A stretch of DNA of 64,000 bases from contig JAVMKO010000001.1 of NCBI GenBank assembly GCA_032164245.1, forward strand, positions 292,503,041 through 292,567,040, in the 5' to 3' direction. The stretch is from Sternotherus odoratus. Taxonomy: Eukaryota > Chordata > Testudines > Kinosternidae. This document shows, piece by piece, positions 1 to 64,000 of this stretch. Below the pieces are notes generated by a model. That model searched no databases, was not told where the DNA came from, and saw nothing but the letters and a program-made list of their open reading frames with translations. How positions within the stretch are numbered: the first letter of the stretch is position 1; every line of letters begins with the position of its first letter. The translations under genes were made by a program, and so were the position numbers.

Positions 1-252
1 AAAATCTGCAGACTTCCCAACTTTGGGAAATATTATCAGTATGGAGGAGGACTGGAATATCATACAACAAGATCTTGACGACCTTAAAAACGGGGGTAAT
101 AGAAATGGGATGAAATTTAATAGTGCAAAGTACAAGGTCATTCATTTAGCGACTAACAACAAGAATTTTTGCTATAAACTGGGGATTAATCAGTTGGGAG
201 CAACAGAGGAGGAGAAAGACCTGGGTGTATTGGTTGATCATAGAATGACTAT
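1..252 (+). mobile_element. CR1 LINE reverse transcriptase fragment
   Basis: The frame from 23 reads like the C-terminal part of CR1 ORF2: a DLDDL segment, then MKFNSAKYKVIHL and an EEEKDLGVLVDH block, which is the usual CR1 order. The copy is cut at 252 by a 335-bp insertion and resumes at 588. It is a dead fragment without the catalytic part of the enzyme. Confidence 0.85.
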
Positions 253-587
253 AGGCAAAGCGGCTTGTGAACCGCTAGCTGGATTAGGTTAATTCCCAGC
301 CCCACTCCTTCCGCCCAAGTCCCCACCAGAGCCAAGTTGAATCTTCCGTGCTCTTCACCCATGCTGGAGCCCAAAGCTTCCCCCCACACCATTGTGGCTA
401 CTAGTCCAGTCCCACAGCTAGCCCAACAGCGCTAGGAAAGTAGGTGGCACGCCTCCCCAGCTCTGGAGCATGCGAAGGTGGGCGGCCCCAGCGGAGCACT
501 GTGGGGCTGGGGCTGGAGCAGCACTCAGGGAGCATCATGGCAGGTGACAGGGTCATACCCAGTGGCAGCCTATGTGACCCGCCGTCC
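253..587. mobile_element. 335-bp insertion in CR1 with 8-bp target duplication
   Basis: The octamer ATGACTAT occurs at 245-252 and again at 588-595, and the CR1 reading resumes exactly after it, so the intervening DNA is an insertion. An 8-bp duplication suits a hAT-type element. The ends show only weak inverted similarity, and the interior is GC-rich with no coding potential that I recognise. Confidence 0.65.
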
Positions 588-844
588 ATGACTATGAGCC
601 ATCATGTGAATTAGCTGTGAAAAAGGCTAAAGCAATCCTAGGATGTATCAGGCAAGGTACTTTCAGAAGAGACAGGGAATTTAGAGTACTATTATACAAG
701 ATACTGGTGAGACCTCATCTGGAATACTGCATGCAATTCTGGTCTTCCATGGTTAAGAAAAATGAATTCAAACTGGAACAGGTACAGAGAAGGGCTACTA
801 GAATCATCTGAGGAATGGAAAACCTACCTTATTGTGAAATATAG
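588..844 (+). mobile_element. CR1 LINE fragment, continuation
   Basis: The frame 617-811 contains KKAKAILGCIRQGTF, VRPHLEYCMQFW and EQVQRRATRII, the highly recognisable tail of CR1 ORF2. It directly continues the fragment that ends at 252. A further insertion interrupts it at about 845. Confidence 0.9.
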
Positions 845-2100
845 CTTCCATGTACATGTCAGCTTGTATGTCCCGGCCTGCTCTGGTCTGTATCACTGAT
901 GTTTATGCAGCCATAACCACTGAGCTCCGAGCTGTAAACTCTGCCCGGCAGAAATATAGCAACAGGAAGCCATCTACGCTTGTGGTAAGCGCCCCCCTTC
1001 CAGGCATGAAGCTAATCTGCCTAATAGCAGGACCCTCTTGGCATAGGCCCAATCAGGTTCGCAGGAGTTTTTTCCCCCCCTCAGCCTTTTTACTCTAAGA
1101 ATTAGCACCAAAAAGATTCAGAGGTGTTCCGTATCCCACCCAGGCCTGATCAACCCGGACAACACCTCTCCGCTCCCGTATCTCCCTCTGAGCGAGTAAC
1201 GATTGCCGGTTGAGTTCGTAATGCTGCTTATGTGTCTCAGTTTTGTGTTTATTTCAAAGTTTGAAGTGTTATTTGTGTCTTTCTGTAGATTTTTACCTCA
1301 GGTTTTGTTCTGTTACTTGTGTTCCCCATTTCTGTAAGTGTTCACCTCAGAGTTTAAGGTATCACTCAGGTGTCCCTTCTTCTGTAATTGTTTTACCTCA
1401 AAATTTACCTCAGGATTTGAAATACCACCCATGTCTCGCATGCTGTAAAGTTTTCTCATGTAAATAGTTGTGTCCCCTTAGTAGTAATAGTAGTTTTTCC
1501 TTGCTATAAATGTTATATTAATCAATCAATAAGAAAAACCTGTTTAATAGAATTAGGTAATAAGAACCCATTTATTAGAACTATTTAAGTCACCTGTTTA
1601 ATAGAATTGTTTAATAGTTAATTACAGTAAACCCTCGATTTAACGGACCTCGATTTAACGGACTTCGGATGCAACGGACAAAATTTCTGACCAAGTCTGA
1701 TGCATTCCTGATCCATTTCTGGCGGGCTGGCTGCCGGCTCCCGGCTGCCGCCCGGGTCACAGCAGCGGGCAGGCTGGCTGCCGGCTCCCGGCTGCCGCCC
1801 GGGTCCAGGCAGCAGGCGGGCTGCGGAGCTGTCGCCCCGACCCTGTGGCGGGCGGGCTGCTGCTCCGACAGCTCTTTTTTATTATTATTATTATTAAATA
1901 ACGGACTTTTTGATTTAACGGACACCCCCTCGGCCGAATTAGTCCGTTAAATGGAGGTTTTACTGTACTGTAATTAGCCTTTGAATTCACCCATTACCCC
2001 TCCCCTTAATAAATAAACAAGTTGTTAAATTGCCATCAGTGTCCCTGTGAGTCCCTTCCAAAAATTCTTATCGAACCTCTAACATTTACACTTATGAGTG
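845..2100. other. Composite insertion splitting the CR1 copy
   Basis: The CR1 reading stops near 844 and resumes near 2101. The intervening 1.25 kb holds unassigned sequence with a thymine-rich, loosely repeated stretch at 1230-1480 (recurring TTTACCTCAG-like words) and a complete MITE at 1625-1965. I could not find a convincing target duplication or matching ends, so an old solo LTR is possible but not shown. Confidence 0.45.
1625..1965. mobile_element. pogo/Tigger-type MITE
   Basis: The ends are inverted copies built on CAGTAAACCCTCGATTTAAC at the left and its near-complement at the right, and both sides carry TA (1623-1624 and 1966-1967). TA duplication and CAGT-type ends are typical of Tc1/mariner and pogo elements. 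The interior is GC-rich and has no transposase. Confidence 0.85.
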
Positions 2101-2876
2101 CAGACAAAGAGCTTAGCTTGTTTAGCCTAACCAAATGAAGGCTGAGGAGAGATAGGATTACTCTCTATCAATATAGCAGAAGGATATATAACAGGGAGGG
2201 AGAGGAGTTATTTAAGTTAAGTGACAATGCTGACACAAGAACCAATGGATACAAACTGTCATCAAGAAGTTTGGGCTTGAAATTAGGCAAAGGTTTCTAA
2301 CCATCAGAGGAGGTGAAGTTCCTGAACAGCCTTCCAAGAGAAGCAGCAGAGGCAAAAAATCTAACTGCCTTCAATACTGAGCTTGATTAGTTTATGGAGG
2401 GGATGGTGTGATGGGACTGCCTACAATGGTGTGTGGCCCCATTGGCAACTGCCAGTAGCAAATATCCCAAGGGCCAGAGATGGTACACTAGATGGGGAGG
2501 GCTTTGAGTTACTACTGAGAATTCTTTGTCAAGTGTCTGGCTGATGCGTCTTGCTAACATGCTTGGGGTCCAACTGATCTCCATATTTGGGGCCAGAAAG
2601 GAACTTTTCCATAGGGTAAGATTTGCAGAGACCCTGGTTGGAGGGAGTTGCCTCTTTGTAGCATGGGGCACAAGTCACTTGCAGGTTTGAATTAGAGTAA
2701 ATGGTGAATTCTCTGTAACTTGAAGTTTTTAAATCATGATTTGAAGACTTCAGTAACTCAGACCGAGGTTATGAGTATTAGAGGAGTGGATGGGTGAGGC
2801 TCTGTGCCCTGTGAGGTGCAGGAGGTCAGAAGAGATGATCATGATGGTCCCTTCTGGTCTTAAATTCTATGAGACC
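2101..2876 (+). mobile_element. CR1 LINE 3' part and tail
   Basis: From 2110 the sequence reads as the ELSLFSLTK region of CR1 with stops, followed by the 3' untranslated region. It ends near 2830-2875 with a GGTCCCTTCTGGTCTTAAA-type terminus, which also occurs in the copy ending at about 20.46 kb. It belongs with the fragments at 1-252 and 588-844. Confidence 0.8.
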
Positions 2877-5800
2877 TCCAGAAGGTGCCAGATGTGATAC
2901 GGGGAAAAGTCACAAATTATCTGACAGCAACAGAAATTATTAATTTAGAAAGGACAAGTGAAGCATATCTTTTCCTTGGTGTTGCACTAATTCCAGTTTA
3001 TATCTATATTTAAGAAGTTAGAAAAGGAAAACCCTGAATTTCTGTGTATTTAAACTTATTTCTTAGCTCATTAGATCACAACAAATAGAATAAGCTACAC
3101 AAAACACAGCCCTTGATCATATATAGTATTGCTGGTACCTTTCCCATTTGACCATGTGATCCAAAATTGTCTCTGTAACTTGGCAGGTGCATACAAAACT
3201 AATTGGATCGTCCTTCAGATTTAAATATTTTATACAAGATTTCCTGTAGGAAAGCACCTAGGATGAAAATAGGGAGGTTTTCCTCGCAGAACCTGTATCA
3301 TCTTACTAACCCCTTGAGAAGGGTAGCACCCAATAGCTTCTAATAAGAAGCACCCAAATTCTTGTGGGGGCCCTGAAGAACCTGGAAAAAAAGTGTGCGC
3401 TCTGATTTGGGGACCCATGACATTGCACTCTGATATCAAAGGCTTTTGAAGAGAGTCTAATGTAGCCTGTGTCTGGGCCAAACTCATTATGAGAAACAAT
3501 GCGACACGCACCAATAGGGAGAACAAATGTAATGGCCCAGACACTGCAGAAATGTTTCAGTTTGCCCTTCCCCCTTATCTATAATAACAAGGGTGCCATC
3601 TGGGCAGACAGACATTTATTGCTGTTTGCCTGGTGCAAGCATGAAGAGACTGCTTGCCCCTCAGCCAGTTGAAGGAAAATTATCCCAAGAAGCAACACCA
3701 GATTCAACAGGGCACAGACCTGCTTGTGGCTTCAAAACTGGAATCCCAATAGTCTGAACTTTGAATAGAAACCACTTTTCCTTCACAAACTAAATCTGTC
3801 ACCTCCTTGATGGTTTTGTGCACAGAGCTTCTTCAAACAGCTTCTGTTTGTCAAAGGGGACTTGTGATCTGAAGTTGCTGTGAGCATCCCAGACATTTGA
3901 GTCTTTGGTCCCTTCTTGATACAAGAATACAAAAGAAAGTGCATGAGGCAAGCTTCATAGCATCACAAGTAGCTTTATAAATAAAGGAAAGAGGCAGACC
4001 CTTCATGTGTTTTGGTTCTACTGGAGCTTTTATATTTGTGCCTGTTCATTTTCCTCAGGACTTTAGCCCAGGAGAGTTAGGCAGCTTTCAGCGTTTCATG
4101 GTCTACTACTGCTTTCAGGACAACAGCTTTCCCAACCTGTGATGTCTGTTGAGAAAGAGAGTTACATTTTCTTATCCAGAGAATCCGATACTGATGCTGC
4201 TGCCTTCCCTGGGACAAGGGCCTTTTTGGTGAAGACTGACGTAATAGTTTTAGAGGACTTTGGATACCACACATAAGACAAGATAAGAACTGAAATAAGA
4301 TAACAGGACAGACAAGGATGAAGTATAGGGCGGAAGCGGAGAGAGAGAGATGATGTCAACTGTACCAGGGTCATGACATGTAGAGCCACAGGATGCCCAT
4401 CCACCAATCTTACACAAGAGAACTCAACACAGTGAGACTAGGAACCACTGTGTTTCTTCCACTCCACTGTACTGAATGGAAGAAGTTTCTGAAGAGCAGC
4501 ACAGCCAGCCATTATGGCCGTCTCTTCCCAAAGTCTCTGACCACACAAACTAAATCACAAGAGCAACATTTAAGCCTTTGGACACATATATATAAACAAC
4601 TATTTCCTTTTCTTAATCTTAAGAGATGGAATATGATAGCCTATTTATTATTTTCACAGTGCAAAGCACCATGAAGTCATATCAAAACGCACGGTAAATA
4701 CAACATACGAAGTCCCTGGCCAGCAAACGTCCTCCAAATTTTGCTGTCTTCACACACTTTTTGGAAGTACACCATGCCACATCCCATCCATTCATCCACA
4801 TAATCAAACCATACTCGCTGTGAGCACCTTCTGTCTCTGACACCTGCCAATCCTACACAAAATGCAGCACTGCCATGAGAAACACAGCACATTCTCAGGT
4901 TTGAATGTGGGGGTGGAAAAAAAATCAGTGACCAAAAAGATACCTAATGCAAGCCTCAACTGCAAAAACAGAGAGAGACAATGTACAGAGAAAACAACAT
5001 AGAAAGAAAGTACCTTTCATGGAAATGTAACTGCCAACACCTAGTCTGTCAATCCCCAGGTTCTTCCTCAGATCCTGTTCCTTCAGGAATCCAACATAAA
5101 ATAATACTTCAGTATTGAGAAACCTGGCCTACTACTGCGATAGCAAAGTACTTTAGCATCCCCAACATGCTTTCCTTAATAAACAATCATCTTGCTGACT
5201 CTTACTCTGATGTTAAATTGTGCTAGGTTATATATATTTCCAAAACTGCTTACTCTATCAGTACAACCTGTACATAATCCACTGTGTATTTTGACACTCC
5301 CCCTCCCAATCATAAATAAAAGAAGGATGCAGCACATTATGGACACTAAGAGAAAATAGTTAGCTTTCAGAACATAAATCATTGTCTTATAGCAATCTTA
5401 TGTGCCAGGACCAGGACTACAAGTATCTGGTTCCATAAATTTTGTTTCCTGATAATAAGAGAATGGTCTCTCAAACCTCTATATGAAATAATAAGAAAGA
5501 AGACATACAGAGAAACCTGTATGAATAATAGGAGAGATGTTTACTGTTACAGATAATGCATCAAAATTCATCCTCCATTCTTTTACACAACCCAAAAATG
5601 AGTAATTACATGCCACGAGATATCATCTGCTCCACAAATCAAGTCACTGAAACTATAGACTAAAAATGGTTTTTTTAAAAAGTCAATTTATTAGAGATTA
5701 CTGTGCAGACAGACATGAGTGCTCTTGTGTACCTGCTGGATTAACAACCCCTCACAAACCACGGGGGGGGAAGGAGGCGGAATCAATACTGTATAGTTTT

Positions 5801-7348
5801 GCTCCCATTAGTTTACCTAGTGCTGAAAAAAACAACCACTAGTTTGTCAATGCATCAATGCATGTTATATTCTACACTTCCTACACAGAGAAAACAAAAC
5901 GGGTTCATTTTAAATAAATGTAACCCTGATTAGCCAAATTCAAATTAATGTTTCATTAATTAGATAATTACAGTCTGTAAAAATCAGAGTATTCTCAAGA
6001 AACTGCACTTGGTACACAAATCCTTTTGACCCTAGGTCACTAGTTCAAATCTGCACCCAGTTACCGGTGAACAAAGTAGTTTCATTCCAAGAGCTATCCA
6101 GTAATCATGTGAAGTGAGTTGTTGGATTCAGTCATCTCGTAGCACAAAAGTACAGTATTATTATTACAAGTTATACAAAAGTGGAATCATGGATGATAAT
6201 TGAAAACAGGGACAAAGGACTAGAGGGGCAGCATGACACCTGAAGTAATCTCATAACTTCTGTATAAGTGGTCCCACCCCAGTGTGCATGGTATGAATTT
6301 GCAGTGAAACTACCTGAGCTCTGTGGACAGAACACTTGACTTTCCAGACACTGTCACGGGCACTAAAAGAGGCATTCATTGTATAGCAGACAAAAATCTA
6401 TTGATAGAAAAAACTTATGGGGATGAATTGCTGTGCGACATTGTGAGATACGTCTTTGTATCATTTTTGTTTGTTTAGCTTCCTCACTTGCACCTTGAAT
6501 CTCTGTGCTATAAAAGTAAGTTACAAAATTTCATAATATTTTAAAGAACTAGACTAGTATCAATGCAGCTATTTTATGTACTTTTCTGGGACAAAAAACT
6601 CAGCTTCTAAATGCTGTTTATTCAGTCTATGAAAGCTGCATGTAAGAAGTTATAGCAAAAAAACATGAATAAGAAGATCTGGGCCCTATATTCACTGGGT
6701 TCACTGACTTGCTTTAAGAGCTTTGCCTGCTTGGGCTTACCCTTGAGAAAAATAAGGATAACACTCACCTTTATGAAGCATTTTTGTATCCTTAGATGAG
6801 AGATGTTAATTATAAATAATAAGCAATATTACTACTGAGTTGAAAAAATTGCCTATAGAAAGGATTTTTTAAAATACTTTTAATATAAACATTTTAATTA
6901 AATATTGAGTCAGTAAAGCTGTTAAAGCTCAGGAACACAGTAATTTCAGCATCATCAGAAGGAAAGGGGAGTCCTGCGAAACCCTTCGGCAATGCATGAG
7001 ATATGGAAATAAAACCACTATGTTTGTTGGAGTAACATCAATGGAATTTTTCAATGCTTTTAAATTTTTGTTTTTACAAGATAGACAATTGTGTGTTTTT
7101 ATATAAAGTAAAGACTGTATTCACCATTACATGTATTTAAAGCACTAAAAATGGGAGAAATTCTATTCACCATGCATTTACCTTAAGATATAATAATCAT
7201 ATGGATACATGTAAACAGAGCAGCCTTCCTTACATTCAGACTTACTGTTTAGTGCTTCTTCTGCTCAAGATTGACAGGCAGCAGTAACAAGAGTTTCAGA
7301 ATTTCCCACCTTGCTAACCCTTCCTTCCACTTTTTAAAAATTAGTGAC
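2877..7348. other. Unassigned AT-rich DNA
   Basis: I see no convincing exon, RNA gene or complete element. All frames are short and lack family motifs. It could be intronic or intergenic, or contain repeats too old to recognise by eye. Confidence 0.5.
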
Positions 7349-7351
7349 TAA

Positions 7352-7682
7352 GGCCTGGTCTACTGCAACTTTCTCACTCAGGGGTGTGAAAAAATACCAC
7401 CCCCTTTTCCCTCTCCCCCGAACACTGCAAGTTTCAGCACTGCAAAGAGGCAGTGTAGATAATGCACCAGCACTGGGAGCCATGCTCCCAGCGCTGGTAG
7501 CTACTCACCTCATGGGAGTGGGTGGGCTTTTTGTTTGTTTGTTTGGGTTTTTGTTTGTTTGTTTGTTTTTGTTTTCTTAACAGCATTAAGAGAGCTCTCT
7601 CCCAGCGCCGGAGCCACAACTACACAGCCACATTAAAGCGCTGCCACGGCAGTGCTTTAACATTGCTAGTGAAGACATACCC
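7352..7682. mobile_element. MITE with TAA duplication (PIF/Harbinger-like)
   Basis: The ends GGCCTGGTCTAC and its relative GAAGACATACCC (inverted) are flanked by TAA at 7349-7351 and 7683-7685. A 3-bp TWA duplication is the usual mark of PIF/Harbinger elements. The interior carries a (TTTG)n run at about 7530-7575. There is no transposase. Confidence 0.75.
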
Positions 7683-7685
7683 TAA

Positions 7686-8439
7686 GGAAGATTTCTCAAA
7701 ACTTAAAGTAATCCATTAAATCTAACTCAGCTTAATCAGAATTCCAATCCAGAATTCCTGAAGATCTTCTGCACATGATTCTGTTCTATTCAGGTTCATA
7801 CACCGCCATCACCATTATTTCTGAGCACCTAGCTCCATTATCTCAAACACCACATTTTCAGGTGAGGTTGTACATTCATCAGTTCCAGCAATCTATAACT
7901 CCTCCTTCAACACAAGATCACTGGAGAATTCTTAAATGGAAATTAGTGTGCCATTTCTGCCATACAGCACAACTCTCCTTTAATCCTTACTAACTAGGTT
8001 AGAATCATTGATTGTGACAGTCCAATCATGTGAATCATCTCAAATGGTTCAATAATACCAACCAAATTAATTTATGCTCATGTGGGAACAAATTCAATTC
8101 CTCATTTGCTACATAGTTGCTTCCTTGATATTAACAGGAAGAAAGTGCAATGGTCCTCTTGACAATACTGGACAAACGGACAATGAAGGCCAGCATTGTT
8201 GGCAGAGGCCAATAGCTCAATAATGTTGCAGTGCCTCATATGAGAAGGAAAAATGAGTCCCACCTAGAACATCTGTCAGGAGAACATCAGACCACAATTT
8301 ACTTTCCTCTGCTGACACCTCACTTCCTTTTTCTGAGAACTCCAAGTATAACTAGCCTTATCGAGCAAGACAAAGTCAGCTCTGAGAATAAAGCATGTTA
8401 CTCACATTACCAGCCACCCATGCTCCAGGCAGTGCAATA
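7686..8439. other. Unassigned DNA
   Basis: I can support no gene or complete repeat here. Short frames have no recognisable motifs. Confidence 0.4.
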
Positions 8440-8851
8440 AAGGGACAAGGAGCTGCGGGGGAAGGGGAGTTGGCTAGAGGGCAGGGGAATTCAGGGAGTA
8501 GTCGGGGGCAGAGGCGGGGCCGTCAGAGCAGGGGGAACAGGGGGGTGAATGGGGGCAGGGATCCTCAGGGGGAAGTCAGGAATGAGAGGAGGGGTTGGAT
8601 GGGGAGGCAGGGGGCAGTCAGGGATGAGAGTTCCAGGGTGGCCAGGGGACAGGGAGAAGGGGTAGTTGGATGGGGTAGGGAGTCCCGGGGGGGGGAAGGG
8701 GCTGTCAGGGGGCAAGAAGCAGCCGGGGTCGGATGGGGACAGGGGCATGCCAAGCCTGACTGTTTGGGGAGGCACAACCTCGCCTAACCAGCCCTCCATA
8801 CAATTTCAGAAACTCAGTGTGGCCCTCAGGCCAAAAAGTTTGCTCACCCCC
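8440..8851 (-). mobile_element. hAT-like repeat with G-rich interior, one end visible
   Basis: The right end (8816-8851, ending AGTTTGCTCACCCC) matches the inverted end of the full hAT copies at 24088 and 42499. The interior is the same G/C-rich sequence on the opposite strand. The left boundary and target duplication could not be fixed. Confidence 0.6.
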
Positions 8852-11800
8852 TTCTACAGGCTACTTCAGCCCTTCAGTCACATGAGTAGAGGAAACACCC
8901 AACAATTCTTGACTGGCAGAAGAGTTTGCTTTTCTACTGTGTACAAAAAACTTAAATGCAATAAAGTTAATAAGTCAATGCAACAAAGCAGTTCATTTTT
9001 CAAAAATGTTTTCCCAGTCAGAATGGTATGCTGAATCTAAAAAGTACAGAGAAACTTTTCATTGGTAGAGCATTCCTCTTGAGATTTGAGTAGTTTTCCT
9101 GTGCCAAATTGGCAAAAGAACTGTATAACTTTAGTGTTTTTGCTAAAGGAATTAATTTATCACAGGTCTGAACATGCTATCCCTTATATACACATATTTC
9201 ATATAAATTGGAGGAGAAAAGGTAATACACCCCACATTTTTAAAACCAACCTTCCTTCTGACAAGACTAAAATAAAGTCACTGTATTGTACATTGAAGTA
9301 GGCCCCACTGCCATGTTTCTTTCTGAAAAACAAACAGATCAAAGTATTGCAAAATTCCTCTGTTTGAGCAAGCATTGGTGGAGGGCCAAACCATTCAGAG
9401 TGGTGTATCTGTCAGGTGGAGAAGCTTGGGAGTGGTTATACAGCTGTACTGATAACACTCATGGTGATTAAGTTATATGTGGTAATGGTAGAATGGGAGA
9501 AAGGAATAGTGCTGCTGCTTTGGACTATTTATATTTTGCAATTCACGCATTCTTGTGTTTTTAATGTATGTCAAGAAAGTCCCGAGCTTAGGATGGGCAC
9601 TCTATAGTGTGGAGATTTTTTTAGATCAAAATCTAAATAACTACATAGATAAAAAGGGAATGTTTAAGAAAATCTGGTTATCCAACAAGTAATTTAAGTT
9701 AAACGATAATTAACTTTAAAATCAGTCATTAACTGATGTTATAAAGGCCCAAATAAAAGATAATTCTAAGTTGGTCTACATATGAATGCTTTTTTCTTTT
9801 TCTTTTTAATACTACAAAGTACCTGTTCCAAAAAGAAATCTAACTTCAAAGATTTCATTCTGCATATCCTCATCCATGAATTCTCTCTCTGTAAGCTGGC
9901 CTTTCTTTTTATTGTTATAATGGTTTGGCTTCTCGGTTTTCTCTAATGTTTCTTTACTCGCCTAGACAAACCGGGGACTTGTCTGACGGACATAAAATTG
10001 TCCAGCATCTAGACTCCAGGGTCATATCTACTGCAGTAATGCTATAGTGGCTAGAAAGGTCTAAATATCAGATGTTCTACTGATATAGACTGGGATATTC
10101 AAAGGATCTAGGTATCCACTCCACTGAAATTCAATTTGTTGGGCACCTCTTTGGTCTCCTTTGAAAATTTTACACATATCACCTTACAATAGAGATGTAA
10201 CCTTATTACAGCAGAATCATACAAGTTCAAAGATTAAAAAGATCTACTAGTTATATAGTCCATTGCCCTGCAAATGTAGTATCATTCATTACAGTGTACT
10301 TCCTTGTGCTGTGACAGTCTAGTTTCATATATTTAAGCAATGGGGCTTTCATGTTTTCCAAAGATGGAGTAAAGTTTTGATATCATTTTGCAAAACACAA
10401 ACACATAGCTACAGCCCAAACTGGTGTGAAAATGAAGAAGTCATTTCATTTGTCTTCTCCATAAGAGAACATATGCTGACCAATGAAGATGTCATTTCAT
10501 TTGTCTTCTCCATCAGAGAACATGCTGACCAATGAATAAATGAGAGGTATCTGGGAATATTAGCCATTTTAATCAATGGTTGATACATGTTACACATGAA
10601 ATCCTTCTAGTTAAACATATTCCTATTTAGGATTTTACATACTGCTCCTACAGCTGTAATTGTGGTTACAGAAACATTCTCCTTAATCAGAAGGTTGATC
10701 AGGGTGCTGTTCCATCTCACCATCTTTCTTCATGACCACAAGCATAGGAATGAAAAAATATTTTGATTTGATGGGTATTAAAATAAATTTTTGAGTTAAA
10801 TATGCTTTTAGCATTGACATGCTGATATTTATGATTAAGAGCCAATCTCCAATTATTCTGGTCACTTTTCCATTTTTAAAAGTTATTTTTACAAAATACA
10901 TTAACTTTTGTAGCCTTCCTGCTAGGAGGTTTACATGAGTAAAGGGATTCAAGTAATTTGAATCTTCAGAGTCACAAAAATTTTGCCAGTGTATAAGGAA
11001 GAATATCCCAGGCTTAATGTCTGAACAACTGTTTAAAAACATTTCGAGAGTGTAAACATCAAGGAGAAAAATTGATTATGTTGGTCTGAGGAGCTATTCC
11101 AAAATGTAGGTGATGCCTATGTAGATAGGAGTAATGGGGCAAAATGAAGAACTTCAGGTGAACAGTAGGAAACATTGCTAATGGCAAGATCACCATTCCC
11201 AAGAGAAGTAATGAAAACCTACCAAACACAAGACAAAACAAAACAAAAGGTAACCTTGTAAATTGACAAGAAAATTTACCAGCTGACCTAGAATAGCACC
11301 TGTCCTTTCCCACAAGAACGACAAATGATAATAAACAAGAAAATGATTCATATTTCTCTCACCTTGATTGGACAAGTAGAATTTAGCAAGGCTGTTATAG
11401 GGAACAATCCTGAACTGGCAAGGTAGAAAGTGGACAAGATAATCTAATTTGTCTTCTCCATCTCTAATTTTTATAATTCTTTTAAAACTGATCTGAACAG
11501 ATGGATTTGTCCTTGTCCATTTTGTTCATCTTTAATTTAGCCCAGAGGGAAATCCTACCAAGGACATTATATGTTGCTCAAGTATCACCCTTTGTGATGT
11601 AAGATGTTAGAGACAATAGCAGAACTCATAACAGATTTTATTTGGAATGGAAAAAATGCTAAACAAGACAAGTGCTTTCTCATGGAAATAGACCAAGGTG
11701 ATTTCCAAAATGTGAACATAGAATTATATACAGTAGTAATTTAAGGCAAATAAATTGCATTGCAGGAAAACACTTATCACTTACTACTCCATATTCTGAT

Positions 11801-12613
11801 ACTGTATTTACCCCAAATTTAATTTATATGCAAAAGGTATATAAAAAGAATAAACTAGGAATGAAGCATTGACTTAATAGTTTCTTGAAAACAGATCTCA
11901 TTTTGCAGCAGGGCACAAATGACTAAGAGGAGTCATAGGCTATCATTTACCTGGTGGACAGGTTTAATAATTGCTGTGTGAAGTTGACGCTTTTATATAA
12001 AATGTAATGTGTTAGCCAATGGCTAGGTTTAGATTCCCACTCTGAACGCTGTGGATAGACTTCTGCAATTATTACAGCAAAACAGGATAAACAAAGCAAG
12101 AACCAGGTTTCAAAATCTCTATTCCTTCACATGCAGACTCACAGAGGCCACATTTAACATAGCAGGCACCTAACACTACAATGCAAGCAGTCTCCCCTTA
12201 TGTAATGGAGTCCTTCTATGAAAAGAAATGTTATACATTATCAGTACTAACCTCAGTGTAGCCACAGCTTGTGTGTCTCACAGTGCGGATTGATAACTTA
12301 AAGCCAAGCAGAACTGATGAATGATGAGTAGGGAAGTTAGAGAAAAACACTGACAATGAAACTGACAATGAGAAACATTGATCAGTTCTCCAGGGCCATA
12401 AAATAGGTCTTAAAACTACAGCCCTGTGAGATCTTTAAATTCCTAGGTAGTTCCTGAAGACATGGAGGACAAACCCAACTCCATGTGTACAGATGCTGCT
12501 ATAGTATTCCATCAAGAGGCTTTTTACACTCCTCACCACGAATACAAAAAGATCCTCTTTGTAACAGCTGCAGACTAACATGATAAGCAGTGTCAAAAAT
12601 GCCAAAGCAAATG
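8852..12613. other. Unassigned AT-rich DNA
   Basis: Apart from a short tandem duplication at 10431-10530 I see no gene, RNA or complete transposable element in this stretch. Confidence 0.45.
10431..10530. repeat. Tandem duplication, ~50-bp unit x2
   Basis: Two adjacent copies (10431-10481 and 10482-10530) share the core GTCATTTCATTTGTCTTCTC, differing by a few substitutions and a 2-bp indel. A short reading frame on the minus strand shows the same peptide twice, which is only a consequence of the duplication. Confidence 0.9.
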
Positions 12614-12743
12614 AGGTACTGCAACTTTCTCACTCAGGGGTATGAAAAAACACTGGTAGCTATTCCCCTCGTGGAAGTGGGGGTTTTATGCTGCAACTAC
12701 AAAAGCCATGTTAAAGTGCTGCCAGTGAAGACGGTATTACATT
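12614..12743. mobile_element. Internally deleted relative of the 7.35-kb MITE
   Basis: The words TACTGCAACTTTCTCACTCA and CCAGTGAAGAC also occur in the MITE at 7352-7682, in the same order but closer together. It is a truncated or deleted copy without clear ends. Confidence 0.6.
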
Positions 12744-13664
12744 TATGAAGCTGACTGTCTCTTCCTGGCCTGACTATTGAGACAAAGAAAGCAACTATTC
12801 ATTCAAACAAACAAGGACTTTCAAAAAGAAAAATATTCCAGCTACCATAATGTAGCCATCCAAACTGTGAGTGACTAATTAAGTAAGAGGCTTCGCCTTT
12901 TCTGACATAAAGAATGATAAGATCGGATCGACTGCTGTGAGGAGGACTTAAACACTTGAGTTCCCAGAAGTTCCCTTAGGTGAATGAATGCCTATGGAAT
13001 AGGTCTTCATTGCTTTTTAAGCAAATCTTTTGTTTTGTTATATAGGATTTACTAAATGGGAGTTGCTATAGTATTTCCATAGTTTCCTCATTCTGCCTCC
13101 GATAACTACTCCAAGAACGAAGGACATACTATATCGGAACAGAAATATTAATTCACTTTAGGGATTTTAATTCCTTTTTTTAAATAGGCCTCAAACTCAG
13201 GCAGGTTTTCTTCCAAAGCCCTAGAGCCCCAACATATTTTCATTGTTTAACCTCATGCACCTCCTTCATAACAAGCCTCTACCCGCTCTTTCAGTTGGAC
13301 TAAGATTAGATATTTTAAAAAGCATTTTTGAACTGTTCAAATGACTCCAGCTCAGACAATTTAAAAATGCTCAGTTTACAAGTCTGATTGTTTTTTCTAA
13401 CTGGCAGCCTAGCAAAGTTAGGCTGATTTCTTGATGGCTTAAACTGCCAAAAGATTCAACATGCCTATGTCTTCAATTTGCCCTATGTTTTCAGCAGGGT
13501 GGAATTGATCCTGCAACTGCAACTTAGGCCCTTTTTATACTGGGGAGTTTTGTACCAGAGTACATACACGGATTCAAATCCCCAGCATAAATGCACTACA
13601 TCAGCGTAAAGATGGGGTTTGCACAAGAGAAAGGAGTCTGCATTAGAGCTTGCACTGATGTCAC
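12744..13664. other. Unassigned DNA
   Basis: No gene or recognisable complete repeat was seen. Confidence 0.4.
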
Positions 13665-13676
13665 TAAATTGACAAA

Positions 13677-13897
13677 AATCAGAGAGGTAGCCGTGTTAGT
13701 CTGGAATAGCAGAGGTAACAAAGTCCTGTGGCACCTTAAAGACTAACTATAAAGTTTTGAAGCATAAGTGACAGAGTCCCGTGGCACCTTAAAGACTAAC
13801 AAAAGTATTGAAGCATAAGCTTTCATGAGCTAGTGCTCACTTCGTCGGATGCATGCAGTCATCTGCAAATCCAGACTAACACGGCTACCTCTCTGAT
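13677..13897 (-). mobile_element. Foldback Penelope-type tail element with target duplication
   Basis: Perfect 27-nt inverted ends lie at 13678-13704 and 13871-13897. The direct repeat AAATTGACAAA flanks the unit at 13666-13676 and 13898-13908, so this is a discrete insertion. The body carries the GTGGCACCTTAAAGACTAAC and AAGCATAAGCTTTC blocks found in the Penelope tails at 31-34 kb, with one block partly duplicated. A hammerhead-like core is present on the minus strand at 13812-13848. There is no coding region, so it must have been mobilised in trans. Confidence 0.75.
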
Positions 13898-14054
13898 AAA
13901 TTGACAAAGTTACATTGGTTCAAATTTCCCTAGTCTAGACTGACTGTCTCCCTTTCCCTTATTTACATGCAAGAGTCCACGGACAAAGAAGGAAGAACTA
14001 GCGGGATTCTCTCATACCCATCACTGCATAGCTGAGAGCTTTCCAGATAACTAA

Positions 14055-14343
14055 AGGCAGTCTACACTAGAAGCACTACATCAGCACAGATGCCTCTGTA
14101 GCACGGCTCCAAGACATTCTATGCAGACAGGAGAGCACTCTCCCATTGGCATAATTACAACACCTCTACAAGAAGAGGAAGCTATGTTGGCAGGAGAGCC
14201 AACACAGCATCAGTTGTGCCAACACAGCATCAGTATGAACAGCACTTCTGTTACTATGACATGCATTGCTCGACAGGGAGGGTCTTTTTCGCACCCCTGA
14301 GCAAGGTAAGTTAGATCGACTAAGCAGTAGTGTAGATGTGCCC
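14055..14343. mobile_element. MITE with TAA duplication (PIF/Harbinger-like)
   Basis: The left end AGGCAGTCTACACTAG and right end AGTGTAGATGTGCCC are imperfect inverted copies, flanked by TAA at 14052-14054 and 14344-14346. It is non-coding and from the same broad group as the 7.35-kb copy. Confidence 0.75.
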
Positions 14344-14517
14344 TAATATTAGCATAAGGAGGACCCTAGCGGATTTCATGAATCTTTGCCTAAGGCTACA
14401 TTGCAACCAGAATCACCCAAGGATTCAAAGGATCTCAACATGAGATGGGGATGGAGGTTTGTTTCAAATTTAAACTCCAGGGAGGAACTAGCAACTTAAT
14501 GGGAGGTCAAGTAATAA

Positions 14518-15184
14518 GGACCTGTCTACACTTAAATCACTACAGCGGTGTCATTGTAGTGCTTCAGACTTGACACTACCAATGCTGATGGGAGGGATTC
14601 TCCTGTCGGCACAGGGTAATCCACCTCCCTGAGAAGCAGTAGCTAGGTTGACAAGAGAATTCTTCCATTGACCAAACATTGTCTATACTATGAGTTACGC
14701 TGGCACAGCTACATCTTTTAGGATCTGGATGGGTGCCAGAATGGGGGTGGGAGGCACAAAGGGGCCATGGCCCTCCCACTTTTGAACGCTCCCCACAGCT
14801 GACTGGGTAGCTCTTACCATGGCCCAGCTGTGACTCTTCGGCCCTAAAGGCACCGTCCCCAGGCCAGGCCCAAACCCAGATCAGGGTAAGAGCCACATGG
14901 GCAGCTGTGGGGAGCTACAGACCCTTCACATGCCCTGGGTGGGAAGCCCAGAGGGCAGGGAAGTGGGCTGGGGGCTGCATTCAGGCAGTTGGAGTGACCC
15001 GAGACCCCCAGCCCGGCTACAGCTTCCAGCTTGGCCATGGAGCGGGGCCTTGGGAGCAAGAAGGGGGCAGGGCCTCATGCTCCCCCCCACTTTTAAGAAG
15101 AATCCCTCACATATGGCTGTGGATGTTTCACATCCCTGAGAGACATAGCTATCCCAATTGCAAGTTTTCAGTGTAGACCAGCCC
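14518..15184. mobile_element. MITE of the TCTACACT group with internal GC-rich insertion
   Basis: The left end GGACCTGTCTACACTT follows TAA (14515-14517). The right end is AGTGTAGACCAGCCC at 15170-15184, followed by TCA rather than TAA. A GC-rich block at about 14720-15110 (GGGTGCCAGAATGGGGGTGG onward) has a different composition and looks like a later insertion. Confidence 0.6.
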
Positions 15185-16439
15185 TCAGCTAATACAAGAT
15201 GACAGGGCCAGACCACAACAGGAAACCTGTCTTTGGGACCAAAGGGAGGCTCAGGATTGGAGGAAATCCAGGATGACTGTGACAAACTTGTTTTTAGGAA
15301 GTTGCCTTGGGACAAATCTCTCAAATCTATTAAAATGACCCAAACCCTGTATTAAAGGAACAATATTCTCCTTCTGCAGAAATAAAGGAGAGTGGTTAGG
15401 ACTCTGTCGAACATGCCCGGTTTCTTTATTCATGAACCATGCCCTCCTCCTTAGATGCAGGACAGGGCCCTGTCAGAGAAGATTGGGTCTTTTGGGAAAT
15501 AGTGGGTTGAGGCCCTCTCCAGCCTCCATTTCTAAGTCACCCTCCCTAGTAAATAGCTGCCATGTCAGTCTCTCATGTAATGCTGTTCATACAGTAGCTT
15601 TCCCAAGCAAAAGCGTCTGTTTCAGTGCTCCCCACAGGGTTCTGGAAAGTATTCTGCTGCAGTCTGGGAAAACTCTCAGCAGTAGCAAAACCACTGGAGT
15701 GGTCTGTCTGCAGTTTTAGGAAAACAACTCTGTCGGCTCACATTTGGAAGGGGTTCTTTGCAAGTATAAAAGCAATAGAATTTTATTTTAAATGAAAGCC
15801 TGGATTCTGCAGGGGTTGAAAGCACTCGTGGGAAATTTTTCTATTTGGAAAGTAGATTTTTCAAGCTCTAAGTATTGTGCTTTTGCACAAGTGTGATAAA
15901 TGACCAATTATAAACTATATACTCATGACATGGGGCAGGTATAATGTCACTATCGACATCTCAGCCCTGAATCTCCTGACATTTGTGCATGTGAAAGTCA
16001 CCACCTCAGTGTTACATCATCATATTGTCCTCTCCACTATTCACACAACTACAAGAGGCATGATTATTGGGTCTGATGTTTCTTTGACTCTGCTCTGAGA
16101 TAAAACGCCTTTGTCATGCTCTCAGCAAAGCTATTTATACACTGTGGCATGTAGTGTCTGCTTCCTGTGTTCTCCAACAGCCTCAAATAGTTTACACACA
16201 CATTAAAAAATGTAAACAGTTATAATATGAAAGCCAAGACCACTGTAATAAAAATACAACAATATTCCGGATGAAAACTAGGTTCACCCTCCAGAAAAGT
16301 GAATGAAGGGCCATCTGACAGCAAGAGGAAGGAGGCAGCAAATGATAAGTATTGAGTTAAGGAATACACCTGGTAAGGAGGAAAGAGGAAGGACCGAAAA
16401 AGACACCACTTCCTGAGAATATGCAGAAGGGATGTCACA
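15185..16439. other. Unassigned DNA
   Basis: No supported gene, RNA or complete element. Frames are short and without motifs. Confidence 0.4.
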
Positions 16440-17373
16440 AAACTGGGAGAGTAGGCAACGCACTGGCAGATGAAATTCAGTGTTGATAAATGCAAAGTAA
16501 TGCACGTTGGAAAACAGAACCCCAACTTAACAGCTAATTTAGACCCACCATTTTATATGTCCTCACTCAATAAAAAGATATTGAAATTATTGTGGGTAGT
16601 TCTCTATTAGCTTAATGTGCAGCGGCAATCAAAAAAGCTAACAATGTTAGGAACCATGAGGAAAGGGATAGATAATAAGACATAATATATCCTAATACTG
16701 TACTACAACTATATAACTACATGGTATACCCACATCTTAAGTACTGCTTGCAGTTCTGGTAACCCCATTTCAAAAATTGAAATTAGAACAAGTACAGAGA
16801 AGGGCAACATAAATGATTAAATGTAATGAACAGCTTCCATATGAGAAAAGATTTAAAAAACTGGTACTATTCAGCTTGGAAAAGAAAGAGGGGATATGAC
16901 AGAGGTTGATAAAATCATGAATGGTGTGGAAAACATGAATAGGGAAGTATCATTTCCTGCTTCACATAACAAATGAACCAGGGCCCACCCAATGAAATTA
17001 ATAGGCAGAAGGCTAAAAACAAATAAGGAAGTACTTCACATACCACACCGTCAACCTGTGGAATTCATTGCCAGGTGATGTTCTGAAGCCCAAAAGCATA
17101 ACTGACTTAAAAAAAAAATTAGATAAGTTCATGGACAATAGATCCATCAGTGGCTATTAGCCAAGATGGTCAGGAATGCAACCCTATGCTCTGGGTGTCC
17201 CTAAACATATGACTGTTAGAAGTTGGGACTGGATGACAGGAAATGGATAATTCAATAAAGTGTCTTGTTCTGTTCACTCCCTCAAAAGCACCCACCAGCC
17301 CCTGTTGGAAGACAGGATACTGGTCTAGATGGATCATTGGTCTGACCCAGTATGACCGTTCTTATGAGATCAT
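16440..17373 (+). mobile_element. CR1 LINE 3' fragment with tail
   Basis: The sequence starts in the ORF2 region (GATGAAATTCAGTGTTGATA), passes the CTGGAAAAG-type segment, and ends with GACCCAGTATGACCGTTCTT near 17350-17373, the common CR1 3' terminus. Many stops and frameshifts show an old dead copy. The 5' end is truncated, as expected for LINE insertion. Confidence 0.9.
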
Positions 17374-18525
17374 CCTTCGATCCCTGTTACTTTGACTGAA
17401 GAGGATTTTAAAAGACACTCAACTTCCAAATGTATCACAACTACAGCCCCTTCTCAAATATTATAATAATATAAAAAGCAATCAAGTTTGCCTGCAAGAT
17501 TTACATTTAAGTACTTACCACAGTGATTTGTCATCTTTAAAGCACTTTACGAATAGAAATTTATCCTCACAACACCCCGGCTAAGAAAGTAAGTACTGCA
17601 AATGGCAGAAGATGATAAAGATGGAAACAGGAATGATAATTTTGGGCCAATGGCTGCAACTGTATTGAACTTAGGATATATATCAAAAAACAAACTGTCC
17701 TGGCAGTGGTGGAAAGAGGAAATAGGACAGGGATAGTTTTCAGGCAATTGGATACTCCAGGCTGTCAAAGGCTTCCTCCTCTCTTTGTGACGGTCCATAG
17801 CATTTGTACATCTCTTGATCTTGCCAGGCCAATCTTATTCCTAGGCCTGATTAAGGCCAAAGCCACTTCATGAGAAAACTACCAGGCCTCCTACTAGTGC
17901 ACAGGTCTCTATGTAAACCCAACCTCCTTATCAAGTGAAGCTAAACTGATATCAAATTTACAGGAAGGGACATTACCTCAAATCCCGACCTTTCTAGGGG
18001 TCAGAAACACCAACTGCCTACCATTAATTTTATCTCCACTGAGGAAAAATCTCACTATCCAGTAAAACTAACCAAAGTTGTGATCATGTGAACTGAAGAC
18101 AAATCAATTGCACCAGATACCAGAGCTATCCCTTCAAAGCCCAAAAGTGCCCATGCAAACAAACCACACAGCTGCTTCTACATCCAGTGGTGTCTGAGCT
18201 CATCCAAAGCTAAATATACTATATATGTACGTATATAATAAACATCTGGAATATTTTCAAGCATCAAATGTGTGCTTTTACATACACATGCATTGCTTTA
18301 ATAGTGACAATTTCACAATGTTGAAAAAAATCTGACTCAATCTGAAATCATTTTAAAACACCTTACTAGATTCCCAAAGAACCAAAATCCCACAATCAAA
18401 GAAGGTGTCCCTACTGGTTACAAACAAAACAGCTTAGAGTGGATGTGACAGTAGATATATATATGTGTGGGGAGAGAGAGAGAGAGAGAGAGAGAGAATA
18501 CATAATAAATGAAAGAAAGAGGACA
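17374..18525. other. Unassigned DNA with small repeats
   Basis: It contains a short MIR/L3-type fragment near 17525-17600 (AAAGCACTTTACGAATAG, CCTCACAACACCCC) and a short AT stretch then a (GA)n run at about 18455-18497. Otherwise nothing is supported. Confidence 0.45.
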
Positions 18526-20462
18526 TTGACATTAATTAATATAAATCAGAAAGTAAGAATTGTAGAAAATTGATAAGGGACACAAAGGGATACAACAAGA
18601 CATCTATGGCCAGCAGAGTTAAGGACAGTAAGGAGGAATTTCTAAACTATATTAGGAACAAAACAGAATCCTGACAATGCTATTGGTTCATTACCAGTTA
18701 GAAATGATAGAATTGTCAATCATAATGAAGAAAGTGTTCAGTAAATATTTATGTTCTGAATTTGGAGAAAAACAGATATCCTCTCATAATGATGATGATG
18801 AGAACACTCATTCCACTCCACTAATATCTCCAGAGGATGTTAAACAGAAACTACTAAAGTAAAACATTTTAAAATCAACAGTTCCAGATAACTTGCACCC
18901 AAGAATTTTAAAAGAGCAGGCTGAGGAGCTCACTGGACTGTTAAATTGATTTTCAATAAGTCTTGGAGAACTAGGGATGCTCCAGAAGACTGGAAGAAAG
19001 CTAATGTGCCAGTATTTATTAAGAGTAAACGGAATGATAATGGAGAGGTTGACAGAGGATTCAATTTATGAAGAATTAAAGGAGGATTATGTAATTAATG
19101 TTCATCTACATGGCTTTCTGCAAAACAAATCCTGTCAAACGATACGTCTTCTTTATGAGATTACAGATTTGGTTATTAAAGGTAATAGTGTTGCTGTAAT
19201 AGACTTCAGCAAGGTGTTTGACTTGGTACCACACAACATTTTGATTAAAAAACTAGAAAGATATAAAATTAACATAGCACCCATTAATGGATTAAAACCT
19301 AGCTAGTTGATAGGTCTCATAATGTAACTGTAAACAAAAAATCATCATTGAGCTGGTTTGTTTCCCTGTGGGGTCCTGCAATGATAAGTTCTTCACCCTA
19401 CATTATTTATCACCTTTATCAATGACTTGGAAGAAAACATAAAATCATCAATGATAAAGTTTGCATATGACACACAAATTGGGGAGTGTTAAATAGAGAG
19501 CACAAGTCACTAATTCAGAGAGAGAGAGAGCCGCATCTCTTGATAAACTGGATGCAAGCAAACAACCTGTTTTTATATGGCTCAATGTACAATAAATGCA
19601 TATATCTAGTAACAACGAATGTAGGACATACATACAGGATGGAAGACTCCTGGATAGCAGTGATCTGAAAAAGATTTGGGCATCATGATGGATAATTAGC
19701 TGAATATGAGATCACAGTGTGATCCAAAAGAGATGTGGCCAAAAGAGAGACCACGATCCTGGGATGCAAAAACAAAGGAATCTCGTGTAGTACAGGTTAT
19801 TTTACCTTTGTATTTGGCATTCATGCAACCACTGCTGTTGTACTGTGTCCAGTTCTTGTTCCCAGGATTCAAAAGGGATGCTGATAAATTGGAGCAGGTT
19901 CAAAGAAGAGCCATGAGAATGATTACAGGATTAGAAAACATTCCTAATAGTGACAAACTCAAAGACCAAAGAGAAGGTTAAGGGGTGATTTGATTATAGT
20001 CTGTATGAACATAAGAATGGCCACAGTCCATCTAGCTCAATATCCTGTCTTCCAGCAATGGCCAGTGCCAGATGTTTCAGAGAGAATGAACAGAAGGGGC
20101 AATTATTGAGTGATCCAGACCCTGCCAACCAGTCCCAGCTTCTGACAGAGATTTAATACCTACATGGGGAACAAATATTTATTAATAGGCTCCTTAATCT
20201 AGCAGAGAAAGGTATAATGCAATCCAATGACTAGAAGTTGATGCTAGACAAATTCAGATTGGAAATAAGGTGTAGTTTTTTAATGGTGAGAGTAATTAAT
20301 CATTGGAACAATTTACCAACAGTCGTGGTGGATTCTCCATCACTGGCAATTTTAAAATCAAGATCAGATGTTTTTCTGTCAATATATTTTGAGACGTTGT
20401 ATGGCCTGTGTTGTACAGGAGATCAGAGCAGATCTCAGTAATCCCTTCTGGCCTTGAAATAT
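18526..20462 (+). pseudogene. CR1-type LINE, degenerate reverse transcriptase and tail
   Basis: A degraded CR1-family ORF2. The frame 18977-19306 includes the RT region with DFSKVFDLVPH, a diverged form of the DFSKAFD motif of non-LTR retrotransposons. 19706-19981 has a LEQVQRRAMRMI tail region. The 3' untranslated part ends near 20430-20462 with CAGTAATCCCTTCTGGCC. Several frameshifts and stops separate the pieces, and a minus-strand CR1 tail is inserted at about 20005-20158. Confidence 0.85.
20005..20158 (-). mobile_element. CR1 3' tail nested in an older CR1
   Basis: In reverse complement this is the CR1 terminus seen at 17.3 and 45.8 kb (blocks CTAGCTCAATATCCTGTCTT and GGCCAGTGCCAGATG). 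It interrupts the tail of the plus-strand copy, whose sequence resumes near 20160. Confidence 0.8.
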
Positions 20463-20667
20463 ATGAATCTATGAACAGTATACTGGTCAGGTAGTTTTTA
20501 ATTGGAGGTTCAAGGTAGCTGGGTAAAAAATAAATTATAATAAGAGCTTACTTCCTCAACACTCCCTTTCACTTTTTTTTTTAAAAAAAAGCTACCAATC
20601 ATAGAATAGTAGGTTTGGAAAGGACCTCAAGAGGTCATCTAGTCCCATCCCCTGCACTCATGGCATG

Positions 20668-21031
20668 GGTTCACGTACCCAGAGGTACATCAATGCATCT
20701 AGATATTTACCTAGTTTTACAACAGGTTACATAAAAAGCAAAAGCAAAAATCAGTACAAACTAACATTTCATACAATGATTTGTTTATACTATTCTATAT
20801 ACTAAACTGAAGTGTATGTACAATATTTATATTCCAATTGATTTATTTTATAATTATATGGTAAAAAAGAGAAAGCAAGCAATTTTTCAGTAATAGTGTG
20901 TTGTGACACTTTTGTATTTTTGTGTCTGATTTTGTAAGCGAGTAGTTTTTAAGTGAAGTGTAACTTGGGGGAACATAAGATAAATCAGACTCCTGAAAGG
21001 GGTACAAGTAGTCTGGAAAGATTGAGAGCCA
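20668..21031. mobile_element. hAT-type repeat nested in CR1
   Basis: The CR1 reading is broken between the blocks before 20668 and after 21031. The inserted DNA ends AAGATTGAGAGCCACTA, a mutated form of the TTGAGAACCACTG end of non-autonomous hATs, and starts with repeated GTACC words. Target duplication is not clear. Confidence 0.55.
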
Positions 21032-21089
21032 CTAATCTAGACCATCCCTGAGAGGTGTGCAACCTGCTGTTGAAAATCTCCAATGATGG

Positions 21090-21908
21090 TATCATAAGTG
21101 TGAAGTGCTTGAGAGTTGTTGTTTTACCTGTATGGGGTTAACTGAGGGAAGGGGGGGTGACGTCAGAGTAGCCCACCTGGAGGAAGAACCAGGAAGTCAG
21201 TTCAGTTCGTTCCGGAGCTTTGGGCTAGCTCAACCTTTTTTCCAGCTATGGAAGCTCTTCTTCCCTCTCCTAGCTTTGGGAGAGATGAAGTACCCTTCTA
21301 TTTCTAAGTTCAAAATGCTACTTACAGTTATTCTAATCTCATAAATTTTGTACCTGATTTAAAGTGTCACTAACCTTCCAGGGGGTAAAATCTTGAGGGA
21401 GGGATTAGAAAGCTTTATATCTGTGAAGTTGTATTGTAAGTTTTCTTTTTTCTTTATTAAACCTTTTTTGTTATAAAAAGCGTTTGGTTATTCCCTTAAA
21501 GTTGTTCTAGCTTTGGATTTGACCCAGTTCCCGGGTAAGGGTGGGTGGGTCTGTGTATCTGAGTCTCTCTCCTAAGAACAGGGAGGAGTGGCTGGTGCTC
21601 AGAGGCTGTTTTCTCATCTCTCCCAGTACAAGAGGGAGAGGGGGAGGGGTGAAGTAGTGTCTAAGGGTCCCGATCTCTCAGGAAGAGGGAAGGGAAGTTT
21701 GGGGTGTTCGTGTGCCCCCCTGCAGGGTCTTGGAGATTCACATGAAGGGTGGCAGCGTGGTCCCCATTTCCCAACTGGTAGAGTGTGGGTGGGTTTTGGG
21801 GGGGGAAAAGACAACTTAGGCTGGGGAAGCAGCTTATAATTAAGGGGCCATAGGAGAGACCCCCTCTGTTACCCCAGTGTCTCAGAGGGAGGAGGTTCCC
21901 TCTTCACA
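21090..21908. mobile_element. Solo LTR with 5-bp target duplication
   Basis: GATGG occurs at 21085-21089 and 21909-21913, and the CR1 text reads through correctly if the intervening 819 bp is removed. The right end is CA. The left end is TATC where TGTC is expected, a plausible point mutation. TTTATTAAACC near 21455 may be a polyadenylation signal. No internal retroviral coding region is present, so this is an LTR left by recombination. Confidence 0.65.
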
Positions 21909-23256
21909 GATGGAGATTCCACAACCTCCCTAGACAATTTATTCTAGTGCTTAACTACCCTGACAGTTAGGAAGTATTTTCGAATGTCCAACCTAAACCG
22001 CCCTTGCTGCACTTTAAGCCCATTGCTTCTTGTCCTATCCTCAGTGGTGAAGAACAATATTTTTTCTCTCTCCTCTTTGTATTATGTACTTGAAAAATGT
22101 TATGTCCCTTCTCAGTCTTCTCTTCTCCAGACTAAAGAAACCTACTTTTTTTCAATCTTCCCTAATAGGTCATGCTAGACCTTTAATCATTTTTATTGCT
22201 TTTCTGTGAACTTTTTCCAATTTAGCCACATCTTTCTTGAAATGTGACACCCAGAACTGGACACAATATTCCAGCTGAAGCCTAATAGGCATGGAGTAGA
22301 GCAGAAGAATTGTTTCTCATGTCTTGCTTACAACACTCCTGCTAATACATCCCAGAATGAGGTTTGCTTTTTTTTTTTTTTTTTTTTTTTTTTTGCAAGT
22401 GTTACACTGTTCACTCATATTTAGCTTGTGATCCACTCTAACTCCGAGATCCCTTTCCACAGTACTCCTTCCTAGGCAGTAATTTCCTATTTTGTAAGTA
22501 TCCTTTACATTTGTCCTTATTGAATTTCATCCTATTTACTTCAGACCATTTCTCCAGTTTGTCCAGATCATTTTGAATTTTAACCCAATCCTTCAGAGCA
22601 CCTCCTCCCGGGTTGGCATTGTCCGCAAACTTTATAAGTGAACTCTCTATGCTATTATCTATTCTATTCTAAATCATTGATTCAGATAATGAACAGAACC
22701 AGACCCAGAACTAATCCCTGTGGGTCCCCACTCAATATCCTCTTCCAGTTGACTGCGAACCACTGATAACTACGGTACTCTCTGGGAATGGTTTTCCAAC
22801 CTGTTATGCACCCAACTTATAGTATCTCCATCTAGGTTGTATTTTCCTAGTTTGTTTATGAGAAGTTCATGGAAGATAGTACCAAAAGCCTTACTAAAGT
22901 AAATATATACCACATCTACCACTTCCCCCACATCCACAAGGCTTGTTACCCTGTCAAAGAAAGCTATTGGGTCGGTGTGACACAATTTGTTCTTGACAAA
23001 TCCATTTTGACTGTTACTTATCACTTTATTATCTTCAATGCCAACAAATCTATAGTTATTCTATTCCTTTTCTCTGGGATACAAAATGCACAAAACCTTA
23101 TATCCACAAATCTCAAAATCTTTTAAAAAGTTAAGTCTTACAATCATCGTGGGAGTTGCGTCTTAACCTCCTTTGAGTGAAAGGGAAAATGATTTGTCCA
23201 ATGTCATAGAAGAATCCTATGTTAAAGCAAGGAGCATAAATCAGATCACTCAGCTA

Positions 23257-23420
23257 CAGTGGAACCCAGCAATACCGTGCCCCGGTATAGCGCGAATCCG
23301 CTTATAATGCGGGGCGCACGGCGCTTTGATGTCACGCCACCCCGCAATACTGCGACCACGCGTTTACCGTGATTGGGTATTTTTGGATCCTGATCGTTGC
23401 GGTATTGCGGGGTCCGACTG
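23257..23420. mobile_element. Short Tigger-like MITE
   Basis: The left end CAGTGGAACCCAGCAATACC and right end GGTATTGCGGGGTCCGACTG are imperfect inverted copies. TA precedes the left end, but the right flank has lost it. The interior is CpG-rich and non-coding. Confidence 0.5.
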
Positions 23421-23585
23421 GAAAAGTCTCCTGCTCTAAACAGTATCTACTTCTTGATAAATAATATCTCCTCCATCTCAAAGTCAATAGCAAATATTGA
23501 AGCACAGAATTAAAAATTTGATTTTGAAGACCGAGGTGGAACATCATCTTTAACAAAAAAATTAAAACCCATTTAGACTAATATA

Positions 23586-23705
23586 ATGGTTTTCAATTTG
23601 TGGTCCGCAGACTGCGGACTATGTCTAAGATTTTCAAATGGGCCCACACCTCCATTTGAAATTTTTTAGGGATTCACAAGTGAAAAGAAGTTGAAAACCA
23701 CTAGA
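23586..23705. mobile_element. Short hAT-type MITE
   Basis: The inverted ends ATGGTTTTCAA and TTGAAAACCACTA are flanked by TAATATA at 23579-23585 and 23707-23713. The interior repeats the words GTCCGCAGACTGCGGAC, themselves palindromic. Non-coding. Confidence 0.6.
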
Positions 23706-24087
23706 TTAATATAACCCTTCCATAAAATTACACTGGCAAATACTACTGAACAGGGGGCATTTTCACAACAAAACAACGATGTTCATAAACTGATCAGGTG
23801 TCTCTCTCAGTCCATTTCTAATAACAGCATTATAGACAACAATCTCCCTAAGCAGAACTTGAAAACTCAATTTGCCAGTAACAAGTAACCAGCTTGCTCT
23901 AGAGATACAAGGAGGAGGGAGTTTAACTTAGCAATTTCTGCCAAATTTAAACTTCTGCTTGGGGGGGGGGGAGGGGAGAGGTGTTGTTTCTAGTTGCTAA
24001 GGTTGTGAATAAAACCTTCCAAATGTGAAGAGAGGAAGCTCTGTCTTTCCAAGCCTGCAGGTAGTTACACTGTCTCTGCTGCTAGAG

Positions 24088-24704
24088 CAGGCGTGAGCAA
24101 AATTTTTGGCCCAAGGGCCACATCAGGGTTGCAAAATGATATGGAAGGCTGGGTAGGGAAGGCTGTGCCTCCCCAAACAACCTGGCCCCGCCGCTTATCC
24201 AACCCCATCCCACTTCCCGCCCTTTAACTGCCTCCCTTAGGACCATCGACCCATCCAACCCGCCCTGCTCCTTGTCCCCAGAGACCTGTTCCCGCCTATA
24301 ACCACCACCCCCAGGATCCCATCCCCTACCCAAGACCCCCTGCTCCCTGTCCCCTGGCTGCCCCGACCTCTATCCACACCTCCACCCCAACCACAACTCT
24401 GCTCCCTGTCCCCTGACTGCCCTCCAGGACTCCCTGCTCCTTATCCAACCCCCAGGCCCCTTACCACACCGCTTAGAGCACTGTATCTGGCTCCGGCCGG
24501 GCCGCCAGACACACTGCCCCACTCTCCTGCCAGAGCACACATCCCCGCCCTCCAGAGTGCTGCCCATGAGGCAGCATGGCTCCAGGGGAGGGGGGACAAC
24601 AGAGATGGGGCCAGAGCTAGCCTCCCCGGCCGGGAGCTCATTGGCCAGGCAGGACAGTCCCGCAAACAGGATGTGGCCTGCAGGCCGTAGTTTGCCCATC
24701 CCCG
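24088..24704. mobile_element. Non-autonomous hAT with 8-bp duplication
   Basis: TGCTAGAG is duplicated exactly at 24080-24087 and 24705-24712. The ends CAGGCGTGAGCAAAATTTTT and GTAGTTTGCCCATCCCCG are diverged inverted copies of the CAGGGGTGGGCAAACT family. The interior is C-rich (CCTGCTCCCTGTCCCC words) with no transposase. The duplication centres on CTAG, as hAT targets commonly do. Confidence 0.85.
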
Positions 24705-24901
24705 TGCTAGAGTGTACCAAAGTAGTTGAACAAAATATAAAAAAGACTTGTCACTTCCACTCCAGGTATTCAGAACAGTAATTACAGTCACTGATTGCAT
24801 TTTCTGAGTTAATTTCACTGACAACAGATCTCCATTTCAAAAGGTGTTTTTTTCTCCTAGTGATAATGGACCATCTACATTTAACAGCCCTCTTAGAATT
24901 G

Positions 24902-24905
24902 GTAT
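24902..24905. repeat. Target-site duplication, left (GTAT)
   Basis: GTAT abuts the 5' LTR here and recurs at 30586-30589 after the 3' LTR. A 4-bp duplication fits integration of an LTR element. Confidence 0.85.
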
Positions 24906-25472
24906 TGTGACAGAGTCAGACCTGAAGGGTATAGGAGAGTGCTGGAAGGCAGGTACATCAGTCTCAGGATGTGCAGGTCTCTGTTCCCCCTATAGCCAAA
25001 CAAAGCCTACTCCAGGCCAATCAAGACACCTGGGGTCAATTAAGAAGGTTCTAGCAGGCAGCAGGTTAATTAGGAGCACCTGCTGTCAAGTAAGGCCTTA
25101 ATAAAAACCCCTGCCTCAGGAAGACAGTGTGGGTGTTTGGAGCAGAGAGGAGTTTGGAGACATTGGAGCACAGAGGAGTTTGGAGGCATTGAAGCAGAGA
25201 GCAGTTTGGAAGGAGGCCCTGAGGTAAGGGTGAAGTGGAGAGTAAAGAAGCAGGAACTGTTGTGGGGAAGAAGCCCAGGGGAATTGTATTGTGCTTGGTG
25301 GTTAAAAGGTCAGCCATCTCAACTGAGATTATTAGGGTCCCTGGGCTGGAGCCCGGAGAAGAGGGCGGGCCCGGGCACACCCCCCCCCTGCCTTCCACAA
25401 TTAGCCACTGAGGCTAGTGAAATCCGCCAAGAAACGCAGGACCCACAAGTACAGGCTTGGAGCTTTGTCACA
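24906..25472 (+). repeat. 5' LTR
   Basis: It begins TGTGACA and ends TGTCACA, a 7-bp perfect inverted pair. TTAATAAAAACC at about 25099-25110 could be a TATA-like box and/or polyadenylation signal. From about 25141 to 25215 a ~25-bp unit with GCAGAGAGGAGTTTGGA-like text is repeated three times with changes. It would supply promoter and transcript ends. Confidence 0.95.
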
Positions 25473-25474
25473 AC

Positions 25475-25492
25475 TGGTGTCAGAGGTGGGAT
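25475..25492 (+). promoter_or_regulatory. Primer binding site, tRNA-Leu-like
   Basis: Two bases after the LTR comes TGGTGTCAGAGGTGGGAT. It starts with TGG, complementary to the CCA end of a tRNA, and matches from memory the 3' end of vertebrate tRNA-Leu (CAG/CAA type) with about one mismatch. It would prime minus-strand DNA synthesis. Confidence 0.75.
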
Positions 25493-25602
25493 GTTCGTAC
25501 GCAGCGTGGCGGAAGAAAGACTTTAAAAAGAAAAAGGAAAAAAAAAAAAAAAGTGCCCTGGGGTTTTGAATTCTCTTTGGTGGTTGTCTGCTTTGTGCCA
25601 CA

Positions 25603-28600
25603 ATGGAGGAGGTGATAAGGGCTCTGGTACAAGCCACGGCAGCCCAGCAGGAGACTACCCGGGTTCAGCAGGAAACAAATCAATTAATAATGAATCAGGC
25701 GACCCAAGATCGTGCCCTCTTGCGTGAGGTAATGGATCAGCTAAAGATCCTCACCACCCAGCCCCGAGGGTCTAATGGGATGCAAACCCTAGGGGCCTCT
25801 GTTTGTCTGCCAAAGATGACAGCAGAAGATGACATTGAGGCATATCTTCTCGCATTTGAGAGGACTGCTCAGCGGGAGGCATGGCCCCAGGAGCAGTGGG
25901 CCAGCATTCTCGCCCCCTTTTTGTGCGGAGAGGCCCAGAAAGCCTACTTTGACTTGCCTGCCACAGATGCCACTGACTATCTCCGGCTGAAGGCAGAAAT
26001 CCTAGCACGATTAGGGGTAACAGCAGCGGTACGGGCCCAGAGGTTCCATGAGTGGAAATATCAGGAGACCAAACCCCCGAGGTCCCAACTATTTGATCTC
26101 ATACACCTGGCACGGAAGTGGTTACAGCCCGAGGCATGCAACCCGAATGAGATGTTGGAGACCCTGGTCATCGATCATTATATGCGGGGTCTACCACCAG
26201 ATCTCCATAAATGGGTAGGCCAGAATGATCCATCCGCTTACGACGAGATGATCACGCTGGTAGAAAGACGGATGACAGCCAGGGAATTGACCCGACTACC
26301 TAAACGAGGCCCCTTCTGGAACAGGCACCCAAACCCAACGCTGGAAGTTTGGGCACCCAGTACCCCAGGAGGTCCTAGGTGGAAGAAAGGGAGGGCTGAA
26401 AACCCTGGGGGACCCCAGAAGGAAGGGACCAGTCAGAGGGGGAGGAAGCCGGGGTTCAAATTCCCTAATTCCCATGATAGGGAAACTAGTAGAAATGACT
26501 ATAGATGCTATGCATGTGGGGAGTGGGGACATATAGCAGCACAGTGTCCCAGCAGGAGGAGACCTAGGCAATGTAACTTCGGGGATTGTGAGGTTCCGTG
26601 CTCCCTTCTCCACCTCGTAGGGGTTACATTAGCCCCACATAACTACACCAGACCGGTGAAGATAAATGGGATGGAAACTACAGCACTTGTGGACTCTGGG
26701 AGTGCTATTACCCTTGTATCGGGCAAGCTGATAAAAAGAAGGCAGCTGTTACAAGCCAAACGCATAGCAGTGACTTGTGTACATGGGGCTGTAAGTTATT
26801 ACCCCACTATTCCGGTAGAGATAGCAGTTCAGGGAAACCCCATTGAGGTAACGGTGGGCGTAGTCCCTAACCTCCCATATCCTGTAGTTATTGGGAGGGA
26901 CTATCCAGGGTTTGATAATTTACTTCCCCCAGCGAGGCTGGAGGAAAGCGGGGACCCTGAGGATAGCAATTTACCACCAGGAGAATGTCAACCCCCGATG
27001 TACACGGAAATTTCTGAGGATCTGTTCCCAGCCCCCCAAAGGACCCGGAGGACGAAAAAAGAGAGGAGGGCCGCAAAGGCCTTAGGAACCCGGATCCTGA
27101 CCCAGGATCAGAAGACTGCTCTAGTCGGCCGACGGACCCGAGCAGCCAGCAGAGAAACTTCCACCCCGGAAAGCGAGCCAGAGGCCACCCCACGTCAGGA
27201 TGGCAGTGAGCCACTGGGAGAAGCAGAAGCCAGGCCCTGGGAACTTGGGCACGTTAGTTCTGGGAGAGAATCTTTCGGGCGGGACCAAGCAGAGGACCCT
27301 AGATACGATAACGCCAGAAAAGAGGTAGCCGAGATAGATGGGACACCCGTGGAGGGGAAAGTCCGGGGTACAGGACCTTACTTTATAGTAAAGAAAGATC
27401 TTTTGTACCGTGTGGTGCAAATACAGGAGCAGGAGATCCATCAACTTCTGGTGCCAAGAAAACATCAAAAGGCCATATTGAGCCTTGCCCACAGTCACCT
27501 ATTTGGAGGACACCTAGGGGTCGAGAAAACCCAGGCACGGATCCTGCGGAGGTTCTTCTGGCCAGGAGTGCACGAAGATGTTCGGCGATATTGCATCTCT
27601 TGTCCAGAATGTCAGTTACATAGTCCTCGTCCGCACTTGCGGGCGCCGTTGATACCTCTTCCAATAATAGAGGTACCTTTTGAACGTATAGCTATGGATC
27701 TGGTTGGACCCCTTGAGAAGACAGCTCGGGGACACCAGCATGTGCTTGTTGTACTGGACTATGCAACCCGGTACCCGGAAGCCGTCCCCCTACGCAATAC
27801 AACCTCCAAGATAATAGCTAAGGAGCTACTACAGATTTTTGCCCGAGTTGGGCTACCCAAGGAGATATTGACTGACCAAGGGACACCTTTTGTGTCCAAA
27901 TTGATGAAAGATCTTTGTTCATTGCTCCAGGTAAAAGCCCTACGGACCTCCGTATACCACCCACAAACAGATGGCCTTGTGGAGAGGTTCAATAGGACCC
28001 TCAAGGCCATGATTAGAAAAGTGGTCAGTCAGGGCGGGAAAGATTGGGATACCCTGTTGCCTTACCTCATGTTCGCCATCCGGGAGGTTCCACAAGCCTC
28101 AACGGGTTTCTCCCCGTTTGAACTACTGTACGGGCGCCATCCCCGGGGCATACTGGATATAGCCAGAGAAGCTTGGGAAGAAGAGCCAAATCCTGGAAGG
28201 AATATAGTCGAGCATGTACTGCAGATGCGAGATCGGATAGCCCGAGTTACGCCCATCGTACGGGAACACTTAGAGAAGGCACAAGAGACCCAACGAACCC
28301 ATTATAACCACCGAGCAAAGCTTCGACGGTTCCAGCCAGGAGATCGGGTGATGGTTCTGGTACCCACAGCAGAAAGTAAACTATTGGCTCATTGGCAGGG
28401 ACCCTACGAAGTTATCGAAGCTGTGGGGGAGGTGAACTATAAGGTACGGCAGCCCGGCCGTCGGAAGCCAGAGCAAATTTATCATGTGAATCTTCTAAAA
28501 CCTTGGCACGATCGAGAGGCATGCTTGGTCACCCAGGAGACCCTTCCCCAGGAGGATGATTCACACGAGCAAGTAAAGATATCTCCAGACCTGACGCCGA

Positions 28601-30108
28601 TCCAAAAGAGGGAGGCAGCCGACATGATCAGTCGCAACCGAGATGTGTTCTCTATAAAACCGGGGCGAACAACTGAAGCCTATCACCATATCCGCACGAT
28701 CCCAGGAGCCAAGGTAACATTGAGACCCTACCGAATACCAGAGGCCAAAAGAGGGGAAATCAAGGCTGAAGTAAAGAAAATGTTAGAATTAGGGGTTATT
28801 GAAGAATCTCACAGTCAGTGGTCCAGCCCAATTGTTCTGGTCCCTAAACCTGATGGAACTGTGAGATTCTGTAATGACTTTCGCCGACTGAATGAAATAT
28901 CCCAATTCGATGCGTACCCCATACCACGCATCGATGAACTGGTTGACCGACTGGGTAGTGCCCGATTCTTAACTACACTGGATCTGACAAAAGGTTATTG
29001 GCAAGTTCCCCTGACTAAGGAGGCCAAAGAGAAGACAGCGTTCTCCACCCCAGATGGGCTATTTCAGTACACTGTCCTCCCGTTCGGGCTACATGGGGCA
29101 CCGGCCACATTCCAGCGTCTCATGGATAAACTGTTGCGCCATCATACTAGTTACGCAGCCGCATACCTAGATGATGTCATCATCCATACGCCAGACTGGG
29201 GAACCCACTTGGAGAAAGTGGAAGCAGTACTGCGCACCTTAAGGCGAGCTGGCCTCACTGCTAATCCTGCTAAATGTGCCATAGGGCTAGCAGAGGCTGG
29301 ATACCTGGGATACATTGTAGGAAGGGGCATAGTGAAGCCCCAAATTAATAAGCTAGAGGCAATTCAAAACTGGCCCCAGCCAGTCCGAAAGAAGCAAGTC
29401 CGTGCGTTCCTAGGCGTGGTAGGCTATTATCGACGCTTTATTCCCCATTTTGCCACTAGGGCGAGTGCCCTGACTGAGCTCATAAAAGCTCGGGGACCTG
29501 AAATGATACGATGGACAGATACAGCAGAGAGAGCATTTACAGATCTGAGGACAGCCCTTTGCAGTGACCCCGTACTTATAGCCCCAGACTTCTCTAAGGA
29601 GTTTATCTTGCAGACAGATGCATCCGAAGTAGGACTGGGGGCTGTCCTGTCCCAGATGGTCAGGGAAGAAGAACATCCAATCCTATATCTCAGTAGAAAA
29701 CTCCTCCCAAGAGAACAGAAGTATGCGGTGGTTGAGAGGGAATGCCTTGCTGTTAAATGGGCCATGGAAACACTGAGATACTATCTGCTAGGAAGAAAAT
29801 TTACCCTCGTGACTGACCATGCCCCTCTTCAGTGGATGCAGCGGAATAAGGAGAAAAATGCCAGAGTGACTAGATGGTTTTTATCTCTCCAACCTTTCCA
29901 GTTCCGCATACAACACAGGGCCGGAAGTCATCATGGCAATGCAGATGGCTTATCACGAGTGCACTGTATGTCGACCCAAGTTGCCCAACCCCTTGGCGTT
30001 GAGCAGGGGAGGGGGATATGTGACAGAGTCAGACCTGAAGGGTATAGGAGAGTGCTGGAAGGCAGGTACATCAGTCTCAGGATGTGCAGGTCTCTGTTCC
30101 CCCTATAG
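25603..30108 (+). CDS. Gag-Pol polyprotein, Gmr1-type domain order
   Basis: One 1501-residue frame. The start ATG at 25603 follows a short leader with an A-rich run and has a good context (CCACAATGG). Domains: glutamine-rich, probably coiled N-terminus (1-55); capsid with SCAN-like part (about 140-224); CCHC zinc knuckle (C302, C305, H310, C315); aspartic protease with DSG at 364-366 and VIGRD near 429-433; integrase zinc site H630, H637, C667, C670; integrase core D699, D758, E794 (35 residues between the last two); GPY motif 933-935; RT with LDLTKGYW at 1126 and YLDD at 1188-1191; RNase H acidic residues D1339, E1378, D1405, D1448. There is no chromodomain. Gag and Pol are not separated by a frameshift or stop. 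The last 29 residues (1473-1501) are encoded by the 3' LTR. Function: particle formation, reverse transcription and integration. Confidence 0.95.
30005..30016 (+). promoter_or_regulatory. Polypurine tract
   Basis: AGGGGAGGGGGA sits two bases before the 3' LTR, the expected place for the plus-strand primer. It lies inside the coding frame and is translated as glycine/arginine-rich residues near position 1468. Confidence 0.9.
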
Positions 30109-30585
30109 CCAAACAAAGCCTACTCCAGGCCAATCAAGACACCTGGGGTCAATTAAGAAGGTTCTAGCAGGCAGCAGGTTAATTAGGAGCACCTGCTGTC
30201 AAGTAAGGCCTTAATAAAAACCCCTGCCTCAGGAAGACAGTGTGGGTGTTTGGAGCAGAGAGGAGTTTGGAGACATTGGAGCACAGAGGAGTTTGGAGGC
30301 ATTGAAGCAGAGAGCAGTTTGGAAGGAGGCCCTGAGGTAAGGGTGAAGTGGAGAGTAAAGAAGCAGGAACTGTTGTGGGGAAGAAGCCCAGGGGAATTGT
30401 ATTGTGCTTGGTGGTTAAAAGGTCAGCCATCTCAACTGAGATTATTAGGGTCCCTGGGCTGGAGCCCGGAGAAGAGGGCGGGCCCGGGCACACCCCCCCC
30501 CTGCCTTCCACAATTAGCCACTGAGGCTAGTGAAATCCGCCAAGAAACGCAGGACCCACAAGTACAGGCTTGGAGCTTTGTCACA
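30019..30585 (+). repeat. 3' LTR
   Basis: It has the same 567-bp length and, by line-by-line reading, the same sequence as 24906-25472 (offset 5113). The polyprotein stop codon falls at 30106-30108 inside it. Confidence 0.95.
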
Positions 30586-30589
30586 GTAT
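30586..30589. repeat. Target-site duplication, right (GTAT)
   Basis: This is the right copy of the duplication at 24902-24905. Together they show that the two LTRs belong to one insertion rather than to a rearranged pair. Confidence 0.85.
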
Positions 30590-30599
30590 GCTAATGTAC

Positions 30600-30750
30600 A
30601 ATTTTTTTTCTTTTTCTTTCTTTCTGTGTGTATAAATGCATTTTACTTCTGTTCCATTCTATGCATCCGATGAAGTGAGCTATAGCTCACGAAAGCTTAT
30701 GCTGAAATAAACTAGTTAGTCTCTAGGGTGCTACAAGTATTCCTGGCTTT
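30600..30750 (+). mobile_element. Penelope-type tail with hammerhead-like core
   Basis: After a T-rich stretch, 30667-30705 reads CCGATGA, A, GTGAGC, TATA, GCTCAC, GAAA, GC. This is the order of a hammerhead ribozyme core with a perfect 6-bp stem II. It is followed by AAACTAGTTAGTCTCTAGGG, the tail shared with the copies at 31.7-34.5 kb. The Gmr1-like element lies immediately upstream. Confidence 0.7.
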
Positions 30751-30759
30751 CTTTACATT

Positions 30760-31715
30760 TTCAGACATCAACAAGCCAGAGGCTATTATAAGAGATATAG
30801 CCACAAAAACTGGTCTTCTCACTAGAGCACCTCTGAAACTCACAGTTAAACCCTTCTCCCATCTTTCATGCCAATCTCTGGCTAACAAGTAACTAGGAAA
30901 ATTTTCAAACCTTGTATACAAAGGAGAAAATACCATGCACTAATTTACAGTTAAAATGACACTTTTGGAATTATGGAGAAATGCACGCCCTTTTAAGCAA
31001 TACATCTACTACGCAAACATTAAACTTGCTTACATTTTCTAAGCTGTACACAGCTGAGCTTAGATTGATTGATTTATTTATTACATAAAGCAGACACACA
31101 GCTCAAATTGACTTCTGAGAAAAAGGTACTGAGTCAACTGTGTATTGAATTAAGTAGGCTGCTTTTACTTGTTGACCAACACAGCTATTAGACACGAACC
31201 AGCTACAGACACACCACATACAGCATGGTGCATTTGTTACAGAGGTTTGTATGCAATTAAGAGTATTTCATTGTTTCACCAGACTCCTCTGGCATCCAAT
31301 TAAGTAATAACACAAGAGAGGAGCTCTTAATTAATGAGGAAAATCCTCTGCAAGCTAGACACAGGTGTGCAAGTCTCAAACAGAGCCTGAAATAGTTGAA
31401 TAGATAATTTTAGAAAAACTCGAAGTGTATGCAATTAACTCTATAGTAGAAGGATTATTTATGATTTAACTTCTTTCAATGGGTTTACATTTCTTTGTAG
31501 TATCCAACAATTAAGTAGGTTATAAAAGATTAGACTACAAAACTAACACTAGTGAGTGAGCTAGCATGGTTAAAAGTGATGACAATCACTTGTCCGTTAT
31601 GTTTTTAACAAATTGCACTCAGCACAAATTTAAACTCTGGCTTTTGATAGGAGGCTTTTTAAAGAAGTAATAGTTATGTTGCCATTAAATGAACACATTT
31701 TGAATAAAAAGAATG
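30760..31715. other. Unassigned DNA
   Basis: AT-rich with no supported gene or complete repeat. Confidence 0.4.
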
Positions 31716-32351
31716 AGGGGGTACTTGTGGCATCTTAGAGACTAACAAATTTATTTGGGCATAAGCTTTCGTAGGCTATAGCCCACTTCATCAGATGCAT
31801 GAATGGAAAACACAGTAGAGAGATACATAGAAATACAGAAAACATGAAAAGATGGGGATTGCCTTACCAACTCTAATGAGACAAATAAATTAAAGTGGGC
31901 TACTATCAGCAGGAGGAAAACTCACTTTTATAGTGGTAATCAGGAGGGTCCATTTCAAACAGTTGTCAAAAAGGTGAGAGTAATAGTAGGGGGGAAAATT
32001 AGCTTGGGGAAATAGTTTTTAGTTTGTGTAATGACCCAACCACTCCCAGTCTTTATTCTTGCCTAATTTGACAATGTCCAGTTTGCAAATTAATTCCAGT
32101 TCTGCAGTTTCTCAATGGAGTCTCTTTTTGAAGTTTTTTTTGTTGAAGAATTGCCACTTTTAGGTTTGTAGCATAGTGTCCAAGGAGGCTGAAATGTTCT
32201 CCGACTGGTTTTTGAAGGTTATAATTCTTGATGTCTGATCTGTGTCCATTTATTCTTTTGTGTAGAGATTGTCCAGTTTGACTAATGTACATGGCAGAGG
32301 GGTATTACTGGCAAATGATGGCACTGGCACATCTACCAATATGATGTATGG
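31716..32351 (-). mobile_element. Penelope-like element copy 1, 5'-truncated
   Basis: On the minus strand it runs from part of the GIY-YIG endonuclease region (32292 down to 32053), through a 3' untranslated region, to a tail at 31716-31800 that carries a hammerhead-like core (31758-31794). It lacks the reverse transcriptase. The tail of copy 2 lies directly upstream in sense orientation, so the two copies are head to tail. Confidence 0.8.
32053..32292 (-). pseudogene. GIY-YIG endonuclease fragment of Penelope-like element
   Basis: The 79-residue frame reads YISQTGQSLHKRINGHRSDI at its start, then PVGEHFSLLGH. This is the second half of the GIY-YIG nuclease that Penelope-like retroelements carry after the reverse transcriptase; the GIY part is cut off or degraded. 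The nuclease would nick target DNA for priming. This copy is partial and cannot act alone. Confidence 0.8.
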
Positions 32352-32619
32352 CAGTAGTCCCCAACCTTTCTGCGGACAACAGCACAGTCTTGTGCTATGC
32401 TGTGCTCTCTGGCGCCCGGGGCATGTCCGTCGAAATGCTGCCGAAGTGCCTGCTTCTGTTTTCGGCGGCCCCGCAGCATTCATCCCTGTGTCTGCCAAAA
32501 TGCCACTGACAGCGGAAGCAAGCACTTTGGCGGTTTTTTGGCAGACGCACTCCCACAGATGCACATAAATTCCCTGGCAGGCACCATGGCGCCCACGGGC
32601 ACTGTGTTGGGAACCACTG
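32352..32619. mobile_element. Short hAT-type element at the Penelope junction
   Basis: The ends CAGTAGTCCCCAACCTTTCT and GTTGGGAACCACTG are inverted relatives. Flanks ATGTATGG (32344-32351) and ATATATGG (32620-32627) match at 7 of 8 bases. The interior is GC-rich and has no transposase. Confidence 0.75.
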
Positions 32620-32689
32620 ATATATGGCAGAGTGGTAGCCGCGTTAGTCTGTATCAGCAAAAACAACAAGAAGTCCTTGTGGCACCTTA

Positions 32690-32956
32690 GGGTACATCTA
32701 CATCTATCAGGGACCAATTTATCACATAGACGCGATAAATCGATCCCTGAGCGCTCTCCCCATCGACTCCAGAAGTCCAGCACCACGTGAGGTGAAAACG
32801 GAGTCGACAGGGGAGCGGCACCGGTGAACTCACAACCGTGAGGACGCCCAGGTAAGTCAACCTAAGCTACATCAACTTCAGCTATGCTATGTGCATAGCT
32901 GAAGTTGCATATCTTAGATTGACACCCTCCCTCCCCCCGCAATGTAGACCTGGCCC
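32690..32956. mobile_element. MITE inserted in the Penelope tail
   Basis: The ends GGGTACATCTACAT and ATGTAGACCTGGCCC are inverted relatives. It lies after TTA (32687-32689), and the Penelope tail text resumes at 32957 with GAGACTAAC. The interior includes CATCAACTTCAGCTATGC followed by its complement, a small internal palindrome near 32870-32910. Confidence 0.7.
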
Positions 32957-33284
32957 TGAGACTAACTAATTTATTTGGACATAAGCTTTTGTGGGCTAGA
33001 ACCCACTTCATCAGATGCATGGAGTGGAAAATACAGGAGCAGGTATAAATACATGAAAAGATGGGAGTTGCTTAACCAAATGTGAAGTCAGTCTAAGGAG
33101 ACAATTCAGTTAACAGTAGGATACAAAGGGAGGGGAAAACACTTTTGTAGTGGAAATGAGTGGTCCATTTCAAACCGTTGACAAGAAGGTGTGAGTAATA
33201 GTAGGAGGAAAATTAGGTTGAGGTTTTATAATGACCCAACCACTCCCCGTCTTTATTCAGGCTTAATGTGATGGTGTCCAGTTT

Positions 33285-33500
33285 GCAATTTAATTCCAGT
33301 TCTGCAGTTTCTCATTAGAATCTTTTTTTGAAGTTTTTTTGTTGAAGAATGGCCATTTTTAGGTCTGTTATTGAGTGACCAGGGAGACTGAAGTGTTCTC
33401 TCCTACTGATTTTTGAATGTTATAATTCCTGATGTCAGATTTTTGTCCATTTATTCTTTTGCATAAAGACTGTCCGGTTTGTCCAATGTACATGGCAGAG
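33285..33500 (-). pseudogene. Frameshifted GIY-YIG remnant
   Basis: The minus strand reads MYIGQTGQSLCKRINGQKSD and then loses frame. The nucleotide sequence remains clearly similar to 32053-32292, which shows that this is the same domain in copy 2, inactivated by indels. Confidence 0.75.
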
Positions 33501-33858
33501 GGGCATAGCTGGCACATGACGACATATATCACATTGGCAGATGTCCAGATGAACGAGTCCCTGATGGTGTGGCTGATGTGGTTATGCCCTATGATGGTGT
33601 CCCTTTAATAGATATGTGGACAGAGTTGGCACCAGGGTTTGTTGCAGGGTTTGGTTCCTGGGTTGGTGTTTTTGTTGTGTGGTGTGTAGTTACTGGTGAA
33701 TATTTGCTTTAGGTTGGGGGGTCGTCTGTAAGCGAGGACTGGCCTCTCCCCAAGGTCTGTGAGAGTGAGGGATCGTCCTTCAGGATAGGTTGTAGATCCT
33801 TGATGATGCGCTGGAGAGGTTTTAATGGGGGGCTGTCGGTGATGGCTAGTGATGTTCT

Positions 33859-34305
33859 CTAACTTTCTTTGTTGGGCCTGTCTTGTAGTAGGTGACTTCT
33901 GAGTACCCTTCTGGCTCTGTCAATCTGTTTCTTCACTTCATCAGGTTGGTATTGTAGTTCTAAGAACGCTTGACAGAGATCCTGTAGGCGTTTGTCTCTG
34001 TCTGAGGGATTGGAGCAAATACGGTTGTATCTTAGAGCTTGGCTGTAGACAATGGACTGTGTGATGTAGTCTGGATGAAAGCTGGAGGCATGTAGGTAAG
34101 TATAACCGTCAGTAGTTTTCTGGTAGAGGGTGGTGTTTATGTGACCATCACTTATTAGTACTGTAGTATCTAGGAAGTGGACCTCTTGTATGGACGGCTC
34201 CAGGCTGAGGTTGATGGTGGGGTGGAAATTGTTGAAATCCTGGTGGCATTCCTCAAGGGCCTCCTTCCCATAGGTCCAGATGATGAAGATGTCAATGTAG
34301 CGCAA
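33859..34305 (-). pseudogene. Penelope-like reverse transcriptase fragment
   Basis: A 148-residue frame starting RYIDIFIIWTYG, then EVHFLDTTVLISDG and LHASSFHPDYITQS. This is the region from the catalytic motif C through the thumb of Penelope-like RTs. The expected YIDD pair has only one aspartate (YID followed by IF), apparently a one-codon loss, so polymerase activity is not expected. The upstream fingers and palm motifs are missing. Confidence 0.8.
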
Positions 34306-34321
34306 GTAGAGTAATTGAATT

Positions 34322-34500
34322 GTCTTTTTAGACTGACCTCACACTTGGTAAGGCAACTCCCATCTTTTCATGTATTTATACTTACTCCTGTATTTTCTAC
34401 TCCATGCATCTGATGAAGTGGGTTCTAGCCCATGAAAGCTTATGCCCAAATAAATTTGTTAGTCTGTAGGCTGCCACAAGGACTCCTCGTTGCTTTTACT
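34322..34500 (+). mobile_element. Inverted copy of the Penelope 3' tail
   Basis: The plus-strand text CTTTTCATGTATTTATAC ... CTGATGAAGTGGGTTCTAGC ... AAATAAATTTGTTAGTCTG matches the minus-strand tail of copy 2. The hammerhead-like core is at 34410-34446. It abuts the 5'-truncated body, giving the element terminal repeats that face each other. Confidence 0.8.
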
Positions 34501-35224
34501 AATAAGATGAGACAGTATTTCATGCCTATTGTAACTGACAGAATATCATACAATTACATTATCAGATTAGCAAGAGGTCAAATGAACAGAAATTGGCATC
34601 TGTTTCAGATACGTGTGGTTTTGGAGAGAGGAAGAAAGCAGGAAACTGTTTATGGCTTAAAACCAACTTATTTCAGCATTCATAATTTTTTTTCTTGTTT
34701 CTCTAATCGGTGATGCATTATTTTCTTCTGTACTACGAAGAAGAGAGAAATATTTACTAGAGACAATCTATCCATTACCAATTTTTGCCACATGAAGTCA
34801 TATCCGTCACTACTCCTGGATATTTTCTGTTGTACATGGTCAAACCAAAGTAAGGTTTTCACAATGGGAAGGAAATTTTAGTTCCTTTGTGAAACTATTA
34901 TGGAACTTCATAGTATACAGGCTCATCCAATTTTCAGTACAGGCAGGGCAGACATTCCACCTTTAAATGTTCATCCAATTCCTCTCTATTTTTCAGAATC
35001 AAACATAGAACAGCCTCTCCCCTAGTCATTTACTCCACTTCTGTAATAAAAAGTTGTCTCCAATACATTCCAATAACTTGTTTGATAATCTGTGTCCTGC
35101 TGCATTTTCCTAACAGAAGTCTGGGCAGTTAACATCCCCATTATCACCAAGTCCTATGCTTTGGATGATTTTGTTAGCTACTTTAAAAAAAGCTTCAGCC
35201 AGTTCTTCTTCTAGCTCGGAAGCA
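34501..35224. other. Unassigned DNA
   Basis: No supported feature; AT-rich with short frames only. Confidence 0.4.
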
Positions 35225-35480
35225 TAGGTCAGGCATTAGGAAAAACTTCCTGTCAGGGTAGTTGAACACTGCAATAAATTGCCCAGAGCTGTTGTAGAAA
35301 CTTCATCATTAGAAGTTTTTAATCACCTCTTGAGCATTTCTGTGGTGTTGTCACAATGGAGTCTGAGTGCTTCAGCTATATGAACAAATTTATCTTCACA
35401 ATATTTCAATTTGGTGAGCTGGTGTTGGTATCCCCATTTTATGGACTGGGAACTGAGGCCCAGAGATACAAGTAGAAAAT
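35225..35480 (+). mobile_element. CR1 fragment followed by MIR-like piece
   Basis: 35228-35345 matches the CR1 segment CATTAGGAAAAACTTCCTGT ... CTTCATCATTAGAAG. At 35430-35475 there is CCCCATTTTATGGACTGGGA, the core-like region of an old amniote SINE. Both are short and old. Confidence 0.7.
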
Positions 35481-36184
35481 TGTCTCAAATGTATCCACTA
35501 ATTTTGGGTACCCAACTTGAGACAGCTAGGCCTGAGTTTTCAGAGTAACTTCATTGCTACCAGCTCCACCTTAAATATCTATTCACAGGCATTATTATGT
35601 GCAGTTATAATGGATATCTCTGTCTTGATTGCATCAAAAGGTACAAGTTCATTCTTTAGGTTGGGGAAATTTGGTAATAAAAGTTTTTTGTACTCTAATG
35701 TTGTATTACTCCATGTTGTACTTAACTCTGTTCTGCTGAAGAATCTGAGGAATATCATCAGCAAATACTAAGTTAAAGTACTAGCCATCCCTGCAACACA
35801 ACTTTAACTCTGGCTTCTTTCAGCGACACCCAAACCTGTCAACACCACATGTACTAATACCCTGTTTACACAAATGATACAAAACATTCTGGGAACACAG
35901 CACCTGAGCACTGTAGCACAAACTCTAACATTTTATCTTTGCAAGGCAAAATTCATGTTTATGTTAGAGGTAGAAATTTGGAGCTACCTACACTAGGCAT
36001 ACACGCATCCCTGAGCCTACTCCACACAAATCACCCCAGACCTGCTAATGTTATCACCTTTTCACCCTTTCTCTGAAGGTTCCTTCTGTGAAGACAGTGC
36101 CTTCACTTACCCCTTACTAAGCTCCACAGACCATTGCTGTATATACACTACCTACCTCATTCTGACAATCCACATGACAAGATG

Positions 36185-36360
36185 GGAAGGCCTCTGTTTG
36201 CCAGAAGCTGGTAATGGATGACAACGGATGGATCACTTGGTGATTACCTCTTCAGTTCATTCCCTCTGGGGCACCTGGTGTTGGCCACTATCAGAAGACA
36301 GGATACTGGGCTAGATGGATCTTTGGCCTGACCCAGTATGGCCTTTTTTATGTTCTTAAA
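36185..36360 (+). mobile_element. CR1 3' terminus
   Basis: It contains CACCTGGTGTTGGCCACTAT, GATACTGGGCTAGATGGATC and GACCCAGTATGGCC, the usual CR1 end, matching the copies at 17.3 and 45.8 kb. Confidence 0.9.
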
Positions 36361-39300
36361 TTGACCCCACTGTGCTGCTACTAACAAATCTACAGAACTC
36401 AGCACTGATGAGGCATACATGACCTTCGGAAGTACACCTGCACCTCCCATATCACAGTAATAGTTATACCAATATACTCCAACTAATTGCTCAACCACTC
36501 AATAAAACGAACACCTAACACAATGAAGGCATTTGAAGTGTGGAACACAACACAAATATTAGCATATTCTCTACGAATTTCATGTCTACTTATTATGGCA
36601 CCCCCTCTTACTGAGCCATTGCCAGTTCCAGGGAGCAGGGTTAAGGTTGAGTTGCAAGGGTGGCATGCACCTTAGCGCTATTTTCTGTTTTTCAAAACTC
36701 CAAGGGTAGCAGAACTCGGTACTCTGGATGGGCATGAGGCACCACCAGCCAACCCTTAACTCTGCGTTACCAAGTTTGGGAGCGTTCAACCTCGTTGGAA
36801 GTTTTGGGGTGTGGGATTTTTGGTGGTTTTTTTAATCATTTTTCAGATCCCTATATACCACAGCCCAGTTCTCCTCCTTCTGGCTCCTTGAAAATGATTA
36901 CCCCAGCCACGGAATGCACTGGCTGCACATAAGTCCCTTCACTGCCCCTGAAGCACCTCCTCTCCAGTCTCATGAATGGTTTAGCACAGCCCACCTCCTC
37001 AGGCAGTGCTAGCTGTTGGAATGGGACCTGCAGGTTGAGGAGCTGGGAAAAGGATACAAGAAACAGTGTAGGAACTACCATGGAGTCAGTGAGAGCAGAG
37101 CTGAAGCCTTTCCAACACCTCTGACTGCACAACTCAAACCCTCCTTTCCAACCCACTCTTCCCTGAACTGCATATTCCCTGCCATTGTTCAGACTACCAC
37201 CAATCTCTAGTCTTCAAATAATCCTTCATTATTTGAGATTCAGTTTAATATCAATGTTTTTGTACTAAGACTTTTTTTTTTAAATGGCTGCTTATTGCAC
37301 AGTAAAATATATGAGAGAGACTGTACATGAATCTTATGGTAGATAAGCCAAACCAAAATAACCTTTAGAAAATGCATCCTCAGAACTTCTTAGGGTTTTT
37401 TTTGTTTGTTTTTTTGTTTTTTTTTTGTTTTTTAAGAAAACAAATTTTGAGTGGCAATGATTTCAAAGTTGCAATCCACACAAAAATATGAGCTATTTAG
37501 TCTTTAATCATAGGGTTGCCATCAATTTTGTGCATTTTTCCTGCACAATACAACTAGTTACCTAGTAACCACCTGTCAGGCCAAACCTAAGGAAAATAGT
37601 TTGTGCATCAGGCTAATTACCCAAGCATATTGATCGCACCAGAGCTGTACAGCATAAAAGAGTATATCAACCAGGATATTACAGAAATTAACAACAGGGG
37701 ACTTGCCAACCGAAATACATACATCTCTATCTCCAGGAGAATAAAATCACAATAATCTATAAATCCTGCAAATTATTCCATTATTAAAACAAGCATCCCA
37801 TTTAAGCAACTCTTATCAGAAAAATAGTGCTACTGTATTTTATTGTTTCATCCACTGCTGTAAAGAGGTTCAAACTGCATTATCATTTACCAGAAGCAGC
37901 AATTTGTAGGAAATTGCAGCACAGACCTCCATCTTATTGCTCCTTTTGTGTTATGTTAAAGGAGTCCAGGGGGAAAAAAGCACATATACTGCAACATACA
38001 TACACTAATTATTTGTGTCATAATAGTCTTCATTGCTAAGGTTTACTTTACCTATATTATCACATTAAATATAGCAGAAATACATTACATACAACATTTG
38101 CATCGCTTAACAGGGACCAAGATGAATTAGAGCCTTCACAAATTTCAGATTATTCACTGTTAAAACTCAATGTTTTCAGAAAATATCAACACATTGCACT
38201 GTGTATTATTCACAACCCTTAGTATATATTCCCAAACAAAAACATTAAGATGGCATTGCAGTTGAGAGTACACAATCATCAATTTACAGTAAAACGCATT
38301 ACAGGAATGGTGCAATTATTCCAAAAATAAGCATAATAAAATCAAGGAATTCAGAGTTAGGGTTAAACTTAAAAGAAATCCAAATATATTAAGGTATGGA
38401 AATGCAGAGTTAAGGCACCCAAACAACCTTAACTTCCCTGTACAGATACCTCAGCAATAACCATATGACTCAAAATTATGGTATTTTAGAGTTTGCAGTC
38501 CCAGGTTATACAAAATTGAGTTTTTTTTTCGTTCCCCTCATTTTAACAGATGTGAGGTAATCAAAAGATGTGTCCTATTAAAAATTCTATAAGGTATTAA
38601 TTTGTATTAGCGGTACCCAAACAAGTAATAAACTGCCCCTATTAGGAAAGCTTTTTTAAGATGCAAATGTTGAAGCAATGATACATTTACCAGCTAAACA
38701 CTGGTCCAGAAATTCTGGAAAAGAACATTTTTTAGGACACTGGGTTCAACACAACTTCTTGCCAAGTTAAAGGGATATAGTCAACTTGAAATTTGGACCG
38801 TTTTAAAAAAAAAATGACTTGGAAGAAGTTTCAGGTATGGCAGCTGTCCCCAGGTTCTCCCTTACCAATTTTTGAGTTTAATCATTACACTTTCCTATGT
38901 TTTAAAAGTGTTTTATTTTTCTTGCTGCTGCATGAAAACTCCACATAAACATGGAAACTGGTCTAGAGGAAGAAACAGAAAAACTGCCTATACAAAGTAA
39001 AACTTGAAAAACGAGAAATATTATATCTCCCTGATTGTTGGTCATTTTTTGTCATTATTGTTCCAGAAGGAAGCATGACTTTCAAAAATCTGCTCCAATT
39101 TAAACAGGCTCTTTTTCTACAGACTGGGATTAGGGTGTGGATACTCCCAAATTATGTTAAGTAGCATTTGGATACTCCTTTTACATGCTTTTTCTACAAA
39201 AAAAAAAAAAAAAAAAAAAAAAAAGGACTTGTAGAGAATATTGGTCACCAGTGAGAAATTTAATTCAGAGAATGCACCTTTACATGTAATCTTTAGTTGT

Positions 39301-39439
39301 CTTAGTTGTCTTCCCCACTGTCCACCCCCTCATAAACTGTCAATATATGATGCTTAGGAAGGAAAACTGTTAAATAGAGAAATCCTTGGCATCTCTGTGT
39401 GTCTTTGGGGAGAGAGGGTTATATTTTTTGTAATGAAAA
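36361..39439. other. Unassigned DNA
   Basis: No gene or complete element recognised. A T/G-rich run lies at about 37397-37432 and an A run of 27 at 39198-39224, perhaps the tail of an unrecognised retroposed copy. Confidence 0.4.
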
Positions 39440-39660
39440 GAAAGACAGTCCACTGTTTCACCTGAGTTCAATCCCTGACTCTGCCACAGACTTGGTGTGT
39501 GAACCCGGGCAAATTATTTTGCTTCAGTCCCCCATTTCTAAAGAGGGGATAATAGCACTGCCGTACCTCATGAGAGCATTGTAAGGATAATTACTTTAAA
39601 AATTGTAAGGCACTCAGATATTATGCAGTGGAGGCATGAAAGTACTTTAAAATAGGTTTC
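39440..39660 (+). mobile_element. MIR-like CORE-SINE
   Basis: The order GAGTTCAATCCCTGACTCTG, GTGTGTGAACCCGGGCAAAT, CAGTCCCCCATTTCTAAAGA and GCATTGTAAGGATAATTA follows the MIR family from its tRNA-related head through the CORE. It is diverged, as expected for an old amniote repeat. Confidence 0.75.
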
Positions 39661-41193
39661 TGTACGTAGTTAAAATGACAAATTCATAGAAATTTAGTTT
39701 TCGGATACTTGGCTACCCAAAGATATTTGATAGAGTATAACTTTTATCTGTAAAGGCACTTTGTTCAGAATAAGAATCTACGTAAAATCACTGTAAAAAA
39801 ATCCACATACAATAATAATAATGCCAGGGACTTTGCTGCCAAGAAACCCAGTGAGGATTCACCTTGCGTTGAATTCTGGGGGCAGGTGGCAGGACTTTCC
39901 CAGTGGACCACTCTGTGCTTTGGAATTGGCTCCAACCTTTTAGGTTCAGTGCAAGGCATCAGTGTAACCTGACTTTTAGGATCAGAAGCTGGGAAGGCAT
40001 TTATCATTTGTGAGGATATAGGGGTGTTAAGGGTAGGTGTCTTGGGACTGATGGCAAATACTATTTCTTTTAAAATTTGGTTTGCTATAGTGTAAAGCAG
40101 CCAGATGCCACACTAATGGGCTTGACAGAGATTTCTAAATTCATTGTTTTCCTGTGGAACAAGCACAATAAGTGTAATAGTCCACAGAACCTGACACATG
40201 CAATCAGTAAGTGTAACAGTCCACTGAAATTGACATATGCAGAAGTTAATATTCCTTTTTAATTCAACAGTGAAGTGATTTTGAAATTTCCAAGATACAA
40301 AAAGTATTTGTAGCCTTGGTGGTCCTCAAGGTAAAATAAAGTGAACCAAGTAGAAACCACAGAACCTTTTATGGGAACAAGTTATGAGCTTTGTGTTCAA
40401 AAAGATCCCCTATTGGGTTTCTAGAGCATGAAAAACACAGTAAACAAGTCAGCATAGCCGTCTGATTTAGACAACCTGTATTTCTGTGCATTCTGTCAAT
40501 GCCTAAAGGGGAAAATTATGAGCCAAAAGGCTGTGAATGCGTTCTTTTTCATGATGCAACTTTTTCAATCTCTAGGGCAGAGCATTATAAACCCACACAA
40601 ATTAAAATAACTAAATAAGAAAAATGTAATCTCATAGAGAAGTCAAAGGAAACACGCAGAGCCATTAAAGATACTTAAACCCCCTCAAGTCACCACCTCA
40701 GGCAAAAGCGTAAGTGATCAGGTAGGCCTTGGGGCTTGCCTTGAAGGCCAATGAATTCTGGGTTTGTCTGATCAATGGGGAAACTAAATTCCAGTGTCAA
40801 GTGTCCTCAGAGAGAATATCCTGTCCAAGCCCTCCCAGATAGACAGAGACCATCAGTGAGCAAATCCTAGCTAATCTCATCTGTCAATATATAAAGCATG
40901 TGGAAAGAGGAACTCTTCTAGGCAGATAGGATTCAAAATAAGAATTTTATAGATCATAAACACCACCTTGAATTGTACACAGGACCAAACAGGAAGCCAG
41001 AGTAGTCGATGCATCACTGATGTGCTATGCTTCCTACAAAAGACCTTTCTAATTAAATGGGCAATGCACATTTGGTACTAGTTTAAAATCCTGTGTGAAT
41101 TTAAAGAGTAGCCCCCTACAGAGCACATTGCAGCAATCCAAACTGCAGGTCACAATGGGAGAACGATGATCTTGTTATATCTATTTTAGGCAT
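39661..41193. other. Unassigned DNA
   Basis: No supported gene. The phrase AGTGTAATAGTCCAC recurs slightly changed at about 40171 and 40208 (a small local duplication). Otherwise nothing. Confidence 0.4.
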
Positions 41194-41760
41194 TTATATT
41201 GTCCCCATCACCACAGTACCTGAATTCTTCACAATCTTTAATGTATTTATCCTAAAAATTCCCCTGAGAGGCAGGGCAGTGCTAATAGCCCCATTGCACA
41301 GATGAACTGAGGGAAAAAGAAACTAAGGCTATGTCTTCACTAGAAGTGCTGCACCTGCATGTGTCATCAGCAGAGACATTCACTATCATGACAAGAGGTG
41401 TTTTCCTGTCACTGTAGTTAATCCACCTCCCCAAAAGGCAGTAGCTCGGTCAAGGTCATCATACTACTAGGACTAGGTCATCATAACTACATTGCTTAGA
41501 GGTGTAGATGTTACTCAGAGGTGTGAAAAATAACTGGGTTGAGCTAACTTTTTAGTGTACACCTGTCCCAAGAGACTTGCCCAAGATCACCAAATTTTCT
41601 GTGCAACTTCAAAAAACCACTTCACCTCTCTGTGCTTCAGTTTCCCCATCTATAAAATGAAGATAATACTACCCACTCACACAGATAATGCAAGGCTTAC
41701 TTCATTAATATTTGCATGGTCTCGGAGAACTTTGGATAGAAGGGGCTACCAAAGTAGTAG
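41194..41760. mobile_element. Old amniote SINE/L3-type repeats split by a MITE
   Basis: 41215-41326 reads TTCACAATCTTTAATGTATT ... CATTGCACAGATGAACTGAGG, and 41570 on resumes with GAGACTTGCCCAAGATCACC, the expected continuation. 41610-41750 then has the MIR-like phrase GTGCTTCAGTTTCCCCATCT. The MITE at 41327-41568 lies exactly in the break. Confidence 0.65.
41327..41568. mobile_element. MITE of the TCTACACT group in a SINE
   Basis: The left end GGCTATGTCTTCACTAG follows TAA (41324-41326), and the right end TAGTGTACACCTGTCC precedes CAA. The SINE text joins correctly when it is removed, which supports a TAA duplication with one later change. Confidence 0.65.
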
Positions 41761-42341
41761 TAGTGTTTGAAGTCACAAATTACCAAGTCAAAGTTAATGT
41801 ACCCCTAAACCAACATAAAAAAAACAAAAAAAGCAATATTAGCTATGAGTTGTTACCGGGGAACCCATCAATAGCTGAGAACCCCCCTAAGGTTCTGAGC
41901 CTTGTTAGCAAACAGATATAGCCTCAATTGAGGAAAATATCTCCATTATCTCCTTTGTACCTTTTTCCGTATCCAGCCAGCGACATCTCAAACTTATGTG
42001 GAAAGAGTTTCAAAAATGTTTTCCTAGTACCTGGCCATGATTAGAAAGAGCCCACACTATATAAATCTAATGAAAAGGTACAAAATTGAGGGGGACATCA
42101 AAATATTAAAGGCACTGTAGCCTAGACCATCTCACTAGCTTTCAGAGTAACTGCCTTAATATGTACGGCCACAAGTTTGTCACATTTTAATTACCAAAAA
42201 AAAAAAAATCACAGCACAGTCACAGTAAATTTAGTAAAAGACATGGGTATGGGGGAAATAGTGTTGAAATTAATGGTAGTGCTATTTAAAGTACAAAAGA
42301 CTCCATGGGGGTTGTCAGGTCTGTCACCCCACAAGCCTGGA
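41761..42341. other. Unassigned DNA
   Basis: No supported feature. Confidence 0.4.
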
Positions 42342-42428
42342 TCCAGCTCCCCACACCAGGTGTTGTGACCTGATGTACGAAGTTGCAGCTCTGCTCAGAT
42401 TTGATCCAGCCCCCCTCCATTACGACAG
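42342..42428 (-). repeat. Arm of a spaced inverted repeat
   Basis: In reverse complement this resembles 43258-43350: CAGGTCACAACACCTGG, the GCAACTTCG/GCAACCTCG word and GGAGGGG occur in the same order. The two arms enclose the CR1 piece and hAT at 42.44-43.26 kb. They could be two copies of one repeat in opposite orientation or the ends of one element. Confidence 0.65.
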
Positions 42429-42439
42429 AGTAGTGGACA

Positions 42440-43257
42440 GGCCAAATTTGAGCAAGTGGTGCTCAAAGGCCAGAAGAGATCATTGTGATCATCTAGATCA
42501 GGGGTGGGCAAACTTTCTGGCCGAGGACCACATCGGAGTTTAAAATTGTATGGAGAGCTGGGTAGGGAACGCTGTGCCTCCCCAAACAGCCAGGCCCGAC
42601 CCCCATCCGACCTCCCACTTCCTGCCCCCTCACTGCCCCCTCAGAACCTCCAATCCCCTGCTCCTTGTCCCCTGAGTGCCCCCTCCAAAAAAAAACCCCT
42701 GCCCCTAATCTCCCTCCAGGACCCCACCACCTATCAAACCCCCCCTCCCGCTCCCTGTCCCCTGACTGCCCCACCTCCTAGCCAACCCCCTGAAAGACCC
42801 CCTGGGACTCCCACGTCCTAGCCAACCCCCCCATTCCCCATCCCCTGACCACTGCAGAGACTCTCTGCCCTTTATCCAACCTTCCATCTCCAACCCCCTT
42901 ACCACACCGCTCAGAACAGTGTGTCTCGCTGAAGCCAGGCACGCTGCCGCGCTGATCCGTCGGAGTGCACAGCCCGGCCCCCCAGAGCGCCGCTCACGTG
43001 GCGCGCTGAGGCTGCGGGGGCAGGATCTAGCCTTCCCAGCCAGGAGCTCAGGGGCCAGACAGGATGGGCCTGCGGGCCATAGTTTGCTCACCCCTGATCT
43101 AGTCTGAGCTCCAGTACAATACAGGCCATACAGTTTCCCCAAATTCCTAAAGCATAGAAAAATCATCTCATCTTAATTTAAAAATTGCCAGTGATGTAAA
43201 ATCCCCCACAATCCTTGGTATATTGTTCCAACGGCTAATTACCCTCACTGTTAAAAA
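42440..43257 (-). mobile_element. CR1-type 3' tail split by a hAT
   Basis: 42461-42490 reads AAGGCCAGAAGAGATCATTG, the reverse complement of the CR1-type end at 2.85 kb. 43097-43257 continues it, ending in AATTACCCTCACTGTTAAAA, which matches the reverse complement of about 20278-20350. Confidence 0.75.
42499..43096. mobile_element. Non-autonomous hAT in CR1
   Basis: The ends CAGGGGTGGGCAAACT and AGTTTGCTCACCCCTG are inverted with one mismatch. Flanks are ATCTAGAT (42491-42498) and ATCTAGTC (43097-43104). The C-rich interior resembles 24088-24704. No transposase. Confidence 0.85.
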
Positions 43258-43350
43258 TGTATGACGGAGGGGCAGCTGGGTCAAACCTGAACAGCACTGC
43301 AACCTCGGTGGCCAGGTCACAACACCTGGAGCATGGAGCCAGGCCCAGTC
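43258..43350 (+). repeat. Second arm of the spaced inverted repeat
   Basis: GACGGAGGGGCAGCTGGGTC through CAACACCTGGAGCATGGAGC is the opposite-strand counterpart of 42342-42428, diverged by several changes. Confidence 0.65.
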
Positions 43351-44045
43351 CCACAGAACAGGAGCCACTGCTGTAAGGTACATTTATGAAAATCACTGAT
43401 ACAAAGAAAAGCCTCAAACAAACAAATATGAAGGTATCCGTGACATTTTTTTTTTTACCACCGTGACAACCCTGCAGCACTGAGCCAATATCAATTGCCA
43501 AAAATCAGATAATATACATTCCACACTTATACAGAATCTATCACAGAATTGTGCAGCAGAATCTAAGCTTTTTTTAATTAAGTTTCTAACCCTTGGAAGT
43601 ACAAAGAAATGTCCCACATGTGACCCAAATATAACTAATGTAATACAGACACTGCATGTAATGCAGAGTCTAGGAGTCCAGTTACAACATGGTTTAACTA
43701 CAAGTTCCATAATGTAAGAGGAGGCAGGGGATGTGTGTTTTAAAATAAGTGGGCCACCTGATTTAGTCACAGTTGTCTTGGACTTTGCAAACAGCCTAAA
43801 ATAAAATCTGTAATGAATGGACACATCCATCTAACTTGTGTGTTAATGCTAATAGTGAACTATTTCATGGTTGACCATTTTTGCCAAAATATTTACTGTT
43901 GGATGCAGCGATAGATATTAGGCTAGACATCACTAGGGCAGATGATTGGTATTACTTGCATTATCACGTGATCAACAATTGCTCCAATATGAACTCCCCA
44001 TGTCTTCCCAATTGCCAAAAGCCCCAAATGGATGCTGTGTTGTTG
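43351..44045. other. Unassigned DNA
   Basis: No supported gene or complete element. Confidence 0.4.
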
Positions 44046-44190
44046 TAGTTGTGTCAGTCCCAGGATATTAGAGAGACAAGATGGGTGAGGTAATATCTTT
44101 TATTGAACCAACTTCTGTTGGCTTGTCACTCTCACCAACAGAAGTTGGTCCAATAAAAGACATTACCTCTTACCTTGTCTCTCTAAAAGG
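44046..44190. repeat. Foldback repeat, ~50-bp arms
   Basis: The left arm (44069-44122) and right arm (44136-44186) are inverted copies sharing TCTTTTATTG, CCAACTTCTGTTGG and AGAGAGACAAG with a few differences, around a 13-nt loop. A partial copy of the left arm lies at 46560-46604. Confidence 0.8.
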
Positions 44191-45199
44191 CCAAACTGTT
44201 TTATATCCAGCTGTCAAAACCTTGAATTTTCCCTCCGCCTTCCCTAATTTCTACATTTCAACTACACATTGTCAGTACAATAATCTGCAGCAAAGACTCA
44301 GGTAACATTGAAGTAGCAAAATAAATAATATATGGGATAAAACGATGAATGTTATTCATTCTCCGATTTAATCCGATAAAAAGCTCCACTTCTGAATTTA
44401 AATGAAGCTTGCACCTGAATTTTCAGTTTGCCATGCCACAAACCAGAAGATACTGTTCACAGCACTACAGAAAATACCAGAGCTGCCATGACACAACCAT
44501 TTTAATAACTTTCCTTCCAAAACAAAGTTTAAAGACAAAGAGATAGACTAGCCTATCATTATAAAAAAAAAAGAGTTTCTCGAGAAGAGGCTTAACAATT
44601 GCTCATGTAAATCCAAGTCAAAGCCTGAATTAGTCCAACATCTCTAGAAAGTCAGTGAGAAAGAATGGCTGAAACTCACCAAGACAAGACACCACATTTG
44701 TTCCCATCCATCTATCCTGATGAAAACATAAATCTGCTATCACAAAGGCAGCCAAACCAGGCTGAATCCCATCAATCTCATCCATGAAAAACATAGGGGA
44801 AAGCTCTTCAGAAAAAATCCTTTCACTCTGCTTCCAGATGAAAACAGTCCAGATTCACTTGATTGTCCAGCACATGGCAGAATTCTTATAATCAGGACTT
44901 TGGATGTTGTAGTGGAGGAAAAACAAAACATTCCTTGAGCCCATAGAGTTACACCTTTAGATTTAAAAATTATTTATGTTGAATTCAGTCAAACAGGGCA
45001 GAGTTTTTACCACGGGTACTTTACCCTCCTCCCTTTCCATTTGATTGTCATGCATCACCTAAAACCTACAGTAACATAAAAGGAGGACATGTCAGTGGAA
45101 GGCATTTAGGAGATCCTATTTCGACAACTACAGACAAAAGATGACTAGTTATGATGTCCTACAAAACCACCAAAAAAGTGCCTCAATGCTTTACAGCAG
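44191..45199. other. Unassigned DNA
   Basis: No supported feature. Confidence 0.4.
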
Positions 45200-45843
45200 T
45201 CTGTCTCTGCTGAATACTGTGTATAAATGTGGTCTCCTCATCTCAAAAAGGATATATTGGCATTAGAAAAGGTTCAAAGAAGGGCAACTAAAATGATTAG
45301 GGGTTTGGAATGGGTCCCATATGAGGAGAAATTAAAGAAGCTAGGACTTTTTAGCTTGGAAAAGAGGAGACTAAGGAGATATGATGGAGGTATATAAAAT
45401 TATGAGTGGTAAGGAGAAAGTGAATAAGGAAAAGTTATTTACTTGTTCCCATAATATAAGAACTAGGGGCCACTCAATGAAATTAGTGGGCAGCAGGTTT
45501 AAAACAAATAAAAAGAAGTTCTTCTTCACACAGCGCACAGTCAACCTGTGGAACTCCTTGCCTGAGGAGGCTGTGAAGGCTAGGACTATACCAGGTTTTA
45601 AAAGAGAACTGGATAAATTCATGGAGGTTAAGTCCATTAATGGCTATTAGCCAGGATGGGTAAGAAATGGTGTCCCTAGCCTCTGTTTGTCAGAGGAGGT
45701 GATGGATGGCAGGAGAGAGATCACTTGATCATTACCTGTTAGGTTCATTCACTCCGGGGCACCTGGCATTGGCCACTGACGATAGACAGGATACTGGGCT
45801 AGATGGACCGCTGGTCTGACCCAGTACAGCCTTTCTTATGTCT
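45200..45843 (+). mobile_element. CR1 LINE 3' fragment, relatively well preserved
   Basis: It runs from GTTCAAAGAAGGGCAACTAA (end of the RT domain) to GACCCAGTACAGCCTTTCTT. The frame 45381-45650 still reads through 89 residues including [15 protein letters not shown], the normal C-terminus of CR1 ORF2. It is 5'-truncated and inactive, but younger-looking than the other CR1 pieces here. Confidence 0.92.
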
Positions 45844-47298
45844 CAAAGAGTTCAGAAATGTAAGCAAGTCTGTTAATCTCAGAGCAGGTTAACAAAATGT
45901 TACTCTCTGAGAACCATGATGAAGGTAGGTTCCTATGTTAGGTAAATATGTTTTCTCTGTAATGCTCTCACCTTAAAAATAAATGTGCTTACTTAGAAAG
46001 AGTTGTGGGGTAACTTTAACGGCTGGCAATTATAAAGTTCATAGCCATAGCCTTCAGAGAGAAAGCAATGTGCAGATGCTGGTCTGTTAAAGCAGTCTGG
46101 CTTGCTGGGTACCTCAAAATGTAGGTTGAGAACTGTACAGCCTGGAAAAACTCCAGTCAGGAAAGAATGAGGCTGGGAGCCTTTAAATGGGTTCCCTTGG
46201 TGGACCATGAGGGGGGAAAATACAGGTGCAATGGTCCTGAAACTGACAATAACTATTTAAAGACCTCTTGAGAGCAATGTCTATTTGAGTGCAGTTACTG
46301 TAGTCATGTTAGAATAATTCTGAGATCTGCTCTGGCTCTAACAGTGACCAATCCAGATCCAATATATTTGTTTTCATTCAAATAGTTAAATATCCTAAGT
46401 TAACAGGTAACATATTGCAAAATGGTTTTAATTTATCCTTCAGTTTTGTGACTTGAAACAATTTTCATGTGGTTACACGAATAGTTTGTGAGAAATTCTA
46501 CTAATGTAAGACAGTCAAAGAACAAAGGTGTTAACATTTGAAATGAACTAAGAATACTATTAGAGAGACAAGATGGATGAGGTAATATCTCTTATTGGAC
46601 TACTTACATTTTTCTTCAAAGCAACAGAAAACTGTATAAAAAAAACCTGACTCATTAAATGATACTATATCAAGTATTTCTACAAAATCATGGTTTGAAT
46701 GTGAGTTATTTTTTAAAAAACTTTAGAATAATTTAATCAAATATATTAGTTGTTGAGCTATAGAATAGTCTGAGTTGTGAGCAACAGAAATCCAAGAAAA
46801 ATAATTCTCATTATTCACACTTTTACACTCAATACTCCCTTGTCCTCAAAACCAAAAAGGAACAGAATCATCGTAAAAGGAGAAGTATGAAAATTATCCT
46901 GTTTCCTAAGCCAATCATTTGCATTTTTCTCAGTGCTGCACCAACTGATGTACTCTGCTCATGCTTAAAGGAATCGCTATAGTCTAAATACATTGGCCTG
47001 TTATTCATGGTTCCCTAGACTCCAGAGGACACTTCAAATACATTTTTCTCATCTCAGTGTTTGAAGGAGGGGTAGTCACAACAGTATATCTCCTACCTCA
47101 AGACAAAGATTAACTTGCTCCTTTCTGAAGTTTATTGGCTCTGGAGTGAAAGGAAACAAAGCTCATGTCATCTAAAGCAGCAAGTGATTTCCCTCCAGCC
47201 AAGGGAAACCAGACGAAACTGACTACTCTCCAGCAGGACACAAGTAAACATTGGTATGACTAATTCATCAATGAACTGCCACTGTTAAGAGACATAGG
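45844..47298. other. Unassigned DNA
   Basis: Apart from the 46560-46604 fragment related to the foldback at 44.07 kb, nothing is supported. Confidence 0.4.
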
Positions 47299-47306
47299 CT
47301 CTAAGG

Positions 47307-48354
47307 CAGTGGTGCCCAAACTTGGGGGGGGGGGGTGTTCCTCCCTAAGGGTGTATGGAGGAACATTCAGGGGAGGGAGCGCCACCCAGCCCTACTCTGG
47401 ACCCAGCTCCACTCCGCCCCCAGACAAGCTTCAGACCAAGTCACAGCTCCACTCTTCCCCAAGTCACGGTGTTATCCTTATTCCCTCTAGGCCACGCATG
47501 GGCAAACTTTTTGGCCTGAGGGCCACACTGAGGTTAAAAATTGAATGCAGGGCCGGGTACAGTAGAGAAGCCTGGCCCCGCCCCCTATCTGACCCCCTCC
47601 CACTTCTCACCCCCCTTAGAACCCACAACCCATCCAACCTCCCCTGCTCCCTGTCCCATGACTGCTCCCTCCCGAGATCCCCTGCCCCTAACCACCCCCT
47701 GCGACTGCAAATCCTATCTAAACTCTCCTGCTCCTTGTCCCCTGACCGCCCCCTCCTGAGACACCCAACCCTAACTGCCCCCCCCCCCCAGAACCTCACC
47801 CCCTACCTAATCCCCCCTGCTCCCTGTCCCCTGACTGCCTCGAACCCTATCCACACTCCCGGCCCCTGACAGGCCCCCGGGACTCCAGGACTCCCGGCCC
47901 GGCCCCACCCCCCCTTACCACACCGCTCAGGCCCACTGGAGCAAGACACGCTGCCGGGCCAGAGCTCGCAGCACCGCCCCCTTACCATGCTGCTCAGAGC
48001 GGCAGGAGCTCAGGACCCGGCAGAGCCATCCCTGACGCTACAGCACTGCCTCAGAGAGCCTGGCCAGAGTGCTGGTGACACGGTGCACTGAGGCTCCAGG
48101 AGAGGGGAGCAGCCTCCCTGGACAGGATCTCAAGGCCCAGAGAGGAAAGGCCCACTGGCTGGATGTGGCCCGCGGGCCATAGTTTGCTCACCCCTGCTCT
48201 AGGTTCAGCTCCTCAGGGATCCCCAGTTCCATCCCCAGCTCCACCTTCAGCTCAAGTTTCTCTGCTGAGCCAACTGTGCAGTAATGGAGCAGGGGACATA
48301 GAGAGATTCCATTACTGGTAAGGGGGCGCAACAGGAAAAGTTCGGGCACCACTG
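47307..48354. mobile_element. Outer non-autonomous hAT
   Basis: The ends CAGTGGTGCCCAAACTTG and AAGTTCGGGCACCACTG are inverted. Flanks CTCTAAGG (47299-47306) and GTCTAGGG (48355-48362) agree at 6 of 8 positions. A second hAT sits inside it. Confidence 0.75.
47493..48196. mobile_element. Inner non-autonomous hAT (nested)
   Basis: It is flanked by CTCTAGGC (47485-47492) and CTCTAGGT (48197-48204). The right end AGTTTGCTCACCCCTG matches the 42.5-kb copy. The left end is CACGCATGGGCAAACT, with changes in its first bases. The interior is C-rich. Confidence 0.8.
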
Positions 48355-48362
48355 GTCTAGGG

Positions 48363-49433
48363 AGAGACATTATGAATTACCGAGAAAATGGGAAACACAA
48401 AAAGCATTTGAGTTGGGGGAAAAAGAAAATCAGGGCTTCTGCAGATATAATCAAGCCCAAAGGTCATGACTGGAAGACAAATGAAGATCATAATCTGGAC
48501 TGAAGGAAAGAAGGTAATCTCAGAAAGGAAAATATAAAAATTTGCTTTTTAAAATCTCATCAAATCTATCCACCTAGTGTTTTACGAAAGATCAAATGTC
48601 CACCCATTACTGTCATATTTTAAAGTTATTCAAAAGTGGCTGTTAATTTGAAGTATACACACATATCCAATCCTAAGAAAGGTATCTTGCAATTTTTGGG
48701 CCATACTGAAATTTACCTGCACTTCCAGTCAGATTGAATGATTAAAATTATAATGAAATTAAATCTGAATGTAATTATACTTCCAACAGAGATACTATTG
48801 ACTCTTTAGCGCAAATGTTTTACTGAAATGTTTTCAAATGCCTAAGAAATATTTTTAAATGCACCAAGAGCAGTATTTTTTTTATTTTTTTCTGGTACCT
48901 CTGCGGTGGTTATTAATATAATGGGACATGGATACTTATTTTTAATTTCTTCTTGCAGCTTTGCTCTCAATTATTTCTTTAAAATCATCATCAAGAGTAG
49001 TTCATCCACTGCAACGTTCAATCATCACTGAATTTGACAAGTAGTTTAGCATCAGCTGAATAAAAAAGTTACAATTGCATTACATTCAGCTTCATTAAGG
49101 ACGAACAATGTACAGTATAGATATTTCACTTCAGAATTTGTGTTGCACACATCATTTATGTTTTTCACTCTAAACAGTCCATTATTAATAACAAATTCAG
49201 AACTCACACCATCCATCATAAAGCTGTTTAGCTTCCAATGTGCTTGTTCCAAAATAGAAAAGGGTGAAACAAGTATGTTCAAAATGTCTTTTATTTACCA
49301 CTCAGCAAACCCTTTCTATAAGCATAACCAAATATTTTAATCAACCAAAAAGGATGCTACATTTTTACAGACAGAAAAAAGGGCCCATCTTAACACCAGT
49401 ATGTAAAATAAATAACAGAGAAATTTGAAATTT

Positions 49434-49472
<39 letters not shown>

Positions 49473-51029
49473 CATACACACACGCACACACACATTCCAC
49501 AACATTTCATCCTTAGGAACAATCTTAAATTAGACTTTTAATCCATCAATTAAATCAACCAGCCAGAATATAACTGAGAATTCAAATATTTTTATTTACC
49601 TTGGGAAAAAGTTAAGGAAGAACTACTAGATAACTTGATTACTTCATTTTCATTTGAGACACATGAATTGCAGGTTTAATTGTCATAGTAGCTTAAATAT
49701 TTTAACCTATTTAAGTTCCTTCAATAATTGTACATATCTAGTAAGAACAAATGTTAAGCATATCAGTTTTGTTTTATGTACTCAACTGTAAATGTCAAGA
49801 GAAAACTAGTTAAAATTTAAAAGAGGTGCACTTCAATAAGAAATAAAAAATCATTTTGATCTCATAGTACTAATTTCCATTTTTCTTTACATCATTCACC
49901 ACCTCCACTCAGTTTGAGTTCTAATCAACAACCACTTCACCGTTAACAATTCATGAAATAATGCAGTTGATGCAATCAAGTCCAGCAAAATGTTTCCCTA
50001 AAGATGTTTCCATCATCCACATTCATTGAAAATGTTCTACTTTCCTCCATCATAATTTCTCACTAAGAATAAACATGCTACCTCGTCTTAAATCATATTG
50101 TGATTAAAACATAAACAGAGTCTCTTTTTGGTTAACAAAACATGCCTTTGTCTGGGAAGAAAAATTCACTCAACCTGCTCATTTTTCTACATTTGACAGT
50201 ATTCAGCACCAACTGAATTCCTTTTAGATGAAATCCAATCTATGGAAATACAAGCTACAGTATAACCTGAAAGCTGGTCATCAAGCAATGCAGAAAAAAA
50301 AATCCAGTACAAAACCTTCTTCAATGAATATTTACTGCATTTTCATATTTCACTGCTCCTGTTTATATAAAAGGCTGAAACCAAGACTCCTCTCTGGTAT
50401 TATTAGCCCACAATATAATGATGGTGGAGTTAATTGCCCTGAAAACCATTAAACCAATCAATGAAATCTTCAAGCAATCAATTTTTAAAAAGAAAAAACC
50501 CTAACCCCTTTTTTATGTTGGTAAAATAGTATATAGGTGGAAAACTAATGCTGCCTTATATTTCTCAATCTTGTGATCTCTATTTTCGGGCTACAGATGT
50601 TATGTGGTGACATCCTCAATCTCATCAAATCTGTGTCATTTTAAACCTTGCATTCCAATACAACACAAAATGGGCTAGAGAGACTGCACAATACATTTCT
50701 TCCCCACCACAAAATTATACAACGATCAATTTTTATTTTATTTTTTATTCTATTTTATACTGTTTGCCCCCCCTCGCCCACCTTTACATTAAGCACACAT
50801 TCCTACACTGTATGCTGCAAAACAGAAGCAACCCCTCATTTTAAAAATAGCCCTTCTGCATCAACCTGCATGGATTTCCAAGAGCCTACACAAACCTAGG
50901 TTTAAAACACAGCTTTTATAAAGAAGAGAAATAATAAAAAACCTTAACCAAGAACCCAATGATTTAATTCCCTTTTTAGCACCGAAAGGAAAGATGAAAG
51001 TTGGAAAGGAACCACTTTCTTACCTCCCC
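48363..51029. other. Unassigned AT-rich DNA
   Basis: No gene recognised. It includes a TA/CA microsatellite at 49440-49494. Confidence 0.4.
49440..49494. repeat. (TA)n(CA)n microsatellite
   Basis: About 14 TA steps are followed by CATA then CA/CGCA steps. Likely polymorphic in length. Confidence 0.95.
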
Positions 51030-52750
51030 CACCTTCATGCTCTTGCCAGATCCTGTTTCCCTGTATGATTGCCAAGTCTCCCTATGACTTCTTCCTATCA
51101 CCTGCCAGCTCCACCATAACCCGTGCCAATTCCTCTCACCCCTGCCAGCTCTTAGCAGCCGCCCTTATGCCACCTCCCCATACCACCTATGCCAGCTTTC
51201 CACATACAACTTGTTTTCCTGCCAAACTGCTGCATTGAATATATTTACTGTTTATATGGATAAAGTGTAGTCTATCACAAGGGCTCAGTGCAATTATTCC
51301 AGCTCCCCATATACCACCTTCAGCTCTGTTACCTTTCTAACTCCCCACCATGCTACCACCAGCATCCCTCAAGCTCTCTCTTGCTACCATCTCCCACGGG
51401 CCTGCACCTCCATTATTTGCCCAGATGCTCTCACATTCCAGCCCTTCACTTCCAGACCCTTCCTACTATACTTCCCTATTTCCCTTAAAAAAACCCCAAA
51501 GGGTCCCACCTACCAAACATCCTGTCAAACCCGTTCTGTTACTTTCACATACCAGCTCTCTACTGCTTCCTTCATGCCTCCTCAGACCCACATGGCAGCT
51601 GCCAGCCCCACTGGGCCAGTTCCTTACACATACCAGTTCCCCCTTATATCACCATGTCATCCAGCTACCAATATGCTACACCATGGCAGTCCAGTACACC
51701 CATACTAGCTGCATGTCTGCTACATGAGCTTCCCTGCACCGTGTCAGCTCATCCAGATATGCCCCCACGCCAACTGACCCTCTGGCCAGCTCCTCCTCTG
51801 CCTCCGTGCAAGCTCACTCCATACCCCATGTCCCAAAACCAGCTCTCCACACAACCCCTATGCCCCATACATGCACCTTATCAGCTTCACATGCACACCA
51901 TGCCCCTATGCCAGCTGACCCCCCCCCCCCCCAGCCTGCAAGCTTCTCCTACATACATTTTGACTCTATGCCACCTCTTCCAAACCAGCTTTACACACAC
52001 ACACAGTACGTTGCCAGGTCTCCTCCTAGTCCTCCCTGCCCTGTATCATATCCCCCTACTTCCCTTCTGCCAGCTCCCCCACATATCCCTGATTCCCTCG
52101 TCCATAACACCTCCCCCTAGATGTCCCTCTACCCATACCAGTTCCCCCAAAATGCCCCCTATCCCCATACCAGCTCCCCCGATATACCAGCACATATCAG
52201 ATCCCCAGACATGCCCTCTGCCCACTACCAGCTTCCCCCACATATCCCCATCCCCCTCTACCAGTCCCCCCCACATACCCCCATCCCCTCTACCAGTCCC
52301 CCCCACATACCCTCTGCCCCCTACCAGCTTCCCCCACATATCCCCATCCCCCTTCTAGTCCCCCCCCACATACCTCCTGCCCCAGGATCAGCTCCCCCCC
52401 ACATACCCTCACCCCTTCAGCAGCTCCCCCCCCACCTACCCCCCAATCCCCTTACCAGCTCCCCCCATAGCCTTGCCCCTTTAGCAGCTCGACCCCCCAC
52501 ATGCATCCCAACCCACATACAACCTCCCCCTCACATGACCCTCTGCTCCCCCCACCCCCCCATACTACCTGCCCCTTTAGCAACTCCCCCCACCTTGCCT
52601 CTACCCCAGCCCCCCCACACACACATATCTCCGCCCCGTACCAGCCCCCCCAAGCCCCTGCCCCCCCACATACCCCTTGCCCTGTACCACCTCCCCCACA
52701 TGTCCCCCGCCCCCTTAGCAACTCCCCCACACACACACACACCCCCGCCG
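51030..52750. repeat. C-rich degenerate minisatellite (G-rich on minus strand)
   Basis: The words CCAGCTCC, CCCCCACATACCC and CCCCATCCCC recur at irregular 30-45 bp spacing. The copies are most alike at 52200-52450 and more degraded towards 51030. Long proline-rich frames on the plus strand and glycine-rich ones on the minus strand are by-products. It abuts the CpG island. Confidence 0.8.
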
Positions 52751-53480
52751 CTCCCCACCCCAGCGGTGGCCCCAGGCGCCCGCTCGCGGCCCCTGTGGGG
52801 GAGGGGGGTCTCCTCACCGCTCACCTGCGGGTGAACGAGACGGTGGCTGGTCTCCCCGGCGGCGTCCCCCGCTCCCCGTGTCCGTGGCGGTGGCTGCGCG
52901 GCTTCCCCCTCCTCCGCCTCCTCCTCGGCTCCTGTCTCTTCCCAACAGCAGCCCAGAGAGTGGGGGAGGGGACCGGCCGAGGGGAGGGGGGGAAGAGTAC
53001 CAACAGCGGGACCGTTAGAGACCAGCCGCGAACTACAGCTCCCGGCAGGCCACGCTCCGGGCACGGCGAGCCGCGAAGCGGCGTCGGTAGCGAGGCATGC
53101 TGGGAGTTGTAGTCTTCCCCTCGCAAGGGGCATTTTCCCCGGGACCAAAACGGGGGCAGTGCATGCTGGGACTTGTAGTGTTAGGGTGTTAGCCCGGTGG
53201 GAGCTGTAGTACTTCAGGTGAGCGCCAGTCTTCCCCGGGGACAGGAAGAGCCGGCGGGAGCGTTTGCATGCCGGGAGTTGTAGTTAAGGGTGGGGAAATG
53301 GGCGTCGAGCATGCCGGGACTTGTAGTCCTCCACCGCCCGCGACGGTCTGGGCTCGCAGCGATAGCGGAGAGTGGCCTGCTGGGGCATGTAGTGAAGGCA
53401 GAAGGGGGGAGGAACGCGGAGAGCAGGGTGGACGGGATCCTGGCCGAGCACGGCACGCTGGGACGGGTAGTCATGGCAGC
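52740..53480. promoter_or_regulatory. CpG island, candidate promoter
   Basis: CpG and GC content rise sharply compared with the surrounding AT-rich DNA. This is the only such region in the window not explained by a transposable element. It contains most of the ZNF143-like motifs and a possible first exon. Direction is probably minus, but a divergent promoter is possible. Confidence 0.75.
52825..53090 (-). other. Candidate first exon, minus strand
   Basis: On the minus strand, CCGCAG followed by GTGAGCGGTGAG at 52825/52824 is a strong splice donor. Upstream is GC-rich DNA with GAGGAGGAGG-type codons, consistent with a 5' untranslated or short coding exon. A frame stays open across it but shows no recognisable protein family, and I found no downstream exon in the window. 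The transcription start is a guess from the motif cluster. Confidence 0.35.
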
Positions 53481-53605
53481 CGGCCTAGTCATGGTGCATG
53501 GCACGCTGGGACCTGTAGTCACAGAGAGGCCGGCTCTGGGAGGCTGCTGAAGCATGGCATGCTGGGATCTGTAGTCATGGAGTGTGGCATGCTGGGACTT
53601 GTAGT
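53032..53605. promoter_or_regulatory. Cluster of eleven ZNF143/Staf-like motifs
   Basis: Close relatives of GCATGCTGGGAATTGTAGT start at 53095, 53161, 53192, 53266, 53309, 53375, 53453, 53501, 53557 and 53587 on the plus strand, and one is on the minus strand at 53032-53050. The core GGGA-N2-TGTAGT is kept in most. ZNF143 (with THAP11/HCF1) binds such sites in vertebrate promoters. Spacing is irregular (30-78 bp). Confidence 0.8.
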
Positions 53606-53639
53606 CAATAGACCTGGTGCTGGAGCCCAACCCGGGGGA

Positions 53640-56019
53640 CTGTCAGATCCCATCCCTATGAGCCTAGCTATGGAAGGGAATGGAGGGTGCTGCCCCCCCC
53701 CATGGTCCCCTTCGCCTGGCTAGAGCTGCTCCCTCCCCCCAGAGAGATCCAACCACACCTCTCCTGGAGCATCAGCAACCCGCAGGGGCAGTCACCCCAG
53801 CAGGGCAGTGCGGGCCAGAGAAACCTCAGCCACAGCAATCGGGTGCCAGGAGCGGAGGCCTGACAGTCCCCCAAATTTCTTGTCAGCCAAAACGTCCCCT
53901 GGCTTATACAGGGAGCGCTGTACTCTTTCAAGGCGCTCCTTAAAACTCCCTCCTAGCCCTGGTCTTGCCTAACTTTGTTCTGTCTCATCTGCATTTGACT
54001 AGTGCTCCCTGTGGGGAGTATCTGGGACAGGGGTAGTGGAGCTAGATTATACACACACATCAACATTAGAATTTTTGACAACTAACAGGAACCTAACACC
54101 AAATTATACATAGAGGAAAACTGGTTGCCGTTAAAAAATCAATATCAGCAGTTACCTTTGAGTATCAGGGAATGCTCTGCTATCCCAGACACCATGCTCT
54201 GCATGGTAACTATTGTTAAAATTATGACTTGTTAATGTTTTGCTATTGTATCTCTTGTTCTGGAGGATAAGCAGAAGCTACAATCATGTAGTAGGTAAGT
54301 AACAGAGAAGAAGTTCTGCATGGCAGATTTAGATTTAAGAACAGATTTCAAATTTTATTAAAACTAATGCTTGAAATAGAAATATACACAAATCAAGAAG
54401 TAAGGTGCTCGGGGGACAAATTAATTATGTTGTCCAAAATCTTCCTTCAATTTACTTATTGTTATTTCTAAGTAGTACTTCCCTTCCTCCCTATTTTGGG
54501 GTGTTACATCAGAGATTGAGAAATGCTCAGGTCCTATGGTAATATGGGGCCAGGCAAGTATCTAACAGAGCTAGTTGGCCCAACTCTGTTCTTGGTGGAG
54601 TCAACAGGAGTTAGGCCAGTGACTTCAGCGGGAATAAATTACACCAATGCTGAGCATGTTTGAAAATCCCACCGTATAAGTGACTTTCCCCAAGGTCAGG
54701 CACAGAGGAAATCTGTGGTAGAGCCACTATCATGAATAGGGTTACCCCCCTTTACTCAGAGTGTCATTGCAGGCTGGAGTGAGGAGGTCATGACTGTAAT
54801 TGGGTGCAGCTGGTGACAGGGGAGAACAAAATCCAAAGTAGGTCAGTCCAGGTATAAAAGCCTCTCAAAAATGGATCTGTGTCTCCAGGGAAATTGTACA
54901 AGCTCTCCATCTCAAACTGGAGAAGCACAGGTGCACTTTCAAACTGAGCTTTTTAACACACAGCTGTTTAGAACAAAAGCCAGGTCTTTATATCTATCCC
55001 CTTCCCAGCTGTGGATTTTCACATGCATGGGCTTTTTAAAATGCAGTCACACCAATCAGGAGTGGGAGGGGCTGGCAAAGGAGCTGCATGTAGTCACTGG
55101 AGCAGCCACACCCTGGCTCTGCACCTTGTGCACCTGAGCAAAGTGGGCACACGCTGCTGCAATTGTGACCTGGCAACTTTCAGACCCGCTGTGGATTGGT
55201 GTAAAAGACAACACAACGAGGCAAGTTCTCACTGTAAGCTCCCCCTGCACATCACCAAAGCACTGTTCAAGGGCCAAAGAGTAAATGAGAAGCAAGACCC
55301 AAGTACAGGGACAAGGACAACCTGGCCTATTTGATCTTCAGAAGTGCTCAGTGCTGGCCTAACTTTGCCCCTGCTGAAGTCTATGGTCAAGAGTACTCAG
55401 TATTGACCTCTCTTGGCTCCAAGGGAAGGCAATGATAAAACACCCATTGGCTTCCACCGGGAACAGAACTAGATTAATGCACAGTATCTTTGAAAATCCC
55501 TCCCCTTCGCACCTGTGCACTGATGTAATATTATAGACAGCACCATCTTCCAGACAACCTCAACATTGTGCTGCTGTACGAGTTCAAAAAGAGTCCAAGT
55601 CAATGAAACAGGTGGATGTTTCAAGAATCTAACCACACAAATATACTAACACAGACCTTCACCCTGGATTTGGAAACAGCAGCAATTCATACAGTGATAA
55701 CTCCTTGCCCCATTCCCTACCACCGTCACAGCTAGTGGAGTCCTGCAAAGGCCAGACACTGCAGCACTGCAAAGCCAAAGGGGGAAAAGGTGAAAACCAA
55801 TCATTTGAACCAAGTTTGTTATACCAACCTTGGACCCTGATCCTGCAATTGGAACTGCATGGGAGGGCCCATGTGCTCATGCAGCGTTCCACTTACTTTA
55901 ATTGGGTGCGGCCTAGAAGTACAGGGTTGCCTCTGTAGGGGCAAGTACAGGATCAGGGCCTTTGAATAGGATCAAGTAAAACAGTGCATTATTGATGAGG
56001 ATGACAGTAGCATCTAAAG
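53640..56019. other. Unassigned DNA downstream of the CpG island
   Basis: No exon or complete element recognised. Confidence 0.4.
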
Positions 56020-56220
56020 ACCACTGCTGAGATTCAGGGGCTATTGTACTAGGTGCTGTACAAAACACAAAGGAAGAGACAGTCCTTGTCCCAGAGAGTT
56101 TACAGTCAAAACAAGACAGCCATGCAAGGCTGGAGAAAAGGTGTATTATCCCATTTGACAGGTGGCAAACCGTGGCACAGCAAGTTTAAGTGATTTGCCC
56201 AGGAGTGCCTAAAACTATAA
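56020..56220 (+). mobile_element. Old amniote SINE/L3-type fragment
   Basis: TACTAGGTGCTGTACAAAAC, AGACAGTCCTTGTCCCAGAG and AGTGATTTGCCCAGGAG follow the order of an ancient MIR3/L3-like repeat. Exact family is uncertain. Confidence 0.55.
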
Positions 56221-57606
56221 CTCCTGCAACAAGCCCAACCCTCAACATTACTAACGTCATGCTAGGGTGGTCCAAGGAGGACATTGATATGCACTGTCCA
56301 GAAATAGTGTTAAAATCGTGTTAGTTATGAATAGTTAATGTTAGTTAGTTAGCGTTAGTTATGAATATTCCTAGCTCTTGTGCATAAGGGAATCACCACA
56401 AGGATTACACAGTGACTGCAAGAACCGTTAGTGTCCATAAGAAGATACAGAGATGGCAACACCTTTAACTTGTCTCCCAGAAAGTAGGTCTTTTATCTGA
56501 GGTGACTGGCAGGTGGCTCCAGCTAGTTTATTAAAGGTCAATGTCTCCAAGAGAGGAATCAAAACCAAAAGAGAAGGGAAGCCGTAACAGATGCCACGCC
56601 GTGCAATTAGTAACCCTATGGATAAAAACAAGCAGGGGGTTACTTCAAATCAGGCCTGGTACTCATGAGAGCTGACAAAAGCACCACGTAAGTGATGCTT
56701 TTAATCGGCATACAACATGAGTTAGTACTGACAGCTGATAGAGACACACTTATTCTAACACGCTCACATATGTGTAGTCAGATATTCATATCAATGCAAT
56801 CAATATGTATAATCTGCCTTTATTTCAGTGTGTACATATCCAGATAGTAGATATATAAAATATATATTGTGGTTAGTTGATAGATGAATAAATATTGGGA
56901 TTAGATTAGATTACAGTAAAATCGGTCTCCAATGACCATGTGAGGTAGTAACAAAAAAGTGTAATTGTTCTTAAGGAAACAATTGAAGAATTATTAACCA
57001 TACACTGGGAAGGGCCTTTCAGAAGAGAGCGTGACTTACAATGCTGGTGCCTGCTACAGGTTTTGCTGTGAGTACATCTAGTTATGAAGCGCATTTCCAC
57101 AAATGTGAATGTTCCGTTAATTTTTTATAGAGCAAGAGACATAAAAAATTTACATAAAACCTTCTAGGAGCCATTGCTCACTAAACAAAATCAGAGTGAA
57201 TGGAGCACAATTCAAACATGAGCATCTGTTACTCAGATCCCTTCAGCCACAGGAGAGTGAAGACAAAAAAAAAAAAAAAAAAAAAACCAAGCCCATCTCC
57301 TATTCATAGCATGTTTCTCCAAACATGTTTATGGAGCTGCTAAAACTGTTGCTGCATTGCTTAGGTGAGCTTCATTCTTGGCAAGGAGTAATTTAGTCTT
57401 GAGAGTGGGGAGGAAAAAGCTTTTTGGAAAATCAGTGGGAGTGTTCCTGTTGGGCGGTGAAGAATTAAATCTCAGTTTGATTGTAAATGTGTCAACCTCT
57501 TGGGGAGGAACTGTCTTCTAATGAGTGTGTGTACAGCACCTCGCAAGCAGGGCAGTGATCATAGTTGGAGCCTCTAGGGGGTTATCATCATACAAATTAT
57601 TATTAT
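56221..57606. other. Unassigned DNA
   Basis: It includes a GTTAGTTA-rich stretch at 56318-56368 and an A run at 57265-57286. No gene supported. Confidence 0.4.
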
Positions 57607-58120
57607 TAGGGCTATCAAGTGATTTTAAAAAATCATGATTAATCGCACTGTTAAACAATAGAATACTATTTTTGAAGGTTTTCTACATTTTTAAATATAT
57701 TGATTTCAAATTACAACACAGAACACAAAGTGTACAGTGCTCACTTTCACTTTATATTTATTTTGATTACAAATATTTGTGCAGTAAAAAACAAAAGAAA
57801 TAGTATTTTTCAATTAACCTCATACAAATACTGTAGTGCAATTTCTATTGTGAAAGCTGAACTTACAAATGTAGAGTTATGTACAAAGAATAACTGCATT
57901 CAAAAATAAGTGTAAAACTTTAGAGCCTGCAAGTCCATTCAGTCCTACTTCTTGTTCAGTCAGTCACTCAAACAAAGAAGTTTGTTTACGTTTGCAGGAA
58001 ATCATGCTGCTCACTTCTTTACAATGTCACCTGAAAGTGAGAACAGATATTCGCATGGCACTGTCATAGCCGGCGTCGCGAGATATTTATGTGCCAGATG
58101 CACTTCAACCACCATTCCAG

Positions 58121-58244
58121 GTAGGGTGACCAGATATCCCAATTTTATAGGGACAGTCCCAATTTTTGGGTCTTTTTCTTCTATAGGCTCCTATTACCCC
58201 CATCCCCTGTCCCGATTTTTCACACTTGCTGTCTGGTCACCCTA
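58121..58244. mobile_element. 124-bp palindromic MITE
   Basis: The ends TAGGGTGACCAGA and TCTGGTCACCCTA are exact inverted copies. ATTCCAG flanks it at 58114-58120 and 58245-58251. It interrupts the left arm of the long-TIR element. Confidence 0.85.
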
Positions 58245-58820
58245 ATTCCAGAGAACATGCGTCCGTGCTGATGACGGGTTCTTCTCAATAATAATCAAAA
58301 GCAGTGCAGACTGATGCATGTTCACTTTCATTGTCTGAGTCAGATGCGACCAGCAGAAGGTTGATTTTCTTTTTTGATGATTCAGGTTCTGTAGTTTCTG
58401 CATCAGAGTGTTGCTCTTTTAACAACTTCTGAAAGCATGCTCCACACCTCATCCCTCTGATTTTGGAAGGCACTTCAGATTCTTAAGCCGTGGGTTGAGT
58501 GCTGTAGCTCTCTTTAGAATCACATTGGTACCTTCTTTGTGTTTTCTGAAGTGAAAGTTTTCTTAAAATGAACATGTGCTGGGTCATCATCCTAGACCAG
58601 GGGTCTCCAAACTTTTCAGCCCGAGGGCCGCATTAACTATCAAATAGCAGTTCGGGGGCCGACAACACACTCGAGGTCCAAATAAAAAAGAATCAAAACA
58701 TGGATGTTGTTTTTAATTATTTATTTAATATTATTTTATTCAGTTATTATTTAATAACACATTGATACACTACACATGAACACCTGTTCACTACACATGA
58801 ACACTACACATCAACCCCCC

Positions 58821-59288
58821 AACTGACCCACCCAGCCAGGTCTCTCCCCCCAAAACCTCCTTTCCTCCAACCCCCAACTGACCCACCCAGCCAGGTCTCT
58901 CCCCCCAAAACCTCCTTTCCTCCAAACCCCAACTGACCCACCCAGCCAGGTCTCTCCCCCCAAAACCTCCTTTCCTCCAACCCCCCCCCCAACTGACCCA
59001 CCCAGCCAGGTCTCTCCCCCCAAAACCTCCTTTCCTCCAACCCCCCCCCAACTGACCCACCCAGCCAGGTCTCTCCCCCCAAAACCTCCTTTCCTCCAAC
59101 CCCCCCCCCCAAATGACCCACCCAGCCAGGTCTCTCCCCCCCAAAACCTCCTTTCCTCCAACCCCCCCCCCAACTGACCCACCCAGCCAGGTCTCTCCCC
59201 CCCAAACCTCCTTTCCTCCAACCCCCCCCCAAATGACCCACCCAGCCAGGTCTCTCCCCCCCAAACCTCCTTTCCTCCAACCCCCCCC
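58821..59288. repeat. Minisatellite, 55-61 bp x8
   Basis: Units start at 58821, 58876, 58931, 58991, 59050, 59111, 59172 and 59231, each AACTGACCCACCCAGCCAGG followed by CCAAAACCTCCTTTCCTCC and a C run of variable length. Length change is mostly in the C run. Confidence 0.95.
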
Positions 59289-59515
59289 AACTGACCCGCT
59301 CAACCCGGTCTCAATTCCCCCCCCCCCCCCCCAACTGACCCGCTCAACCCGGTCTCTTCCCCCCCCCCCCCAAACTGACCCGCTCAACCCGGTCTCTTCC
59401 CCCCCCCCCAACTGATCCGCCTCAACCCGGTCTCTTCCCCCCCCCCAACTGACCCGCTCAACCCGGTCTCTTCATCCCCCCCCCCAACTGACCCGCTCAA
59501 CCCGGTCTCTCCCCA
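59289..59515. repeat. Minisatellite, 36-44 bp x6
   Basis: Units ACTGACCCGCTCAACCCGGT plus CTCTTCC and a C run. It is a shortened relative of the adjacent array, lacking the AAAACCTCCTTTCC part. Confidence 0.9.
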
Positions 59516-59604
59516 CAGACCGTTTCGCTGCCTGGCAGTGGGTGGCTCCTTGTTTCGCCACCTGTAACTGGGTGGCGGTGCGGCGCGTCCCGGCCCCAGC
59601 TCTG

Positions 59605-59775
59605 AGCCGTCCCTGGCCGGCGGCGGCAGCGGAGCACGCGGCGCGTCCCGTCCGGCGGCGGCAGCGGAGCACGTGGCGCGTCCCGGCCCCGCGGCTGGCG
59701 ACGGCAGCGGACCACGCGGCGCGTCCCGGCCGGCGGCGGCAGCGGAGCACGCGGCGCGTCCCGGCCCCGTGGCTG
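59605..59775. repeat. CpG-rich tandem repeat, about 4 units
   Basis: GCGGCAGCGGAGCACG and GCGGCGCGTCCCG recur four times at about 40-55 bp spacing. It lies inside the hAT and explains the local CpG density, so it should not be taken for a promoter. Confidence 0.85.
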
Positions 59776-60599
59776 GTTCCCGACCCCTGCAGACAAAAAG
59801 ATCTCCACGGGCCGGATGAGAGGGCCTCGCGGGCCGCATCCGGCCCGCGGGCTGTAGTTTGGAGACCCCTGTCCTAGACAGTTACAACATGAAATATATG
59901 GCAGAATGTGGGTAAAACAGAGCAGGAGACGTACTATTCTCCCCCAAGGACTTCAGTCCAAATGTAATTAATGCATTTTTTTAAAAATAAGCATCAGTAT
60001 GTGGAATGGTGGCCAACACATGAAGGGGGCATACGTTTAGCATATCTGGTACGTAAGTGTCTTGCAATGCTGGCTACAAAAGTGCCATGTATAAGAACAC
60101 CTGTTTTCACTTTCTGATGACATTGTAAATGAGAAGCCAGCAGTCTTATCTCCCATAAATGTAAACAAACTTGTTTGTCTTAGAGATTGGCTGAATCAGA
60201 AGTAGGAGTGAGTGGACTTGTAGGCGCTATAGTTTTAGATTGTTTTACTTTTAAGAGCAGTTATGTAACGAAAAAAATCTACATTTGTAATTTGCACTTT
60301 CATGATAAAGAGATTGCACTACGGTATTTGTATGAAGTGAATTAAAAATACTATTAATTTGGTTTATCATTTTTAGAATGCAAATATTTATAATAAAAAT
60401 ATAAAGTGAGCACTGTACACTTTGTATTCTAAGTAATTTAAATCAATATATTTGAAAATGTAGAACAACATCAAAAAACAATTCATTTCAATTGGTGGGC
60501 TATTGTTTAAACAGTGCAATTAAAACTGATTAATATTTTAATTGTGATTCATTTTTTGAGTTAATCACAGAAGCTAACTGCAATTAATCAACAGCCCTA

Positions 60600-60829
60600 A
60601 TGATTATACTACTAATTAGTCATTTAGATTACATGAAGCTCTGGGATGAAGTCCATGGTTGACACCTTTGCTCCTCTAGTACAATGGAACACTCTCTACC
60701 ATCAGGAGATAGAGGTTTCTCAGGGGACAGTTCCTGATGCTGAATGAACTCCCCAGAAGCTCAGCCTTATCATAAACCTCATGACTGCCCACCCTGAGTC
60801 AAAGGCACATTTATTTGACCTGTCTTCTC
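60600..60829. other. Short unassigned spacer
   Basis: Nothing recognised between the long-TIR element and the Helitron-like unit. Confidence 0.4.
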
Positions 60830-62402
60830 TCTCTCTCACACACACACACACACATATACATATACATATGCGTGTATGTACGTTCCCTTACTCCTTCCAC
60901 TCCGTTTGAGCTAGAGACTTGAAATTTGGTACAATTATAGGCTTTAGGGTCCTAATCAGGGTATGAATTGAAATTTTTTCCAATTTCACCTCTGACTCCT
61001 CCTAGGGGTGAAATTCTTTAAAGCCCATTAACATCAGCTGGGCAGCAGGTTAACACCTGCTGTTCTCTGTGACAGAGTTATGATGTAATAATACCCCCTC
61101 CAAAGCCCCCCACTCGCTCAGCTCTCTCCCCCCTCCAACGCGCCTCCCCCACTCGCACAGCTCTCTGCCCCCTCCAACGCCGCCCCCCCCACTCGCACAG
61201 CTCTCTGCCCCCTCCAACGCCGCCCCCCACTCGCACAGCTCTCTGCCCCCTCCAACGCCGCCCCCCCCCACTCGCACAGCTCTCTGCCCCCTCCAACGCC
61301 GCCCCCCCCACTCGCACAGCTCTCTGCCCCCTCCAACGCCGCCCCCCCCACTCGCACAGCTCTCTGCCCCCTCCAACGCCGCCCCCCCCCCACTCGCACA
61401 GCTCTCTGCCCCCTCCAACGCCGCCCCCCCCCCTCGCACAGCTCTCTGCCCCCTCCAACGCCGCCCCCCCCACTCGCACAGCTCTCTGCCCCCTCCAACG
61501 CCGCCCCCCCCACTCGCACAGCTCTCTGCCCCCTCCAACGCCGCCCCCCCCACTCGCACAGCTCTCTGCCCCCTCCAACGCCGCCCCCCCCCCACTCGCA
61601 CAGCTCTCTGCCCCCTCCAACGCCGCCCCCCCCCACTCGCACAGCTCTCTGCCCCCTCCAACGCCGCCCCCCCCACCTCGCACAGCTCTCTGCCCCCTCC
61701 AACGCCGCCCCCCCCACTCGCACAGCTCTCTGCCCCCTCCAACGCCGCCCCCCCACTCGCACAGCTCTCTGCCCCCTCCAACGCCGCCCCCCCACTCGCA
61801 CAGCTCTCTGCCCCCTCCAACGCCGCCCCCCCACTCGCACAGCTCTCTGCCCCCTCCAACGCCGCCCCCCCACTCGCACAGCTCTCTGCCCCCTCCAACG
61901 CCGCCCCCCCCACTCGCACAGCTCTCTGCCCCCTCCAACGCCGCCCCCCCACTCGCACAGCTCTCTGCCCCCTCCAACGCCGCCCCCCCACTCGCACAGC
62001 TCTCTGCCCCCTCCAACGCCGCCCCCCCACTCGCACAGCTCTCTGCCCCCTCCAACGCCGCCCCCCCACTCGCACAGCTCTCTGCCCCCTCCAACGCCGC
62101 CCCCCCACTCGCACAGCTCTCTGCCCCCTCCAACGCCGCCCCCCCACTCGCACAGCTCTCTGCCCCCTCCAACGCCCCCCCCCACTCGCACAGCTCTCTG
62201 CCCCCTCCAACGCCCCCCCCCACTCGCACAGCTCTCTCCCCCCTCCAACGCCCCCCCCCACTCGCACAGCTCTCTCCCCCCTCCAACGCCCCCCCCCACT
62301 CGCACAGCTCTCTCCCCCCTCCAACGCCCCCCCCCACTCGCACAGCTCTCTCCCCTCTTCCCTCCTCCAACAGACCCAAGCAACGCCGGGTATTTGTGCT
62401 AG
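60830..62402 (+). mobile_element. Helitron-like non-autonomous element with minisatellite
   Basis: The 3' end has ACCCAAGCAACGCCGGGT (62374-62391, a short hairpin with ACCC/GGGT) followed 8 nt later by CTAG and T, the usual Helitron terminus. The 5' part after the TC/CA-rich start has TTTGAGCTAGAGACTTGAAA and TTTGGTACAATTATAG, phrases I associate with animal Helitrons. No Rep/helicase is present. The 5' boundary is approximate. Confidence 0.6.
61100..62362. repeat. Minisatellite, ~39 bp x about 32
   Basis: The unit is CACTCGCACAGCTCTCTGCC then CCCTCCAACGCCG and a C run. I count about 32 copies. Copies at the left edge (first) and right edge (last four) carry CTCTCCCCCC in place of CTCTGCCCCC, and the last five lack the CCG, whereas the interior is nearly uniform. 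It produces frames of 421-459 codons in all three minus frames, which are not genes. Confidence 0.97.
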
Positions 62403-63092
62403 TAGGTAATAAAAACAATTACAAAACAAGACACTTCCCTCTTAGGGGAGAGGATGACAGAAGAAACATGTGACAGAGGTTAGTCGTTACTTTATACACT
62501 ATTGGTAGGCCCTCCTACTACAGAGATGAGCATAGTATATCAAACCTACATGGAGTAGAACAGTGGTGTCTAATTGGATTATGGTAGCACTTTATTAGAA
62601 GGCCATGAGCAACCCATTGTTGGTCCCCTGAGCAAGCTATTAAGGCAGTTTTCACTGTAATCTATCTAATCAACATAATGTCTATTCAATACAAATACAT
62701 TAGAAGGTCACTGTCAGGCAGTTTAGTGTGAAAATGTAAGTATTGTAGAAGAGTACTTTACAAGTGTTTTAGGGTTTTTTGTTCATTTGAAATTAAAACA
62801 ATATCTTTATTTTGATCAAAGCCTTCCTCTGTGGTGTTGGCAGACTTACCCATGAGAGCCGGGAAGGGAATTGTATGGCTTCTTTTTTCAAATTGTCTAC
62901 AAACAACCAAACACCATAAAAAGTAAACTGATCAGTAAAATTCCTGTCTTATGATTTGTAAAGACAGATGCTTAACTTTATACACATAAATAGGCCCATT
63001 AAAGTCAATGGCACTACACACATGCAATAAGGGTTTGAAGGATCTGGGGCTTTAATAAGCTCAGTGTAACTGGCTAACAAAACGTTTGACAG
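62403..63092. other. Unassigned DNA
   Basis: No supported feature. Confidence 0.4.
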
Positions 63093-63159
63093 GTTTCAGA
63101 CTAGTAGCCATGTTAGTTTGTGTCTGCAAAAAGAACAAGGAGTACTTGTGGCACCTTAA
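63093..63159 (-). mobile_element. Penelope-type tail end
   Basis: CATGTTAGTTTGTGTCTGCA ... GTACTTGTGGCACCTTAA is the terminal part of the tail seen at 32628-32689 and 31716. It is cut by a MITE at TAA, before the hammerhead-like part. Confidence 0.7.
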
Positions 63160-63351
63160 GTCTTGGCTACACTTGCGAGTTATAGCGCAAGAAAGCCACC
63201 CAGAACACTCTACCTCACTACCCGTCCACACTGACAAGGCACGTAGAGAACTCTGACTCCGCGGCTGGAGCCCTCCTGGTACTCCACCTCTCCAAGAGAA
63301 ATAACTCTTGATGTGCTCCTGCTGGAGCGCCATGGCGCCAGTGTGGACGCC
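63160..63351. mobile_element. MITE in Penelope tail, TAA flanks
   Basis: The left end GTCTTGGCTACACTTG and right end CCAGTGTGGACGCC are weak inverted relatives with TAA at 63157-63159 and 63352-63354. The Penelope tail does not resume after it, so the true right boundary may lie further on. Confidence 0.5.
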
Positions 63352-63455
63352 TAATGTGCTCTGATTGGCCTCCAGAAGTATCCCACCACAGAGGAGGCGA
63401 GAGAGATTCCTGGACCGGAGTGGGGCCCTCAGAGCACATGCAGTGACAGTGACAG

Positions 63456-63638
63456 GAGGGGATGAGTGTGCTGCCGGGGGAAAAGGGGAGAAGGAGGGGA
63501 GACCCTCCCCCAGAGCTTGCTACTGCCGGAGGGGAGGGATAGGGGGAGTCCTCCTCTCTGGCCCAAGTCCTCTCCCGACAGCAGCAAGCTCTGGGGGAGG
63601 GTCCCCCTCTCCTCCCCTGGCAGCACACTCATCCCCTG
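63456..63638. repeat. Imperfect palindrome, ~65-75-bp arms
   Basis: The left arm (63456-63530) and right arm (63572-63638) share GGGGATGAGTGTGCTGCC and CCCTCCCCCAGAGCTTGCT in inverted order, with a loop of about 40 nt and several differences. Confidence 0.8.
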
Positions 63639-63639
63639 C

Positions 63640-64000
63640 ACCCCAAACTCATCCCCAGCCTTACCCCACCCCAGAGGCCACACCCCCAGTCAGATCCTTC
63701 ACCCCCCCCAACCCTCTGCCCTAGCCCTGAGCCCCTCCCACACCCCAAACCCCCCAGTCCCAGAACCCTCAACCCCATACTCCTACTCTTGCCCTGAGCC
63801 CCTCCCAAGCCCCTTATCCCATTCACCCTAACCCTCCTCTGCCCTAACCCTGAGCCCCCTCCCACATCCCAAACCCCTCATCCCCAGCCACACCCCACAG
63901 CTCTCACCCCACACCCCCACTCCTCACCCCTGCACACCCTCTCTCTGCAACCTCTCCCATCCCCAAACTCCCTCCCAAAGCCTGCACCCTACACCCCTCC
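63640..64000. repeat. C-rich repeat running off the window
   Basis: The words CCCCAAACCCC, CTGAGCCCCTCCCA and CATCCCCAGCC recur irregularly. It looks like the C-rich interior of a dispersed element. The right boundary is outside the window. Confidence 0.6.

Follow-up and report, generated by a model that had tools for sequence, protein, structure and literature searches.

The sequence at 24906-30585 on the forward strand of the 64-kb window (the whole stretch of Sternotherus odoratus DNA that was analysed) is, judging from its sequence, almost certainly a complete, autonomous-looking Gmr1-like Ty3/gypsy LTR retrotransposon that was inserted recently. Its features are as follows.

24906-30585, + strand: structurally complete LTR retrotransposon, recognized from its repeats, ORF and domains
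24902..24905, unstranded: left target-site duplication, GTAT, in the sequence flanking the 5' LTR
24906..25472, + strand: 5' LTR, 567 bp, starting with TGTGACA and ending with TGTCACA, with AATAAA at 25100
25475..25491, + strand: primer-binding site TGGTGTCAGAGGTGGGA, two bases past the 5' LTR
25603..30108, + strand: Gag-Pol ORF, 1501 amino acids plus stop, with the ATG at 25603 and the stop codon at 30106-30108
26032..26274, + strand: C-terminal capsid, Pfam SCAN (E 2.9e-16)
26506..26547, + strand: nucleocapsid CCHC zinc knuckle (Pfam and motif)
26656..26901, + strand: aspartic protease with DSG (Pfam and motif)
27451..27627, + strand: integrase HHCC zinc-binding domain (Pfam and motif)
27676..27984, + strand: integrase catalytic core, DD35E (Pfam and motif)
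28399..28503, + strand: integrase C-terminal domain, Integrase_p58_C (Pfam and sequence), which we take to be GPY/F
28840..29319, + strand: reverse transcriptase (RT), with YLDD at 29164-29175 (Pfam, motif and Ty3 alignment)
29587..29946, + strand: RNase H with residues D, E, D and D (Pfam and motif)
30006..30015, + strand: polypurine tract GGGGAGGGGG, ending three bases short of the 3' LTR
30019..30585, + strand: 3' LTR, 567 bp, an exact match to the 5' LTR
30586..30589, unstranded: right target-site duplication, GTAT, in the sequence flanking the 3' LTR

The Gag-Pol frame is open from 25570, and translation from its first ATG, at 25603, gives the same 1501 residues as stated in the preliminary description of this DNA. 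The probability of finding an open frame of 1512 codons by chance at the local base composition is about 3e-30. The last 90 bases of the frame overlap the 3' LTR. The primer-binding site at 25475, presumably of the tRNA-Leu type, was identical or almost identical in those sampled genomic copies for which it was shown. The leader between the LTR and Gag contained no RNA structure above chance (z 0.71; 146 of 200 shuffles folded equally well). A promoter scan of the LTR detected no promoter-like site, using a bacterial model that is uninformative for a vertebrate sequence, and tRNA and Rfam scans of the 64-kb window gave zero matches.

Elsewhere in the window, direct and inverted copies of one repeat occupy 31707-34497. 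A frame within this region (33859-34338, - strand) matched no Pfam family, and by eye we take it to resemble Penelope-like elements. A Pfam search of ten frames of the window apart from the Gag-Pol ORF gave no match. Long tandem arrays are present at 58815-59514 and 61106-62355, the second being a 39-base unit repeated about 32 times with a 97% match.

Pfam placed the domains along the frame in the order SCAN, zf-CCHC, retroviral protease, integrase zinc-binding domain, rve core, integrase C-terminal domain, RVT_1 and RNase H. When residues are numbered from the start of the open frame at 25570, the integrase has H643, H648, C678 and C681, followed by D710, D769 and E805, with 35 residues separating D769 and E805. 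The letters counted as catalytic within the protease, integrase, RT and RNase H motifs are those usual for such enzymes. The domain search and the motifs agree with the earlier reading of a protease, an integrase with HHCC and DD35E, and then RT and RNase H, with all catalytic residues present. A search of three pieces of the frame against NCBIfam returned only IS481 and IS3 transposases, both with the integrase piece and both below the cut-off. The RT is of the gypsy type: its best match among solved structures was the Ty3 RT-RNase H, and the RT trees described below concur. No copia-type RT family was among the 14 Pfam families matched by the frame, and membership in Ty1/copia was rejected because the RT matches the RVT_1 and RT_RNaseH families and Ty3 instead.

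An integrase located upstream of the RT defines Gmr1 elements (PMC2774666, PMC3587641, PMC8220671). Conventional gypsy elements have the reverse order, and the order seen here could be imagined to stem from an ordinary gypsy element in which rearrangement moved the integrase before the RT, either in one copy or in a local family. A search for relatives using residues 615-1465, from integrase to RNase H, yielded 4367 proteins among 7962 scored candidates; the nearest of the 120 listed, P0001, was 71% identical. With this query, which favours same-order relatives, integrase preceded RT in 119 of the 120 listed proteins, the exception being P0118, from a pseudoscorpion, which has the reverse order. 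A stricter cut left 114 as integrase-RT and five unclassed, with P0118 again not integrase-RT. The hosts of the 119, where named, were fish, frogs or turtles. A conventional-order set was taken from the 4607 proteins matched when P0118 served as the query; all 120 of these that were listed carry the name Cordylochernes scorpioides. Stricter cuts over all 342 proteins assembled by then gave 99 with RT before integrase and 120 with integrase before RT. Six of the latter came from the P0118 search and had gaps of 477-2067 residues between the domains, which suggests that they reflect neighbouring copies.

Trees were made from rows picked by hand: 22 same-order proteins plus the S. odoratus element, and 12 conventional ones, with Ty3 added for RT only. 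The conventional side was made up of a single pseudoscorpion species, together with Ty3 in the full RT tree. The RT-RNase H tree of all 36 rows was split by domain order (98/97). The full integrase tree of 35 rows had no such split; the conventional protein P0316 was placed among the same-order rows, and other conventional proteins sat on long branches. Removing Ty3, four long-branch conventional rows and three same-order rows left 28 rows for each domain, and both the RT-RNase H and the integrase trees of these were split by order (100/100). The preliminary description had proposed placing the RT among Gmr1-like, Mag and other gypsy clades. The separation from the conventional gypsy rows used here stood in both RT trees. 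In the full tree, the Gadus morhua same-order protein P0038 grouped inside the clade. Gmr1 was first described from cod.

Since 119 of the 120 listed relatives, with named hosts as distant as fish, frogs and turtles, share the order, it is not a local rearrangement of one copy, and the concordant grouping of RT and integrase with the same-order rows in the 28-row trees likewise speaks against a single-copy event. No positive evidence for rearrangement was found, and a rearranged ordinary gypsy element, whether a single copy or a local family, is exceedingly improbable. The integrase-first order is the normal, shared state of the clade to which the element belongs, as expected from the earlier assignment to the Gmr1-like group.

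Within that clade, the S. odoratus element paired with P0001 in the RT trees (99/98 with 36 rows and 100/98 with 28 rows) and in the 35-row integrase tree (95/88). In the 36-row RT tree, the pair grouped with frog and fish elements at weak support (81/58). In the full trees, Malaclemys, Chrysemys and Pelodiscus formed a branch of their own (99/96 in RT). The Pol of the element is closer to P0001 and to elements of frogs and fish than to the listed turtle Gmr1-like proteins, which could mean that it entered the turtle line recently by horizontal transfer. We consider this unlikely, however: Gag pieces with 72-80% identity are present in Caretta, Chelonoidis and Terrapene, so that the sublineage looks older within turtles; the retention of several Gmr1-like sublineages side by side would explain the RT tree equally well; and the pairing with P0001 was not strongly supported in the 28-row integrase tree.

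The S. odoratus assembly that was searched for further copies comprises 1.76 billion bases in 218 contigs. All 40 LTR matches that were scored, out of 2842 loose candidates, had 99-100% identity, where one copy can give two matches. For the RT, all 101 scored matches, out of 8033 loose candidates, had 97-100% identity. Frames of at least 1500 codons surrounded 82 of the 101 RT matches; 19 were in shorter frames, and one had a stop inside the match. The scored matches are the copies most like the S. odoratus element, a sample biased toward young and intact copies, and the candidate totals do not measure copy number. The preliminary description had regarded a complete copy as uncommon; this did not hold up, given the number of long frames among the scored RT matches and the near identity of the sampled LTR pairs.

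By RT identity, the copies fell into two groups, one at 98-100% and one at about 97%. In the 97% group, the LTRs of the eight full pairs were 93.6-95.1% like those of the element at 24906-30585. This suggests at least two young subfamilies, but two copies of the 98-100% group (L040/L011 and L043/L014) also have LTRs that are only 94.0-94.7% like the element's.

LTR pairs were compared in 31 copies: the S. odoratus element, the next 20 RT rows and the first 10 of the 97% group. Both LTRs were located in 29 of the 31, and two lacked a 5' LTR where it was expected. Full-length pairs numbered 26, after three had been dropped (one starting at base 2, one starting at base 6 and one with its 5' LTR short in the fetched stretch). 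With gaps uncounted, the LTRs differed at 5 of 10,160 sites in the first group (18 pairs) and at 11 of 4,516 sites in the second (8 pairs), and 11 of the 26 full pairs were wholly identical and gap-free. Target duplications of at least four bases flanked 24 of the full pairs, including two of ATATAT in AT repeats; one pair had three bases and one had none. At an assumed substitution rate of about 1e-9 per site and year, the copies of the first group would be at most a few hundred thousand years old.

LTR identity alone does not separate youth from gene conversion or assembly copying, either of which might have made the repeats identical. Such an origin is very unlikely here, as near-zero LTR divergence recurs in insertions spread over several contigs and flanked by differing target duplications, and most of the scored frames were open at full length. 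From these data, the family appears to be young and multi-copy, and we infer from its matching LTRs that the S. odoratus element is itself young. The earlier suggestion that this could be a live source element is compatible with the youth of the family, and the copy at 24906-30585 has no special claim to that role over other copies.

A replication cycle for the element can be proposed by reference to what is known of LTR elements in general. The LTR would drive the synthesis of genomic RNA, and a single Gag-Pol protein would be made and then cut by its own protease. The capsid, with its SCAN-like C-terminal part, would enclose the genomic RNA. A tRNA paired at 25475 would prime minus-strand DNA, the purine tract would prime plus-strand DNA, and the integrase would insert the DNA elsewhere, cutting the target with a 4-bp stagger. 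By analogy with such elements, we infer that the proteins would work and that the element would move in this way.

A 339-residue Gag piece matched 103 proteins, 99 of which carry the SCAN family. The first eight listed were turtle proteins, the best having 80% identity over about two thirds of the piece (Caretta and Chelonoidis), which agrees with the earlier view that the DNA is probably from a turtle. Among solved structures, the Gag piece matched SCAN domains from zinc-finger proteins (best E 5.6e-11). The SCAN domain is reported to have originated from the capsid of a Gmr1-like element, an origin credited to Emerson and Thomas in the cited papers (PMC4592553, PMC3424704, PMC3406341), and the SCAN match in the Gag of the S. 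odoratus element agrees with it. In the painted turtle, 32 metaviral capsid-like frames have been counted, with models that did not detect SCAN proteins (PMC11011659). We also observed three turtle proteins, P0205, P0218 and P0220, in which SCAN is fused to PF13837 and, in two of the three, to PF10545 as well; these are possibly host genes derived from Gmr1-type Gag. A more speculative scenario, to which we assign a low probability, is that the Gmr1-like family is now spreading in the turtle, that its sublineage arrived separately from the listed turtle Gmr1-like elements, and that host SCAN genes of Gmr1 origin may act on it.

A turtle Gmr1-like element was not the subject of any title or abstract opening in a limited survey of the open literature on Gmr1 and on turtle and reptile LTR elements. 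This young and well-preserved Gmr1-like family from a reptile should help in the study of integrase-first elements and of the birth of SCAN genes from capsids. The element leaves existing knowledge of the Gmr1-like group unchanged.

Among known systems, the RT-RNase H of yeast Ty3 aligns end to end with that of the S. odoratus element. Ty3 differs in that the RT tree puts it with the conventional elements, where its exact place is a long-branch join, and in that its integrase lies after RNase H. The C-terminus of the element's capsid resembles the SCAN domains of zinc-finger proteins 24, 42 and 174, PEG3 and ZSCAN10, but sits in the capsid of a mobile element without a zinc-finger array. The closest likeness is to the Gmr1-like clade, with which the element shares an integrase before the RT, a single Gag-Pol of about 1500 codons, a SCAN-related capsid and a vertebrate host. 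Four pufferfish Gmr elements similarly have a single Gag-Pol of 1506-1634 amino acids, and young Gmr1-like copies are described in pufferfishes (PMC11117352). About 200 Gmr1-like copies are reported in the Silurana genome, and transcription of these elements has been described in frogs (PMC4131045); the clade is also reported from crustaceans and an annelid (PMC3587641, PMC8220671). The S. odoratus element differs from the clade in sequence alone, its nearest listed relative, P0001, being 71% identical from integrase to RNase H.
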